From Dehalococcoides mccartyi CG5 (lineage in GTDB: Bacteria; Chloroflexota; Dehalococcoidia; Dehalococcoidales; Dehalococcoidaceae), in contig NZ_CP006951.1 of assembly GCF_000830885.1 (NCBI RefSeq), forward strand, positions 1 through 64,000: DNA of 64,000 nucleotides, given 5' to 3'. The notes beneath the pieces are model-generated. The model searched no databases, was not told the DNA's origin, and saw only the letters and a program-made list of their open reading frames with translations. The position numbers were made by a program, and so were the translations under genes. Below are positions 1 through 64,000 of this stretch, piece by piece; position 1 is the stretch's first letter; each line of letters begins with the position of its first letter.

Positions 1-260
1 ACAACTTTATTTTAATTTATGTATCTAGGAGGGCTAAAAGAGGCTAAAATCAAGCCTGCCAGAGAGATTTGGAGAGTAACAGAGTGTCAAGTGACCTTCT
101 ATCCCTATCACAGGCACCTTGCTTGTTGTCAACCGCCATTGTTACTATTTATCTAGTCTTTAACAGATTGGTACTTATTCTTACAGGGGTGGATCATTTT
201 CATGGCAGAGTGTGTACCCCCTTGATTTCAAACACGGTTTAATTACTGGGAGGGATATTT
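1..260. other. dnaA upstream region (no gene)
   Basis: Non-coding stretch before dnaA. I see no canonical TTATCCACA box. One motif at 149-157 (TTATCTAGT) is the reverse-complement relative of the GATAA boxes found downstream of dnaA. A strong ribosome-binding site (GGGAGG, 248-253) sits 7 nt before the TTG start of dnaA. The promoter is not obvious. Confidence 0.5.
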
Positions 261-1595
261 TTGTCTATTCGGCCTGCACAAGAACTATGGGAAACAGCCC
301 TGGGGGAGATTGAACTTCAGGTAAACAAGCCCAATTTCCGTACCTGGTTTGCCAAAACTGTCGGCCTTAAATACGACGGCAGTGAATTTGTTATAGGCGT
401 TCCCAATACTTTTGTGGCCGAATATCTGGAGCTTAATCAGCGTTCGCTGATTGAAAAAACCCTGATAAATACTACCCACAGTCCGGTAGAGCTCTGTTTT
501 CAGCTTATCCAGTCCGGGCAGGTACCGGCTGCTGTTCCTCAGACAAACAAACAGAAACAGGAATCTCCCTTTAATCCCCGTTATACCTTTGAATCTTTCA
601 TAGTGGGGTCATGCAACCGCATGGCTCACGCTGCCTCGCTGGCAGCCGCCCAGAATCCCGGAAAGAGTTATAACCCTCTTTATATTTATGCAGAGGCTGG
701 TTTAGGCAAAACCCATCTCCTGCAGGCCATCGGACATCTGGCAAACCTGAACCGCCGCAAGGCTCTGTATGTCAGCGGAGAACAGTTTACCACTGACTTT
801 ATATCTTCTATCCGAAACGGCCAAACTGAAGAATTCCGTTCCCGTTACCGGGATGTAGACCTATTGCTTTTGGATGATGTCCAGTTTATTGGCGGTAAGG
901 AACAGACTGAAGAATGTTTATTCCATACCTTTAATGATCTGCATAATTCCAACCGCCAGATAGTTATTTCGGCAGATTCCCCACCCAAGTCACTGCCCCA
1001 GCTGGCCGAAAGATTACGGTCACGCTTTGAGTGGGGGCTCACTATTGAGATTGAACCGCCGGATGAAAAAACCCGTCTTGAGCTTCTGCAGCTTAAAGCT
1101 GAGCAATCCGGTACAGAACTGAATATGGATACTCTGGAATATCTGGCACAGGCAGTGAAGCACAATATCCGCGAACTGGAAGGCAGCCTTAACCGGGTGC
1201 TGGCGTATGCCCGTTTGCTAAGGGCTGCCATTACCCCCGACCTGGCTGCCAGAGCCCTTTCGGACATTGGCTCCCGTCCGGTCAGGGAAAACAGCCCCCT
1301 TCGTCCGGGTAATATAATTTCAGCCGTATCCCAGGTATTTCAGATACCGACAACCGAACTTTTGGGTGCCGCCCGTGACAAAGATACTGCTCTGGCCCGC
1401 CAGTTTGCCATGTTTATACTCAAACAACAAAATTCTGCCTCTCTGGTAGAGATAGGTCAGTCTTTAGGCGGAAGAAGTGCTTCTACCGTCAGCCATGCCT
1501 GTGATAAAATCCAGCTGGAGCTGGAAAACAGCACCTTTCTGCGTCTGAAAATGACCGAGGTTCAAAACCACCTTTCCCAACAGCGCCTTCCCTGA
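261..1595 (+). CDS. dnaA: Chromosomal replication initiator DnaA
   Basis: AAA+ initiator that binds origin boxes and melts DNA to load the replicative helicase. The start is TTG with GGGAGG 7 nt upstream; length 444 aa is typical. The N-terminal helicase-interaction domain covers about residues 1-80. The AAA+ core starts near 106, with a P-loop AEAGLGKTH at 144-152 (the first glycine of the usual GxxGxGKT is Ala) and Walker B LLLLDDVQF near 201. Domain IV is at the C-terminus. The signature that is normally GGRDHTTVxHA reads GGRSASTVSHA at 403-413, so the three base-contacting residues Asp-His-Thr are Ser-Ala-Ser. The region just after the gene carries the candidate origin. Identification is certain; altered box specificity is inferred. 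Confidence 0.98.
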   Translation: MSIRPAQELWETALGEIELQVNKPNFRTWFAKTVGLKYDGSEFVIGVPNTFVAEYLELNQRSLIEKTLINTTHSPVELCFQLIQSGQVPAAVPQTNKQKQESPFNPRYTFESFIVGSCNRMAHAASLAAAQNPGKSYNPLYIYAEAGLGKTHLLQAIGHLANLNRRKALYVSGEQFTTDFISSIRNGQTEEFRSRYRDVDLLLLDDVQFIGGKEQTEECLFHTFNDLHNSNRQIVISADSPPKSLPQLAERLRSRFEWGLTIEIEPPDEKTRLELLQLKAEQSGTELNMDTLEYLAQAVKHNIRELEGSLNRVLAYARLLRAAITPDLAARALSDIGSRPVRENSPLRPGNIISAVSQVFQIPTTELLGAARDKDTALARQFAMFILKQQNSASLVEIGQSLGGRSASTVSHACDKIQLELENSTFLRLKMTEVQNHLSQQRLP

Positions 1596-1925
1596 TTCCT
1601 TTAACTGCCATTTATTCCTGACATTTCCATGGTTGTTGTTTTTTCTGTAATACTTGGTTGCCCACCGGGGGCATTTACAGGTTTTTTCTATTCCTTTTCG
1701 ACAGTCTTTCTATAACTTCGGTATATTTTTCGATAACCGGACTAAATTTTAGATAACTTTAAGAAATCTCTGCTTTAAAAAATGGCTTCGTGCTTTAAAA
1801 TAGCGATTTTATTCGTAAAGTCTTATTATTATTATTTCTGATATACTTAAAAATAAACAAGTTAAAGTTTAAGTGATTTCGATAACCTAAGAATTAGATA
1901 ACTTTTTAGATAAGGTGTTTTAGAG
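1596..1925. other. Candidate oriC with five GATAA-core DnaA boxes
   Basis: AT-rich 330-bp spacer between dnaA and obgE. Five same-strand nonamers of the form WTTMGATAA lie at 1728-1736, 1748-1756, 1877-1885, 1893-1901 and 1905-1913, spaced 20, 129, 16 and 12 bp. Each matches the reverse complement of the canonical box (TGTGGATAA) at 6 or 7 of 9 positions, keeping GATAA and losing the CAC half. A 10-bp direct repeat TGCTTTAAAA (1771-1780 and 1791-1800) and a very AT-rich tract (about 1800-1880) between the two box groups could be the unwinding element. Location next to dnaA fits known bacterial origins; function is inferred. Confidence 0.7.
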
Positions 1926-3200
1926 ATGTTTGACAGAGTAGAAATTAATATCAAGGCTGGAGACGGCGGTAGTGGCAAGGTGAGCTTCAGGCGTGAAAAA
2001 TTCGTTCCTTACGGCGGGCCTGACGGGGGCGACGGCGGAGACGGCGGCAACGTATATCTGGAAGCTGATTCCGGGCTTTACAGCCTTTTAAATTTTAAGC
2101 ATAAAAGAGTTCATAAAGCCTCTAACGGTGAAGGCGGTATGGGCAGCCGTTGCACTGGCCACAACGGGGCAGACCTGGTGATAAAAGTGCCGGTTGGTAC
2201 GGTGGCTACTATTCTGGAGGAAAACGGCCAGAAAAGGGTTCTGGCTGATTTGGCGGCCGACGGAGACCGCACCCTGGTAGCTCACGGGGGACAGGGAGGG
2301 TTGGGTAATACCCATTTTGTTTCCTCTACCAATCAAGCCCCCATGCTGGCTCAAAAAGGCCAGCCGGGCGGCGAATATGACCTGATACTGGAACTGAAAC
2401 TTATTGCCGATGTGGCTATTATCGGCTATCCGAATGTGGGCAAGTCTTCACTGCTTTCCCTGCTGACAGCGGCTAAACCCAAAGTAGCCAACTATCCTTT
2501 TACTACTCTATCACCGGTAATGGGGGTTATCGAACGTCCGGAGGGTGTCTTTGTCATGGCAGAAGTACCCGGACTTATTGAAAATGCCCATCTGGGCAAG
2601 GGTCTCGGGCACGATTTCTTACGCCATATTTCCCGCACCCGTATGGTTATCCACCTGCTGGATGGCACTTCAGAAAACCCTATAGACGATATGATAAAGG
2701 TCAACAGCGAGCTGTATCTTTACGATGCCTCTTTGTCCGAACGCCCCCAGGTGGTAGCTATAAACAAGATAGATGATGAGCTGGTACAGCTCAGGCGGGA
2801 AGAACTTAAGGAGACTTTTAAAGAAGCCGGGCTGGAGGTATTTTTTATTTCCGCCCTGACAGGCGAAGGGGTGGATGTACTGCTGGCTAAAGTAGCGGAA
2901 AAGCTGGACATTCTTAAAGCGGCGGATATATCCGAAACAGCTCCCGACCATGAAGTAAAGATTTTCCGGCCTGCCCCCAAGGGTAAAATGGGTTTTCGTA
3001 TTACCCGTTTGGAAGATGGCTGGCAGGTGGAAGCCCCTGAGATTGAGCGGATTATTGAGCACTCTGATATTGAAGACCCGGAGGTCAGGCGGCAGGTAAT
3101 GGTGCTTTTGAAACACCGCAGTGTCCAGCAATCTTTGATAAAGTCCGGGGCAGTTATCGGCCAAAAGATTATAACCGGCAGGATGGAATGGTATCTTTAA
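1926..3200 (+). CDS. obgE: GTPase Obg/CgtA
   Basis: Ribosome-associated GTPase needed for 50S maturation and stress control. It has the glycine-rich Obg fold at the N-terminus (about 1-158, with GGxGGxGG runs), a G domain with P-loop GYPNVGKSS near 165, a TTLSP switch I and DxPG-like EVPGLIE, the NKID specificity motif near 280, and a C-terminal OCT domain. Length 424 aa matches Gram-positive Obg. Its stop codon lies inside the start of nadD (13-nt overlap), as in the obg-nadD order of many bacteria, so the two are probably co-translated. The start is ATG right after the oriC-like boxes, so transcription of obgE may be affected by DnaA binding (inference). Confidence 0.97.
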   Translation: MFDRVEINIKAGDGGSGKVSFRREKFVPYGGPDGGDGGDGGNVYLEADSGLYSLLNFKHKRVHKASNGEGGMGSRCTGHNGADLVIKVPVGTVATILEENGQKRVLADLAADGDRTLVAHGGQGGLGNTHFVSSTNQAPMLAQKGQPGGEYDLILELKLIADVAIIGYPNVGKSSLLSLLTAAKPKVANYPFTTLSPVMGVIERPEGVFVMAEVPGLIENAHLGKGLGHDFLRHISRTRMVIHLLDGTSENPIDDMIKVNSELYLYDASLSERPQVVAINKIDDELVQLRREELKETFKEAGLEVFFISALTGEGVDVLLAKVAEKLDILKAADISETAPDHEVKIFRPAPKGKMGFRITRLEDGWQVEAPEIERIIEHSDIEDPEVRRQVMVLLKHRSVQQSLIKSGAVIGQKIITGRMEWYL

Positions 3201-3802
3201 AAACAGGCATACTGGGGGGAACTTTTGACCCCATTCATACCGGCCACCTGATACTGGCCGATGAGGTAAAAAACAGGCTGGGGCTGGACGAGGTTATTTT
3301 TATACCCACCGGTCAGCCCTATTATAAAGCGGATAAAACTATCAGCCCGGCTGAAGACCGCCTGAATATGGTTAAGCTGGCCATATCGGACAAGCCCTAT
3401 TTCAGGGTTATGGATATTGAAATAAAAAGAAGCGGTCCCACCTATACGGCTGATACCTTAAACGATCTGAAGACTATTTTGCCCGAAAAGACCGAGCTTT
3501 ACTTTATGCTGGGCTGGGATAATCTGGAGGCTTTGCCGCGCTGGCACAAGGCTTCTGAAATAATACGGCTTTGCCGGCTGGTAGCCGCACCCCGCATAGG
3601 GCAGGTGAAACCGGACGTGGACGAACTGGATGATAAATTGCCCGGTTTACAGCAGAGCCTTATCCTGCTTTCCAAGCCGGAGGTTGATATATCTTCTTCT
3701 CTGGTACGGGAAAGAGTAGAAAACGGGCAGGGAGTGGAACATCTGGTGCCGGCGGCAGTTGCTTCGTATATCAAAGAGCACAACCTGTACTGCCGTAAAT
3801 AA
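3188..3802 (+). CDS. nadD: Nicotinate-nucleotide adenylyltransferase NadD
   Basis: Transfers AMP from ATP to nicotinate mononucleotide to give deamido-NAD, in NAD synthesis. The nucleotidyltransferase signature GGTFDPIHTGHL is at 9-20 and the C-terminal ISSSLVRERV matches the SSTxIR motif of the family. At 204 aa it has the usual length. The start overlaps the end of obgE, with GGCAGGA just upstream. It converges on gyrB across a shared bidirectional terminator. No other NAD gene is nearby. Confidence 0.96.
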   Translation: MVSLKTGILGGTFDPIHTGHLILADEVKNRLGLDEVIFIPTGQPYYKADKTISPAEDRLNMVKLAISDKPYFRVMDIEIKRSGPTYTADTLNDLKTILPEKTELYFMLGWDNLEALPRWHKASEIIRLCRLVAAPRIGQVKPDVDELDDKLPGLQQSLILLSKPEVDISSSLVRERVENGQGVEHLVPAAVASYIKEHNLYCRK

Positions 3803-3831
3803 ATCCGGTATTAAAACTGTCAGATAAAAAT

Positions 3832-3856
3832 TAAGGGGCGTCTTAGACGCCCCTTA
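3832..3856. terminator. Bidirectional terminator nadD/gyrB
   Basis: Perfect 11-bp stem (TAAGGGGCGTC with GACGCCCCTTA) and a 3-nt loop between the convergent ends of nadD and gyrB. A T-rich stretch follows on both strands (GCTGTTTTCT on plus; AATTTTTATC on minus), so it can serve both genes. Confidence 0.85.
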
Positions 3857-3883
3857 GCTGTTTTCTAAGGCTTTAATAAAGGC

Positions 3884-5821
<1,938 letters not shown>

Positions 5822-5947
5822 TCATCCTGCGGCTTAAAATATATAAATGATAAGAGGCTGAGACAAAGGCTCTTTAAAAAGAGACAAAAAAAGAGAGGTT
5901 TCAGAGGTAGATTTTGACAGACTCTAAAAGCTTTCATTAGATATCCA

Positions 5948-5976
5948 ATTATAGCACAGAGGGTTAAAGGGGTAAA
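5948..5976 (-). promoter_or_regulatory. sigma70-type promoter of gyrB
   Basis: On the minus strand TTTACC, a 17-bp spacer and a perfect TATAAT. The predicted transcript has a ~130-nt leader before the gyrB ATG, containing the pair CTCTTT...AAAGAG that can fold into a short hairpin. A supercoiling-sensitive leader is possible but not shown. Confidence 0.6.
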
Positions 5977-6016
5977 GAATTTAGCTATACGCCAGCTTTG
6001 GCTGGCAGAAGAAGGA

Positions 6017-8203
6017 TTAGCCGGATCTTGAGCCGTCCGCGCCCACCCGGTTTATGCTTATTATTCCGCGTATACCTTCAAGTTTGGCCATCAATCTGGT
6101 CAGCTGGGAAAGGCTTTTTATCTGGGTAGTCATGGCCAGTGTGGTGGTTTTATCGTCATTTTCGGTTACAGTCATGGAGAGGATACTGATTTTTTCTTCA
6201 GCTACCACGGTGGAAACATCCCGTACCAGACCCACCCTGTCCCATGCCTGAATGCGGATAGATGCCGGGTAAAGTTCTTCTTTTGGCATACCCCAGTCTA
6301 CGCTCACCAGTCTCTCCCTTTCTTCCTCGTGCAGAATATTGTGGCAGTCTTGGCGGTGTACCGTAACGCCCCGGTTACGGGTGACATAACCTATAATATC
6401 GTCCCCGGGTACCGGGTTGCAGCACTTGGCAATATTGGTTAAAAGAGAACCGGTGCCCATCACCGAAACACTGCTCTGGGAGGTAGGTTTGGTGGTTTGA
6501 GTGGGGGGAGTGACCACCCGCGGCTGTTCCTGCTGGCTGAGGAGTTTCATGGATACCTGATGAACTGAAACTGCCCCGTAACCTATTGCCATCAGAAATT
6601 CATCTGTGTTTTCATATTTAAAGGTTTTGGCCAAAGCATCACGGTCAACTGTTTTGATGCCGATATGCTTAAGCTCTTTTTCAAGCAGTTCCCGTCCGCG
6701 GTCCAGATTTTCGGTTCGTTCCTGCTTCTTGAACCAGGCCAGTATCTTTTCGCGGGCGTGATGGGTTTTGATATAACCCATATTGACATTCAGCCAGTCA
6801 CGGCTGGGCCCGCGGTCTTTCTTGGTGGTGACTATTTCTACCACCTCGCCGTTTTTTAGCTGGTAATCCAGCGGTACCAGCCTGCCGTTAGCTTTTGCAC
6901 CTATACAGCGGTTGCCCAGTTCGGTATGAATGCGGTAAGCGAAATCTATGGGGGTAGCCCCCTTGGCCAAATCCTTTATTTCTCCTTTGGGGGTAAAGAC
7001 AAAGACCTGGTCATTGAAAATATCGGTCTTGACAGATTCCAGAAATTCTTCGGCACCGCGCATATCCCGGTGCCACTCTATAAGCTGTCTTAACCAGCCT
7101 ATGCGGTCTTCAAAGTTTACGTCTTCTTTACCGGCGGTTTTATAACGCCAGTGGGCGGCTACGCCGTATTCGGCAATATGGTGCATCTGGTAGGTGCGTA
7201 CCTGAACCTCAAGCGGGGTAGTGCCCAAGCTCATAACGGCGGTATGGAGGGATTGGTAGCCGTTTGGTTTGGGGTTGGCGATATAATCATCAAAAGCACC
7301 CGGTATGGGGTGCCACAGACTGTGGACAATGCCTACCGCATGGTAACAGTCCGGTATGTCATTTACCAGCACCCTTAGGGCGAGTACGTCATAAATATCT
7401 TCAAATTGTTTGCCCTGCGAGGCATACTTTTCCATTTTCTGATAAATGCTGTAAAGGTGTTTGGGGCGGCCGGAGACTTCAACGTTCAGTCCGTTTTTTT
7501 CAAATTCACCTTGCAGAATGGCACTTACGTGTTCAAGATAATTCTGGCGTTGGGCAAGTTTTGAATCTACCAGATTGGCTACCTGCCGGTAATGGCGGGG
7601 GTCAAGGTAACGGAAGGCCAGGTCTTCCAGTTGCCATTTCAGTTCCCAGATACCCAGACGGTGGGCCAGCGGGGCATATATCTCCATGGTTTCCTTGGCT
7701 ATACTGCGGCGTTTTTCGGGTGAGAGTGCCTGAAGGGTGCGCATATTGTGAAAGCGGTCTGCCAGCTTTATAAAAACTACCCGCAAATCCTCGGCCATGG
7801 CCACCAGCATTTTACGCAGGTTTTCGGCCTGACGGAGGCTGGCATTGCCGCCGGGGCGTCGGGCATCTTCTATGGCCGGACCAAGTGCCAGTTTGCTTAG
7901 TTTGGTTACCCCGTCTACCAGTTTGGCCACATCTGCCCCGAATTTTTTGTCTATCTGCTCCAGGCTGATATTGGCATCTTCGGGTACATCATGGAGCAGG
8001 GCAGCCGAAAGTGTGGCGGCGTCCAGCTGGAGGTCAGCCAAAGTCATGGCCACGTTTAAGGGGTGTTCAATAAATGGTTCGCCGGATTTTCGCATCTGGC
8101 CGGCATGGGCTGCGGCGGCATAGTTATATGCCTCCTCCAGAAGCGTCAGTTTTTCCGGGGGGAGGTATTTGGAGGCCTTTTCTTTAAGATCGGCGAATTC
8201 CAT
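6017..8203 (-). CDS. relA: Bifunctional (p)ppGpp synthetase/hydrolase (Rel/SpoT family)
   Basis: Controls the stringent-response alarmone. The N-terminal hydrolase domain contains the metal-binding HD pair at 71-72 (ALLHDVPED), the synthetase domain follows (GRPKHLYSIYQKM, FEDIYD, KPNGYQSLHTAV), then a TGS domain (VFVFTPKGEIKDL), and a C-terminal ACT domain (SIRIQAWDRVGLVRDVS). Both catalytic halves keep their signature residues, so this is likely the only long RSH enzyme and bifunctional. Length 728 aa is typical. It diverges from hisS; a weak minus-strand promoter (TGTACA-N17-TATACT, 8236-8264) is visible. Confidence 0.96.
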   Translation of the reverse strand: MEFADLKEKASKYLPPEKLTLLEEAYNYAAAAHAGQMRKSGEPFIEHPLNVAMTLADLQLDAATLSAALLHDVPEDANISLEQIDKKFGADVAKLVDGVTKLSKLALGPAIEDARRPGGNASLRQAENLRKMLVAMAEDLRVVFIKLADRFHNMRTLQALSPEKRRSIAKETMEIYAPLAHRLGIWELKWQLEDLAFRYLDPRHYRQVANLVDSKLAQRQNYLEHVSAILQGEFEKNGLNVEVSGRPKHLYSIYQKMEKYASQGKQFEDIYDVLALRVLVNDIPDCYHAVGIVHSLWHPIPGAFDDYIANPKPNGYQSLHTAVMSLGTTPLEVQVRTYQMHHIAEYGVAAHWRYKTAGKEDVNFEDRIGWLRQLIEWHRDMRGAEEFLESVKTDIFNDQVFVFTPKGEIKDLAKGATPIDFAYRIHTELGNRCIGAKANGRLVPLDYQLKNGEVVEIVTTKKDRGPSRDWLNVNMGYIKTHHAREKILAWFKKQERTENLDRGRELLEKELKHIGIKTVDRDALAKTFKYENTDEFLMAIGYGAVSVHQVSMKLLSQQEQPRVVTPPTQTTKPTSQSSVSVMGTGSLLTNIAKCCNPVPGDDIIGYVTRNRGVTVHRQDCHNILHEEERERLVSVDWGMPKEELYPASIRIQAWDRVGLVRDVSTVVAEEKISILSMTVTENDDKTTTLAMTTQIKSLSQLTRLMAKLEGIRGIISINRVGADGSRSG

Positions 8204-8330
8204 TTTGAAATACCGCCCTTGATTTAATAACTAAAAGTATAGCGCACTGACAGCAGTGTGTACAAAATCTGGCGTCAGGCGCAACTAAGGTCTATAATAG
8301 AGACCACTTCCAGTTAAAGGAGATACCAGC

Positions 8331-9587
8331 TTGTACCAGTCACCCAGAGGTACAGAAGATATATTGCCTGAAGACCAGCCTTACTGGCATTTCGTCAGGC
8401 AACAAGCCGCCCGTATAGCCGCCCTGTATGGTTACCAGAGAACAGATACCCCTGTATTTGAGGATGCCGGGCTGTTTGTACGCAGTGTGGGTGAAGGGAC
8501 AGATATTGTCTCCAAAGAAATGTATACGTTTGAAGACCGGGGCGGAGATAAACTGACCTTGCGCCCTGAGGGGACTGCACCTGTCTGCCGGGCGTACCTG
8601 GAGCATGGCATGCAGACCCGTACCAAGCCGGTCAAGCTTTATTACCTGAGCTCTATTTTCCGTTATGACCGCCCTCAGGCCGGGCGTTACCGCCAGCACC
8701 ATCAGTTTGGTTTTGAAGCTATTGGCGAGGCTGATGCTTCGCTGGATGCCGAGATAATAGAAATGGCCTGGAGTTTTTACAATCTGCTGGGCATTACTGA
8801 CCTTTCGCTGGAATTGAACAGCATAGGTTGCCGGCAGTGCCGCCCGAATTATATTTCGGCACTTAAAGATTACTACCAGCAACATTCGGGCAAACTCTGC
8901 CCTGACTGTAATACCCGTCTGGATAAAAATACTCTGCGCCTGCTGGACTGTAAACGGGCGGAATGCCAAGCTGTGGCTGGAAATGCCCCTAGAAGTGCAG
9001 ATTACCTTTGCCCGGACTGCCTTGCCCACTATAGCCGCCTGAAAGAGTGTCTGACAATTTTAGACCTGCCCTTCCATGAGAATTTCCGTCTGGTAAGGGG
9101 TCTTGATTATTACAGCCGCACGGTTTTTGAAATTCAGCCCATGGCAGAGGGTGCCCAGAGCACCATTGGCGGCGGCGGACGCTATGACGGGCTGATAGAA
9201 CAGCTTGGCGGAGAGGCTACCCCGGCTATGGGGTTTGCTACCGGTATTGAGCGGATTATTTTAAACCTGAAGCGTCAGGGCATTGTGCCTTCTCCCTTGC
9301 CGTCTCCCGCTGTTTTTCTGGCCTATATGGGAGAGACAGCGGCTTTGGCTTCATTTGCTTTGGCATCAGACCTGCGTAAAGCAGGCATAGGGATATACCA
9401 GACATATGCCCAGAAAAGCATCAAGGCTCAGCTCAGGCAGGCTAACAGTTTGGGGGTAGACTGGGTGGTAATACTGGGTGAAGAAGAACTGAAGCAGGGC
9501 TGTGCCGTTCTTCGGAATATGAAGGAAGCCGGGCAGGCAAATATACCTCTTGACCAACTTATATGTGAGATAAAGAAGCAGATATGA
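8331..9587 (+). CDS. hisS: Histidyl-tRNA synthetase
   Basis: Charges tRNA-His. Class II motifs are present: motif 1/2 region (LRPEGTAPVCRAYLEHG, FRYDRPQAGRYRQHHQFG), the histidine A loop GLDYYSRTVFE, and motif 3 GFATGIERI, with a C-terminal anticodon-binding domain. The start is TTG with AAAGGAGA 7 nt upstream; a TATAAT at 8293-8298 is the likely -10, with a weak -35. The stop overlaps the next start by 4 nt (ATGA), so the two genes are translationally coupled. Cysteine pairs around residues 164 and 190-205 (CRQC, CPDC) suggest a zinc site in the insertion domain. Confidence 0.97.
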   Translation: MYQSPRGTEDILPEDQPYWHFVRQQAARIAALYGYQRTDTPVFEDAGLFVRSVGEGTDIVSKEMYTFEDRGGDKLTLRPEGTAPVCRAYLEHGMQTRTKPVKLYYLSSIFRYDRPQAGRYRQHHQFGFEAIGEADASLDAEIIEMAWSFYNLLGITDLSLELNSIGCRQCRPNYISALKDYYQQHSGKLCPDCNTRLDKNTLRLLDCKRAECQAVAGNAPRSADYLCPDCLAHYSRLKECLTILDLPFHENFRLVRGLDYYSRTVFEIQPMAEGAQSTIGGGGRYDGLIEQLGGEATPAMGFATGIERIILNLKRQGIVPSPLPSPAVFLAYMGETAALASFALASDLRKAGIGIYQTYAQKSIKAQLRQANSLGVDWVVILGEEELKQGCAVLRNMKEAGQANIPLDQLICEIKKQI

Positions 9588-10747
9588 CAAAAAATATATT
9601 GATTATCGGCGGTTATGGCAATGCCGGCAGTTGTATAGCTATGCTGCTGATGCAGGAAACAGATGCCCGTATATTTCTGGGCGGCAGGAGTCTGGAGAAA
9701 GCCAAATATGTGGCCGAAGGCTTAAACCGGCTGGAAAATATCCAGCGGGTGGAGGGTGTGCGGCTGAATGTAGAAGACCCCCAGAGCCTGAAAGAAGCTT
9801 TTAGCGGCATGGATATAGTAGTGGTGGCTTCCAATACACCTGAATATGCCCGCCAGATTGCCGTTGCCGCTTTGGAAGCCAAAGTGGATTATATTGATAT
9901 CCAGTATTCAGACCGCAAACTTCATCAGCTGAAACTGCTCTCCCAGAAGATAAATAACGCTAATTTGTGCTTTATAACCGAGGCCGGCTCTTTACCGGGA
10001 CTGCCTTCGGCGCTGGTTCATTTAGTTCATCAGGATTTCACCACTCTGGAAAGGGTTTCGGTGGGAGCCATTATCTGCCAGAACTGGAAATCAGCCATAT
10101 CTGAAGAGCGTACCAACGAGGTTATGCGTCAGCTTTCTGATTACCAACCCTATGTTTACAAAAATTATCATTGGAAGCGTCTGGGCTGGTTTCACCCCGG
10201 CACTTCGCGCACTTTTAATTTCGGATCTTTCGGCCGTTTATCCTGCGGCCCTATGACCCTTGAAGAGATGCGTCCGCTGCCCGGCATGTATACTACTCTC
10301 AAAGAACTGGGTTTTTATATGGGCGGGTTTAACTGGTTTACCAACTGGATAAGCATACCCCTTTTAAACCTTGGGCTGCGCTTTTTTGGTAAAGAAGCCA
10401 AACGTTCTTTGGGTAAACTGCTTGTCTGGGGGCTTCGCAATTTTGACAACCAGCCTTATGGAATGGCGATTAAAGTTTCCGCCAGAGGCGAACGGGGTGG
10501 GATAAGGGAGAGGCAGGATATACTTCTTTCCCATAAAGATGCTTATATGTTTACGGCTATACCTCTAGTAGCCTGTTTGAAACAGTATTTAGACGGCTCT
10601 GCCCGCCGCTCCGGTTTGTATTATATGGGGCATCTGGTAGATTCAAAGCGGCTGGTGGGAGATATGGAAAAAATGGGTATGACCATCCGTTTCCAAACCC
10701 AGCTGGTGGATAAACCTCCGGTAGCGCGCCCCCGCATAGAGGATTAG
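9584..10747 (+). CDS. Saccharopine dehydrogenase-like NAD(P)-binding oxidoreductase
   Basis: 387-aa Rossmann-fold protein. The N-terminus [16 protein letters not shown] is the dinucleotide-binding loop, followed by GGRSLEKA (preference for NADP is possible) and [13 protein letters not shown], as in the saccharopine dehydrogenase/catalytic superfamily. The substrate is unknown: no lysine-pathway genes are nearby and family members act on many substrates, including lipids. ATGA overlap with hisS indicates joint translation. It converges tail-to-tail with plsY. Confidence 0.75.
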
Positions 10748-11379
10748 CCCTTATCCGGCCGTTTCCAGTGGTCAACTATCAGGTTGCGTCGGTTAGCCGG
10801 GTCACGCAGGCTTTTCCTGTTGTCCAGTACGAACTTGCCCCCTATCATTAAAAAGAGCAAAACTGATATCAGGGTGGCAAATTCGGAATGGCTGCCGTAC
10901 CAGACTAAAAAGGGCAGGCTGAAAAGGGCAATCCCGGTGGCTAGGGCTATATTTCGGGTAAGGGCTAAAGGTATAAAAACCAGCAGTGCCAGTATACCCA
11001 GCTGTTGGGGAAGACCGTAAACAGGCAGCAAGAACAGCATTGCCCCGAATGCCGGCCCCAGCCCTTTGCCGCCTTTGAAATCCAGCCAGACAGACCAGTT
11101 ATGCCCGATTACGGCCATGAAACCGGTCAGAATAACCCACTGGGCATTTTGGGTAAGCAGATAATAGGAAACAGAAACTGCCAGAGCGCCTTTAACCAGA
11201 TCTATAAAGGCTACGCTGATGCCTGCCCCCGTACCTACTTCACGGAAGGTATTTAATCCCCCCACATTCCCCCCGCCCATCTGGCGTATGTCCCGCCCGA
11301 TAAGGCGGCGGGTGACCAGATAAGCTGAGGGGATAGAACCCAGCAAATATCCTGTCAGGAGCGACAGTAAAGTATATAT
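10744..11379 (-). CDS. plsY: Acyl-phosphate:glycerol-3-phosphate acyltransferase PlsY
   Basis: Membrane enzyme of phospholipid synthesis that moves an acyl group from acyl-phosphate to glycerol-3-phosphate. It shows the family motifs [20 protein letters not shown] and GGKGLG, and about five membrane segments. A TTG at 11344-11346 would truncate the first membrane helix. The frame remains open upstream and encodes [19 protein letters not shown], preceded by AGGAGG (11386-11391) placed 6 nt before an ATA codon, which I take as the start (ATT one codon earlier is too close). The ATA start is an inference. It is followed downstream on the opposite strand by the SDH-like gene. Confidence 0.9.
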
Positions 11380-11399
11380 AATGCCCTCCTACGGATCAT

Positions 11400-12320
11400 T
11401 TACAGGTTATAAACCGGGGTACACCAGTTTTCATACTTGGTGATGTTGCCTTTGATGGCTTCAAAATACAAATCTTTCAGTTTAGCGGTTAACGGCCCAA
11501 TCTCGCCGTTGCCCACCTTGCGGTGGTCAATTTCAGAAACAGGAGTCAGATGGGCGGCTGTGCCGGTCAGGAAACATTCTTCGGCCATATAAAGCTCCAC
11601 CCGGTCAATGCTTCTTTCAACCACCTGCAGGCCAAGCTCTTTTTCGGCCAGCTCCATAACCGAGTTACGGGTAATGCCGTCCAGTATGCTGTCGCAAATG
11701 GGAGGGGTAATAAGCTTCCCCTTGCGGACCAAAAACAGGTTTTCACCGCTGCCTTCAGAGACATGCCCGTCCGGGGTCAGCATAATGCCTTCGTCAAAGC
11801 CATTTTCAACTGCTTCGGTCTTGGTAAAGGCATTATTCAGGTAAATGCCGGTGGACTTCAGCTGGGGAGGCATAACGTTGTCGTCAGGGCGGCGCCAAGT
11901 GGAAACACAGCAGTGGCAGGTATCTTTATCTATATATCTGCCCCAGGGTATGGCCACAATCAGCAAATCACATTCCAGATTGTGCAGTCTGACCCCGAAG
12001 CTCTCGGAACTTTTATAAGCTAGGGGTCGGATATATATATCCTCCTTAAAACCGCACTTGCGGACCAGCTCAATTGTAATTTTACAAAGCTCATCCACCG
12101 TGTAGGGGAGGTCCATTTTGAGCACTTTGGCACCGGAAAGCAGCCGGGTATAGTGCTCCTTCAGGCGGAATACGTACATCTGCTTCTTTTCATCATTCCA
12201 GTTGCCGCGAATGCCTTCAAATACCCCGGTACCATAGTGCAGGGCATGGGTCATTACCCCAATCTTGGCATCCTCCAGCGGTATTATCTGTTTTTTAAAG
12301 TAAGCATATGACGTTCCCAT
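11400..12320 (-). CDS. ilvE: Branched-chain amino acid aminotransferase
   Basis: PLP enzyme of fold type IV that interconverts branched-chain amino acids and their 2-oxo acids. N-terminal YFKKQIIPLEDAKIGVMTHALHYGTGVFEGIRG is typical. The PLP lysine is in RPLAYKS near residue 103, and SEGSGENLFLV near 190 and TGTAAHLTPV near 255 bind cofactor. Length 306 aa. A good minus-strand promoter lies ~30 nt upstream of the ATG. No other ilv gene is adjacent. Confidence 0.95.
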   Translation of the reverse strand: MGTSYAYFKKQIIPLEDAKIGVMTHALHYGTGVFEGIRGNWNDEKKQMYVFRLKEHYTRLLSGAKVLKMDLPYTVDELCKITIELVRKCGFKEDIYIRPLAYKSSESFGVRLHNLECDLLIVAIPWGRYIDKDTCHCCVSTWRRPDDNVMPPQLKSTGIYLNNAFTKTEAVENGFDEGIMLTPDGHVSEGSGENLFLVRKGKLITPPICDSILDGITRNSVMELAEKELGLQVVERSIDRVELYMAEECFLTGTAAHLTPVSEIDHRKVGNGEIGPLTAKLKDLYFEAIKGNITKYENWCTPVYNL

Positions 12321-12347
12321 CTTGCGGACTCCTTTCTTTGAAGATAG

Positions 12348-12376
12348 ATTATAGTCCGCCGGGTATTAAAGGACAA
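12348..12376 (-). promoter_or_regulatory. Promoter of ilvE
   Basis: Minus-strand TTGTCC, 17-bp spacer, perfect TATAAT. The predicted leader is short (~20 nt), which leaves no room for a T-box or leucine leader attenuator. Confidence 0.65.
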
Positions 12377-12473
12377 GCCGAGATTGGGTAGGGGATTAAT
12401 CTGAAGAAGACTATTTTGGGTTAAGAGGGAGGGGGTAAGAGGTAAATGCCCAATCTTGTAAATAAAATACTGC

Positions 12474-13646
12474 CTAAAACATATCCTTCAGCCTGTATGT
12501 CCGCCCGGTTTGGACTGAACTGAAACCGTACTTCTGGCGGATTTTATCCAGAGAGGCGTCCAGTTTTTCCAGCCGTGCTTTGGCTGGGTCTATTTCCAGC
12601 TGTTTTTCCGGGCCGCAGAAATCGCTTATGCCTACCCCCAGCAGTCTGACGGTTTGGCGGTCTGAATCCAGTATGCCGTTCATCAGACTAAGGGCTGTCT
12701 GGAATATCTCGCGGTTGCCGGAGGCAGGTTGTCCAAGGTGCTTCTGGCGGGTCAGGGTGGTAAAGTCTGCAAAGCGTATTTTTATCTGGACTACCCGAGC
12801 CTGTTTGCCCCGTTTGCGGAGGGTGGCGGTAATTTTTTCGGAGAGATAACTTAGCTTAGCTTCCAGAAAAGTCTGGTTTCGGGTGTCTGTCTCAAAGGTG
12901 GTTTCGCGGCTGATAGACTTGGCTTCAGAGGGCATTTCAACCGGGCGGTTGTCTATTCCCATGGCGGCATTTGAAAGGTACGGGGCATATGCCCCCAAAC
13001 GGCTTTTTAGAAATGAAGCAGGCAGGGCAGCCAGCTTGCCCAGAGTATCTATCCCAAGTGATTTCAGGTGCTGTTCGGTTTTTTTGCCTATACCCGGCAT
13101 TACGGCTATATCCAAAGGGGCTAAAAAGGAGGCTTCTTCACCCGCAGGTACTTCGCACTGGCCATTGGGTTTGGCCCGTTCGGTAGCTATCTTGGCTGCT
13201 ACTTTGGAATTGGCAATGCCGATACTGGCGTTTATACCCAGTTCGGCAGTGATGCGGCGGCGGATTTTAGAGGCCATTTCGGCAATGCTGCCGTGCAGGG
13301 ATTCAAAGCCGGTTACTTCCAGATAGGCTTCATCCAGACCCATGGGTTCAAGGAAGGGTGAGAAATCTGAGAGTATAAGCATAAATTTTTCGGAATACTC
13401 ACGGTAAAGCTGGTGATTGCCTTCAATAAATATAGCTTGAGGGCAGAGATTTTTGGCGGTGATAAGCGGCATGCCGGAGTGGATACCGAATTTGCGGGCT
13501 TCGTATGAGGCGGCGGCTACTACGCCCCGCCGTTCGGGTTTGCCCCCTACTATAACCGGTTTGTCTTTGAGTTCAGGGCGGACTGCCTGTTCTACCGAAA
13601 CAAAAAAGGCATCCAAGTCTACGTGCATTACCCGTCTGATACTCAT
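12474..13646 (-). CDS. dinB: DNA polymerase IV (Y-family)
   Basis: Error-prone translesion polymerase. It has the Y-family palm motifs HVDLDAFFVSVEQ near 9, AASYEARKFGIHSGMP near 44 and MGLDEAYLEVT near 100 (metal-binding Asp and Glu), the HhH region MPGIGKKTEQHL near 185, and a C-terminal little-finger domain. I chose the ATG that overlaps the DUF951 stop as TAATG; an upstream ATG at 13668-13670 would add 8 residues. A beta-clamp tail is not clear. Coupled to the small upstream gene. Confidence 0.93.
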   Translation of the reverse strand: MSIRRVMHVDLDAFFVSVEQAVRPELKDKPVIVGGKPERRGVVAAASYEARKFGIHSGMPLITAKNLCPQAIFIEGNHQLYREYSEKFMLILSDFSPFLEPMGLDEAYLEVTGFESLHGSIAEMASKIRRRITAELGINASIGIANSKVAAKIATERAKPNGQCEVPAGEEASFLAPLDIAVMPGIGKKTEQHLKSLGIDTLGKLAALPASFLKSRLGAYAPYLSNAAMGIDNRPVEMPSEAKSISRETTFETDTRNQTFLEAKLSYLSEKITATLRKRGKQARVVQIKIRFADFTTLTRQKHLGQPASGNREIFQTALSLMNGILDSDRQTVRLLGVGISDFCGPEKQLEIDPAKARLEKLDASLDKIRQKYGFSSVQTGRTYRLKDMF

Positions 13647-13834
13647 TACTCGCCGGGCTTTATCAGGCATTTAACCTTTTTCTCAAACAGGGGTCGGGAT
13701 AGTAGCAGGTGGTGACCGCAACGCAGGCAGGTAATGCCTATATCTGACCCCGCAAAGTCCACCTTCCAGTCTGTACCGCCGCAGGGGTGGGGTTTACGCA
13801 GCTTGTATACATCTCCGGGGTTTATTTCTGGCAT
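13646..13834 (-). CDS. DUF951 small protein
   Basis: 62-aa protein matching the DUF951 family of short proteins in Gram-positive bacteria: GDVYKLRKPHPCGGTDWKV, then ITCLRCGHHLLLSRPLFEKKV. The two Cys pairs regions (PCGG and CLRCGHH) suggest a metal-binding or nucleic-acid-binding fold; its function is unknown. In other bacteria this family often sits near single-strand binding or mechanosensitive channel genes, while here it is coupled to dinB by a TAATG overlap, hinting at a DNA-related role (inference). Confidence 0.85.
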   Translation of the reverse strand: MPEINPGDVYKLRKPHPCGGTDWKVDFAGSDIGITCLRCGHHLLLSRPLFEKKVKCLIKPGE

Positions 13835-13904
13835 TTTACTTCCGTATGGCGTGTGCGTTTATCCGAAATGTGCCGGATATAAAAGCAGCAGCCTTTTCCG
13901 TATA

Positions 13905-14717
13905 TTAAAAACGTTTTCGGTAATGGTTTATGGCGTCCCGCATCTGTTCGGCGGCTTCGGCTGCCCCTTGGGCAAATTCACTGCCGCTACGGGCGTAAAG
14001 TATGCCGCGGGAAGCGCATATAATAGCCAGTTCACCGTTGGGGTTAGTCCCGTTTTCTATGGTAGCCTTCAGGTCTCCGCCCTGAGCGCCTATACCCGGA
14101 ATAAGAAAAGGTAGTTTGGGGTAGCTGAGGCGGAGTTTTTTAAGCTCTTCCTGCTGGGTAGCACCCACCACCAGCCCAATATTCTCATAACGGTTCCAAA
14201 GGGAAGCCTTGTCTGCCACCACTTCATACAGAAAGCGTTTTTGCCCCAGATATTCGGTCTTCAGCATCTGGAAATCTGTTGAGCCCTGATTGGAGGTGCG
14301 GCAGAGGATAAATATACCCTTGTCCTGATACTCAATAAAGGGTTCAAGAGAGTCATAACCCAGATACGGGCTGACAGTTACGCCATCACAATCCAGTTCG
14401 TCTAATATGGCTCTGGCATAGGCTTTTGATGTATTGCCTATATCTCCCCTTTTGGCATCCGCTATGGTTATGAGTTCACGGGGAATAAGCTCACAGGTTT
14501 CAGATAAAATTTCCCAGCCCTGTTTGCCCAAAGCTTCGTAAAAGGCCAGATTTATTTTGTATCCGCAGACAAAAGGTGCGGTGGCTTCTATAATTTCGCG
14601 GTTAAATTCCAGTGCGCTCATGCCCACCAGCATAAGTTTCGGGTCGGGGTCCAGCCCTACGCAAAGCAGGCTTTTGTTTCTGTTGCCGGCCTGTTTTAGT
14701 TTTTCTAAAAACTTCAT
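13905..14717 (-). CDS. pyrF: Orotidine 5'-phosphate decarboxylase (type 2)
   Basis: Final step of UMP synthesis, decarboxylating OMP. The catalytic loop ITIADAKRGDIGNTSKAYA near 90 carries the Asp-Lys-x-x-Asp array, and LLCVGLDPDP at 17-26 and the phosphate-binding end IIC ASRGILYA fit the long pyrF_sub2 type. Length 270 aa. It has no pyrimidine genes around it. Divergent from the first DUF2807 gene. Confidence 0.95.
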   Translation of the reverse strand: MKFLEKLKQAGNRNKSLLCVGLDPDPKLMLVGMSALEFNREIIEATAPFVCGYKINLAFYEALGKQGWEILSETCELIPRELITIADAKRGDIGNTSKAYARAILDELDCDGVTVSPYLGYDSLEPFIEYQDKGIFILCRTSNQGSTDFQMLKTEYLGQKRFLYEVVADKASLWNRYENIGLVVGATQQEELKKLRLSYPKLPFLIPGIGAQGGDLKATIENGTNPNGELAIICASRGILYARSGSEFAQGAAEAAEQMRDAINHYRKRF

Positions 14718-14864
14718 GTGTGTAATCCTCTGGAAAGGATATTAGCAACTGTAATGCCTTCCAGTCAAGAGAATAAAATCAGGAAATATGGAGGGCAGTA
14801 TATTTAAATGCTTTATTTCAGGTGGTAACATAAAGCGGGAGAATAAACATGGAGGAATGTGTCC

Positions 14865-15560
14865 ATGAAGAAAGAATTTCCGAATAAAAATTTTCAACGG
14901 ATAGAGGCCGGGCATGGTTTTGAGATAAGCCTGATACGGTCAGATAGTTTTGAAGTAACTGTAGATGCATCTGAAGACGGGTTTAGAAATATTGAAATAA
15001 AGCAGGAAGGCGACAAGCTGTGGCTGATGTATAGTCCCAGTATTTTCAGCCTGAAAAACCTGCTGCCGGGCTGGTACTTGCCCAGAGCTACCGTTAAAAT
15101 GCCCCGGTTGGGCGGACTCTACATAAACGGGGCAACCAGAGCTAAACTGGAAGGTTTTGATTCGAACGGGAAACTGGAAATAAAGCTAAGCGGTGCCAGT
15201 CAGCTTGAGGGTGAAGTGAAGGCGGGGGAAGCCGAAATTAAGGCTGAAGCGGCTAGCGAGGTAAGGCTAAAAGGGGTTTTTAAGAAGCTGAAACTGGAAC
15301 TGGAAAGCGGCAGCAAGGTGCAGTTGGAAGGCTGGACTGAGGAATTGGAAGCCGAGGCAAAAGGCGTAAGCCAGATTGCACTGGATAAAATGGTCTGCAA
15401 GCAGGCAAAAGTAAAACTGGAAAATGCCAGTCAGGCGGAACTCCGGGTTGAAGAAGTGCTTAACGTGAAACTGAACGGCGCTTCTGAACTGAAATATGCC
15501 GGAAGTCCCTGTTTTAATGAAGTGGAAATAAAAGGTTCTTCCAGCCTGAGCAAAAGCTGA
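14865..15560 (+). CDS. DUF2807/GIN-domain protein, cytoplasmic-type
   Basis: 231-aa protein of the DUF2807 (putative auto-transporter adhesin head) type. It opens with FQRIEAGHGFEISLIRSDSFEVTVD, then turns into short beta-rich repeats with G/N-A-S corners (NGATRAKLEGF, SGASQLEGEV, ENASQAELRV, NGASELKYAG) at ~20-residue spacing, which predicts a right-handed beta-helix or solenoid. No signal peptide is seen, unlike the neighbour. GGAGGA at 14851-14856 is 8 nt before the ATG used here; a GTG two codons earlier is too close. The function is unknown. It pairs with a paralogue downstream. Confidence 0.75.
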   Translation: MKKEFPNKNFQRIEAGHGFEISLIRSDSFEVTVDASEDGFRNIEIKQEGDKLWLMYSPSIFSLKNLLPGWYLPRATVKMPRLGGLYINGATRAKLEGFDSNGKLEIKLSGASQLEGEVKAGEAEIKAEAASEVRLKGVFKKLKLELESGSKVQLEGWTEELEAEAKGVSQIALDKMVCKQAKVKLENASQAELRVEEVLNVKLNGASELKYAGSPCFNEVEIKGSSSLSKS

Positions 15561-15598
15561 TAAAATGGTATAATCAATCCCTTTCAAGGAGGCTTCAG

Positions 15599-16393
15599 GT
15601 GAAAAAGGCAGTTCTTTTGTGTTTATCTATATGCTTTACGGGAATGCTTGTCCTGCTTGGAGGCGGGTGTATCCCGGGGGTTGGCGGGTTTATTACGGGC
15701 AGCGGTGAGGTAGAGAGCCAGCCTTTTGATTATGCTGATTTTAACCGGGTGGAGATATCAAATGTTATTACGGCTGACATCTCCCGTGCAGATTCTTTTG
15801 AAGTATCTGTTTCTACTAATGAAAATATTTTTGAATATCTGGAACTGGAGAAAAGCGGCCAGACCCTCAAGATTGGGTTAAAAGATAATTACAGCTTTAC
15901 AAATGTAAAAATAGAGGCCAGTATTCGTCTGCCGGAGCTGGTGGGGCTGGATATTTCTGGCGCTTCCAAAGCTACAGTAAGCGGTTTTAACTCGGTAAAT
16001 GATTTTACGGCTTTGGTGTCCGGTGCCAGCCGCATTACTCTTTTTAACATGAGGGTCGGGCAAACCCGTCTTTATATAAGCGGTGCCAGTTTCGCTAGCG
16101 GAGATTTGATCTGCGGAAATGCCAGTCTAGAAGTGTCCGGGGCTTCCCGTCTGGAACTTTCGGGGCAGGGCGTTGATATAGATGTATTGACTGAAGGTGC
16201 CAGTACTGTTAATCTGGAAAAGTTTTTGGCGGCAAGTGCTGAAGTTACGGCTACCGGCGTAAGCAATATCCGGGTATATACAAACGGCGATTTGTATATA
16301 ACAGCCAGCGGTGTCTCTTCCGTAAAATATTTTGGCAACCCGATTATCAAAGATATAAACATTTCGGATATTTCTTCGGCAGGCAAGGGTTAG
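15599..16393 (+). CDS. DUF2807/GIN-domain lipoprotein
   Basis: 264-aa secreted paralogue of the preceding gene. The start is GTG with AAGGAGG 6 nt upstream. The signal peptide runs to VLLGGGC near 24, a loose lipobox, so the protein is probably a lipoprotein on the cell surface. Next comes FNRVEISNVITADISRADSFEVSVS and then a series of repeats with SGAS turns (DISGASKATVSGF, VSGASRITLF, ISGASFASGD, VSGASRLELSG, TASGVSSVKYFG) at ~20-residue intervals. A TATAAT at 15569-15574 suggests its own promoter. The role is unknown; cell-surface binding is a guess from the fold. Confidence 0.75.
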   Translation: MKKAVLLCLSICFTGMLVLLGGGCIPGVGGFITGSGEVESQPFDYADFNRVEISNVITADISRADSFEVSVSTNENIFEYLELEKSGQTLKIGLKDNYSFTNVKIEASIRLPELVGLDISGASKATVSGFNSVNDFTALVSGASRITLFNMRVGQTRLYISGASFASGDLICGNASLEVSGASRLELSGQGVDIDVLTEGASTVNLEKFLAASAEVTATGVSNIRVYTNGDLYITASGVSSVKYFGNPIIKDINISDISSAGKG

Positions 16394-16402
16394 GGGGATA
16401 CT

Positions 16403-17755
16403 CTGGAAGACAGCTACCAGCAGGCTTTAAACTACATATTGGGGCTGACAGATTATGAATCTGCTACCAGCCGGGCGGCTGCCAATTATGATCTCAGGCG
16501 GGTAGTGGAGCTTCTGATGAGGCTCAGAAACCCCCACATGGGTATTCCGGCTGTGCATCTGGCCGGTACCAAGGGCAAAGGCAGTACCGCCTCCCTGATT
16601 GCTTCGGTTATGTCTGTGGCCGGTTATCGTACCGGTCTTTATACTTCGCCCCATTTGCTGGATTTCCGCGAACGTATTTGTCTGGATGGCAAGATGATTT
16701 CCAAAGACCATCTGGTGCGGCTTATGGCTTCTATCAGGCCTTTGGTAGATGAAATGAATGCCCATGCCTATTTGGGCAAGATAACTTCGTTTGAAGTGAT
16801 GACTGCTCTGGCTTTTGAATTTTTTCACCGCCAGCAGGCCACTTTTCAGGTGATTGAAACCGGGCTGGGCGGACGGCTGGATGCTACCAATGTTATTACC
16901 CCCAACCTTTCGGTGCTTACCCCCATCAGTCTGGACCATACGGAGGTCCTGGGTGACAGTCTGGACAAAATAGCCGCTGAAAAAGCCGGCATTATCAAAC
17001 AGTCTGTGCCGGTGGTATCTGCCGCCCAAAGGCTGGAAGCTATGGCAGTTATCCGCGAACGTTGCCTTAAGACCCAGTCAAGGCTGATTGAGGTGAGTGA
17101 CGGGTACAAGGCGGAATTTTTAGGTTATTTAGGCAATGGCCAGTTGGTTAAACTTACCGGCAGGCTGGGTGAATACTGTCTTTGTCTGTCCCTTCTGGGG
17201 CATTACCAGCGTCAAAATGCCCTTACCGCTCTGGCATCTTTAGAGGTGCTGATAGAAGCTGGTTTTAAAATAAGCCCTGAAGATATCTGTGAGGGTTTCA
17301 GGCAGGCCAGATGGCCGGGACGGTTTGAGGTTATAAAGGGGAATCCGCTCCTGGTTATTGACGGTGCCCATAATGAAGAAGCAGTTGCCGAATTGGTGCT
17401 TTCACTTGAAGAATATCCCGCTACCGCCAAAATAGAAAAAGGGGAAAGGGTTTTGGTTTTCGGCACTTCCTTTGATAAAGACGCTCAGGCTATGGCGGCA
17501 TTGCTTGGGGGGTATTTCGGAACAGTGGTGCTTACCCGCTCCGCTCACCCGCGGGCTATGAAAATGGATTTGCTGAAGCAGGCTTTTGAGGGTAGGGGTT
17601 TGCAGGTTCTTGAAGCGGATGGAGTGCCTAAGGCTCTGGAACTGGCAGGGGAAATTAGCCCGGCAGACGGCCTCATATGTGCCACCGGTTCTCTCTTTGT
17701 AGCCGCCGAGGCCTTAAAAGGGAAGAGCCAGCCCCGGTCAGGAACTGGCTCTTAG
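16403..17755 (+). CDS. folC: Bifunctional folylpolyglutamate/dihydrofolate synthase
   Basis: Mur-ligase-family enzyme that adds glutamate to folates. The P-loop HLAGTKGKGSTASLIASV is near 52, YTSPHLLDFRERI near 81, ETGLGGRLDATNVI near 152, and VIDGAHNEEA near 315. A TTG at 16439 would remove the first helix. The open frame upstream encodes EDSYQQALNYIL, the usual FolC N-terminus, and the only start-like codon is CTG at 16403, with AGGGGGA 4-5 nt before it and the previous stop TAG 9 nt upstream. I therefore favour a CTG start (inference). Probably co-transcribed with the DUF2807 gene. Confidence 0.93.
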   Translation: MEDSYQQALNYILGLTDYESATSRAAANYDLRRVVELLMRLRNPHMGIPAVHLAGTKGKGSTASLIASVMSVAGYRTGLYTSPHLLDFRERICLDGKMISKDHLVRLMASIRPLVDEMNAHAYLGKITSFEVMTALAFEFFHRQQATFQVIETGLGGRLDATNVITPNLSVLTPISLDHTEVLGDSLDKIAAEKAGIIKQSVPVVSAAQRLEAMAVIRERCLKTQSRLIEVSDGYKAEFLGYLGNGQLVKLTGRLGEYCLCLSLLGHYQRQNALTALASLEVLIEAGFKISPEDICEGFRQARWPGRFEVIKGNPLLVIDGAHNEEAVAELVLSLEEYPATAKIEKGERVLVFGTSFDKDAQAMAALLGGYFGTVVLTRSAHPRAMKMDLLKQAFEGRGLQVLEADGVPKALELAGEISPADGLICATGSLFVAAEALKGKSQPRSGTGS

Positions 17756-17953
17756 TAATTCTATAAGTTTATTTTTCTTGTCCGGGTAGGGGATAACTTC
17801 TTCTTTCAGTTTTTTCCAGGTTTCCGGGCAGCTTTTGTATTCTATTCCCAGAAAACGGTGGATTATTTTATCCAGTTCCCGGCGTTTTTCTCCTTGCGGG
17901 TCTACCCCGGCGGCCAGAAAAATATCCCCCATATGCCTGAAATAGCAGGACAT
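17738..17953 (-). CDS. Small conserved-looking protein next to SWIM gene
   Basis: 71-aa protein starting MSCYFRHMGDIFLAAGVD, with a basic and amphipathic C-terminal part (KKLKEEVIPYPDKKNKLIELL). AGGAG lies 7 nt upstream of this ATG, so I prefer it to an ATG-like extension 10 codons earlier that would overlap the SWIM gene. It follows the SWIM gene by 13 nt and is surely in the same transcript. I do not recognise a family; the Cys/His near the start could bind metal. It converges with folC, overlapping its end by 18 nt. Confidence 0.7.
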   Translation of the reverse strand: MSCYFRHMGDIFLAAGVDPQGEKRRELDKIIHRFLGIEYKSCPETWKKLKEEVIPYPDKKNKLIELLRASS

Positions 17954-17966
17954 TTTGTGCTCCTTG

Positions 17967-18230
17967 TTAAGGCAGTTCGGCAAATACGTTGCTTAGGGCC
18001 TCATCCGGCAGCATATTCTCCAGTACTTTTTCCATAGCCATGGTATGGCTGCACATACCCCAAGCAGCAAAGAAATTACAGGTGCAATGCCATTTGCTGT
18101 TTATATATTCGGTGGTGTGGATATCATTTTCACCCCGGAACTGGACAGACAGCTGGTTAAATCTTATGCGGTCTTTCTCTTGAGCATAGCGTTTGGCTTT
18201 TTCTATTTTGCCTATCAGGCTAGACTGCAT
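17967..18230 (-). CDS. SWIM zinc-finger protein
   Basis: 87-aa protein with a clear SWIM motif, WHCTCNFFAAWGMCSHTMAM (CxCx8CxH, residues ~48-62), a zinc fold for DNA or protein binding. The N-terminal half is basic and helical (IEKAKRYAQEKDRIRF). AGGAGG is 7 nt upstream of the ATG. Stand-alone SWIM proteins in bacteria are often near helicases or repair genes; here the only partner is the small downstream gene. Target is unknown. A strong hairpin precedes its ribosome-binding site. Confidence 0.8.
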   Translation of the reverse strand: MQSSLIGKIEKAKRYAQEKDRIRFNQLSVQFRGENDIHTTEYINSKWHCTCNFFAAWGMCSHTMAMEKVLENMLPDEALSNVFAELP

Positions 18231-18252
18231 TTCGCCACCTCCTAAAATATTA

Positions 18253-18282
18253 AAGGCACTGGTCAGCTATGACCGGTGCCTT
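18253..18282 (-). terminator. Hairpin upstream of the SWIM gene
   Basis: 13-bp stem (one G-T pair) with loop GCTA, followed on the minus strand by TTTAATATTTTAGGAGG, i.e. a T-rich tail that runs straight into the ribosome-binding site of the SWIM gene. It could be an attenuator for that gene or the terminator of an upstream transcript. Confidence 0.55.
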
Positions 18283-18532
18283 ATACCCAAGGTTCAATTG
18301 AGTGATAAAAAATGAGAATTTTCAGCATCTGCTCTCACTCTCGCTTTTACTAATTACATTGTAATCCCTGCTTGTGCCAGAAGTCTAGAGGCAACAACAC
18401 CAGATGCCGTCTTATAGCAAGTTTATTTGTGCCTGATAAATCTCTGGAAGTAGCTGTATCTCTCTTATGCCTCTCATTTCGTTTTTGCCAGCTACTTGGT
18501 TTAAAATAAAACGGTATGGAGGTAAGGAAAGT
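18283..18532. other. Spacer without a recognised gene
   Basis: About 250 bp between the SWIM and dtd genes. I see only short stop-interrupted frames (longest ~13 codons after an ATG on plus). GGAGGTAAGG at its right end is the dtd ribosome-binding site. It may hold promoters for both divergent genes, but none is strong. Confidence 0.5.
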
Positions 18533-18994
18533 ATGAAAGCGGTAGTCCAAAGGGTTAGCCGGGCGTCTGTCAGGGTAAGCGGAGAGACTGTTGGGGAAAT
18601 AGGGCCTGGCCTTGCGGTTCTGCTGGGAGTGGCGGAAGGGGATACCGAAGAAGATGCTGAATATCTGGCATCCAAAATAATAAATTTGCGTATCTTTTCT
18701 GATGCCGAAGGTAAATTTAATCTTTCTTTAAAAGACCTCTGCCGCGAGATGTTGGTGGTCAGCCAGTTTACCCTTATTGCAGATACCCGCAAGGGGCGCC
18801 GCCCCAGTTTTATTGAGGCTGCCCAGCCTCAGGAAGCAGACGGGCTGTACAATGTATTTATCCGTCTTTGCCGTGAGGAAGGTACGCAGGTGGCAACCGG
18901 ACAGTTCGGGGCTATGATGATGCTGGAAATCTATAATGACGGTCCGGTGACTATTATTCTGGACAGTCGTGATCGTTTGAACCCCCGCCTGTAA
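18533..18994 (+). CDS. dtd: D-aminoacyl-tRNA deacylase
   Basis: Removes D-amino acids wrongly loaded on tRNA. The 153-aa protein has the family start MKAVVQRVSRASVRV, the active-site SQFTL motif (VVSQFTLIADTRKGRRPSF near 78) and the cis-proline GPVT motif near 140. GGAGG lies 8 nt upstream of the ATG; an open extension of 22 codons upstream is not part of the family. It stands 50 nt before the Fur-family gene on the same strand, but that gene has its own promoter. Confidence 0.96.
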   Translation: MKAVVQRVSRASVRVSGETVGEIGPGLAVLLGVAEGDTEEDAEYLASKIINLRIFSDAEGKFNLSLKDLCREMLVVSQFTLIADTRKGRRPSFIEAAQPQEADGLYNVFIRLCREEGTQVATGQFGAMMMLEIYNDGPVTIILDSRDRLNPRL

Positions 18995-18997
18995 TAG

Positions 18998-19039
18998 TAG
19001 TTGCAACTATTTGCAATAATGAAAGGCAACTGTTAGACT
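18998..19039 (+). promoter_or_regulatory. Promoter and operator of the Fur-family gene
   Basis: TAGTTGCAACTA (18998-19009) is a perfect 12-bp palindrome, and TTGCAA occurs twice (19001-19006 and 19011-19016), 10 bp apart. The second TTGCAA can act as -35, with a 17-bp spacer and TAGACT as -10 (19034-19039). The predicted start of transcription is at the A of the ATG, so the mRNA would be leaderless. TTGCAA-N4-TTGCAA resembles the Nur box (tTGCaa-N5-ttGCAA) of the nickel-sensing Fur relative of Streptomyces. Confidence 0.6.
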
Positions 19040-19045
19040 AACTTT

Positions 19046-19474
19046 ATGCACAAACAAAATTCTATAGCCGGTGAACTGGCAGGTGATGGTTTCCGTCTGA
19101 CTCCACAAAGGGTGCTTATTCTGGAAGCCTTGGATATGGCTGAAGGGCATATAAGTGCAGAGGATATTTATGCTGAGGTTGGGCAGGAATACCCTAATAT
19201 AAATATATCCACTGTTTACCGTACACTGGAGCTTCTGAAAGGGCAGGGTCTGGTATTGGAAACAGATATGGGTGACGGGCGGTTACGCTATCATAGCGTC
19301 AACAAAGGGTCACACCATTATCTGGTTTGCCGAAAATGCGGCCAAGTAACAGACTTGAGTGAAGATATGGTAAAACAGCTGGAACAGAGTATTTTTAAAA
19401 CATATGGCTTTGCGGCTGATTTTAAGAATCTGGTAATCTACGGGCAATGCCAAAAGTGTGGTGATTCGGCCTGA
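19046..19474 (+). CDS. Fur-family metalloregulator
   Basis: 142-aa winged-helix repressor. The DNA-binding half has RLTPQRVLILEAL and STVYRTLELLKGQGLV; the dimer half has RYHSVNKGSHHYLVCRKCGQV, with two CxxC pairs (CRKC and CQKC at the C-terminus) that hold structural zinc. His residues of the regulatory site are present (EGHISAEDIY, YHS, SHHY). The metal cannot be named from the protein alone: Fur, Zur, PerR and Nur share this layout. The promoter has a Nur-like operator on its -35, which argues for autoregulation and for nickel as a candidate. No Shine-Dalgarno is seen. Confidence 0.9.
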   Translation: MHKQNSIAGELAGDGFRLTPQRVLILEALDMAEGHISAEDIYAEVGQEYPNINISTVYRTLELLKGQGLVLETDMGDGRLRYHSVNKGSHHYLVCRKCGQVTDLSEDMVKQLEQSIFKTYGFAADFKNLVIYGQCQKCGDSA

Positions 19475-19538
19475 GAGAAGGATATTTGGTATCGGATATA
19501 TATTTTTTGAGAACTAGTGATATATGAGTTGCGTAATA

Positions 19539-19859
19539 CTATTTGTGTAACTTATTCTGTTCGCTTATCGCTATTTCCCTCAGTAATTTAATTATTTTAT
19601 CATCAAGTTCATCTATTTTTCGTTCAAGATTACTAATGTCGTATTTGGTCGCTGTTATATCACGCGAACCCGTAATGATCCAATAAAACATTAATGCTAT
19701 TGCCATTATCGTAAACACTATGCCTGTTATGACACAAATGTTTATATCTATATCGCTAATTGCAAAAAATAATGCGGCAGTAGCTAATAGGCTAGTAAAA
19801 ATACCCCATCTACTTGTTGACGGAGTAGTTGCCCCTTTAATAAACGCTTTGATTTTCAT
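19539..19859 (-). CDS. Small membrane protein with coiled coil
   Basis: 106-aa protein of unknown family. Residues ~20-35 and ~40-62 are hydrophobic and probably form two membrane helices. After a polar link, ISNLERKIDELDDKIIKLLREIAI forms a coiled coil facing the cytoplasm. It is more AT-rich than its neighbours, which suggests later acquisition. It starts 4 nt after the end of the next upstream membrane gene, so both are one transcript. Confidence 0.55.
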   Translation of the reverse strand: MKIKAFIKGATTPSTSRWGIFTSLLATAALFFAISDIDINICVITGIVFTIMAIALMFYWIITGSRDITATKYDISNLERKIDELDDKIIKLLREIAISEQNKLHK

Positions 19860-19863
19860 AAGT

Positions 19864-20616
19864 TTATTCGTGTATAACTGGGTTCGGGTTTGCCTGGAAG
19901 GGGTGGGTGCGCAGCACCAGTGAGTACAGATGGGGATACTGGGATTTTAAGTGGATAAGGTATTTTATCCACTGGTTCAGCAGCAGGGCATACATGCGCT
20001 TTACGTCATTGGCAATATGGGCTTTATCTGTTTCCGGCAGGTTTTCAAGGCTGGGGCGGGCATCCAGCTCTTCTCCCAGATGGAAACTTGCCCAGAGCAG
20101 GTCGGTAAAGTCGTCTTTTTCCAGCAGGTTCGGGTTTTCCAGCAGGGTTAGCATGAAGGAACGTTTGGCAGCCAGCAGGTTTTTAAGATGCTGTAAGTCC
20201 AACTTGCCGGGGTTTGGCGTGTGATTGAAATGTGACGAATAAACCAGTGCCTGTTTGAATTCGGGACTTGACCAGTTTTTATTTACTCCCATGTGTGAGT
20301 CAATCTGTTCGGGGTTATCAAAGCTACCCAGTATTTTACCCAGCAGGGCATTACCCAGTTCGCTGTAAAAAGACCCCACGACCATATTCATTTTTTGGGA
20401 AATGGCGTGCTTTTCTCTGCTGGTAAGTATCCTTTCAATAACCACTACCACCAGAAAAACTTCCAACGGAATAAAAGCTAGGTCTCCCAGCATGTAAATA
20501 AATATGTGGTGGCTGTCCTGAAAAATATAGTAATGGAGCAAGTACAGAAGGGCCGAAGCCGCTAGGCTGATTATGGCTACGATGATAATAAAACGGCTTA
20601 ATTTACGGTTTTCCAT
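19864..20616 (-). CDS. Membrane protein with cytosolic helical domain
   Basis: 250-aa unknown protein. Two N-terminal membrane helices (about 8-30 and 42-62) are followed by a long soluble region, helical and mainly polar (e.g. LQHLKNLLAAKRSFMLTLLENPNLL). No catalytic motif is visible. It is co-transcribed with the small two-helix coiled-coil protein downstream, so the two may form a membrane complex (inference). Confidence 0.65.
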   Translation of the reverse strand: MENRKLSRFIIIVAIISLAASALLYLLHYYIFQDSHHIFIYMLGDLAFIPLEVFLVVVVIERILTSREKHAISQKMNMVVGSFYSELGNALLGKILGSFDNPEQIDSHMGVNKNWSSPEFKQALVYSSHFNHTPNPGKLDLQHLKNLLAAKRSFMLTLLENPNLLEKDDFTDLLWASFHLGEELDARPSLENLPETDKAHIANDVKRMYALLLNQWIKYLIHLKSQYPHLYSLVLRTHPFQANPNPVIHE

Positions 20617-20719
20617 AGGGTTATTTAACTTTATAATGGCTTGCTTGTCAATATATACAGGATTGACCGCCTTTATCCCCTCAATTTAAAATATTGACAG
20701 ATCTAAAAAGGAGGCTGAT

Positions 20720-21106
20720 ATGGCAAAGTACGCACCGGATATGGTGGCGGACAAAAAAGACCAGCTGGAGCAGATTGAAGGTATTTGCCTGCCTGATGAG
20801 CTTATCCACGCAGTTTTTGACCTGAAAGGGCAGGGTACCGGATTTATCGGACTGACCAACAAACGGATAATTTTCTATGACAAGGAGTTTGCCAAAAAGG
20901 CCAAGGCTATTGTCAGTATACCCTACAACCGGGGGGCAACAGTGGGCAGTGAAGACAAAGGGGGACTCATATTCCGTAAGGGTTTTATGGTGAGTGACAA
21001 ACTCTACGTGGGCGTATCCGGCCAGGCGGTCAAAGAATTTGAGTTTCGGGGTGGTGACAAGGCCCATCAGGCTCATGATATTATTATGACCTACGTGCTT
21101 AATTAA
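20720..21106 (+). CDS. Bacterial PH-domain-like protein
   Basis: 128-aa cytosolic protein. The central stretch GTGFIGLTNKRIIFYDKEFAKKAKAIVSIPYNRGATVG has the beta-hairpin signature (LTNxRIIF) of bacterial pleckstrin-homology-like families (bPH/YokE type). There is no membrane anchor. AAAGGAGG lies 8 nt upstream of the ATG. Function is unknown. Stands alone between divergent and convergent genes. Confidence 0.7.
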   Translation: MAKYAPDMVADKKDQLEQIEGICLPDELIHAVFDLKGQGTGFIGLTNKRIIFYDKEFAKKAKAIVSIPYNRGATVGSEDKGGLIFRKGFMVSDKLYVGVSGQAVKEFEFRGGDKAHQAHDIIMTYVLN

Positions 21107-21114
21107 AAAATATT

Positions 21115-21138
21115 GGCAGGGTGAACGTTCACCCTGCC
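21115..21138. terminator. Perfect 24-bp palindrome, terminator
   Basis: Two 12-bp arms (GGCAGGGTGAAC and its complement) with no loop between the PH-like gene and the small minus-strand gene. On the minus strand it is followed by AATATTTTTTAATT, a proper terminator tail; on plus, by ATATAAT, a poor one. It likely ends the comEA-comEC-46aa transcript. Confidence 0.7.
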
Positions 21139-21187
21139 ATATAATAAACTTGCCCGCATGCAGGACAAGCAGACCAGGCTAAAGCGG

Positions 21188-21328
21188 TTATCTTAAGCCG
21201 TAATAGTCGGCCTGCAGGCTTGCACGGCTTCTGTTCCAGAGGTAGACATATTTTGCCTTCGGGGGCATAAAAAGCCACTTGAACTGGAAAAAGGTGCGGT
21301 CAATTTGCTCAGCAATTCTGTTAGCCAT
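21188..21328 (-). CDS. 46-aa small protein after comEC
   Basis: Short gene: ATG with AAAGGAG 7 nt upstream, protein begins MANRIAEQIDRTFFQFKWLF and ends QADYYGLR, basic and rich in aromatic residues (5 Tyr, 4 Phe, 2 Trp). It lies 56 nt after comEC on the same strand and before a strong terminator, so it is placed as a third gene of that transcript. I know no family. The good ribosome-binding site and the terminator placement argue that it is real. Confidence 0.6.
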   Translation of the reverse strand: MANRIAEQIDRTFFQFKWLFMPPKAKYVYLWNRSRASLQADYYGLR

Positions 21329-21384
21329 TTCTTTTCTCCTTTCCGGTGTTCGTTACTTAATATAACGCAACCGGCGGGGAAAGG

Positions 21385-23775
21385 TTATGACTGCAAAATA
21401 TAAAGGCTCTGGCCGTCGGTGGCAAAATCCAGACTGCCCCATATATCTGTGCGGTAGATGCAGTTTTCAGCCATAACCGAAATCAGGCGGGAAAGGGTTT
21501 CGGGATGGGGGTGTCCGTAGCGGTTGTCTGCGCCGACTGAAATAAGCCCGAATTCGGGTGAGGTTACATCTAGAAACCATGCACTTGAAGAATATTTTGA
21601 GCCGTGGTGGGATACCTTCAGGACGGTAGTATCTGCAAGCAGGCGTTGGGTTATTAACTGGTATTCAACGGTAGTTTCAATATCGGCACAAAAGAGATAG
21701 TTTATTTGCCCGCAGCTTAGATTCAGCACTGTGCTGTGGTTATTGTCCGTATCTGCTGCCTTACTTGAAAGCCCCTCAAACGGGCTTATTACCTCAAGTA
21801 CTGCCCCGTTTGCCATAGTTATTTGCATACCCGTTTCGGCAATTCTGGCCGGTATGGCCTTTTCCGCTATCAGGTTTTGGTAGCTCTGGTAGAGGCTGTC
21901 CTGACTCCGGGTTTGGGGCAAAATCACTTCTTTCACTCTGTAACGTTCCAGTACCTCCAAAAGCCCGTTCAAATGGTCTGAATCCGGGTGGGTCAGGATA
22001 ACCATTTCTATACTGCGGTCAAAAAATGGCAGGTGCTTGTCCAGTTCGCTGCAGAGTGTCTGGGGGCTGGGACCGCCATCTATCAGGATATCCTGGTTCT
22101 GGTACTGGATAAGTATGGCATCACCCTGTCCCACGTTCAGAAAATAAACGTGGAGTTTCTGGTCAGTTGATGGGCTCAGGTTGAAAGAAAAAAACAGCAC
22201 CGGCACGGCAATACCCGCTAGCAGCCAGCGCAGGTTCAGGGTAGAAGCCGGATTGGTATTGGGGCGGGAAGGGGGCATTTTCAGTATATGTTTATACAGC
22301 CAGTAGAGCATTCCCAGCAGGAAATAATAAATGCCCATTAGCATGGCACCGGGGCGTAACCCGGACATCAGCACTCCCGGCACAGAAGCAGTCAGGGATA
22401 CCACCACCAGCATATACCGGCAGGGCAGCCAGGTCAGGTAGCCCATAAATATTGCCCCAGCCGGAAAAACCAGACCCAGCAAGGCGGTTAAAAATGACAG
22501 TACAATGATAAACGGCATGGCAGGCATGGCCAGCAGGGTAGCCACCGGTCCTATCAGAGATATATTTTCAAAGTAATATAGAAGTACCGGCCAGATGCCG
22601 GCAATGGCGGCCAGAGAAACCGCCAGACCGTCCAGTACCAATCCCAGAGTTGCTCTGAATATTCCTTCGGCAAGGCCTAAGCGGTCAAGCAGCCTGATGT
22701 TTATTTCTTTCAGCATGGGGTAAACCAGTATCAGCCCCAGCATGGACATGAAACTGAGCTGGAAAGAGACAGACCACAAGATAGAGGGTGAAAAGGCCAC
22801 CATGACTGCCGCCGCCAGACACAAAGCCGGCATAGCATTTTTCTGGCGTCCCAGCAGTTCGGCTGAAAGGAATATACTGGCCATAATCACTGCCCTGACC
22901 ACCGGCGGGTCAAATCCGCTGAGCAGGGAATATCCCCAGATAAGTATCAGGGTTAGGTATATATAAATGTATCCCCCCTTGCCCAGTATCCAGCCCAGAG
23001 CCGCCAGAAGTATGCCTGAGAGTATGCTTAGATTGGCACCGGATATAGCCAGCAGGTGGGTAGTGCCGGATAGACTGAACTCCGTCTGAATATCTTCGGG
23101 TATGCCGCTTCGTTCACCCAGCAGTATCCCTTTGGCAAGGGAGGCTTCGGGTTCGGGCATAGCCCTGCTCAGGCTTTCGGACAGGATTTGGCGGAAGCTG
23201 AAAATAGCCGTCATCACCGGGTTTCCGTTGCCTTCAGAAAGTAGGGTTGTCTCCGGGTATACCATGACAGAGTATATATGCTGGTTTTCCAGATAGGCTT
23301 TGTAATCAAACCCGTCAAAGTTTTCCGGAGTTTTTAGGTATCCGCTTATCCGAATCTGGTCACCGTAACTGTACTCAGGATAACTTGGCAGGGTAAGCAG
23401 GACATTTCCGGATACTTCTTGCCAGCCGCTTGATGTGGCAATCCCGCTTGCCTCCAGTAATATCAGGCTGGTGCGGTCGCGTTTGTCAGGGTTTTCGGTT
23501 ATTATGCCCTGAAGTTCCAGTTTGCCGCTGTCATTATAGTAATCTAGCCGGGAAGGGTCTGAATTTATGGTAATCTGGCTGTTTGCCAGCCACAATCCGC
23601 CTGAGAGGGCCAAAAAACCCAGACTTAAGCCCAGTAATAAGCGGGTTTTTTTTCTGAAAATAAACCAGAATACGCCTAGTGCCAGTGCCAAAATAATAAA
23701 TGGCAAAACAGGTAAACCCAGGCGGCTTAATGCCACTCCGGCAATCAGTCCCAGACTGCACAGGCTGATAATCAA
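21385..23775 (-). CDS. comEC: Competence protein ComEC/Rec2
   Basis: Polytopic channel for uptake of single-stranded DNA. The 796-aa protein has N-terminal membrane helices and an OB-like DUF4131 part (to ~200), the Competence domain (HLLAISGANLSILSG near 240, SGFDPPVVRAVIMA) with many helices, and a C-terminal metallo-beta-lactamase domain from about 545 (LNVGQGDAILIQ, ILTHPDSDHLNG, VSHHGSKYSSS) that keeps the HxDxDH metal motif. The start overlaps comEA by 4 nt (ATGA), so both are co-translated. It implies a functional natural-transformation route if pilus genes exist elsewhere. Confidence 0.95.
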   Translation of the reverse strand: MIISLCSLGLIAGVALSRLGLPVLPFIILALALGVFWFIFRKKTRLLLGLSLGFLALSGGLWLANSQITINSDPSRLDYYNDSGKLELQGIITENPDKRDRTSLILLEASGIATSSGWQEVSGNVLLTLPSYPEYSYGDQIRISGYLKTPENFDGFDYKAYLENQHIYSVMVYPETTLLSEGNGNPVMTAIFSFRQILSESLSRAMPEPEASLAKGILLGERSGIPEDIQTEFSLSGTTHLLAISGANLSILSGILLAALGWILGKGGYIYIYLTLILIWGYSLLSGFDPPVVRAVIMASIFLSAELLGRQKNAMPALCLAAAVMVAFSPSILWSVSFQLSFMSMLGLILVYPMLKEINIRLLDRLGLAEGIFRATLGLVLDGLAVSLAAIAGIWPVLLYYFENISLIGPVATLLAMPAMPFIIVLSFLTALLGLVFPAGAIFMGYLTWLPCRYMLVVVSLTASVPGVLMSGLRPGAMLMGIYYFLLGMLYWLYKHILKMPPSRPNTNPASTLNLRWLLAGIAVPVLFFSFNLSPSTDQKLHVYFLNVGQGDAILIQYQNQDILIDGGPSPQTLCSELDKHLPFFDRSIEMVILTHPDSDHLNGLLEVLERYRVKEVILPQTRSQDSLYQSYQNLIAEKAIPARIAETGMQITMANGAVLEVISPFEGLSSKAADTDNNHSTVLNLSCGQINYLFCADIETTVEYQLITQRLLADTTVLKVSHHGSKYSSSAWFLDVTSPEFGLISVGADNRYGHPHPETLSRLISVMAENCIYRTDIWGSLDFATDGQSLYILQS

Positions 23776-24272
23776 GATATATCCGCCGTTTCAGAAACGC
23801 ATATCATATCTTTTATCTGGTCATACAGGCTCTGGCTGAAGCCGGGTATCAGCATCAGCTCCAGAGTATTCTTAAACCCCCCGTTCTGGTTGCGATAGCT
23901 GACAATGTCGCTCGCCCGTGCTTCACCTATGCCGGGCAGGGCAACCAGCAGCCAGATTTCCGCCCGGTTCAGGTCTATTTTCTGGGCTGAAGAGGCTAAT
24001 GGGGGCGGGTTGAAACTGAGGTAGATAGTTGTCAGTTCAGAGTTGTCTTTTAACCCGCCTGAGGATTCAAGCAGGCTCTGGAGAGTGTCTTGGGTACCGG
24101 CAGGATAAATACCCGGCAAGTTTATATTTCCTGAAATATATATCTCAAGTGGTTTTTCGGTAATTTGAGGAGGGGTGTATACCGCAAGTGGTGTAGTTTC
24201 CGAACACCCTTGGGCGGTTATGACCGAAAGAGCAAGTCCCAGCAGCAGACCAAACCTTTTGGAAACCTTCAT
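23772..24272 (-). CDS. comEA: ComEA-type DNA receptor lipoprotein
   Basis: 166-aa surface DNA-binding protein. The N-terminus MKVSKRFGLLLGLALSVITAQGC has a lipobox AQGC near 23, so the protein is probably lipid-anchored rather than using a plain membrane helix. Then comes an SLBB-like region (LEIYISGNINLPGIYPAGTQDTLQSLLESSGGL) and a C-terminal helix-hairpin-helix pair (IDLNRAEIWLLVALPGIGEARASDIVSYR and GGFKNTLELMLIPGFSQSL). Coupled by ATGA to comEC. Confidence 0.93.
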   Translation of the reverse strand: MKVSKRFGLLLGLALSVITAQGCSETTPLAVYTPPQITEKPLEIYISGNINLPGIYPAGTQDTLQSLLESSGGLKDNSELTTIYLSFNPPPLASSAQKIDLNRAEIWLLVALPGIGEARASDIVSYRNQNGGFKNTLELMLIPGFSQSLYDQIKDMICVSETADIS

Positions 24273-24449
24273 ATGTCCTCCCGAAGCTGTAAAAGGGATG
24301 TATAAATGTTTCTAGGCTATACCAAAAGGATTTACCCGTCAATATATATTGGATAGAAGGCTGTAAATAGTCTGACGCGGGCTGAGAGATAAATAAAAAG
24401 GGGCGATATAAAAATATTTCAGGCATGGGGGCAAGAGGGTTACCGGGCT

Positions 24450-25115
24450 TTAAGCGGTGGCGGTCAGGATATCACGTATCTCGGCTTCTTTGGCTGCCGA
24501 AGTGACTATCATAAACTGGTCACCGACCTGAACAGTGGTTTCGGGGCGGGGCAGTATCGGTTTGCCGTCCTTGCGTACAATGAGGGAGATAATGGTTTGG
24601 GGCGGCAGTACCAGCTCGTGTATCTGCTTGCCTACAGTCAGAGCATTTTCAGGAATGCGTATATCTATAATCTCAAGGTCTTTGCCATGTAATGTCAGCA
24701 GGTGGGTCATAGCGTGGCTGGGCACTTCGTGTTCAATATGCTCAAGTATAATATTGGTGGAGTTTACGGTGGAGTCTACCCCCAGTTGCCTGAAGACGGA
24801 TTCGTTCTTGGGGTTTCTGACCCGGGCAATGGTGCGGGGTACGTTAAACTTGTACTTGGCAACCTGACAGGCTACCAGATTATCTTCGTCATCTCCGGTT
24901 ACGGCAATAAGCAGGTCAGCTCTGGAAGTGCCGGCTTCGGTCAGAACGGCGGTTTCACAGCCGTCACCATGCAGGCAAACACTGCCCATTTCTTTGTTGA
25001 TGCCGTCACACAGGGAAGAATTTTTTTCAATAAGAAGCACCTCGTGTCCGTCATTGAGAAGGGCTTTGAGGAGGTAATAACCCAAACGTCCGCCGCCAAT
25101 TACTACAACATACAT
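24450..25115 (-). CDS. RCK potassium-channel regulatory protein (TrkA_N + TrkA_C)
   Basis: 221-aa cytosolic gating subunit. VIGGGRLGYYLLKALLNDGHEVLLIE is the dinucleotide-binding Rossmann motif of an RCK_N domain (1-125), and residues ~135-221 form an RCK_C domain (ENALTVGKQIHEL, VGDQFMIV). It follows the RCK_N-only gene by 4 nt. Last gene of a five-gene potassium operon with trkH; it may form mixed rings with the other RCK proteins. Confidence 0.9.
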   Translation of the reverse strand: MYVVVIGGGRLGYYLLKALLNDGHEVLLIEKNSSLCDGINKEMGSVCLHGDGCETAVLTEAGTSRADLLIAVTGDDEDNLVACQVAKYKFNVPRTIARVRNPKNESVFRQLGVDSTVNSTNIILEHIEHEVPSHAMTHLLTLHGKDLEIIDIRIPENALTVGKQIHELVLPPQTIISLIVRKDGKPILPRPETTVQVGDQFMIVTSAAKEAEIRDILTATA

Positions 25116-25119
25116 AGGT

Positions 25120-25524
25120 TTATTCCTTGCTCTCTATCTTGTCTTTTAGCATTTGGGCAAAGATAGTAGTGGGGCTTATGGCGTCCAGCCCAAGCAGAGT
25201 GTAAAGGTCACGGCGGAGGGGGTCATATATGCGGCAGACCACTTTTGGTACGTTGAAAATCTTTTTGGCTATCTGGGCGGCCATAATATTGCGGTTGTCA
25301 CCTTGGGTAACGGCTACGAAGGCATCTGCGGTTTCAATACCAGCCTTCTTCAGGGACTCTTCGTCCATGCCGTTGCATAAAAGGGCTGTACCTTTAAAAT
25401 CTGCCGGCAGGCGGCGGAAGCTATACGCATCTATATCCAGAGAGATAACTTCGTTGCCTTCTTTATCCAGCATGGTGGCCAACTGGGCGCCAACTCTCCC
25501 GCAACCCATTATGACTACTTTCAT
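25120..25524 (-). CDS. RCK_N-only potassium regulatory protein
   Basis: 134-aa protein with only the Rossmann RCK_N domain (VIMGCGRVGAQLATMLDKEGNEVISLD; DAFVAVTQGDNRNI; VPKVVCRIYDPLRRDLY). The C-terminal RCK_C domain is missing. With the next gene it may reconstitute a split TrkA (two separate RCK chains). Lies 3 nt after the usp gene and 4 nt before the second RCK gene. Whether it binds NAD(H) or ATP is not decidable from the motif. Confidence 0.88.
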   Translation of the reverse strand: MKVVIMGCGRVGAQLATMLDKEGNEVISLDIDAYSFRRLPADFKGTALLCNGMDEESLKKAGIETADAFVAVTQGDNRNIMAAQIAKKIFNVPKVVCRIYDPLRRDLYTLLGLDAISPTTIFAQMLKDKIESKE

Positions 25525-25527
25525 CTT

Positions 25528-25956
25528 TTACACCTTGCGCTGATGATAAACTATTACCCGGCAGGGGGCGTTTTGGAGTATGTAGGGAAGTACGCCACCC
25601 ATGCAAAACTCTCCGAAACGGGTTTTATAGCTAAGACCTATAAGTATGAGGTCTATTTCTTTTTCTACAGCTTCGTCAATAATGGCGTTGGCTACTTCGC
25701 GTGCCTGCAGAAGGTCTGTTTCCAGTTTGACGCCTTGTTTTTCAGCTATTTCTTCAGCTTTGGCCAGAATGCCTTCGGATTTGTTTATAGCAGATGAAAG
25801 CTCTGCGTCAAGAGGCAAAGCCCGTTCAACCGGAATGATATGAACAGCAAATACTCTGGTTTTGCCGGAAACTTTAGATATAGTGCAAGCTAGGCTTATA
25901 GCCTCTTCGTCAGTTTCCGTGCCGTCTACAGGTACCAGTATACGTTCAAATTCCAT
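25528..25956 (-). CDS. UspA-type universal stress protein
   Basis: 142-aa alpha/beta protein beginning FERILVPVDGTETDEEAISLACTIS. The ATP-binding motif G-2x-G-9x-G-S/T is degenerate: the region reads LIGLSYKTRFGEFCMGGVLPYIL, with no clear Ser/Thr after the second glycine, so it may not bind ATP. USP proteins linked to ion transporters often act as regulatory subunits; here it sits between trkH and the RCK genes. Regulation of TrkH is inferred. Confidence 0.85.
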   Translation of the reverse strand: MEFERILVPVDGTETDEEAISLACTISKVSGKTRVFAVHIIPVERALPLDAELSSAINKSEGILAKAEEIAEKQGVKLETDLLQAREVANAIIDEAVEKEIDLILIGLSYKTRFGEFCMGGVLPYILQNAPCRVIVYHQRKV

Positions 25957-26032
25957 AGCTTATCGGATAGCCCCTCATTTCCACAAAGTCCATTATAAAC
26001 TGCAGTTTAATACTTTACAACTAAGGGGGTGT

Positions 26033-27478
26033 TTAACGCCAGCGCCAGAAGGCCGGCACGAATAAAACCAGTAAGGTGAAAAGCTCTATTCTGCCTACCA
26101 GCATGGCTATAAGGAGTACCAGTTTGCCTATGCCCGGTATGTCCGCATAACTGGACATGGGGCCGACAGTACCCAGAGCCGGGCCTATGTTTCCCAAACA
26201 GGAGGTAATGCTGGATAGGGCAGTAACAAAGTCCAGCCCTATGGCACTCATGATTAGAAAACCTGCCCACAGGGCGGCAAAATAGAGTATAGTCAGGCCT
26301 ACTGAACGCGAGATAAGCTTGTCGGAAATAACGTTGCCGCCTATTTTTATGGGTATAACTGCGTTGGGGTTGAAAGTCAGGAGTATGCGGCGGTAGGTGT
26401 ATTTAAACAAAACCAGCAGGCGGATTACTTTCAGACCGCCGCCGGTAGAACCGGCAGATGCACCCACTACCATCAGTACCAGTAAAATAGCCTGTGAGAA
26501 GTGCGGCCAGGTGGCAAAATCAGCGGTGGCAAAACCGGTGGTAGTCATAACTGAGGTAGTCTGGAAGCTGGCCTGACGCAAACCCTCAAAAATACCTATG
26601 CCGGCATTGGCTACCAGATCCCAGTTTATAAGGAGTATACAGCCTGCCAGAATACCTATATATAACTTGAACTCCGGGTTGCCGAAAAATTTGGCGGGAC
26701 GGCCTTTCCAGAGCAGGTAGTAATAAAGTCCGAAGTTTACCCCGCTGGCCACCATGAAGAAAATAAGAATAAGTTCAACAGCCAGGTTGTTATATACTCC
26801 GATACTGCTTACGGGTGCAAAACCGCCGGTAGGGGTAGTAGCCAAAATGACATTAAAGGCATCAAATCCGGGCAGTCCGGCAATAACAAGGGCTATGAAG
26901 CCTGCCACTGTAAAACCCAGATACAGTAGCCACAGGGTTCTGGCGGTATCCCGGATACGTGAGGTCAGCCGTTCCTGCTGACCGGGTGTTTCAGCTTCCA
27001 TAAGCTGGGAAGCACCAATGCCCAGCATGGGCAGGATGGTGACAAACAGCATAATGATACCCAAGCCGCCTATCCACTGGGTCAGGGAGCGCCAGACAAG
27101 TATGCCGTGAGGCAGGTTTTCTACACTGCTGAACACACTGGCACCGGTGGTAGTCAAGCCGCTCATAGCTTCAAAGATACAGTCAATAACACTGGGGAGT
27201 ACCCCTGAAATGATAAAAGGGAGTGAACCGAACAGGGCGGCCATAATCCAGCTTCCGGCTACAATAGCCAGAGATTCGCGCAGGCTGATACGCCTTTCGG
27301 TGATGGGGGTGAAACGCCACAGCAGAAAGCCGGCACTTAAGGTGATGACAATGGAAATGCCAAAGGCCATTTGGTCCGGCTCTGCGTTTATCAGGCTGAA
27401 GATAAAGGGGATAAGCATAAAGCCACCCACAATGGCAATAACCAGCCCCAGGTAATGGAGAACGTTATTTATTTTCAT
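26033..27478 (-). CDS. trkH: Potassium uptake protein TrkH/KtrB family
   Basis: 481-aa membrane channel for K+ uptake, with four M1-P-M2-type repeats, each with a selectivity loop around a Gly (e.g. SGLTTTGASVFSS near 112, TTPTGGFAPVSSIGVYNN near 219, TTTGFATADFATWP near 315, and TSCLGNIGPALGTVGP near 430). GASAGSTGGGLKVIRLLVLFK is the middle signature before the large loop. Gene follows trkA by 3 nt. Needs RCK partners encoded around it. Confidence 0.95.
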   Translation of the reverse strand: MKINNVLHYLGLVIAIVGGFMLIPFIFSLINAEPDQMAFGISIVITLSAGFLLWRFTPITERRISLRESLAIVAGSWIMAALFGSLPFIISGVLPSVIDCIFEAMSGLTTTGASVFSSVENLPHGILVWRSLTQWIGGLGIIMLFVTILPMLGIGASQLMEAETPGQQERLTSRIRDTARTLWLLYLGFTVAGFIALVIAGLPGFDAFNVILATTPTGGFAPVSSIGVYNNLAVELILIFFMVASGVNFGLYYYLLWKGRPAKFFGNPEFKLYIGILAGCILLINWDLVANAGIGIFEGLRQASFQTTSVMTTTGFATADFATWPHFSQAILLVLMVVGASAGSTGGGLKVIRLLVLFKYTYRRILLTFNPNAVIPIKIGGNVISDKLISRSVGLTILYFAALWAGFLIMSAIGLDFVTALSSITSCLGNIGPALGTVGPMSSYADIPGIGKLVLLIAMLVGRIELFTLLVLFVPAFWRWR

Positions 27479-27481
27479 GGT

Positions 27482-28846
27482 TTATTTAAACAGCTTCTCC
27501 ACGTCATGCAGAACGTTTAGCTGGGAGACCACAATAACATGGTCTCCGGCATGGATAACAGCTTCGTCAGGGGGAATAATAACCTGATTATTCTGGACAA
27601 CAGCCCCTATGGTGGCTTCCTTGGGGATTTCAATCTGGCTAACCTTTTGGTTTATGATACCGGCTTGCGGGTTGACCACAAATTCCACGGCTTCCAGCTG
27701 GCCGCTTTCCAGCAAAGTAGCGGCAATAGCTCCGCCGGAAAGCACAAAGTGAGCTATTTTCCGGGCAGTAATAATAGCCGGAGAACCGGCAACATCTATA
27801 TCTACAGCTTCGGCCAAGGGTATGTAAGAAGGTTTGTTGATAACCGTCAGGCTACGGTCTACCCCCAGATTTTTGGCTACCAGACAACTTAAAATATTGA
27901 ATTCGTCATTTTCGGTAGTGGCCACAAAAGCATCAGCCGAAGGTACGCCCTGTTCGGTCAGAAAATCCCGGTCGGTAGGGTCTCCTTTGAGTACCACCGC
28001 CTTTTCCAGCCTTACAGCCGCCTTCTGGCTTTTTTCTTCGTCAGGTTCTATCAGCTTTACAACAACGTCATGGTCTGCCAGCCCCTCGGCAACTAGCATT
28101 CCTATTTGGGTGCCTCCCAGTATAAAAACGCTGCGGGCAGGGCGTTGGATGGCACTGAACATCCGCCCCAGATAGTCCATATTGTCACGTTCGGCCACCA
28201 GATAAAGGGCATCTTCGTTTTCCAAAACCAGGTCAGGCCGGGGTACGAGAAGCTCTTCTTTACGGGCAATAGCGGCCACCACGCAGGGTTTGGCAAAATT
28301 TAACTCACTCAGGGTCTTGCCGGCCATGGGTGAGCCTTCAATAGTAAAACTCCGTATTTGGACCAGCCCGTTAGCCAGCTGTTCCACCGGGGTGGAATAA
28401 AAACTGGACAGAATGCCCAGTATTTCACGAGCCATCTCTACTTCAGGGTTTATAAATACATCAATACCCAGTGATTTGGGGCGGATAATCCGTCTGGCAG
28501 ATAGAGTGGACTTGGCGGGAGGTATAAAATAACCGGTATATTCGGAATTGCGGATTCGGGCGGCAGTAGTGGCGGCGCCCATTTCTTTGGCAATAAAACA
28601 GATAACCATATTGGTTTCATCACGGTCTGTTACTGCTAAAACCAGATCGGCCCGTTGAACTTCGGCATCGCGCAGTATGCGGGGAATGGCGGCATTACCG
28701 AAAATAGTTTTAATGTCCAGCTGTTGGTTAAGGTATTCAACAGCCTTTTCAGACTGCTCAACAACTACCACTTCGTGGTCTTCCACGACCAGCATGGAGG
28801 CTATATTGTAGCCTACCGTGCCGCCGCCGGCAATCACAATATACAT
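27482..28846 (-). CDS. trkA: Trk system potassium uptake protein TrkA (double RCK)
   Basis: 454-aa protein with two full RCK units: the first Rossmann motif VIAGGGTVGYNIASMLVVEDHEVVVVE (res 3-29) and the second FILGGTQIGMLVAEGLADHDVVVKLIE (near 234), each followed by an RCK_C domain (e.g. GSPMAGKTLSEL; AGDHVIVVSQ). Classic partner of TrkH. First large gene of the operon; a 50-aa ORF ends 3 nt before its ATG. The strong promoter ~230 bp upstream serves the operon. Confidence 0.95.
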   Translation of the reverse strand: MYIVIAGGGTVGYNIASMLVVEDHEVVVVEQSEKAVEYLNQQLDIKTIFGNAAIPRILRDAEVQRADLVLAVTDRDETNMVICFIAKEMGAATTAARIRNSEYTGYFIPPAKSTLSARRIIRPKSLGIDVFINPEVEMAREILGILSSFYSTPVEQLANGLVQIRSFTIEGSPMAGKTLSELNFAKPCVVAAIARKEELLVPRPDLVLENEDALYLVAERDNMDYLGRMFSAIQRPARSVFILGGTQIGMLVAEGLADHDVVVKLIEPDEEKSQKAAVRLEKAVVLKGDPTDRDFLTEQGVPSADAFVATTENDEFNILSCLVAKNLGVDRSLTVINKPSYIPLAEAVDIDVAGSPAIITARKIAHFVLSGGAIAATLLESGQLEAVEFVVNPQAGIINQKVSQIEIPKEATIGAVVQNNQVIIPPDEAVIHAGDHVIVVSQLNVLHDVEKLFK

Positions 28847-28849
28847 TTT

Positions 28850-29002
28850 CTAGTCTCGCTGTTTGCTTATAGAGTTTCTGAATTGCTTCAGCTGGCTCAA
28901 AAGCGAACTAATCCGGCTTTTCTGTTTTCTCTCTACCCGAAAGACCTTATGATGGCAGTGCTCGTGATGAGAGATGGGTTTAAGTATTTCTTCTTTTAGC
29001 AT
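28850..29002 (-). CDS. 50-aa His-rich leader protein of the trk operon
   Basis: Short ORF with ATG preceded by GAGA; protein MLKEEILKPISHHEHCHHKV followed by a basic, helical tail (RVERKQKSRISSLLSQLKQF). The stop TAG lies 3 nt before the trkA ATG (TAGAAAATG), so trkA translation can be coupled to it. It carries a HHEHCHH cluster that could bind a metal. It sits downstream of the operon promoter and so is transcribed. No known family; expression is an inference. Confidence 0.5.
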   Translation of the reverse strand: MLKEEILKPISHHEHCHHKVFRVERKQKSRISSLLSQLKQFRNSISKQRD

Positions 29003-29073
29003 ATTCTCAAAAATATATTTCTATCATGGCACCTAGGCCACCCAATGGTCAAGTGTGTTTTTCAGGCTTAGGC

Positions 29074-29102
29074 ATTTTAGGCAGTTGAAGGGCTGCTGTC
29101 AA
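29074..29102 (-). promoter_or_regulatory. Promoter of the trk operon
   Basis: Minus-strand consensus TTGACA, 17-bp spacer, TAAAAT. The predicted transcript begins near 29067, leaving a ~65-nt leader before the 50-aa ORF. No other gene lies in between, so the trk operon is its target. Confidence 0.75.
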
Positions 29103-29133
29103 ATAATGGGCATATTTAGCTATGATGGATATT

Positions 29134-30084
29134 TTAGTGGTGTTTATGGGAGTGAGATTGCCGGCCTATTTCCAACTGGCAGAGAATATCGTTTGCCCGG
29201 CAAACCCGGCATTCCATCTGAAGGGTGATATGATTTAGAGCAAAGCCTTCTCTGAGGGAGGTTTCTATTTGCTGGCGGATATAATCAGCTTGGCTTACCG
29301 GGCAGTCGTCTATCAGCACGTGGGCGGAAAGGGCGTGGATTTCAGGGCTGATACTCCAGATGTGTATATGGTGAAAGTCTTTTACCCCCGGAATGTTTTT
29401 AACTGAAGCAGCCAACTGGCTGATGTTTATATCTTTGGGACTGGCTTCCAGTATTACCCGCAGACCCTGGCGGAAAATATTTATGCCTCCCAGACTGATA
29501 ATAAGGCCGATAATTACACTGACTATTATGTCCGCCAGATAATTGCCGCTATATATTACCACCACTGCGCTTATAATAACCCCGACTGAAGCCAGCGTAT
29601 CACCGGCGGCATGCCAGAACGCACTTTTGATATTAAGGTTCTCTTTTTGCTCACTGTGCAGTATCAGGGCAACCGCCAGATTGGTTGCCAACCCCAGCAG
29701 GGCTACCGGTAAAACCAGCCAGGCATTTATTTCCGGAGGACTCTGAAAACGCTGGAAAGATTCGTAAAAAATAAAGACTGCAATGCCGATAAGGCTTATA
29801 GAGTTTAATATGGCAACCAGAACGCCTATCCGATGGTACCCGAAGGTCATTTTAAAATTGGAAGGGCGTTTGGCCTGCATTAAGGCAAAATAGCTCAGAG
29901 AAAGGGCTAAAACATCTGTCAGGACATGCCCGGCATCACTTAACAGAGCCAGACTGTTAGATGCCAGTCCGCCGACGAATTCAGCCAGGAGGATGATGCC
30001 GGAAAAAAGGATTCCCAGTTTCAGTTTATTGCTGACCGGCATCTGGTTATCGGGGGCAGTTTTTTTACTTGAGATAAGGGACAT
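29134..30084 (-). CDS. Cation diffusion facilitator (CzcD/ZitB-type)
   Basis: 316-aa metal/H+ antiporter for Zn2+, Co2+ or similar cations. Six membrane helices are visible, with metal-binding HxxxD and DxxxD motifs in helices 2 and 5 (LSDAGHVLTDVLALSLS near 48-64; SAFWHAAGDTLASVG near 153-168). A cytosolic C-terminal domain follows (FHHIHIWSISPEIHALSAHVLID). The tail SHSHKHH can bind metal. Monocistronic by layout. Confidence 0.93.
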   Translation of the reverse strand: MSLISSKKTAPDNQMPVSNKLKLGILFSGIILLAEFVGGLASNSLALLSDAGHVLTDVLALSLSYFALMQAKRPSNFKMTFGYHRIGVLVAILNSISLIGIAVFIFYESFQRFQSPPEINAWLVLPVALLGLATNLAVALILHSEQKENLNIKSAFWHAAGDTLASVGVIISAVVVIYSGNYLADIIVSVIIGLIISLGGINIFRQGLRVILEASPKDINISQLAASVKNIPGVKDFHHIHIWSISPEIHALSAHVLIDDCPVSQADYIRQQIETSLREGFALNHITLQMECRVCRANDILCQLEIGRQSHSHKHH

Positions 30085-30150
30085 AAGTTAATGATAGCAC
30101 AATTATTATAAATTGATTACGTTTGGCAGGGCTTGAGCTTTTTCTTGATT

Positions 30151-30178
30151 TTGACCACTCAAGACTCTATCATATATA
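30151..30178 (+). promoter_or_regulatory. Promoter of the DUF47-pit pair
   Basis: TTGACC, 16-bp spacer, TATATA; predicted leader ~45 nt. No PhoB-like direct repeats were recognised. Confidence 0.55.
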
Positions 30179-30227
30179 TCGTAATGAAAGAAAAAATAAA
30201 TGAGATGCCGACGGCATAGGAGGACAG

Positions 30228-30849
30228 TTGCCTAGAATCAGTATTATCCCAAGGGAGGAAAAGTTCTTTGACCTGCTTGAGATGAGTGCGAAGAACATGG
30301 TAATTACCGCCCAGGAATTAGACAAGTTAGTTAATAACTGGGTAAATGTGGATGATCAAGTAGCCCGAATTGCAGATTTGGAACATGAGGGTGATAGTAT
30401 TGCCCACCAGATTATAAACCTTCTCCACCGTACCTTTGTTACCCCTTTTGACCGCGAAGACATTGCTTTGCTTGCCCACACTATGGATGATGTTACCGAC
30501 TTTATTCATTCAGCTGCAGATTTTATGTTTATTTACAAAACCGGGCGGCCCGGTGAACGTGCCAAAGAACTGGCCGCCATTATTGTGCTGGCTGCCAAGG
30601 AAGTTTCGCTGGCGGTGCCCCATCTTCGGCACAAGTCTGAGATGAAACAGGTTATTTCCCATTGCGTAGAGATAAACCGTCTGGAAAATTTGGCGGACGT
30701 GGCTTTCAGAGCGGCTCTGGGTGAGCTTTTTACCGATTCGAAAGACATGGCAAACATCATCAAGTGGCGTGAGATATTTGAACATATGGAAACTGCCACT
30801 GACAGGTGCGAAGATGTGGCTAATGTTCTTGAGGGGGTTGCCCTGAAGA

Positions 30850-30857
<8 letters not shown>
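30228..30857 (+). CDS. DUF47 (PhoU-like) phosphate-transport regulator
   Basis: 209-aa all-helical protein of the DUF47/TIGR00153 family, which resembles PhoU and is nearly always next to a PiT transporter. FFDLLEMSAKNMV, DLEHEGDSIAHQIINLLHRTFVTPFDREDI and HMETATDRCEDVANVLEG are typical (conserved E/D residues bind metal). The start is TTG with TAGGAGG 5 nt upstream. It overlaps the transporter start by 8 nt, so the two are co-translated; a role in gating the transporter is inferred. Confidence 0.93.
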
Positions 30858-32736
<1,879 letters not shown>

Positions 32737-32846
32737 GTTGTTTCCTTAATGCTTAATAGACAACCAAGCGGGTTAAAACGCTTAATATATTATAACTTTA
32801 TCAAGCTAAATTCAACTGGTTATGGTTTGAAGTAAGGCGTCATTTA

Positions 32847-32861
32847 ATGATAAATTATCAT
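32847..32861. promoter_or_regulatory. Fur/PerR-like 7-1-7 palindrome before nfnAB
   Basis: ATGATAAATTATCAT is a perfect 15-bp palindrome with one central base, very close to the Fur/PerR box TGATAATnATTATCA. It lies ~84 bp before the nfnA ATG and ~110 bp from remA. An iron- or redox-responsive operator for nfnAB is inferred. Confidence 0.5.
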
Positions 32862-32944
32862 AGGTTTTTATATTTACCTGTAAATCGGCACTAATACTCA
32901 TAGATGCTTCTGGGTTTTGTCCAGCAGTATACGCAAGGAGAGGT

Positions 32945-33793
32945 ATGTATACGATTATTGAGCGGCAGGATTTGTTGCCCAAAGTACACTTGCTGAAGAT
33001 ACAGGCACCTAAAGTAGCGGCTGCGGCGGCTGCCGGACAATTCGTTATCCTCAGGGTTGATACTGAGGGAGAGCGTTTCCCTCTGACTATTGCAGACTGG
33101 GACGCTCAAGCAGGAACAGTTACTGTTATCTACATGGAAATAGGTGTTTCCACCCGTAAACTGGCCAAGCTGGGCAAGGGTGATGCTATACTGGATTTTG
33201 CAGGTCCTTTGGGTAAGCCTACCGAGATTGAAAATTTCGGGACAGTGGTTTGCGTAAGCGGCGGCTTTGCCATGGCTACCATTGTACCCATTGCCAGAGC
33301 TATGAAAGAGGCGGGTAACCGGGTAATAAGTATAGTGGGTGCCCGCAGTAAAGATCTTTTCTTCTGGCATGACCGCCTTACGAAATATTCAGATGAAATG
33401 ATAGTCTGCACTGATGACGGTTCTGCCGGCATCAAAGGGTTAGTTACCGAACCTTTGCGTGACCTGCTTTCTTCAGATACCAAACTAGACCGGGTAATAG
33501 TAATAGGCCCCAGTGTTATGATGAAATTCTGCTCAAAAACCACCCAGCCTTTCGGGGTGAAAACAATTGTCAGCCTTAACCCCATAATGATAGACGGAAC
33601 CGGAATGTGCGGCTGTTGCCGGGTCAGTCTGGACGGGCAGACCCGTTTTGCCTGTGTGGACGGACCGGAGTTTGACGGGCATAAAGTGGATTGGGACGGG
33701 TTGCTGGTACGCCAGAAGTCCTATGTGGCTGAAGAGGCTGTGGCCTCCGAGAGATGCCGCTGCAAGGAAGAGGGGTGCGGAAACCATGGCTAA
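32945..33793 (+). CDS. nfnA: NfnA-type FAD/[2Fe-2S] subunit of bifurcating transhydrogenase
   Basis: 282-aa small subunit of NADH-dependent reduced ferredoxin:NADP oxidoreductase (also called SudB/sulfide dehydrogenase beta). It has an FAD-binding FNR-like domain (GERFPLTIADWD), an NAD-binding part (SGGFAMATIVPIARAMKEAGNRVISIVGARSK) and a C-terminal iron-sulfur motif with four Cys (GTGMCGCCRV...FACVDGPEF). GGAGAGG lies just before the ATG. It overlaps nfnB by 8 nt. Expected to balance NADH, NADPH and ferredoxin in this anaerobe (established for the family). Confidence 0.92.
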   Translation: MYTIIERQDLLPKVHLLKIQAPKVAAAAAAGQFVILRVDTEGERFPLTIADWDAQAGTVTVIYMEIGVSTRKLAKLGKGDAILDFAGPLGKPTEIENFGTVVCVSGGFAMATIVPIARAMKEAGNRVISIVGARSKDLFFWHDRLTKYSDEMIVCTDDGSAGIKGLVTEPLRDLLSSDTKLDRVIVIGPSVMMKFCSKTTQPFGVKTIVSLNPIMIDGTGMCGCCRVSLDGQTRFACVDGPEFDGHKVDWDGLLVRQKSYVAEEAVASERCRCKEEGCGNHG

Positions 33794-35183
33794 AGCAGGT
33801 CTGAATAGAATTGATATGCCCAAACAGGCGGTTGCCAAAAGGATTCAAAATTTTTCCGAAGTGGCCACCGGCTACACCCCTTCTGATGCCCATATTGAGG
33901 CTGCCCGCTGTTTGCAGTGCAAAAAGCGTTATTGCGTAGAGGGTTGTCCGGTAAATATAGATATTCCGGAATTTATTTTGGCCTTAAGGGAAGGCGATAT
34001 GCCTGAAGCCGCCCGCATACTTAAAAAGACCAACAGCTTGCCGGGGGTTTGCGGAAGGGTATGCCCGCAGGAAACCCAGTGTGAACAGGCCTGCATATTA
34101 AATAAAAAAGAAGTCCCCATAGCTATTGGGCGTTTGGAACGTTTCGTGGCGGACTGGGAGCGTGAACATTCTGCCGAGGTTAATCTGCCTAAAAGCCTTA
34201 AACCCAAGAGCGGGAAAAAAGCGGCGGTGGTTGGGGCAGGGCCGGCTGGATTGACTGCATCTGCCGAACTGGCTCGTTTGGGCCATGATGTCACCTTGTT
34301 TGAGTCTCTGCATACAGCCGGCGGGGTGCTGATGTACGGCATACCCGAATTTCGCCTGCCTAAGGATATAGTGCAGGGTGAAGTGGAATACGTAAAATCA
34401 CTGGGCGTTAAGATTGAACTCAATGCGGTGGCAGGGAGGCTGTTTTCGCTTGATGACCTTTTCAAGCAAGGCTTTCAGGCTGTTTTTCTGGCAACCGGAG
34501 CGGGTTTGCCTCTGTTTTTAAATGTGCAGGGTGAAAACTTGAACGGGGTATATTCAGCTAATGAGTTTCTGACTCGGATAAACCTGATGAAAGCTCACAG
34601 TTTCCCTGAATATGATACCCCGGTTAAAAAGGGCAAAAAGGTGGCGGTGATTGGAGGCGGTAATGTAGCTATGGATGCCGCCCGCTGTGCTTTGCGTTTA
34701 GGTGCCGAAGAAGTCAGTATTATTTACCGCCGTTCCGAGGTTGAACTGCCGGCCCGAAAGGAAGAAGTGGAAAATGCCCGCGAGGAGGGTATCAAATTTC
34801 ATTTCCTGACAAGTCCTGTGCGTTTTCTGGCAAATGAACAGGGGAAGGTGCGGGCTATGGATTGCCAAAAGATGGAGCTCGGCGAACCTGATGCCAGCGG
34901 CCGCCGCCGTCCCATACCGGTGGATGGCAGTGAATTTGAAATGGACATAGATTTAGCTATTATTGCTCTGGGTACCCGCCCCAATCCCTTGGTTATGCAG
35001 TCTGCCCCTGATTTGCAGGTAAACCCCAACGGCACGGTGGCGGCCGGTATCAGCGGGCAAACTTCGCATAAAGCGGTTTGGGCTGGCGGGGATATAGTAA
35101 CCGGCTCTGATACAGTCATAAGCGCTATGGGAGCGGCCAAACGTTCGGCGCTGGTTATGGACGAATATCTGAGGAGCCTTTAA
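33786..35183 (+). CDS. nfnB: NfnB-type FAD/[4Fe-4S] subunit (glutamate synthase small-chain like)
   Basis: 465-aa large subunit. N-terminal iron-sulfur region with CLQCKKRYCVEGCPVNIDIPEF near 38 and CGRVCPQETQCEQACI near 92; then two Rossmann folds, VVGAGPAGLTASAELARLGHDVTLFE (FAD) and VIGGGNVAMDAARCALRLG (NADPH), and the end AGGDIVTGSDTVISAMGAAKRSA. Often annotated as glutamate synthase small chain, but pairing with nfnA and no gltB argues for Nfn. The frame is open further left, yet homology begins at MAKAGLNRIDM. Confidence 0.93.
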   Translation: MAKAGLNRIDMPKQAVAKRIQNFSEVATGYTPSDAHIEAARCLQCKKRYCVEGCPVNIDIPEFILALREGDMPEAARILKKTNSLPGVCGRVCPQETQCEQACILNKKEVPIAIGRLERFVADWEREHSAEVNLPKSLKPKSGKKAAVVGAGPAGLTASAELARLGHDVTLFESLHTAGGVLMYGIPEFRLPKDIVQGEVEYVKSLGVKIELNAVAGRLFSLDDLFKQGFQAVFLATGAGLPLFLNVQGENLNGVYSANEFLTRINLMKAHSFPEYDTPVKKGKKVAVIGGGNVAMDAARCALRLGAEEVSIIYRRSEVELPARKEEVENAREEGIKFHFLTSPVRFLANEQGKVRAMDCQKMELGEPDASGRRRPIPVDGSEFEMDIDLAIIALGTRPNPLVMQSAPDLQVNPNGTVAAGISGQTSHKAVWAGGDIVTGSDTVISAMGAAKRSALVMDEYLRSL

Positions 35184-35392
35184 TTCCGGCGGTTCAGCAG
35201 CAGTATTATAAATACTGCCAGCACCCACTTCCAAACATATTCCAGAGGGTCAGCTATCAGTTTGATAACCAAGCTCAGATTTTGGTCAAGTGAGCCTGTG
35301 ACCTGACTGATGAAGCTATGCCAGGCCGGTATAAAACACAGCGCCAGCATGGCAAATACATAAAAGAGCAGGGCAGAGCGAAACACGTTCAT
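35180..35392 (-). CDS. Small membrane protein
   Basis: 70-aa hydrophobic protein with helices at about 6-25 and 48-66 and a basic end (LLLNRRN). No family recognised and no good Shine-Dalgarno. It overlaps the end of nfnB by 4 nt on the opposite strand. Could be a minor coding gene; moderate doubt. Confidence 0.45.
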   Translation of the reverse strand: MNVFRSALLFYVFAMLALCFIPAWHSFISQVTGSLDQNLSLVIKLIADPLEYVWKWVLAVFIILLLNRRN

Positions 35393-35453
35393 ACCCCAAC
35401 CGCCTTTCTTTCGGGCAGAGGCTGTCTGCCTGTCTGCCGCACTTGTTTAAAGA

Positions 35454-35482
35454 AAAACCCCCGCCTTTGCGACGAGGGTTTT
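35454..35482. terminator. Terminator between 177-aa gene and 70-aa gene
   Basis: 7-bp stem AAAACCC/GGGTTTT with an internal CGC/GCG pair, A-rich on one side and T-rich on the other, so it can work on both strands; on minus it would follow the SnoaL-like gene. Confidence 0.5.
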
Positions 35483-35501
35483 GTAGTCTGCAAAGGTTAG
35501 T

Positions 35502-36035
35502 TTACATATAATTCCATTCGGGAGGGGCATCTTCGCCCTGTTCCGGGTTTGGAGCTTTATTTTCAGTTGTGTATTTTGGTTTTTCCGCCGGTTTTTCAGC
35601 CTCAGGTGAGGGAGGCGGTCCTTCGGGAAATTCAAGTTCCGAAGGAGCAGACAAATGCATTTGGCTCCAGCGCCACTCGTTCGTAACCTTTTCCATCACT
35701 CCGCTCAGGTAAAAATCAAAATCCTTTTGGTTTTCTCCATTTTTACAGGTATAGGTTACATGGGTATCCAGCCAGACAACCGGACCGTTGCCTTTTATGG
35801 TGGTAAACCCTAACTTGAATTTTACTGGGGTAGCTTTGTCCAGCAGGGCTTGCATCCAGCGTCTGAAGCCGTTCTGCCCGAGGCCGACATTGTCCGGGCA
35901 GGGACCCACGGTGAGTATATTCGGTTCACTGTCTACCAGTCCCACCAGTGCTTCTATATTCTTGGCCTCAACGGCTTCTTTCATTGCATCCAGCACTTGG
36001 TTAATCTCTTTGCGGACTTCAGGTTCTATTTTCAT
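35502..36035 (-). CDS. SnoaL/NTF2-fold protein with proline-rich tail
   Basis: 177-aa protein. Residues 1-130 fit the NTF2-like SnoaL_3/DUF4440 fold (VLDAMKEAVEAKNIEALVGLVDSEPNILTVGP, then VVWLDTHVTYTCKNGENQKDFDFYLSGVMEKVTNEWRWSQMH). The tail (EFPEGPPPSPEAEKPAEKPKY...) is acidic/proline-rich and disordered. Such proteins act as ligand-binding or small catalytic folds; no substrate is apparent. No signal peptide. Confidence 0.75.
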   Translation of the reverse strand: MKIEPEVRKEINQVLDAMKEAVEAKNIEALVGLVDSEPNILTVGPCPDNVGLGQNGFRRWMQALLDKATPVKFKLGFTTIKGNGPVVWLDTHVTYTCKNGENQKDFDFYLSGVMEKVTNEWRWSQMHLSAPSELEFPEGPPPSPEAEKPAEKPKYTTENKAPNPEQGEDAPPEWNYM

Positions 36036-36105
36036 GAAAAGCCTCCTTGGATATTATATGGCTCTAATATTCAGCCATTATTTTTATAGCATTTGGCTGT
36101 TTCTG

Positions 36106-36714
36106 TCAACTTACTTTAGCTTTAGTAACAGTTATCAGGCCGTAACTGGTGGTTTGGGTGCCCTCAGGCTTGATGCCAAGTTCTTCAAACAGGGCGGGTA
36201 CGCCGCCATGTTTCAGGTAATGGCGGAAATTACGGTAGTGTTCACCGCCGGCTAGGCGTTCTATGGTTCTTATTATCCAGCCGGGAAAACTGGCAGGCAG
36301 GGGGCAGGTGTAGTCTGCTATAAGGATATAACCTTCCGGTTTGACCACCCGTTTCATTTCCGCCAGTATCTCCAGACAGGTTTGGGCGGGTTTGTCATGG
36401 AGTGCCAGAGTGGTAGAGGTATAGTCAAAACTGGCATCTGCAAATGGCAGATGGCGGGCATCTGCTTCGGTAAAATAACTGTCCGAAGGTAAGGCGGGGT
36501 CATACAGGCGGCGGGAGAGGCTGAGCATATCCGGGCTGAGGTCCAGCCCGAAACCCAGAATACCCCGTTTGCGGTATTCGCCTACTTGAGCCCCTGAACC
36601 TGAACAGACGTCCAGTACCCGTTCACCCGGTTTTATTCCGCCGAAATCTGGTATAAAACTTCTGATATTCCGCAGAAAAGGGTCTATAGCAGTTGAGTAG
36701 TTTATTTCCAGCAT
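36106..36714 (-). CDS. Class I SAM-dependent methyltransferase
   Basis: 202-aa UbiE-like enzyme. Motif I is VLDVCSGSGAQVGEY near 33, followed by GLDLSPDMLSLSRR, motif II-like LPFADASFDYTSTTLALHD near 90-108 and VVKPEGYILIADYT. Acceptor unknown; the absence of quinone genes nearby prevents a specific call. It lies 10 nt downstream of the small superinfection-immunity-like gene. Confidence 0.88.
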   Translation of the reverse strand: MLEINYSTAIDPFLRNIRSFIPDFGGIKPGERVLDVCSGSGAQVGEYRKRGILGFGLDLSPDMLSLSRRLYDPALPSDSYFTEADARHLPFADASFDYTSTTLALHDKPAQTCLEILAEMKRVVKPEGYILIADYTCPLPASFPGWIIRTIERLAGGEHYRNFRHYLKHGGVPALFEELGIKPEGTQTTSYGLITVTKAKVS

Positions 36715-36724
36715 AAAGGCAGGG

Positions 36725-36919
36725 TTACTTTTTCACTGACCAGACAAGAGCGACTACCCAGCCGATAAAAGTCCAGCCGAGGAAGAAGTTCAGCAGGAAA
36801 ATGGCCAGGGTATTGCGGCGGTGCTTAGCCAGGGCGATTATGGTGGGCAGGAAATAAAATGCCAGGCTAATTGCAAAAGAGATAAGCCCCAAAATTCCGC
36901 CAAAGAAAAAGTCAAACAC
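36725..36919 (-). CDS. Superinfection-immunity-like membrane protein
   Basis: 64-aa protein with two membrane helices, matching the Imm_superinfect family (phage T4 Imm-like): FYFLPTIIALAKHRRNTLAIFLLNFFLGWTFIGWVVALVW. In phages Imm blocks DNA injection; chromosomal copies are common and their role is mostly unknown. Co-directional with the methyltransferase. Confidence 0.85.
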   Translation of the reverse strand: MFDFFFGGILGLISFAISLAFYFLPTIIALAKHRRNTLAIFLLNFFLGWTFIGWVVALVWSVKK

Positions 36920-37060
36920 TTTAATACTCCTTGATAATATAAAATAGCTATTATGAAAAGATTAGCCTAAAGACGGGTTATTTACAAGGCAGGGATTTAT
37001 TGGCAGGCGGGGGATATGTTCGGGCTGTTATTCCGGGCAGATTGGGGATATTATAAAAAT

Positions 37061-37432
37061 ATGGATATTGAACAGTTCAAGCAATTAGTGGGAGAGGCGG
37101 TGGACAGCCTGCCGGAGGAATTTTTAGCCCTGCTGGATAATGTGGAAATACTGGTGGCTGACCGCCCCAGCCGCGTCCAGCGCCGCAATCTGGATATGCA
37201 AGCGGGCGAAGATCTGCTGGGGCTTTACGAAGGTGTTCCCCTGACTGAACGCCATGCTTCTTATGGTATGGTTACTCCTGACCGTATAACTATATTCCGT
37301 TTGGCCATACTGGATACGGTTAAGTCTGAAGATGACATAAAAGACGAAGTCCGGCGGGTAGTCAAGCACGAAGTTGCCCACCATTTCGGCATAAGTGATG
37401 AACGGCTGGAGGAAATGGGCGGGCCTGTTTAA
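37061..37432 (+). CDS. Zincin-like metallopeptidase family protein
   Basis: 123-aa protein of the DUF1025/Zincin_1 family (acidic minimal metallopeptidase). The HExxH motif reads KHEVAHHFGISDERLEEMG near 103. FLALLDNVEILVADRP is typical. An ATG 15 codons upstream (37016) with GGGGG before it is an alternative start; I prefer the one used here because the family begins close to it. Stands alone with a clear terminator. Confidence 0.85.
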   Translation: MDIEQFKQLVGEAVDSLPEEFLALLDNVEILVADRPSRVQRRNLDMQAGEDLLGLYEGVPLTERHASYGMVTPDRITIFRLAILDTVKSEDDIKDEVRRVVKHEVAHHFGISDERLEEMGGPV

Positions 37433-37467
37433 GTTTCAGCCGGTTGCAAGTACAATAATGCGGTTTA

Positions 37468-37494
37468 AACCTGCCCGAAGAAGGCGGGTTTTTT
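37468..37494 (+). terminator. Terminator of the zincin gene
   Basis: 8-bp stem AACCTGCC/GGCGGGTT (one T-G pair), 7-nt loop, then TTTTTT. Confidence 0.8.
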
Positions 37495-37567
37495 AATTTA
37501 CCTCAAAAATAAGGTATATTTATACTTTAGGCCTCCTTCAGATATATATTTCAGGAGAATGAAATCC

Positions 37568-38014
37568 ATGAGTGATATAGCCGTTTCAGCCCAAATCCTT
37601 CATGAGAAGGGTTTCAACTGTGCCCAGTCTTTGCTTGCGGCCTTTGCCCCATCTCTGGGTATTGAAACCGGGACAGCCCTTAAACTGGCTTCAGCTTTTG
37701 GCGGAGGCATGGCGGCGCGGGGTGACACTTGCGGGGTAATCAGCGGCGGGTTGATGGTGATAGGTTTGAAATTCGGGCAGGCTTCGGTTGAAGATAAAGC
37801 GGCCAGAGAAAAGTGTAACCGCCTTGGCCGCGAGTTTCTAAAGCAGTTTGAAGCTGAATTCGGGGCTACGGCCTGCCGTGACCTAATCAAATGCAATATA
37901 GGCACTCCGGAGGGGGCTAAACTGGTAAAAGAAAAAGGTCTCCGGGAAGGCCTTTGTTCAAAACTGGTTTACCGCGGGGCGGAGATACTTTCCGCCCTTA
38001 TAGAGCAGATTTAG
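37568..38014 (+). CDS. C_GCAxxG_C_C family putative redox protein
   Basis: 148-aa protein with the spaced motif of the C_GCAxxG_C_C family: HEKGFNCAQSLL, GGGMAARGDTCGVISGGLMVIGL, CNRLGREFLKQF, ACRDLIKCNIGTPEGAK and GLCSKLVYRGAEIL. Conserved Cys suggest metal or thiol-redox chemistry; it is common in anaerobes and no function is assigned. The ATG used has AGGAG 10 nt upstream; an ATG three codons before it is too close. TATACT at 37521-37526 is a possible -10. Confidence 0.9.
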   Translation: MSDIAVSAQILHEKGFNCAQSLLAAFAPSLGIETGTALKLASAFGGGMAARGDTCGVISGGLMVIGLKFGQASVEDKAAREKCNRLGREFLKQFEAEFGATACRDLIKCNIGTPEGAKLVKEKGLREGLCSKLVYRGAEILSALIEQI

Positions 38015-39114
38015 ACGTTAAACAGGAAGTTGGCGGTATCTCCGTCCTGTACTATATAGGTTTTGCCTTCCAGCCTCAGCTGACCGCGTTTTCTGACTTC
38101 CGCCAGTGAACCGGCGGTAAGCAGGTCACCGACGTGGACAATCTCTGCCCGTATATATCCCCGTTCTATATCGGAGTGGATTTTGCCGGCTGCTTTCTGG
38201 GATATAGTACCGCGGGTAATAGTCCAAGCCCGCACTTCGTCCGGCCCTACGGTAAAGAATGAGATAAGGTCTAAAAGGTCATAGGAAGCTCTTATGGTGC
38301 GGTCAAGTCCGGTTTCTTTAAGCCCGTAACTTGAGCGGAATTCGGTGGCTTCAGCCTCGTCCATATTTATCAGTTCGGCTTCCAGTTTGCCGCACATTAC
38401 AATCACCCTGTAGTTTTTGCCGCCGTAGCGGGTATTGAGTTCGGCTTCCATCTCGGCGGCCTTGGGCAGGTCATCTTCGCCGATGTTTATAACCATAAGC
38501 ACCGGTTTGTTGCTCAGAAACTGGTAACCGGACAGTATTTTGGCCTCTTCCTCATCCACTTCCATATCACGGACGGGAATATCTTTCTCCATGGCTTCTT
38601 TGATTCGGGCCATGAGTTCTTTTTCACGTTCCAGAGCGGCTCTCTCCGGGGGTTTGGCACTCTTCATCTGGCTGCCGATGCGGTTAAGCCTTTTTTCAAT
38701 AATAGTCAGGTCTGAAAAAATAAGCTCGGCATTCATGGTGGTCAGGTCACGTTCGGCGTTGATGCCGCCGGCAGGCAGAGGGATGGCGGTATCTTCAAAT
38801 GCCCGGATAACATTAAGCAGGGCATCTACGTTTTGCAGTTGGGTCAAAAGTTCACCTGAAAAAGAGCTGTCTTTAGTGCCGCCTTTGAGAGATGCCCCCA
38901 CGTCAAAATATTTTATTTCGGCCGGGGTGAGTTTCTTGGGGTGGAACATTTCTTCCAGGGGACTCAAACGGGCATCAGGCACCTTTACAATGCCTACGTT
39001 GGCCGAACTACTCTGTGAATAAGAGCCGGTGGCGGCGTTACTGCGGGTAGCGGCGTTGAAAATGGTGGTGCGTCCGCTTTTAGCCAGACCTATTATACCT
39101 ATTGTTACTGCCAT
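38011..39114 (-). CDS. ychF: YchF/OLA1-family NTPase
   Basis: 367-aa OBG-HflX-like NTPase with a C-terminal TGS (DUF933) domain (RAWTITRGTISQKAAGKIHSDIERGYIRAEIVHVGDLLT). The P-loop reads GLAKSGRTT: the essential Lys of GxxxxGK[ST] is Arg (codon CGC). The specificity motif is NIGE (NxxE-like, typical for ATP-using YchF). A central coiled coil (about 130-190) is present. It overlaps the previous gene by 4 nt tail-to-tail. Confidence 0.92.
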   Translation of the reverse strand: MAVTIGIIGLAKSGRTTIFNAATRSNAATGSYSQSSSANVGIVKVPDARLSPLEEMFHPKKLTPAEIKYFDVGASLKGGTKDSSFSGELLTQLQNVDALLNVIRAFEDTAIPLPAGGINAERDLTTMNAELIFSDLTIIEKRLNRIGSQMKSAKPPERAALEREKELMARIKEAMEKDIPVRDMEVDEEEAKILSGYQFLSNKPVLMVINIGEDDLPKAAEMEAELNTRYGGKNYRVIVMCGKLEAELINMDEAEATEFRSSYGLKETGLDRTIRASYDLLDLISFFTVGPDEVRAWTITRGTISQKAAGKIHSDIERGYIRAEIVHVGDLLTAGSLAEVRKRGQLRLEGKTYIVQDGDTANFLFNV

Positions 39115-39135
39115 ATATTACTTTCGCTTTTGCTC

Positions 39136-39378
39136 CTAGATATCGTTTTTGCGGCTGTTTTTGAGTACGTCTCTGGATACCTTGAGAGCCAGATCACGTT
39201 CACCGTAATTTGCCTTGGTATTGCAGGCAATGTCCAGCAGGGCACACAGTGCCTCGTAGGAACCAAAGCGGGCAATATGTTTAATGGTCTTTTCCCTTAT
39301 TTCAGGGGCTATTTCCATGTCATTGGCAATGGCAATATGTTTGCGGAGTTCGTAGGGCATCACAACTTCTTCGGGCAT
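39136..39378 (-). CDS. Small all-helical protein of unknown function
   Basis: 80-aa protein (MPEEVVMPYELRKHIAIAND, then helices with LCALLDIACNTKANYGERDLALKVSRDVLKNS). It looks like a helical-repeat fragment. GGAGG lies 10 nt before the ATG. It is 21 nt upstream of ychF on the same strand, so they form a two-gene unit. No family recognised with certainty. Confidence 0.65.
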   Translation of the reverse strand: MPEEVVMPYELRKHIAIANDMEIAPEIREKTIKHIARFGSYEALCALLDIACNTKANYGERDLALKVSRDVLKNSRKNDI

Positions 39379-39499
39379 TGTTTCAAATCCTCCAAGTGTA
39401 GCTTACGGGCAGATTGTAACATACTGTAAGGCATTTTTGCACTAAACTTCAAAGGTTACGTACCCGCTTTCTTATGCTACAATATCAGCCGAAGGTGGC

Positions 39500-40534
39500 T
39501 TGAATTTGCTGTATATTTTTACCGGCAGTGATGATTTTTCCCTGAAAGAACGCTTGAAGCAGATAAAACAGGCTTTGGGTGATGAGTCTTTGGCTTCGGC
39601 CAATACCACTCTGCTGGAAGCTAAAAACCTGACGGCTGCCGAACTTTTAAATTACGTACAGACTATTCCCTTTTTAGCTCCTGCCCGGCTGGTTATAGTG
39701 AACGGACTGCTGGAGAGGTTTGAGGGTGCAAAGGGCAAAACTGCCGCCAAGGATACCGCAAACAAAAACAGCCCTGATGAGTTTGCCCGGGCACTGGATA
39801 ATCTGCCTCCGACAACTCTGGCGGTGCTTTTGGACTATACTACTGCCAAAGATGGTGACTACCGCGAAAAAGAAAAAGTGTCCGTTTTGGCAACCAACCC
39901 CCTTTTCAAAATAATAGGCAGCCGTGCCGAGGTTAAGCATTTTGCACCTCTTTCTGCCCAAAACCTGCCCGGTTGGGTAATGCAGCGTGCCAAACAATCT
40001 TCTATCCAGATGTCTGTTCCGGCTGCCCGTTTGCTGGGCCGCTTGGCGGGGCCCGATTTGTGGGCACTTTCTACCGAGATTGAAAAACTGGGATTGTATG
40101 CACAGGGGCGGGTGATAGAGGAAGCAGATGTGCAGGCTATGGTGGGCTATGCTCAGGAAGTAAATATATTCTCTCTGGTGGATGCTATACTGGACTGTAA
40201 GGTTAAAGAAGCCCAGCAGTCTCTGGCGGCTTTTACTGCTGGCGGCGGGTCACCCGGTTTTCTGCTCTTCATGCTGGTACGCCAGCTTCGGCTGATGGTG
40301 CGTTATACTGCCCTTAAAAAACGGGGATTGAAGGAAGCAGAGGTTTTCAAGGTTATGGGCGGTTCGGAATACGCCCTCAGGAAAACGGCCTCTCAGGCTG
40401 TATGCCAGAATATGGACAGCCTTAAAAATATTTACACTAAACTGCTTGAGACAGACCTCTATATAAAAACCGGCCGCTTTGAACCGGAGCTGGCCTTGAG
40501 TTTGCTGGTTGCCGAACTTTGCGGGAGAAAATAG
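39500..40534 (+). CDS. holA: DNA polymerase III delta subunit
   Basis: Clamp-loader wrench that opens the beta clamp. 344-aa protein with FTGSDDFSLKERLKQIKQALG, PFLAPARLVIVNGLLERF and DLWALSTEIEKLGLY. The start is TTG; TACAAT at 39478-39483 is the possible -10. DUF1887-type insert is absent. Followed after 1 nt by a VTT-domain gene. Confidence 0.93.
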   Translation: MNLLYIFTGSDDFSLKERLKQIKQALGDESLASANTTLLEAKNLTAAELLNYVQTIPFLAPARLVIVNGLLERFEGAKGKTAAKDTANKNSPDEFARALDNLPPTTLAVLLDYTTAKDGDYREKEKVSVLATNPLFKIIGSRAEVKHFAPLSAQNLPGWVMQRAKQSSIQMSVPAARLLGRLAGPDLWALSTEIEKLGLYAQGRVIEEADVQAMVGYAQEVNIFSLVDAILDCKVKEAQQSLAAFTAGGGSPGFLLFMLVRQLRLMVRYTALKKRGLKEAEVFKVMGGSEYALRKTASQAVCQNMDSLKNIYTKLLETDLYIKTGRFEPELALSLLVAELCGRK

Positions 40535-40535
40535 C

Positions 40536-41147
40536 TTGGAAGAAAAACAAAAACAGTCTCTCAGGGAACAACTGAAAACAGTAAAATGGGGCAGTCTTTT
40601 ATTAACCTTTGGGGCTCTTATAGCACTCAGTTTTCTGTTGGCCTGGGGACTTAATTCGCTGGTAGACAGTCTGGATATACCCCTTGATGAATATGCCTGG
40701 CTGACGTACCTGCTGGTTTTTGTTATGTCTATACTGGCTAATGCCACGGTTATAGCCCCGGTGCCTTTTGCTATTTCCATTATGGTTGCTGCCGCAACCA
40801 ATTTTAATCCGGTGCTGGTAGCTCTGTTCGGTGCTCTGGGCGGCAGTCTGGGTGAAATGAGCGGTTATTTTGCCGGCCGGTTAGGTAAAAAACTGGCCAT
40901 TCCCGAAGGTCTGGTGGGTTACAACCGGGTGGAAATCTGGATACAGAAATACGGTGCTTGGGCTATCGCCTTTCTGGCTGCCCAGCCGATAGTGCCTTTT
41001 GATGTGGGAGGGCTGATTGCCGGATTGGCACGCATGCCTGTTCACAAGTTTTTGCCGGCGCTGTTCCTAGGCAAATTCCCCAAATATATTATTCTGATAT
41101 ATGCCGGAATTGGTTTGATGGACTGGCTGCCATTCCTGAAGGCCTAG
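40536..41147 (+). CDS. VTT/SNARE-associated (DedA-like) membrane protein
   Basis: 203-aa protein with about four membrane helices. The DedA signature region ALFGALGGSLGEMSGYFAGRLGKKL and YGAWAIAFLAAQPIVPFDVGGLIAGLARMPVHKFLPALFLGKFPKY is clear. Flippase-like role for such proteins is known in other bacteria. The start is TTG directly after holA stop, with GGGAGA 7 nt upstream. Confidence 0.85.
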   Translation: MEEKQKQSLREQLKTVKWGSLLLTFGALIALSFLLAWGLNSLVDSLDIPLDEYAWLTYLLVFVMSILANATVIAPVPFAISIMVAAATNFNPVLVALFGALGGSLGEMSGYFAGRLGKKLAIPEGLVGYNRVEIWIQKYGAWAIAFLAAQPIVPFDVGGLIAGLARMPVHKFLPALFLGKFPKYIILIYAGIGLMDWLPFLKA

Positions 41148-41181
41148 GGTTATTCACTTTAACTAAAAATAGGGGGCTTTA

Positions 41182-42189
41182 TTGAACCGTAGTAATTCAG
41201 AGGTTATGAGCAAGCCCTGTTTGTGTCTGGATATAGGCGGCAGTAAAATCCGTTCGGCGGTGGTCACCCATGACGGACGGGTGGTGGCTTGGGAACAGGA
41301 GCCTACCTGTGCCCTCAACGGGGTAACGGGTGTATTTGAGAGCATCTGCCTGGTGCTTGACCGCTTGCTTGAGCGTAACAACCTGAATACCTCACAGTTT
41401 GAGGCACTTGCTGCGGCGGTTGCCGGGGGTATAGATATGCCAAACGGGCTGGTTACCCAGTCTCCCCATTTGCCCGACTGGCGGGACGTGCCCCTCAGGG
41501 ATATGCTTACAGAACGTTATCTCAAGACCTTTATTATAAATGATGCTTCGGCTGCGGCACTGGGTGAACACCGTCTGGGAGTGGGGCTGGGAGTTAAAAA
41601 TCTGGTTTACCTGACCGTTTCCACCGGTATCGGGGGCGGTATTATTATAAATAACGAGCTGTATCTGGGGCAGAGCGGCTGTGCCGGTGAAATAGGGCAT
41701 ATGTGTCTGGATATAAACGGTAAGGAAGATGTCTGCGGCAACAAAGGCTGTTTAGAAACACTGGCTTCGGGTACGGCTATTGTCAGCAGGGTTCAGACCG
41801 AACTTGCTGGGGGTGAATTTTCCATACTGGTAGAACGCTTCAAGGCGGATTATTCGGCTTTGACCGCAGAGGATATAGGCAGGGCGGCTTCAGAGGGTGA
41901 CAGGCTGTGTCTGGGGATTATCCGTCAGGCAGGGGAATATCTGGGAATCGGGCTGGTGAATATTGCCAATATATTTAACCCGGAGCTTATTATACTGGGG
42001 GGCGGGGTTTCCAAGCTGGGAGAGATATTTATTGAGCCTGCCCGCCAAGTGCTTTATAAACGGGCTTTCCGTCTGGCGGGGGATGATGTCCGCCTGATAG
42101 TTTCTGTTCTGGGGGATAATGCCGGGGTGATTGGGGCAGCTCTGTATGCCTATGCCTGTCTGGATAGTGCGAACAACCAGCCTCAGTGA
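41182..42189 (+). CDS. ROK-family sugar kinase
   Basis: 335-aa kinase with the ATP motif LDIGGSKIRSAVV near 16, substrate part ASAAALGEHRLG near 127, STGIGGGIIINNELYLGQSGCAGEIGHMCLD and the zinc motif CGNKGCLET. Probably a glucokinase, but D. mccartyi-like organisms do not live on sugars, so gluconeogenic or cell-wall sugar use is possible. The start is TTG with AGGGGG 5 nt upstream; ATG at 41206 is an alternative. Confidence 0.9.
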   Translation: MNRSNSEVMSKPCLCLDIGGSKIRSAVVTHDGRVVAWEQEPTCALNGVTGVFESICLVLDRLLERNNLNTSQFEALAAAVAGGIDMPNGLVTQSPHLPDWRDVPLRDMLTERYLKTFIINDASAAALGEHRLGVGLGVKNLVYLTVSTGIGGGIIINNELYLGQSGCAGEIGHMCLDINGKEDVCGNKGCLETLASGTAIVSRVQTELAGGEFSILVERFKADYSALTAEDIGRAASEGDRLCLGIIRQAGEYLGIGLVNIANIFNPELIILGGGVSKLGEIFIEPARQVLYKRAFRLAGDDVRLIVSVLGDNAGVIGAALYAYACLDSANNQPQ

Positions 42190-42231
42190 ACCCTATATAT
42201 AATATAGAAGACCCGCTGTGGATTATTAAAA

Positions 42232-42260
42232 TTGACAGCTTGATGAGCTTAAACTAAAAT
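42232..42260 (+). promoter_or_regulatory. Promoter of alaS
   Basis: Consensus TTGACA, 17-bp spacer, TAAAAT; a leader of ~20 nt gives no room for a T-box. It is the same arrangement as that before the trk operon. Confidence 0.75.
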
Positions 42261-42287
42261 CGTATTTATCTTATCTATCTACTTGAA

Positions 42288-44918
42288 ATGGCAGGTGCGG
42301 CTTTGTTTAGCAGTGATGAATTACGCGAAAATTATCTGAAATTTTTTGAGGAGAAGGGGCATAAGCGGATTGCCAGTTCTTCCCTGATACCCCACAATGA
42401 CCCCACCCTTCTTTTAACTACCGCCGGCATGGTGCAGTTCAAGCCCTATTATCTGGGGGTGGCCAAGCCTGAAAATCCTCGTATGGCCTCCTGCCAGAAA
42501 TGTTTCCGCACTACCGACATTGAATCAGTGGGCGACGCCAGCCACCTGACCTTGTTTGAAATGCTGGGCAACTTCAGCATCGGCAACTACTTTAAAAAAG
42601 AAGCTATTGCCTGGGCTTGGGAATATGTAACCCAAAGGCTAAATATACCTGCCGAAAGGCTCTGGATAACAGTCTATCTGGATGATGACGAGGCTATTGC
42701 CCTCTGGAAGGAACAGGGAGTACCCGAAAACCGGATAGTCCGGCTGGATGCGGCTGACAACTTCTGGGGACCGGCCGGGGATTCAGGTCCCTGCGGCCCT
42801 TGCAGTGAAATCCACTATGATTTCGGGCAGGAAACGGGCTGCGGCAAGGCGGATTGCAACCCCTCCTGCAAGTGCGGCCGTTTCTGTGAAATATGGAATC
42901 TGGTATTTGTCCAGTTTAATCAGGACAAGAGCGGCAAGCGTCAAAACCTGCCTGCCCCCAGCATTGATACCGGCATGGGGCTGGAACGCCTGACTATACT
43001 GATGCAGTCCAAGAAAAACGTATACGAAACCGATATATTTGCCCCAATTGTGGAAAAAGCCTGCCTGCTTTCGGGCAGGAAATACGGGTGTGATGCCGCA
43101 ACTGACAGAGCCCTGCGGATAGTATCCGAACACAGCCGGGGCATTACCTTTCTGATTGCTGACGGGGTTATTCCGGACAAGGCGGGGCGGGGCTATGTGC
43201 TTCGCCGTCTGCTTCGGCGGGCAGTCCTTTTCGGGCGCAGGCTGGGATTGGAAAGACCCTTCTTGGTGGATATGGCCGGGGCGGTTATTAACCGTATGAG
43301 CGGCATTTATCCTGAACTTAAAAAACGGCAAACCTATGTACTGGAGATGATAGCCAGTGAGGAAGCCCGTTTTTCGGAAACGCTGGCTACCGGTCTGGAG
43401 CTTCTGGAAGAGATAGTCCGCCAGACCAAAGGAGGGCGGATTTCCGGGCAGGATGCCTTTAAACTGTACGATACTTACGGCTTTCCGGTGGAGATGACTA
43501 CCGAAATAGCCGCCGAAAAGGGCTTGAGTGTAGACCTTGATGGATTTGAATCCGAAATGGAAATCCAGCGTACCAAAGCCCGTTCCAGCCGTAAGTTCAG
43601 CTTTGATGCGGCGGCTACCGCTGAGGCAGTCAAGAATATGCGCCATGCCGAAAAAACCTGTTTTGTGGGATACGAACTTGCCATTCAGAAATCAACTATT
43701 AAAGATATTCTGACCGAGGGCGGCACAGTTGACAGTATAGAAGAGGGTGACGAGGCCAGCATAGTGCTGGATGAGAGCCCTTTTTATGCCGAAATGGGCG
43801 GACAGGTGGGCGATACCGGTGAGATTATAACCGATGCAGGGCGTTTTGAGGTTAAAAATACCCTCCACCTGCCCAACGGGGTTTTTCTGCATCAGGGGCG
43901 AGTGATAAATGGCTGCCTGAAGATATCTGAAGCGGCTACTGCCCATATAAATGAAGAACGCCGGCGGGATATTGCCCGCAACCATACCGCTACCCATATA
44001 CTCCAGACGGCTCTCAGGGAAGTGCTGGGTGAGCAGGTTCAGCAGAGGGGTTCGGTGGTAACGCCTGACCGCCTCCGATTTGACTTTTCCCATCTGAAAC
44101 CTATGAGTAAAGATGAAATGCGGCGGGTAGAGGAATTTGTGAATGACAAAATCCGCCGCAATCTGCCGGTTTATGCCGAAGAAATGCCCTACCGCCACGC
44201 TCTGGAGGAGGGTGTAACTGCCCTTTTTGGGGAAAAATACGGTGACAGGGTACGGGTGCTCAGGGTGGGGCGTCCAGCGGTTTCAGCTGAACTTTGCGGC
44301 GGTACCCATGTGACCGCCAGCGGTGAAATAGCCTTGTTCAAGATAATGAGTGAAAGCAGTGTGGGGGCAGGTCTTCGGCGTATTGAAGCTGTAACCGGGC
44401 GGGAGGCTGAGGCTTTCATTAATCTCCAGCAGGACAGTTTGTCCGAACTTTCGGGCATGCTGGAATCTACTGCGGAAGAATCACCGCGCAAACTGGCTGA
44501 ACTGAAAGAAGAAATAGATACGCTTAAGAAAGCAGTCCAAAATCTGGAACGCCAGATGTCCCGGGGTGAGGCGGAAGAGCTGCTTTCCAAAGCTGAAGAT
44601 TACAAAGGGGTCAAACTGCTGGTCAGCCGTATGACCTCGGTCAATGCTGATACCCTGCGTGAGACGGCTGATTTCCTGCGGGACAAACTGGGCAGCGGGG
44701 TAATAGTGCTGGGTACGGTTACCGAAGACAAGCCGTTCTTCCTGTGCATGGTAACCCCTGATCTGATTGCCAAAGGATATCATGCCGGTAATATTGTTAA
44801 GAAACTTTCCCAGATAGCCGGCGGCGGCGGTGGCGGCAAGCCGAATATGGCTCAGGGCGGCGGGCGTGACAAGTCCAAACTGGACGAAGCTCTTCAGGCT
44901 GTAAAGGGAATGATATAA
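42288..44918 (+). CDS. alaS: Alanyl-tRNA synthetase
   Basis: Charges tRNA-Ala (one such tRNA, GGC anticodon, is in this window). 876-aa class II enzyme: [55 protein letters not shown], and an editing domain ([15 protein letters not shown] near 565, [16 protein letters not shown] with the CxxxH zinc site near 665). A C-Ala coiled coil and oligomerisation domain follow, ending with [18 protein letters not shown] used; an internal TTG five codons in is possible. Confidence 0.98.
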
Positions 44919-44940
44919 AGAACCGTTTTGGAGGGGTAAA

Positions 44941-45366
44941 ATAGGCCGTATACTGGCGCTGGACGTGGGTGACAAGTGGATAGGGGCGGCTTTGAGCGAC
45001 CCCTTAAGGATACTGGCTTCCCCTTTGGTTATACTTCGGCGTGACGATGATACCAAGACACTGGAAAATATTGAAAGTCTGGTCAAAACCCATCAGCCTG
45101 ATCTGCTTATTATCGGTCTGCCTATATCTCTAAATGGTACTATCGGCCCGCAGGCGGAGAAGGTTAAAAGTTTCAGTGAACTACTTTCAAGGCATTTAAA
45201 TATAGAAATTATTTACCGGGATGAACGCTTTTCTACCGACGAAGCCCGCCGCAAAATGAATGACAGCGGTAAGAATAATAAAACCGTCCGGGATGATGCA
45301 GCAGCGGCAGCGGTTATTCTGCAGGACTATCTGGACGAAACCAATCCGCCTTGTTGCCAGCCTTAA
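44941..45366 (+). CDS. ruvX: Putative pre-16S rRNA nuclease / Holliday junction resolvase YqgF
   Basis: RNase H-fold enzyme, length 141 aa. A GTG at 44965 would give a protein without the first catalytic Asp. The frame extends upstream to include [15 protein letters not shown], with the essential Asp of LDVG. GGAGGGG lies at 44930-44936, 6 nt before an ATA codon, and no ATG, GTG or TTG is available in the proper place. I therefore call an ATA start (inference). Other motifs: [55 protein letters not shown]. Follows alaS by 22 nt, as in many Gram-positives. Confidence 0.93.
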
Positions 45367-46566
<1,200 letters not shown>

Positions 46567-46645
46567 TTATCACCTGACGAATGTCTGGCGGCTGAAGGTA
46601 AAAGACTGGAAGTAAGCAGGGGGCTGTTTTAAAGGCTATGTCTTC

Positions 46646-46654
46646 TGTTATGAT
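46646..46654 (+). promoter_or_regulatory. Extended -10 promoter of the alcohol dehydrogenase gene
   Basis: TGTTATGAT is an extended -10 (TGn-TATGAT) with a weak -35 (TTTTAA, 46627-46632). The predicted transcript starts at or next to the A of the ATG at 46661, so the mRNA is probably leaderless; no Shine-Dalgarno is visible. Confidence 0.5.
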
Positions 46655-46660
46655 GTGTTT

Positions 46661-47803
46661 ATGATAACAACATTTGACCTTTCTACCCGTATTATATTCG
46701 GGGTGGGCAGTATAAGCAGCCTGAATCACGAAGCCTCACTGCTGGGCAGGCATGCTTTGCTGGTCACGGGGAAAGATGCAGTACGCCGTTTAGGCATACT
46801 GGAGAGGGCCTTGTTCCTGCTTAAAGAGGCTTGTATACAAACCACTCTGTTTGACCATGTAGAGCCGAATCCCCGTTCATCTACAGTAGATGAGGGTATT
46901 AAACTGGCCAGAGCAAAAGGGGTAGACCTGATTATTGCTCTGGGGGGTGGGAGTGCCATGGATGCCGCCAAGGCAATTGCCTTTGGGCTAGCTTGTAACG
47001 GACCTGTTTGGGACTATATACAACAGGAAGAATACCCTGAGGGTGATTTATTACCCCTTATAATGATACCTACAGTTGCTGCCAGCGGCTCTGAAGCTAA
47101 TGGGAATGCAGTCATCTCCAACTGGGAAAAGCATGAGAAAAGGGTTATTTCCGACAACCGCCTTCAGCCCAAAGTGTCTTTGGTAGACCCCTTGCTGACA
47201 CTCAGCCTGCCTCCCCGCCAGACAGCTCAGGGCGGAGTGGATATTTTCTGCCATATAGCAGAGCCTTATCTGACCGTCGCAGACACCTCTCCTTTGCGGG
47301 ATGGAATGGCCGAGCTGGCCATGCGGCTGGTGGTGGAGTATTTGCCCAAAGCTGTTCAAACCCCGCATGACCTTCAGTCCCGTACCCAGCTTAGCTGGCT
47401 TTCAACTATTGCCTGTTCCCAGTTTATGTCACTGGGAGGCAAGAGCGGCAATATGACTATGCACGGCTTGGAGCATGCCTTAAGCGGTTACTATGATATT
47501 GCCCACGCTGATGGTCTGGCCGCCCTTCTACCGGCTTACATGCGAAACCTTTACCCGGTGCGCCGCCATCGGATAGAAATGCTGGGGGAAAAAGTATTCG
47601 GGCAGACAGACGGGATTTTGGCAGTAGAAAACTGGCTCAAAAAAAATAATATAAATTTCAGCCTAAAAGACCTTGGGGTTGCTGAAGCTAAAATTGAAGA
47701 AATAGCGGCTGCGGCAATCGTAATGTCCCCTTGGGTAAAAAACCACCCCGGCGTTCTTGACAAGAGGGTAGCCACAAGTCTATACTCTACTGCTTTTAAT
47801 TAA
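46661..47803 (+). CDS. Iron-containing alcohol dehydrogenase (BdhA/YugJ type)
   Basis: 380-aa group III NAD(P)-dependent dehydrogenase. NAD site IIALGGGSAMDAAKAIAFG near 90; metal ligands appear in GGVDIFCHIAEPYL near 191 (Asp, His), and MHGLEHALSGYYDIAHADGLAAL near 266-287 (two His). Substrate is probably a butanol-like alcohol or aldehyde; not known for the organism. A GTG two codons earlier is an alternative start. Monocistronic. Confidence 0.92.
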   Translation: MITTFDLSTRIIFGVGSISSLNHEASLLGRHALLVTGKDAVRRLGILERALFLLKEACIQTTLFDHVEPNPRSSTVDEGIKLARAKGVDLIIALGGGSAMDAAKAIAFGLACNGPVWDYIQQEEYPEGDLLPLIMIPTVAASGSEANGNAVISNWEKHEKRVISDNRLQPKVSLVDPLLTLSLPPRQTAQGGVDIFCHIAEPYLTVADTSPLRDGMAELAMRLVVEYLPKAVQTPHDLQSRTQLSWLSTIACSQFMSLGGKSGNMTMHGLEHALSGYYDIAHADGLAALLPAYMRNLYPVRRHRIEMLGEKVFGQTDGILAVENWLKKNNINFSLKDLGVAEAKIEEIAAAAIVMSPWVKNHPGVLDKRVATSLYSTAFN

Positions 47804-47871
47804 GCACCTTTAAATAGCTTAAAAATCTGAAAAAATCTCCAAGGTTTTTCCCGCTGAACGTGGGGTCGCCC

Positions 47872-47901
47872 TTGACAGCGGTTGAAGCAATGGGATATAA
47901 T
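47872..47901 (+). promoter_or_regulatory. rRNA promoter (consensus)
   Basis: Perfect TTGACA and TATAAT with an 18-bp spacer, the strongest promoter in the window. It is 170 bp upstream of mature 23S, so the 23S-5S unit is transcribed on its own, without 16S. Confidence 0.85.
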
Positions 47902-47981
47902 ACCCTTCGCCTCTGAATGAGGCAGAGAGATAAATGATAACAGTAGCCACATAAAAATTCGTTTAAGGTGAATCCAAGCTC

Positions 47982-48007
47982 GCGGCTTGGTAATGTTACC
48001 AAGCCGC
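47982..48007 (+). terminator. Strong hairpin in the rRNA leader
   Basis: 12-bp perfect stem (GCGGCTTGGTAA and its complement, 2-nt gap) followed by TTTATATTT, 75-110 nt after the rRNA start site. It has the shape of an intrinsic terminator or attenuator in the 23S leader. Confidence 0.5.
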
Positions 48008-48067
48008 TTTATATTTGTTACGCACTTTAAAAACTGAATACTACGGGTTAATATCAATTCCGAAGCA

Positions 48068-51016
<2,949 letters not shown>

Positions 51017-51113
51017 TGTTTCTGAATTGATATAAACCCATGTATTCAGTTAATATAGTGTAAACAAATATCGCTTGGATCAAAGTTAACAAGTGAATTA
51101 CTAATGTGCATCC

Positions 51114-51240
51114 GCTCCCCTGGTGGTTAGAGCGGGGTGGTACCACCCGTTCCCGTCCCGAACACGGTCGTGAAACGCCCCAGCGCAGACGATACTTAGG
51201 AGGCAACTCCTTGTGGAAAATATGCCACTGCCCGGGGAGC
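51114..51240 (+). rRNA. rrf: 5S ribosomal RNA
   Basis: Begins GCTCCCC and ends GGGGAGC, which pair as helix I. Conserved CCCGTTCCCGTCCCGAACACGG is present. Slightly longer than usual (~127 nt) because of the extended 3' half around AGGAGGCAACTCCTT; true ends may lie inside. It follows 23S by ~97 nt. Confidence 0.9.
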
Positions 51241-51301
51241 TTTGCTTTTTCATTCACTTGAAAGCAGAGCTCCATTTTCCCTCTGATATTTAATTAAAAA
51301 C

Positions 51302-51325
51302 AAGGCCCGTTAAGGGTCTTTTTTT
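51302..51325 (+). terminator. rRNA terminator
   Basis: 7-bp stem AAGGCCC/GGGTCTT (one G-T pair), loop GTTAA, followed by TTTTTTT. Confidence 0.85.
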
Positions 51326-51353
51326 ATTTCAAAGCTAATGCCCCCTATTTGCC

Positions 51354-51383
51354 TTTACACTTTCTTTTTGGCTGAGCTATAAT
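51354..51383 (+). promoter_or_regulatory. Promoter of clpC
   Basis: TTTACA, 18-bp spacer, perfect TATAAT. No CIRCE or CtsR-type heptad repeat was recognised in the clpC upstream region. Confidence 0.75.
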
Positions 51384-51415
51384 AAGAGTACTAACCGAGT
51401 GAAAGTAAAAAAATT

Positions 51416-53890
51416 ATGTCTAGCAGATTTGATAAATTTTCCGAAAGAGCGCGCCGGGTTCTTACCTATGCACAGGAAGAAGCCCAGAGCCTTAACCATA
51501 ACTACATCGGCACTGAGCATATACTGCTGGGGCTGGTGAGAGAAGAAGAAGGCGTGGCCGCCCGGGTGCTGGTGAATATGGACGTAAACCTGGCCAAGGT
51601 ACGTTCGACTGTTGAATTTATACTGGGACGGGGTGAACACCCTGCTACCTCTGAAACCGGTCTTACCTCCAGAGCCAAAAAGGTAATCGAGCTGGGTATT
51701 GATGAAGCCAGAAATCTGGGCCATAACTACATTGGCACTGAGCATTTGCTTTTAGGCCTTCTGCGTGAAGGTGAAGGGGCGGCTGCCGGTGTGCTTGAGA
51801 GTTTTGGGGTTACAGTTGAAAAGGTGCGCACCGAAGTAGGGCGTATCTTGAATCAGGGTTTAAACAAACCTAAAACCAGCCGGACAACCCCCAGCCGAAC
51901 CCCCCAGCTGGACCAGTTAGGTTTTGACCTGACGGCCGCAGCCAAGGCTGGTAAGCTTGACCCGGTTATCGGGCGTTCCAAAGAAATAGAACGGGTAGTC
52001 CAGATTCTTTCCCGCCGTACCAAAAATAACCCTGCGCTTATAGGCGAACCTGGCGTAGGAAAAACCTCCATTGTGGAGGGGCTGGCCCAGCGCATTGTTT
52101 CGGGTGACGTACCGGAAACTCTGGAACAGAAGCATATAATCTCACTGGACGTGGCCTCACTGGTGGCCGGTACCAAATACCGGGGTGAATTTGAGGAACG
52201 GCTTAAGAAGGTTATTGAGGAGATTAAAAATGCAGGAAACATAATCCTGTTTATAGACGAATTCCACACCATGGTGGGAGCCGGTGCTGCCGAGGGGGCA
52301 GTAGATGCCGCCAATATCCTCAAGCCTTCACTGGCCAGAGGTGAGGTGCAGGTTATCGGTGCGACCACTCTGGATGATTTCCGTAAGTATGTTGAGCGTG
52401 ATGCCGCACTTGAGAGACGCTTCCAGCCGGTACTGGTTGAAGAACCGGCCATAGAAGATACACTGAGCATTCTCAGGGGTATAAAAGAACGCTATGAGGA
52501 GCATCATAAGCTTATCATCAGCGATGAAGCTATTATCGCTGCTGCCAATATGGCTGCCAGATATATACCTGACCGCTTTTTGCCGGACAAGGCTATAGAT
52601 TTGGTTGACGAAGCTGCATCACGGGTGCGGATAAAGAAACGCACCAAGCCGGTCTCTTTGAAAGAGATGAAAGCTATAGAAGACAGCTACCGCCGGGATA
52701 AAGAAGCCGCTCTGGCTACCCAGCAGTACGACTATGCTTCCGAACTCCGCGAGCGTGAGCTTCAGATAGCTGAAAAGATACGCCGCATGGAAGATGAATG
52801 GCAGACCGAACAGGCTATGGACAAGCCGGTGGTGGGCGAAGAAGATATTGCTCAGGTAGTCAGTATGTGGACAGGTGTCCCTCTGGTACAGCTTACCGGT
52901 GACGAAACCGAACGCCTTCTCCATATGGAAGATGCTTTGCACGAGCGGATTATCGGCCAGGAAGAGGCTATTGTTACCATATCCAAGGCTGTCAGGCGGG
53001 CACGGGCCGGTCTTAAAGATCCCCGTCACCCCATTGGCAACTTTGTTTTCCTTGGACCTACCGGCGTGGGTAAAACCGAATTGGCACGGGCGCTTGCCCA
53101 GTTTATGTTCGGTTCGGAAGACTCTTTGGTTCGGCTGGATATGTCCGAATTTATGGAAAAATTCGCTGTATCCCGTCTGGTGGGTGCACCCCCCGGATAT
53201 GTGGGCTATGATGAGGGCGGCCAGCTGACGGAAGCTGTTCGCCGCAAGTCATATTGCCTGATACTGCTGGACGAAATAGAAAAAGCTCATCCTGACGTTT
53301 TTAATATTCTCCTTCAGATATTTGATGACGGCCACCTGACAGATGCCAAGGGCAGGCGGGTGGACTTCAGGAATACCATTATCATCATGACCTCAAACAT
53401 TGGGGCTGAACTTATCCGCAAGGGTAGCGGGACTATCGGATTTGCCACTCAGACAGACGAATCAAAGGCCCAGCAGACCAATTTTGAGCACATGAAAGAC
53501 AAGCTGCTGGGTGAGCTTAAAAAGAGTTTCCGTCCGGAGTTTTTAAACCGTATTGACAGTGTGGTGGTCTTCCACTCGCTAAATAAAGAGCAGATTCGCA
53601 GTATTGTTGACCTGATGCTCAAGAGTGTGGTCAAGCAGATGGCTGAAAAGGGCATCGGGCTTGAGGTGACCGAATCTGCTAAGGACTTGCTGGGCAAGAA
53701 GGGTTATGATGAGGTTTATGGTGCCAGGCCTCTGCGCCGCACTATCCAGACCATGATAGAAGACCGCTTGTCTGAAGACTTGCTGCGGGCTAAATTTAAA
53801 GCCGGGGATAAAGTAATAGTGGATACTGCCGAAGACGAAATAATTGTCCGGCTGGCCGAACCGGCTGAGCTTAGTCAGGCTACTCCTTAA
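51416..53890 (+). CDS. clpC: Class I AAA+ chaperone/unfoldase ClpC
   Basis: 824-aa Clp unfoldase that feeds ClpP and assists protein quality control. Two N-terminal Clp_N repeats ([29 protein letters not shown], and again near 80), D1 with [14 protein letters not shown] near 200, a UVR/middle coiled coil region near 420-450 ([20 protein letters not shown]), and D2 with [14 protein letters not shown] near 545. The C-terminal [21 protein letters not shown] is typical. The Shine-Dalgarno is weak (GTGAAAG). Opens the run clpC-radA-ispD-ispF-cysS. Confidence 0.97.
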
Positions 53891-53917
53891 GGGCGGGTAC
53901 CGGTAACGGATTAGTTT

Positions 53918-53944
53918 AAGGGGAGTTTTAAGACTCCCCTTTTT
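53918..53944 (+). terminator. clpC terminator
   Basis: 9-bp stem AAGGGGAGT/ACTCCCCTT, 6-nt loop, then TTTT-GTTT. Confidence 0.85.
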
Positions 53945-54336
53945 GTTTAGGGTAAAATAAAAATGATTAGCTGGGTAAGCCTGTCCTGCCGGGTAAGTAG
54001 CAAACGCTGGTTTGTCCGTTAAGCGAAGAGCTAAAAAACAAACTCCGAAATAGTTTACTCCTTATGGGGTGGGCATAGGGGTTACTGTCAGCCTTAGCCT
54101 GACGCATGGGCTTATGCTGCCTGCCAGCCTTTGAAAGCGGTCCGCCTATTACCTTTTGCGGGGGGGGTGCTGGCAGCGCCTAGGCAGAGCTTTTACCGGG
54201 CGGCATATTTTATCAAGGCGGTTGTCTGGCAGTAATCCTTTTTTACAAAGTGTATATTCGCCGGAATATCTGAGGTAAACTAAGGGGCAGGTACGCCCTT
54301 GCTTTAGCGGATTAAATTGTGTAAAGTCTTCTGTAT
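53945..54336. other. GC-rich structured spacer before radA
   Basis: About 390 bp with no credible ORF. It can fold extensively: CTGCC-TGCCAGC (54117-54128) pairs with GCTGGCA (54169-54175) and GGCAG (54183-54187) around a 7-nt bulge; GTCAG/CTGAC and GCAT/ATGC pairs precede it. It has a run of eight G (54160-54167) and ends with CTTTTTT at 54237. I tested SRP RNA, RNase P RNA and tmRNA signatures by eye and saw none. It may be a non-coding RNA or the radA leader. Confidence 0.4.
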
Positions 54337-55731
54337 ATGGATAAAAGCCGTAATGTTTATATCTGTTCCAACTGCGGACATGAGAGCCTGAAGTGGCTGG
54401 GGCGTTGCCCCGGCTGTCAGGAATGGAATACTCTTGAAGAAACAACAATTGCTGCACCTCTCGGGCGTAAAAATGCACCTGCCCGGGTTATCAGCCCGGC
54501 AGCCGAGCTTTCCAGTCTGAATGCATCAGATACTACCCGCCGGAGTCTATCTATTTCAGAGTTCAACCGGGTTTTGGGCGGTGGAATAGTGCCGGGTTCA
54601 CTGATGCTTTTAGGGGGTGAACCGGGTATCGGCAAATCCACGCTCCTTCTTCAGGTGGCTGCCTCGGTAGCCCAGAGCGGCGGCAAAGTGGTATATGTTT
54701 CCGGGGAAGAGAACCCCGCCCAGATAAAAATGCGCGCTCAGCGTCTGGGTATCAGCGGCGAGGGGCTTTTCCTTATGGCTGAGACAGACCTTAATGCCAT
54801 TCTAGCCCAGCTTTCAGTCCTCTGCCCGTCATTGGTTGTTATAGACTCTATCCAGACTGTATTCCTGCCTGAGCTTGAGGCCGCACCCGGTGCTATAAAT
54901 CAGGTGCGTGAATCAGCCCTCCGCCTGATGCAGTGGGCTAAGAACAGCGGTGCCAGCGTATTTATTGCCGCCCATGTTACCAAAGAGGGCAACATCGCCG
55001 GGCCGCGCATACTGGAACATATAGTAGATGTGGTCATGTACTTTGAGGGCGAGTCCCAGAGTGCTTACCGTTTGATACGTTCGGTCAAAAACCGCTTCGG
55101 TTCTACCAACGAAGTAGGCATATTTGAAATGAAAAGTGAAGGATTGGTGGAAGTAGCCAATCCCTCGCAGATATTTTTATCTAATCGGCAGGCAAACACT
55201 GTTGGTTCAGCTGTAACAGCAGTGCTGGAGGGTAGCCGCCCTTTACTGGTAGAGGTGCAGGCACTCACCAATACCACCAGTTTCGGCCAGCCGCGCCGCA
55301 CGGCCAACGGGGTAGATTTTAACCGTACTATTATGATAGCCGCTGTTCTTTCCAAACGCCTTTCCATGCGGCTGGGTACCCAGGACATAATAGTAAATGC
55401 CACCGGCGGTATTCGTCTGGACGAGCCGGCCGCAGATTTGGCTATTGCTTTGGCCATTGCCTCCAGTTACCGTGATATCGGGGTCTGCCCGGAAACCATA
55501 GCACTGGGTGAGATTGGCCTTTCAGGGGAACTGAGGACAATCCCTCATTTGGAAAGACGTCTTTCCGAGGCCAGCCGTTTGGGTTTTACGAGGGCTTTGG
55601 TACCTGCCGGTGCTAATTGCCAGAATATAAATATAAATGGTATCCAGATTATTGCGGTTTCAACTGTCAAAGAGGCTATTAAACTGGCGCTTACCGGGGT
55701 AAAAACGGAGACCGAAGATGTTTTTGAATGA
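54337..55731 (+). CDS. radA: DNA repair protein RadA (Sms)
   Basis: Recombination helper. C4 zinc finger [23 protein letters not shown] at the N-terminus, RecA-like P-loop [16 protein letters not shown] near 90, RadA-specific KNRFG ([12 protein letters not shown] near 247) and a C-terminal Lon-protease-like domain ([23 protein letters not shown]). 464 aa. Follows clpC across a terminator and a structured spacer. Confidence 0.96.
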
Positions 55732-56401
55732 AAAAGTAGGGGCAGTTATTGTAGCTGCCGGTCAGAGCCGCCGAATGGAGGGGCAGGACAAGATTTTTGC
55801 CCTTCTGGCGGGTAAACCTGTTTTGGCTCACACGCTTTCGGTTTTTCAAGAATCCCCGCAGGTAGATGATATTGCTCTGGTTATGGCAGAACACAATATT
55901 GAAAAAGCCAAAGAGCTGGTTAAGGAATATAATTTCAGCAAGGTTATAGCCATTTGCTCCGGCGGGACACTCCGCCAGGACTCTGTCCGCTCAGGGCTGT
56001 CAGCCCTGTGTGACTGCGGCTGGATACTCATTCATGACGGGGCGCGCCCCCTGCTTGAGCCTGACTCTATACCCGAAGGGTTGGAAGCGGCTAAACTCTG
56101 CGGTTCGGCCATCGCGGCAGTACCCCTTAAAGATACCATTAAAGAAATATCCCCGGAAGGGCTGGTGGAAAAAACCCTGCCCAGAGAGAGGCTGATATCC
56201 GTCCAGACACCTCAGGTGTTTCGGGCAGATATTATCCAAAAAGCCTACCAGCGGGTGGGTATAATCGCCACTGACGATGCCCAACTGGTAGAAAAACTGA
56301 AGCTCCCAGTCAGGATATTCTCCGGCGCATGTGCTAATATAAAGATAACCACACCTGAAGACCTGCTTATGGCAGAAATACTGCTGAAGAAAGGACGGTG
56401 A
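55718..56401 (+). CDS. ispD: 2-C-methyl-D-erythritol 4-phosphate cytidylyltransferase
   Basis: Third step of the MEP isoprenoid pathway, forming CDP-ME. 227 aa, with the nucleotide-binding [27 protein letters not shown] near 105 and [12 protein letters not shown] near 165. Start codon overlaps the end of radA by 14 nt. Directly precedes ispF, so MEP steps 3 and 5 are coupled; ispE, the step between, is elsewhere. Confidence 0.96.
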
Positions 56402-56880
56402 GCATAATGCGTATTGGAAACGGTTATGATGTCCATCGTCTGGCACCGGGGCAGAAACTGGTGCTGGGCGGGGTGGAAATCCCCTTTGAATGCGGGCTTA
56501 TCGGCTGGAGTGATGCAGATGTGCTTACCCATGCCATTATGGATTCGCTTCTGGGAGCGGCGGCACTGGGGGATATAGGACTCTACTTCCCGCCGGGAGA
56601 CCCAAAGTACAAAGGCATATCTTCACTCAAACTTCTTGAACAGGTGACAGACTTGCTGGCTAAAAAAGGTTTTGGCATAATAAATGTAGATTCAGTTATA
56701 GTAGCGGAGGAACCAAAGCTACGCGGCCATATAGATACCATGCGCAAACACCTTGCCAAGGCCATGGGCATAGACCCCGGGCGGGTGGGGATTAAAGCCA
56801 GTACCTCGGAGCAACTCGGCTTTGTCGGCCGGCAGGAGGGAATGGTAGCTTGGGCGGTGGCCCTCGTAGATGAAAAATAG
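56398..56880 (+). CDS. ispF: 2-C-methyl-D-erythritol 2,4-cyclodiphosphate synthase
   Basis: Fifth step of the MEP pathway. [11 protein letters not shown] (metal Asp/His), [31 protein letters not shown], and [24 protein letters not shown]. 157-160 aa. The GTG overlaps the ispD stop (GTGA); an ATG three codons later is equally possible. Confidence 0.96.
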
Positions 56881-56883
56881 ACT

Positions 56884-58257
56884 ATGAAAATATATAACAC
56901 TTTATCCGGCAAGCTGGAAAAATTCGTCCCTCTGGAAAACGGCAAAGTCAAAATGTATGTCTGCGGCATTACCCCGCAGTCAGAGCCGCATATCGGCCAC
57001 GCCATGAGCTATATAAACTTTGACGTAATCCGCCGCTACCTTACCTATAAAGGTTATCGGGTAAAATATATCCAGAACTTTACCGATATAGATGATAAAA
57101 TAATAGCCAAGGCCAATGCCCAAGGCATAGAGCCGTCTACTCTGGCAGAGCGTAATATCGGGGTGTTTCTGGACGCCATGGCTGCACTTAATATAACCCC
57201 GGCAGATTATTATCCCAGAGCCACTCAGGAAGTGCCCAAGATAATAGAAATGGTCTCCGGCCTTATAGAAAAAGGCTATGCTTATGCGGTAGGCGGCAGT
57301 GTCTACCTGCGGGTGCAGAAGGTGGACGGTTACGGCAAACTGTCCCATCGTACTCTGGAGCAGATGATGGCCGGTGCCCGGGTTGAAATTGATGAAGAAA
57401 AAGAATACCCCATGGATTTTGCCCTTTGGAAGGCCACCAAACCCGGCGAACCGTCTTGGGAAAGCCCTTGGGGACTGGGACGCCCCGGCTGGCATATTGA
57501 ATGTTCTGCCATGTCTCTTCGTTATCTGGGCGAGCAGATAGATATACACGGCGGCGGGCAGGATCTTATATTCCCCCATCATGAAAATGAAATAGCCCAG
57601 TCCGAGTGCTTCAGCGGGGTCAAACCCTTTGTTAAGTACTGGCTGCACAACGGACTTTTAAAACTCGGCGAAGAGAAAATGAGCAAATCACTGGGCAATC
57701 TGGTTACTATAAAAGAAGCCCTCAGCCGTTACTCGGCAGATGCTCTGCGGATTTTTGTGCTCAGTTCCAGCTACCGTAATCCGCTTACTTACTCTGAAGA
57801 AGCTCTGGAAGCGGCTGAAAAAGGGGCGGAACGTCTGCGTCAGACAGCTGCCCGTAAGGATAATCCCCAGTTTAAAGAAACCGCGGTGGATACCAAGGCA
57901 TATCGTGAGCGTTTTACCCAGTATATGGACAATGACTTTAATACTTCGGCTGCTCTGGCTACTATCTTTGACCTTAGCCGCGAATTAAACCGTATAGAGG
58001 GCGAGGCTGGTAAAAGCACTGACGGCCAAAAGCTATTTAAAGAACTGGCGGATATACTTGGACTTAGTCTGATAGTAGCAGAGTCCAAAACCGGTACAGA
58101 CGTTGCTCCTTTTATAGAGCTGCTGATAGAACTCAGAAAAGACCTGCGGGTGGCAAAGCAGTACCAGCTGGCAGACAAAATCCGTACCAGTCTGGATACA
58201 GCCGGGATACTTCTGGAAGACTCTGCTGGTGGCACTGTTTGGAAAGTAAAAAAATAA
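56884..58257 (+). CDS. cysS: Cysteinyl-tRNA synthetase
   Basis: 457-aa class I synthetase. [18 protein letters not shown] (zinc Cys and HIGH), [21 protein letters not shown] and [20 protein letters not shown] (zinc ligands), and [10 protein letters not shown] near 265. It starts 3 nt after ispF. This closes the clpC-radA-ispD-ispF-cysS run. Confidence 0.97.
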
Positions 58258-58319
58258 AATAACCGGGAAATTCAGGGTTAAATACTCGCCCTGTATTTTT
58301 ATTATAAAGCTAAAAAAAG

Positions 58320-58348
58320 TTGCACTTAGTGACCATTTATGATAGATT
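58320..58348 (+). promoter_or_regulatory. Promoter of tRNA-Ala
   Basis: TTGCAC, 17-bp spacer, TAGATT; predicted start ~58355, 8 nt before the mature tRNA. Confidence 0.5.
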
Positions 58349-58350
58349 AT

Positions 58351-59979
58351 CTATCTGTTGCTGGGGCCGTAGTTCACTTGGGAGAACGTTTGACTGGCAG
58401 TCAAAAGGTAGAGGGTTCGAATCCCTCCGGCTCCACCAAAGGTATCAATAGGTAGAACTTCCCTTCTTCTGTTAGTTCCCGGTAGCGGCAGGGTATATTT
58501 CAAGCTCACATTACGGCTATCTGTTTCAATCTTCTTAACAAAAGTCTTTAAGAAAGTCTTGCAGTCGGTTATCTCCGATTCGTTAAGCAGCTGTTTAAGG
58601 TCATTTGCATAGGCTTTAACCATCCCAAGATTAAAATTGTCGTCACTATCAGCTACCATCTCAGCTTCAGCTAATACCCTGGACTTTTCAAGTTTAGACT
58701 GCCGTTCCCTAAGCTCTCTTATCCGGGGCGCCAGATCGTCATAATTTAACTTGCCGCTTTCAATAGCCTCATACAGGCGGTTTAACCTCTGTCTGATATC
58801 ATCCAGTTCGGCATCCAAAACGGCCAGCTTTTCCTTATGATGGCTGGAAGTTGATTCAAGTTCCTCATTGACCTGTTTTACTAGTTCCTCCAGATTTTCT
58901 TCGGTTAATACCTTGGACTTTATTTGCTTAATAACAGCTGATTCCAATTTTGTTTTAGGTATTGCCTGGCAGTTACAGACCCCGTTTCCCTGTTTAAACT
59001 TCCGGTTACACTGATAGTACGCATACTGGCCTGATTTGGCACTGTGCCCGGTCAGAGCCGCACCACAGGAGCAAAAAGCCATTCCGCTTAACAGGTACTG
59101 GCTGGGTACTGTCCGGGGGTGGGTATTTTTAGGCTGGCGGGAGACCATGCTCTGCTGGATACGCTGGAAAGTTTCCTTGTCTATAATACCCGGCCAGGCA
59201 TTTTCTAACCGCACTGCCTCTTCATTTTTAGCCAGACCTTGGCTGGGTCTGGCTCCCCATACCAGAGTGCCTGTATAGGCTTCATTGCAGAGTATCTTAT
59301 GAACCGTCGTCCTGCCCCAGGGTTTACCTGCCTTAGTTATATATTCTTCCCGGTTGAGAATATTGGCTATTTCTTTACAGCCCTTGCCTTTATCCGCCAG
59401 AGCAAATATGTATCTTACGGTTTTAACTCCCGGAGAGGTATCCGCTTCGGGGGCAAGTTTATTCCGTTGCTTTGGGCCATCCTTCACTTTTACAAGTTCA
59501 TATCCTAAAGGCGGCTGGCTTCCGTTATAAAATCCCCTGAGGGCATTTTCTTTCATTCCCCGCTTTATATCCTGCCCTAAGTTGGCTGAATAAAATTCGT
59601 CCAGAGACTCTATTATTCCTTCCATCAGCTTGCCGGTGGGTGAATCGTCAAGGGGTTCGTTTATGGAGATGACTTTAATGCCCTTTTTCTGAAGCAGTAG
59701 TTTATAGGTAATAGAGTCAGCCCGGTTACGGGCAAAGCGATTAAGTTTCCAGACTAATATAGCTTCGAAAGGTGGTATGGATGACTTGGACATGGCTATC
59801 ATCCGTTTAAATTCAGGTCTGGCGGCAGTCCGCCCGCTTTCAGCCTCATCTATAAATTCATAAGTAATCTGATAGTTATTTTTTCCGGCATAATCCCTAA
59901 GTGCCCTTAACTGGGCGGCAATGGATAATTCTACGTCCTGAGCTTCGCTGGATACCCTGGCGTAAAGTGCGACTTTCAT
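58351..59979 (-). CDS. Large serine recombinase (integrase)
   Basis: 542-aa site-specific recombinase. N-terminal catalytic domain has YARVSSEAQ with nucleophile Ser10, and ILVWKLNRFARN near 78; a recombinase domain follows (VRYIFALADKGKGCKEIANILN), then a zinc ribbon (FCSCGAALTGHSAKSGQYAYYQCNRK) and a coiled coil. The start ATG has AAAGGAGCGGG upstream; an upstream extension is not needed. The final ~28 residues (GGAGGIRTLYLLTASQTF...) are the antisense reading of tRNA-Ala, and the stop lies past the tRNA start. The 310-aa gene overlaps its start by 4 nt (ATGA). Confidence 0.93.
   Translation of the reverse strand: MKVALYARVSSEAQDVELSIAAQLRALRDYAGKNNYQITYEFIDEAESGRTAARPEFKRMIAMSKSSIPPFEAILVWKLNRFARNRADSITYKLLLQKKGIKVISINEPLDDSPTGKLMEGIIESLDEFYSANLGQDIKRGMKENALRGFYNGSQPPLGYELVKVKDGPKQRNKLAPEADTSPGVKTVRYIFALADKGKGCKEIANILNREEYITKAGKPWGRTTVHKILCNEAYTGTLVWGARPSQGLAKNEEAVRLENAWPGIIDKETFQRIQQSMVSRQPKNTHPRTVPSQYLLSGMAFCSCGAALTGHSAKSGQYAYYQCNRKFKQGNGVCNCQAIPKTKLESAVIKQIKSKVLTEENLEELVKQVNEELESTSSHHKEKLAVLDAELDDIRQRLNRLYEAIESGKLNYDDLAPRIRELRERQSKLEKSRVLAEAEMVADSDDNFNLGMVKAYANDLKQLLNESEITDCKTFLKTFVKKIETDSRNVSLKYTLPLPGTNRRREVLPIDTFGGAGGIRTLYLLTASQTFSQVNYGPSNR
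58363..58438 (+). tRNA. tRNA-Ala (GGC)
   Basis: 76-nt cloverleaf: acceptor GGGGCCG/CGGCTCC, anticodon arm TTTGA-CTGGCAG-TCAAA with anticodon GGC, T arm GAGGG-TTCGAAT-CCCTC, and encoded CCA. The G3:U70 wobble pair, identity element for alanine, is present. The mobile element recombinase begins right after its 3' end, so this tRNA is the probable integration site. Confidence 0.97.
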
Positions 59980-60908
59980 TTCCCGCTCCTTTGGCCTTTT
60001 AAGCGACGGCAAACATCGCATTCCCCTGGCAGAAAATTGGTTAAAATCAGAGTTTGAATATCTCTCTTAAGGGTTTGTGTTTCCATTCCAAGTTGTTTAT
60101 AGGCTTCCCGTATGTATGTGAATTTTTTCAAATTATCGATGCTTAATAATTTGGTTATTGCTTCCAGACATGCCTCTTCAGCGCCTGGGCAGCTTAATAA
60201 AGTGGTACCCGGTTTTATTATTATTTCCCCCCGGTTCTTATTAATTTGTAACCTTTCAACTGCTTTTTCAAGTATTGTGCGATCATTTAGAAGTATGAAT
60301 TTAAAGCTGTTTTTACATATAAAATCAAGCAAAATACCCTTCTCATCCCTTGCTTCTGCGCATACTTCTATCCCTACTTCTCTCCCCATTCTATCCATAC
60401 CTTCTACTAATTCTTTTCGGAAGAAGATACACCTATTTATATAGTTCTCGCATGCTGCTTTCCAACCTTTTAATGAAAAGAAGGTAAGGTTATGGTTTAA
60501 ATGCTGTTCAACAAGGGTGAAAAGAAGACTGTTTTCAAGTTCTAAATTAACGATAATATCTGTGGACGACTCAGGTTGCGTGGCAACTACTTTCCCTGCA
60601 TTAAATTCAATTTTATAAGTATCTTGGTCAAAATAAAACCGGGTATCGGGCTCCGGCAGGGCAATAGCCGCATCAAGTTCGTTTAAGGTGGCAAGGAGTT
60701 GTTCTTGGTGCTTGGTCAGTGCTGTTTTTAGTACCTCAAGTTCGGCTTGGTCAAAACGGCGTTCCGCTTGAGCTTCGGTTATATATTTGCGGATAGTCCT
60801 GATATCCCTACCTTTCCGTTGGGCTAAATGGGCTTCTGACCAGCCGCTCTCATATAAGTCAAGCCATTCGCGGGTTTCCTTAATAGACGGAGCCTTTTTT
60901 CTTGGCAT
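59976..60908 (-). CDS. Recombinase-coupled HTH protein of unknown function
   Basis: 310-aa protein coupled to the recombinase by ATGA. The N-terminus (SGWSEAHLAQRKGRDIRTIRKYITEAQAER) is a helix-turn-helix resembling resolvase- or transposase-type DNA binding. A coiled part follows (LEVLKTALTKHQEQLLATLNELDAAI), then an unrecognised domain with FICKNSFKFILLND and IIIKPGTTLLSCPGAEEACLEAI, ending with a CxxC pair (ECDVCRRLKG). It might direct recombination or regulate the element. No family is recognised. Confidence 0.7.
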   Translation of the reverse strand: MPRKKAPSIKETREWLDLYESGWSEAHLAQRKGRDIRTIRKYITEAQAERRFDQAELEVLKTALTKHQEQLLATLNELDAAIALPEPDTRFYFDQDTYKIEFNAGKVVATQPESSTDIIVNLELENSLLFTLVEQHLNHNLTFFSLKGWKAACENYINRCIFFRKELVEGMDRMGREVGIEVCAEARDEKGILLDFICKNSFKFILLNDRTILEKAVERLQINKNRGEIIIKPGTTLLSCPGAEEACLEAITKLLSIDNLKKFTYIREAYKQLGMETQTLKRDIQTLILTNFLPGECDVCRRLKGQRSGK

Positions 60909-61027
60909 ATTTTACCCCCTTGACAGCCTGATAAGTCTGCCTGTGATTCGTTATAACATAATTATATGCTCTTACCAATGCTAATTACAACTAATATATG
61001 TATTTTGCGGTTTGTTATTATGAATAT

Positions 61028-61156
61028 ATGGGCAGGAAAAAGACAGCCAAGGCAAATTCTATAGACCCCCAGACGATGAAGGGGCTAAAAATCCTTGCCC
61101 GGATAATTGTTCGACAGTACTTGATAGATAAAGGAAAAGCCCGCTCAAATGATTAA
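61028..61156 (+). CDS. 42-aa basic peptide divergent from recombinase operon
   Basis: Short ORF beginning MGRKKTAKANSIDPQTMKG, then KILARIIVRQYLIDKGKARSND. It is basic and helical. No Shine-Dalgarno; a possible TATTAT at 61016-61021 lies 6 nt before the ATG, so it could be leaderless. Its stop codon lies inside the loop of a strong hairpin. Small basic proteins are common recombination directionality factors, but that is a guess. Confidence 0.45.
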   Translation: MGRKKTAKANSIDPQTMKGLKILARIIVRQYLIDKGKARSND

Positions 61157-61173
61157 ATCCAGAGCGGGCTTTT
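61135..61173. terminator. Bidirectional terminator on the element
   Basis: 12-bp perfect stem AAAAGCCCGCTC/GAGCGGGCTTTT with a 15-nt loop that contains the TAA of the 42-aa ORF, followed by TTTT on plus and TTTTCC on minus. It serves the small ORF and the convergent 196-aa gene. Confidence 0.8.
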
Positions 61174-61187
61174 TAGCTGGACATTTG

Positions 61188-61778
61188 CTACTCGAAATAG
61201 AATACGATTGCGCACCTTTTAGATGCCGTCTTATCCTGATGCCAAAGTCTGAACTGATATGTGCCGGATTCGGTAGCATGGCAGCTAAGCACTGCCCGAT
61301 AGCCATTTTCATATCGCTCAACATTATATGAAGGTGTAACGCCAACCGGGCCTTTGTTTGTGTATTTGGATATTTCACAATTTAAATCTTGGCCTAAAGG
61401 TACATCACTATAGATAACAATTTTCAGGTTGTCTCCGGGAACCAGATAAAATACATCCGAAAAGTACATGCCGTATCTTGAGCCGGCATTATAAGGTTGA
61501 TGAGTTTCTGAATAATCATACTTATTCAGGTAATTGACTAATCTGTATGAATCATAAAAATCAAGAAAGACATACCCAGCCGCATACCGCCCGGATGTTT
61601 TAAGACCATCGAGTGTAAGGGGGGATTGGAGGATAGATTGCTTGGTCGGTATAGATCTGACAGCAGGGGCTGAATCATCTGAATCAGCCGAGTTTACAAA
61701 ATAAGCGACTGCATTCCATGCAAAAATCAACATGATAACCAGTAAAACAGCTTGGATTAATCTTGCGAGTGTTTTCAT
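61188..61778 (-). CDS. Membrane-anchored exported protein, unknown
   Basis: 196-aa protein: an N-terminal membrane helix (LIQAVLLVIMLIFAWNAVAYFV, res 7-28), then a polar exported part with beta-rich segments (GYVFLDFYDSYRLVNYL, YGMYFSDVFYLVPGDNLKIVIYSD, ATESGTYQFRLWHQ). Two Cys in the exported part (CEISK and LSCHATES) could form a disulfide. No family recognised. It diverges from the XRE gene, sharing the operator region. Confidence 0.6.
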   Translation of the reverse strand: MKTLARLIQAVLLVIMLIFAWNAVAYFVNSADSDDSAPAVRSIPTKQSILQSPLTLDGLKTSGRYAAGYVFLDFYDSYRLVNYLNKYDYSETHQPYNAGSRYGMYFSDVFYLVPGDNLKIVIYSDVPLGQDLNCEISKYTNKGPVGVTPSYNVERYENGYRAVLSCHATESGTYQFRLWHQDKTASKRCAIVFYFE

Positions 61779-61808
61779 TAAACTCCCCTAATACTTATAA
61801 ATGATACT

Positions 61809-61834
61809 TATAGTCTGTAGACCTATAGTCTACA
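61809..61834. promoter_or_regulatory. Tandem C-box-like operator
   Basis: Two TATAGTC direct repeats (61809-61815 and 61824-61830) 15 bp apart; the second is part of a palindrome TGTAGAC-CTATA-GTCTACA. GACCTATAGTC nearly equals the GACTnnnAGTC box of controller proteins in restriction-modification operons. A -10-like TATCAT (61841-61846) lies just after it. Probably the XRE protein binds here. Confidence 0.6.
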
Positions 61835-61866
61835 TCACCATATCATGTTGGTCAATAGGAATTTAT

Positions 61867-62085
61867 ATGATGACTGAAAAGACTATTGAACAACGATTCG
61901 GTGAACGCATACGCGATTTAAGGAAGAAAGCCGGAGTCTCGCAAGAGGAGTTGGCTGATCGGGCAGGTGTTCACAGGACATATTTAGGTGGTATCGAACG
62001 GGGCGAGAGGAATCCTTCGCTCAAGAATATTTATGCCATTTCCAGGGCCCTCAAAGTGCCAGTTTCAGATCTCTTTAAGACCTAA
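61867..62085 (+). CDS. XRE-family controller-like regulator
   Basis: 72-aa single-domain helix-turn-helix protein: RIRDLRKKAGVSQEELADRAGVHRTYLGGIERGERNPSLKNIYAISRALKVPVSDLFKT. Size and sequence around HRTYLGGIERGERNPSL match small C proteins of restriction-modification systems. AGGA lies 9 nt before the ATG pair. The upstream tandem C-box supports autoregulation. No restriction or methylase gene follows in the window, so it may control other cargo. Confidence 0.85.
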   Translation: MMTEKTIEQRFGERIRDLRKKAGVSQEELADRAGVHRTYLGGIERGERNPSLKNIYAISRALKVPVSDLFKT

Positions 62086-62463
62086 CCAGCCTCTAAAGCT
62101 TATTCAATTCTCACCCTTAGCGCTGCAAATTGCCCTTTATTATGACCATACAAAAGGTTCTTTTGTAAACTATCAAACGGTAATTACTGTTTGATAAAAT
62201 GCCCAGATAGACGTGTCAAACCCAATTACTTAGGCTAAAATAGAAATTGAGGGGGTTATTTTTTGAGGGGGTAGGTGATATCCTAGTTTCAAAATCCCTA
62301 TGTATAACTTGGTAAGGCATCTAGATCTTGTTAAAGGATTATCACAGGACAAAATATATCGATAATAATAACGGTAGTAATATGAGAAAGAATAGCGCTT
62401 TTATATGAGTGACTGTTTTCATAATGGTATCGATATTAATTACTGATGCAAGAGGAGAATACA
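62086..62463. other. AT-rich spacer without a recognised gene
   Basis: About 380 bp. It contains a 26-bp near-perfect palindrome (62171-62196) and, on the minus strand, a 26-codon ORF (62342-62422) for a hydrophobic peptide without a Shine-Dalgarno. Otherwise no signal was found. Confidence 0.4.
62171..62196. repeat. 26-bp inverted repeat on the element
   Basis: TATCAAAC...GTTTGATA: 12 of 13 positions pair, no loop. Shape of an operator for a dimeric regulator or a short hairpin. Confidence 0.6.
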
Positions 62464-62706
62464 ATGAGTATTGAACCTAGTGAAGAGGATAAGAAAGCAA
62501 TTGAAATTGCACGTAAATTTAATATTAGACTTGGTACTCTAAAATGCACCGTATTTGATTTATTTGAACATGGTTACTTGTGTCATGAGGTTAAGTTTAT
62601 TCTAAATAATAGTATTGGTGACCCGTATGACAAAATCATATACAAACGGGAGACTATCAGGATGTATTATTCTGAGTGGAAATCTAAAAAGCAGCAGATG
62701 CATTAG
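62464..62706 (+). CDS. 80-aa protein of unknown function
   Basis: Starts MSIEPSEEDKKAIEIARKFN, with GAGGAG 7 nt before the ATG. Helical and moderately charged; TLKCTVFDLFEHGYLCHEVKFILNN could be a HTH-like pair, and RETIRMYYSEWKSKKQQ is a basic tail, so DNA binding is possible. No family recognised; AT-rich, in keeping with acquired DNA. Confidence 0.6.
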   Translation: MSIEPSEEDKKAIEIARKFNIRLGTLKCTVFDLFEHGYLCHEVKFILNNSIGDPYDKIIYKRETIRMYYSEWKSKKQQMH

Positions 62707-62747
62707 TTAATTAAGGTTTAATTCATTGGATAATACATCAAATACCC

Positions 62748-63512
62748 CTAGTACCCCCGGCAGTTCCTGATAGCCTGTTTGACGGCTCTGGTGGTTGCTC
62801 TGGCCATCATCTCCCCCAGTTTGGTATGCCCGCCTACATAAGTGTATTTTCCACCTGTGCCTGATACAGTAATTATCTGGTCTGTACCCGTACCGGTTGC
62901 CTGCCACTCTGGATGTGCCGCACTCCGTATATCCAGCTCCTGCAAGGCTACGTTCTTGGCTTCGGTCAGGGTAATGTATGAAGATGCCAGGGTGGGTGTC
63001 TCAAGGCTTGAGCCGGTCAGCAGGATAACATTAATCGTGCCTATCTTCTCAAACTTGCCGTTACGCTCTATGCCGCTGGCTTCATCACAGCCTATCCGCA
63101 TGGCATTGGTCTTAACTCCGGCGGTGGCAAAGGCCAACACCCAGAATTCCTCATAGGTTTCTTCCGCCCAGGCTATATTGTCCTGGTCTACCCCGGTAGA
63201 TAGGAATGAGACATTATCCAGGTCTGTATCGTATCTTTTGAGGACTTCTTCCAGTACTACCGAGTAGGCTGTTTGCCAGTCTGCCGAGTTGTCATGCATA
63301 AAGTCCCAGAGTTCGGGGGGGATATGGGTATTGAGTATATATTTGGCTTTGCCCAATCCGGTGCGGGTGGAGAGTATATTCCTTTCCTCCGGCAGTTCTA
63401 TAACCAGAGTATTGGTGGATACTCCCAGAGCTTTATGATAGGCAATGCCTGCTCTTACCCCGTGGAAACAGCCCAGCTCTTTGTAAGTATCTATTTTAAG
63501 TTCTTGTAACAC
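62748..63512 (-). CDS. cbiZ: Adenosylcobinamide amidohydrolase CbiZ
   Basis: 254-aa enzyme that hydrolyses the aminopropanol linkage of adenosylcobinamide (and related corrinoids) to adenosylcobyric acid, allowing lower-loop remodelling. Family features: LGKAKYILNTHIPPELW, FLSTGVDQDNIAW, VLAFATAGVKTNAMRIGCDE, GTINVILLTGSSLETPTLASSYITLTEAK, and GTGTDQIITVSGTGG. The GTG used has GGAGG 6 nt upstream; a TTG 12 codons earlier is less likely. Corrinoids are essential for reductive dehalogenases, so it is useful cargo. No cobalamin riboswitch is seen in the short upstream gap. Confidence 0.92.
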   Translation of the reverse strand: MLQELKIDTYKELGCFHGVRAGIAYHKALGVSTNTLVIELPEERNILSTRTGLGKAKYILNTHIPPELWDFMHDNSADWQTAYSVVLEEVLKRYDTDLDNVSFLSTGVDQDNIAWAEETYEEFWVLAFATAGVKTNAMRIGCDEASGIERNGKFEKIGTINVILLTGSSLETPTLASSYITLTEAKNVALQELDIRSAAHPEWQATGTGTDQIITVSGTGGKYTYVGGHTKLGEMMARATTRAVKQAIRNCRGY

Positions 63513-63588
63513 CTTGTTCCTCCAAATTATGCTTGATTCTTCAGCCAACTAAAAAACAGTCCCCTCCTAAAAACAAGTGATACAAGCT

Positions 63589-64000
63589 TCAATTTATCGT
63601 AAAATATTCAGTCACTAATTCGCGGAATCCCAAATACATTGTTACCCTGTAATCACCTTTGGCAAAACCACCAGCCGGTTTATCCAGAGAGAGAGTCTGA
63701 GGTATGAGATTACCTATGCCGACGCCTTCCCAAGTACCGATAATTTCTTCTCCGTAAAACCATCTAACAAACAGTGTCGTGCAACAAATGTCCGGCACTA
63801 TAAAAGTGCAATAGATTTTAGGTGTTTCGACCGTAAATTCATGAGTAAGCTGAATTGGATTACCATTTTCGTCAATAGCAGCGGATAAAACTGCTTCGTC
63901 AATTTGTACCAAAGTATCCGGGCAAACTTCAGGTATCTGTTCAGGTTGCTCAATTATATTCTTACTATTTGCACAGGCAGCTAATAACCCTATTGAGAAT
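63589..64000 (-). CDS. Truncated lipoprotein gene, unknown
   Basis: The 3' end of a minus-strand gene that continues beyond the right edge. The visible end includes SIGLLAACANSKN, a lipobox LAAC, so only a few N-terminal residues are missing. The mature part has four Cys in a VPDICCTTLFVRWFY stretch and elsewhere, and beta-rich text (FVRWFYGEEIIGTWEGVGIG; GDYRVTMYLGFRELVTEYF). Possible immunoglobulin-like surface domain; unrecognised. Ends ~77 nt before the cbiZ start. Confidence 0.7.
   Translation of the reverse strand, partial: FSIGLLAACANSKNIIEQPEQIPEVCPDTLVQIDEAVLSAAIDENGNPIQLTHEFTVETPKIYCTFIVPDICCTTLFVRWFYGEEIIGTWEGVGIGNLIPQTLSLDKPAGGFAKGDYRVTMYLGFRELVTEYFTIN

Follow-up and report, generated by a model that had tools for sequence, protein, structure and literature searches.

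The dnaA-obg locus and its initiator protein

The analysed window comprises the first 64,000 nucleotides of the Dehalococcoides mccartyi CG5 contig NZ_CP006951.1. Close to its start lies dnaA (261-1595, plus strand), which begins with a TTG codon and encodes 444 amino acids matching the Pfam profiles DnaA_N, Bac_DnaA and Bac_DnaA_C, all above cut-off and in that order. The adjoining gap (1596-1925) is followed by obg (1926-3200, plus strand), which codes for a GTPase and is the neighbour of the putative origin. As for the rest of the neighbourhood up to position 6000, the translations point to a nicotinate-nucleotide adenylyltransferase-like gene and an opposite-strand gyrB near dnaA, dnaN not being adjacent. 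A Pfam profile search of the whole 1.36-Mb genome returned a single Bac_DnaA_C match, making this protein the sole DnaA.

Domain IV, the DNA-binding helix-turn-helix (HTH) domain, is encoded at 1311-1511 (plus strand; PF08299, 72.7 bits) and was aligned to the corresponding E. coli structure, PDB 1J1V. An AlphaFold2 model of the protein retains the HTH, has solved DnaA structures as its best fold matches, and places the recognition helix at residues 407-423 (1479-1529, plus strand). N-terminal, AAA+ and C-terminal HTH domains are thus united in a single protein, together with a conserved Arg372 (1374-1376, plus strand), which aligns with E. coli Arg399. In E. coli, Arg399 is the minor-groove reader of the 5' TTA of the box, and major-groove recognition of the 3' part falls to the recognition helix (PMC5742627).

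The DnaA signature encoded at 1467-1499 (plus strand) reads GGRSASTVSHA, its E. coli counterpart being GGRDHTTVLHA. Where canonical TTATCCACA-binding DnaA proteins carry D433-H434-[T/S]435, S406-A407-S408 is found (1476-1484, plus strand), and S411 (1491-1493, plus strand) stands in place of L438 inside the recognition helix. The sequence-only reading had reported the loss of all three residues of the triad: D433 and H434 are indeed gone, but the claim was overstated for T435, whose replacement by serine is conservative and also ordinary, D-H-S being common in DnaA proteins with canonical boxes. Judged by the alignments, what sets this protein apart is the loss of D433 and, most of all, of H434, together with L438S. 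These are no sequencing accident as far as S-A-S is concerned, since the same motif occurs in two further species of the genus and [STA]AA in all eight genomes of the sister genus (taken as Dehalogenimonas), the triads of the family being SAS (three species), TAA, SAA and AAA.

Candidate boxes and origin between dnaA and obg

Five TTATC[T/G]AA[A/T] sites, all on the minus strand, lie at 1728-1913 of the dnaA-obg gap and are considered here as variant candidate DnaA boxes. The first, TTATCGAAA (1728-1736), occupies a position conserved between species; the other four, identified by motif match and species alignment, are TTATCTAAA at 1748-1756 (TTATCGAAA in genome G083), TTATCGAAA at 1877-1885, TTATCTAAT at 1893-1901 and TTATCTAAA at 1905-1913. 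A possible degenerate sixth box, TTATAGAAA (1707-1715, minus strand), appears conserved in three species, as read from the alignment. Between the three species the box positions are conserved while their bases turn over, mostly inside the motif. The pattern is not frequent in the genome as a whole, with 51 sites per 1.36 Mb vs. 79, hence fewer, than for a reversed-pattern control. Concerning its clustering, a sample of 2,459 windows of 500 bp from elsewhere in three genomes included no case with at least three TTATCNAA[ACT] sites, and the dnaA-obg stretch has five.

The cluster is located beside an AT-rich stretch (1751-1900; 21-24% GC, in a gap with a stretch of 21-29% GC), a candidate unwinding element, and at a local minimum of the cumulative GC skew (1750-1850), a layout typical of oriC. 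Sampled genome-wide, the skew is positive from the gap to ~0.7 Mb and negative thence back to the start. A TAA repeat on the minus strand near 1828-1841, noted by eye only, lies ~36 bp from the nearest box; the rule for the basal unwinding system is at least three DnaA-trios within 16 bp of a box (PMC8287927).

As for the canonical box, TTATCCACA has no exact match in the 64-kb window, hence none in 1596-1925, although this absence alone says little because only 0.6 matches are expected by chance. Its nearest one-mismatch relative, TTATCCACC at 2647, lies inside obg, and the TTWTNCACA box cluster expected at a canonical origin was not found within 1596-1925. The earlier statements that the canonical box is absent nearby and that a different repeat is present are therefore both borne out. 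Across the 64-kb window, one-mismatch relatives of TTATCCACA are over-represented (32 vs. 14 expected), scattered and not at the origin.

In 79 of 109 loci of the order and family, dnaA and obg are adjacent and in the same orientation, with a gap of mostly 200-330 bp. In Dehalogenimonas, dnaA is no longer beside obg; its relocation has left it, in several genomes, at a distance of tens to hundreds of kb from the obg-linked origin. A search for a box cluster around dnaA in this sister genus found none, and variant boxes are present upstream of obg (two to five sites within 500 bp, mostly on one strand) in 11/11 genomes of the family. In genome G113, the skew switches sign in the interval 1.18-1.35 Mb, close to obg (1.316 Mb), with no such switch at dnaA (~1 kb). 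Since the boxes stay at obg after dnaA has moved, and the G113 skew flips there, the variant box belongs to the origin and not to the dnaA promoter. The GC skew of genome G068 is too noisy to locate its origin. Records of the sister genus (dnaA L154-L162, obg L196-L203) often begin at dnaA, which then is not the origin. By family the protein is a DnaA, at an ordinary kind of origin and with a predicted altered specificity.

Residue 434 and box type among relatives

Alignment of domain IV among relatives, as the sequence-only reading had proposed, found the triad change restricted to particular lineages and tracking box type. H434 is kept in 79 of 80 loci, mostly from distant phyla, which were obtained by a related-locus search and used as an outside control; the sole exception is a Dehalococcoidia MAG, and D-H-S occurs in 10 of the 80. 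From the rest of the class, beyond the order, 27 members were sampled; as best-scoring matches they lean towards the canonical form, and they carry DHS (18/27), DHT and one NHA. Across ~110 Dehalococcoidales genomes, His434 is often replaced and the triads are very diverse (NPS, NAS, SPA, SPS, DAA, DPS, EPI, QPI, TPS and more), ~20 loci retaining His434. One MAG, G277 (L165, L192, L346), has DnaA and Obg in two copies each, from different lineages, and is probably chimeric.

Motif-free word counts gave TTATCNACA as the top word in the H434 loci of the class, where it is also prominent in those of the order, and TTATCNAAA as the strongest word not of obg-coding type in the loci of the order that have lost H434. 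Among the 64 possible suffixes of TTATCN, ACA occurs 46 times in H434 loci vs. 1.9 expected, and AAA 65 times in H434-lost loci vs. 14.0 expected. Sorted by locus within the order and family, 15 C-box (TTATCNACA) loci and one A-box locus keep H434, vs. two C-box and 44 A-box (TTATCNAA[A/T]) loci without it (Fisher 2e-11, for loci that are related by descent). The three discordant loci (L135, L048 and L078) each rest on a single site, and a recognisable box is missing from many loci. Of all 438 DnaA columns, column 434 is the best predictor of box type (phi 0.88), with columns 438 and 433 in the top five. Box position 6 is mostly C or A where H434 is present, and G, A or T in its absence. Loci that have lost Asp433 and kept His434 (NHS, THS, NHA) retain ACA boxes; a rule linking D433 to position 6 stays tentative, with just seven sites among the H434 loci lacking D433. 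Loci of the types D[AP]x or [EQ][PA]I (L096, L099, L101, L115, L120, L139, L141, L145, L147, L064, L077, L094, L127, L142, L146) lack a clear box of the TTATC type between dnaA and obg, and their box may differ again.

The different target suggested by the sequence-only reading thus appears real but modest: TTATC is kept, and the change concerns mainly position 8 (C to A) plus position 6. The unchanged half fits the conserved Arg399 equivalent, and the change falls in the half that the recognition helix reads. Likewise, the locus counts and the first rank of column 434 argue for the suggested co-evolution of initiator and origin, on a wider scale than had been suggested.

A second lineage, the GC-rich family f45, belongs to the same class; nearly all its genomes have K, R, A or P at 434, mostly K/R. 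Neither TTATCNACA nor TTATCNAAA sites were found there, nor any box by dnaA. A candidate box, approximately TTCCCAACG, forms arrays within 400 bp upstream of obg (L345-L372), with 113 sites in 24 of 27 loci vs. 11 in shuffles, the motif having been fitted on the same regions; the dnaA flanks of the family contain 26 such sites in 22.7 kb. At one box position, where C is the base in most other genomes, G is found in the three that carry Ser433 (SRS). The pairing of K/R434 with a candidate box of its own is suggestive only. In G152 (L373-L392), a strong GC skew (about +0.27 to -0.25) flips sign at obg in a terminus-like direction; gene orientation, estimated by roughly counting ORFs, is by contrast as expected for an origin at obg, possibly with an inverted GC skew.

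The number of switches was considered on a tree of DnaA domains I-III and Obg, from which domain IV was excluded. On this tree, no fewer than ten changes of the H434 label are required, only two of which are forced by well-supported branches, and a sign test restricted to fully supported branches has no power. Among edge-disjoint contrasts on the best trees, four to seven of seven and three to six of six are concordant, with none opposed in the best pairings. Deep branches being weak, the number of independent switches is uncertain; several independent switches of His434 and box are likely, though not proven.

A probable switch of specificity and its alternatives

We consider it highly probable, on these comparative grounds, that the protein is a functional DnaA, that its domain IV has acquired a different sequence specificity, and that the boxes of the origin have changed in step with it. 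The Arg399 equivalent would keep reading the 5' TTA in the minor groove, and the recognition helix the 3' part of the box in the major groove. Replacement of His434 by a small residue (Ala, Pro), usually together with the loss of Asp433 and the presence of Ser438, would have turned TTATC-N-A-C-A into TTATC-N-A-A-A, i.e. C to A at position 8, with C avoided at position 6. DnaA would then bind the approximately five boxes flanking the AT-rich stretch directly, assemble and open the origin in the usual way.

Shared ancestry alone, by which helix and intergenic word drifted in the same clades with no functional link, might produce such an association, and well-supported independent contrasts are indeed few. 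It would, however, predict equally good prediction by columns all over DnaA, whereas column 434 leads and the base-contacting 438 and 433 follow closely; moreover, no contrast is opposed in the best pairings, and ACA boxes persist in the NHS and THS loci, which sit among relatives that have lost H434. We therefore regard this explanation as improbable. Somewhat less probable still is that a different regulator, for instance of obg, uses the TTATC[T/G]AAA cluster, with DnaA binding elsewhere or with relaxed specificity: the sites lie upstream of obg in every genome of the family and would overlap its promoter, but canonical TTATCNACA occupies the same place where DnaA has His434, the skew minima fall at the cluster, TTATC is common to the canonical box, and the cluster tracks DnaA residues.

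The drift of a canonical box towards A/T by mutation bias is the least credible of these alternatives and was rejected, since base composition does not separate the box types. Although the origin region is AT-rich, the GC content of the dnaA flanks is similar for A-box (mean 0.451, range up to 0.62) and C-box loci (0.479), A boxes are present in the GC-rich sister genus, and the replacements of C at position 6 include G, not just A and T.

Few bacterial protein-DNA interactions are as conserved as the pairing of DnaA with its box, and a change in one partner would be expected to be nearly lethal without a matching change in the other. It is conceivable, if a little less probable than the contrary, that the Dehalococcoidia are a natural laboratory in which repeated replacements of His434 were each accompanied by a corresponding box change (A/P434 with TTATCNAAA, K/R434 with approximately TTCCCAACG). 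If so, a code relating residues to bases would emerge for the box's 3' half, linking residue 434 to position 8 and possibly residue 433 to position 6. With relatives in several states, it becomes directly testable by what route an essential initiator acquires a new target and which bases are read by which residues. From a practical point of view, origin finders relying on TTATCCACA would miss origins in Dehalococcoidia, and order-specific candidate boxes are now available for organohalide-respiring bacteria used in bioremediation.

Comparison with known initiators and origins

The domain layout, AAA+ fold, HTH and Arg399 equivalent are those of canonical DnaA (E. coli 1J1V, B. subtilis 8BTG), and the TTATC half of the box and the box cluster beside an AT-rich stretch are those of canonical oriC. 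The differences are the replacement of D433, H434 and L438 and a box 3' half of NAAA/NAAT, not NACA. Using Ori-Finder, Gao and Zhang (2008; PMC2275245) proposed TTATCGAAA in silico as a Dehalococcoides species-specific box, the same word as found here, no protein-side cause being given in the accessible part of that paper. Beyond this proposal, the present analysis ties the box to H434 across the order, TTATCTAAA and TTATCTAAT included. No published link of the box to His434 in Dehalococcoidales was found in a literature search that covered only a minority of subscription journals.

In Epsilonproteobacteria, helix-5 changes at 435 and 438-439 have been linked to altered box recognition (PMC5043019). 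Their DnaA likewise has Ser at 438 (PMC5043019), but retains the D-H pair at 433-434 and is affected at box position 5, whereas the present DnaA lacks His434 and its candidate boxes differ at positions 6 and 8. In Thermotoga maritima DnaA, a single Arg is the only conserved base-contact residue, and the box is 12 bp long (PMC7561715); unlike this extended motif, the box described here keeps the 9-bp TTATC type.
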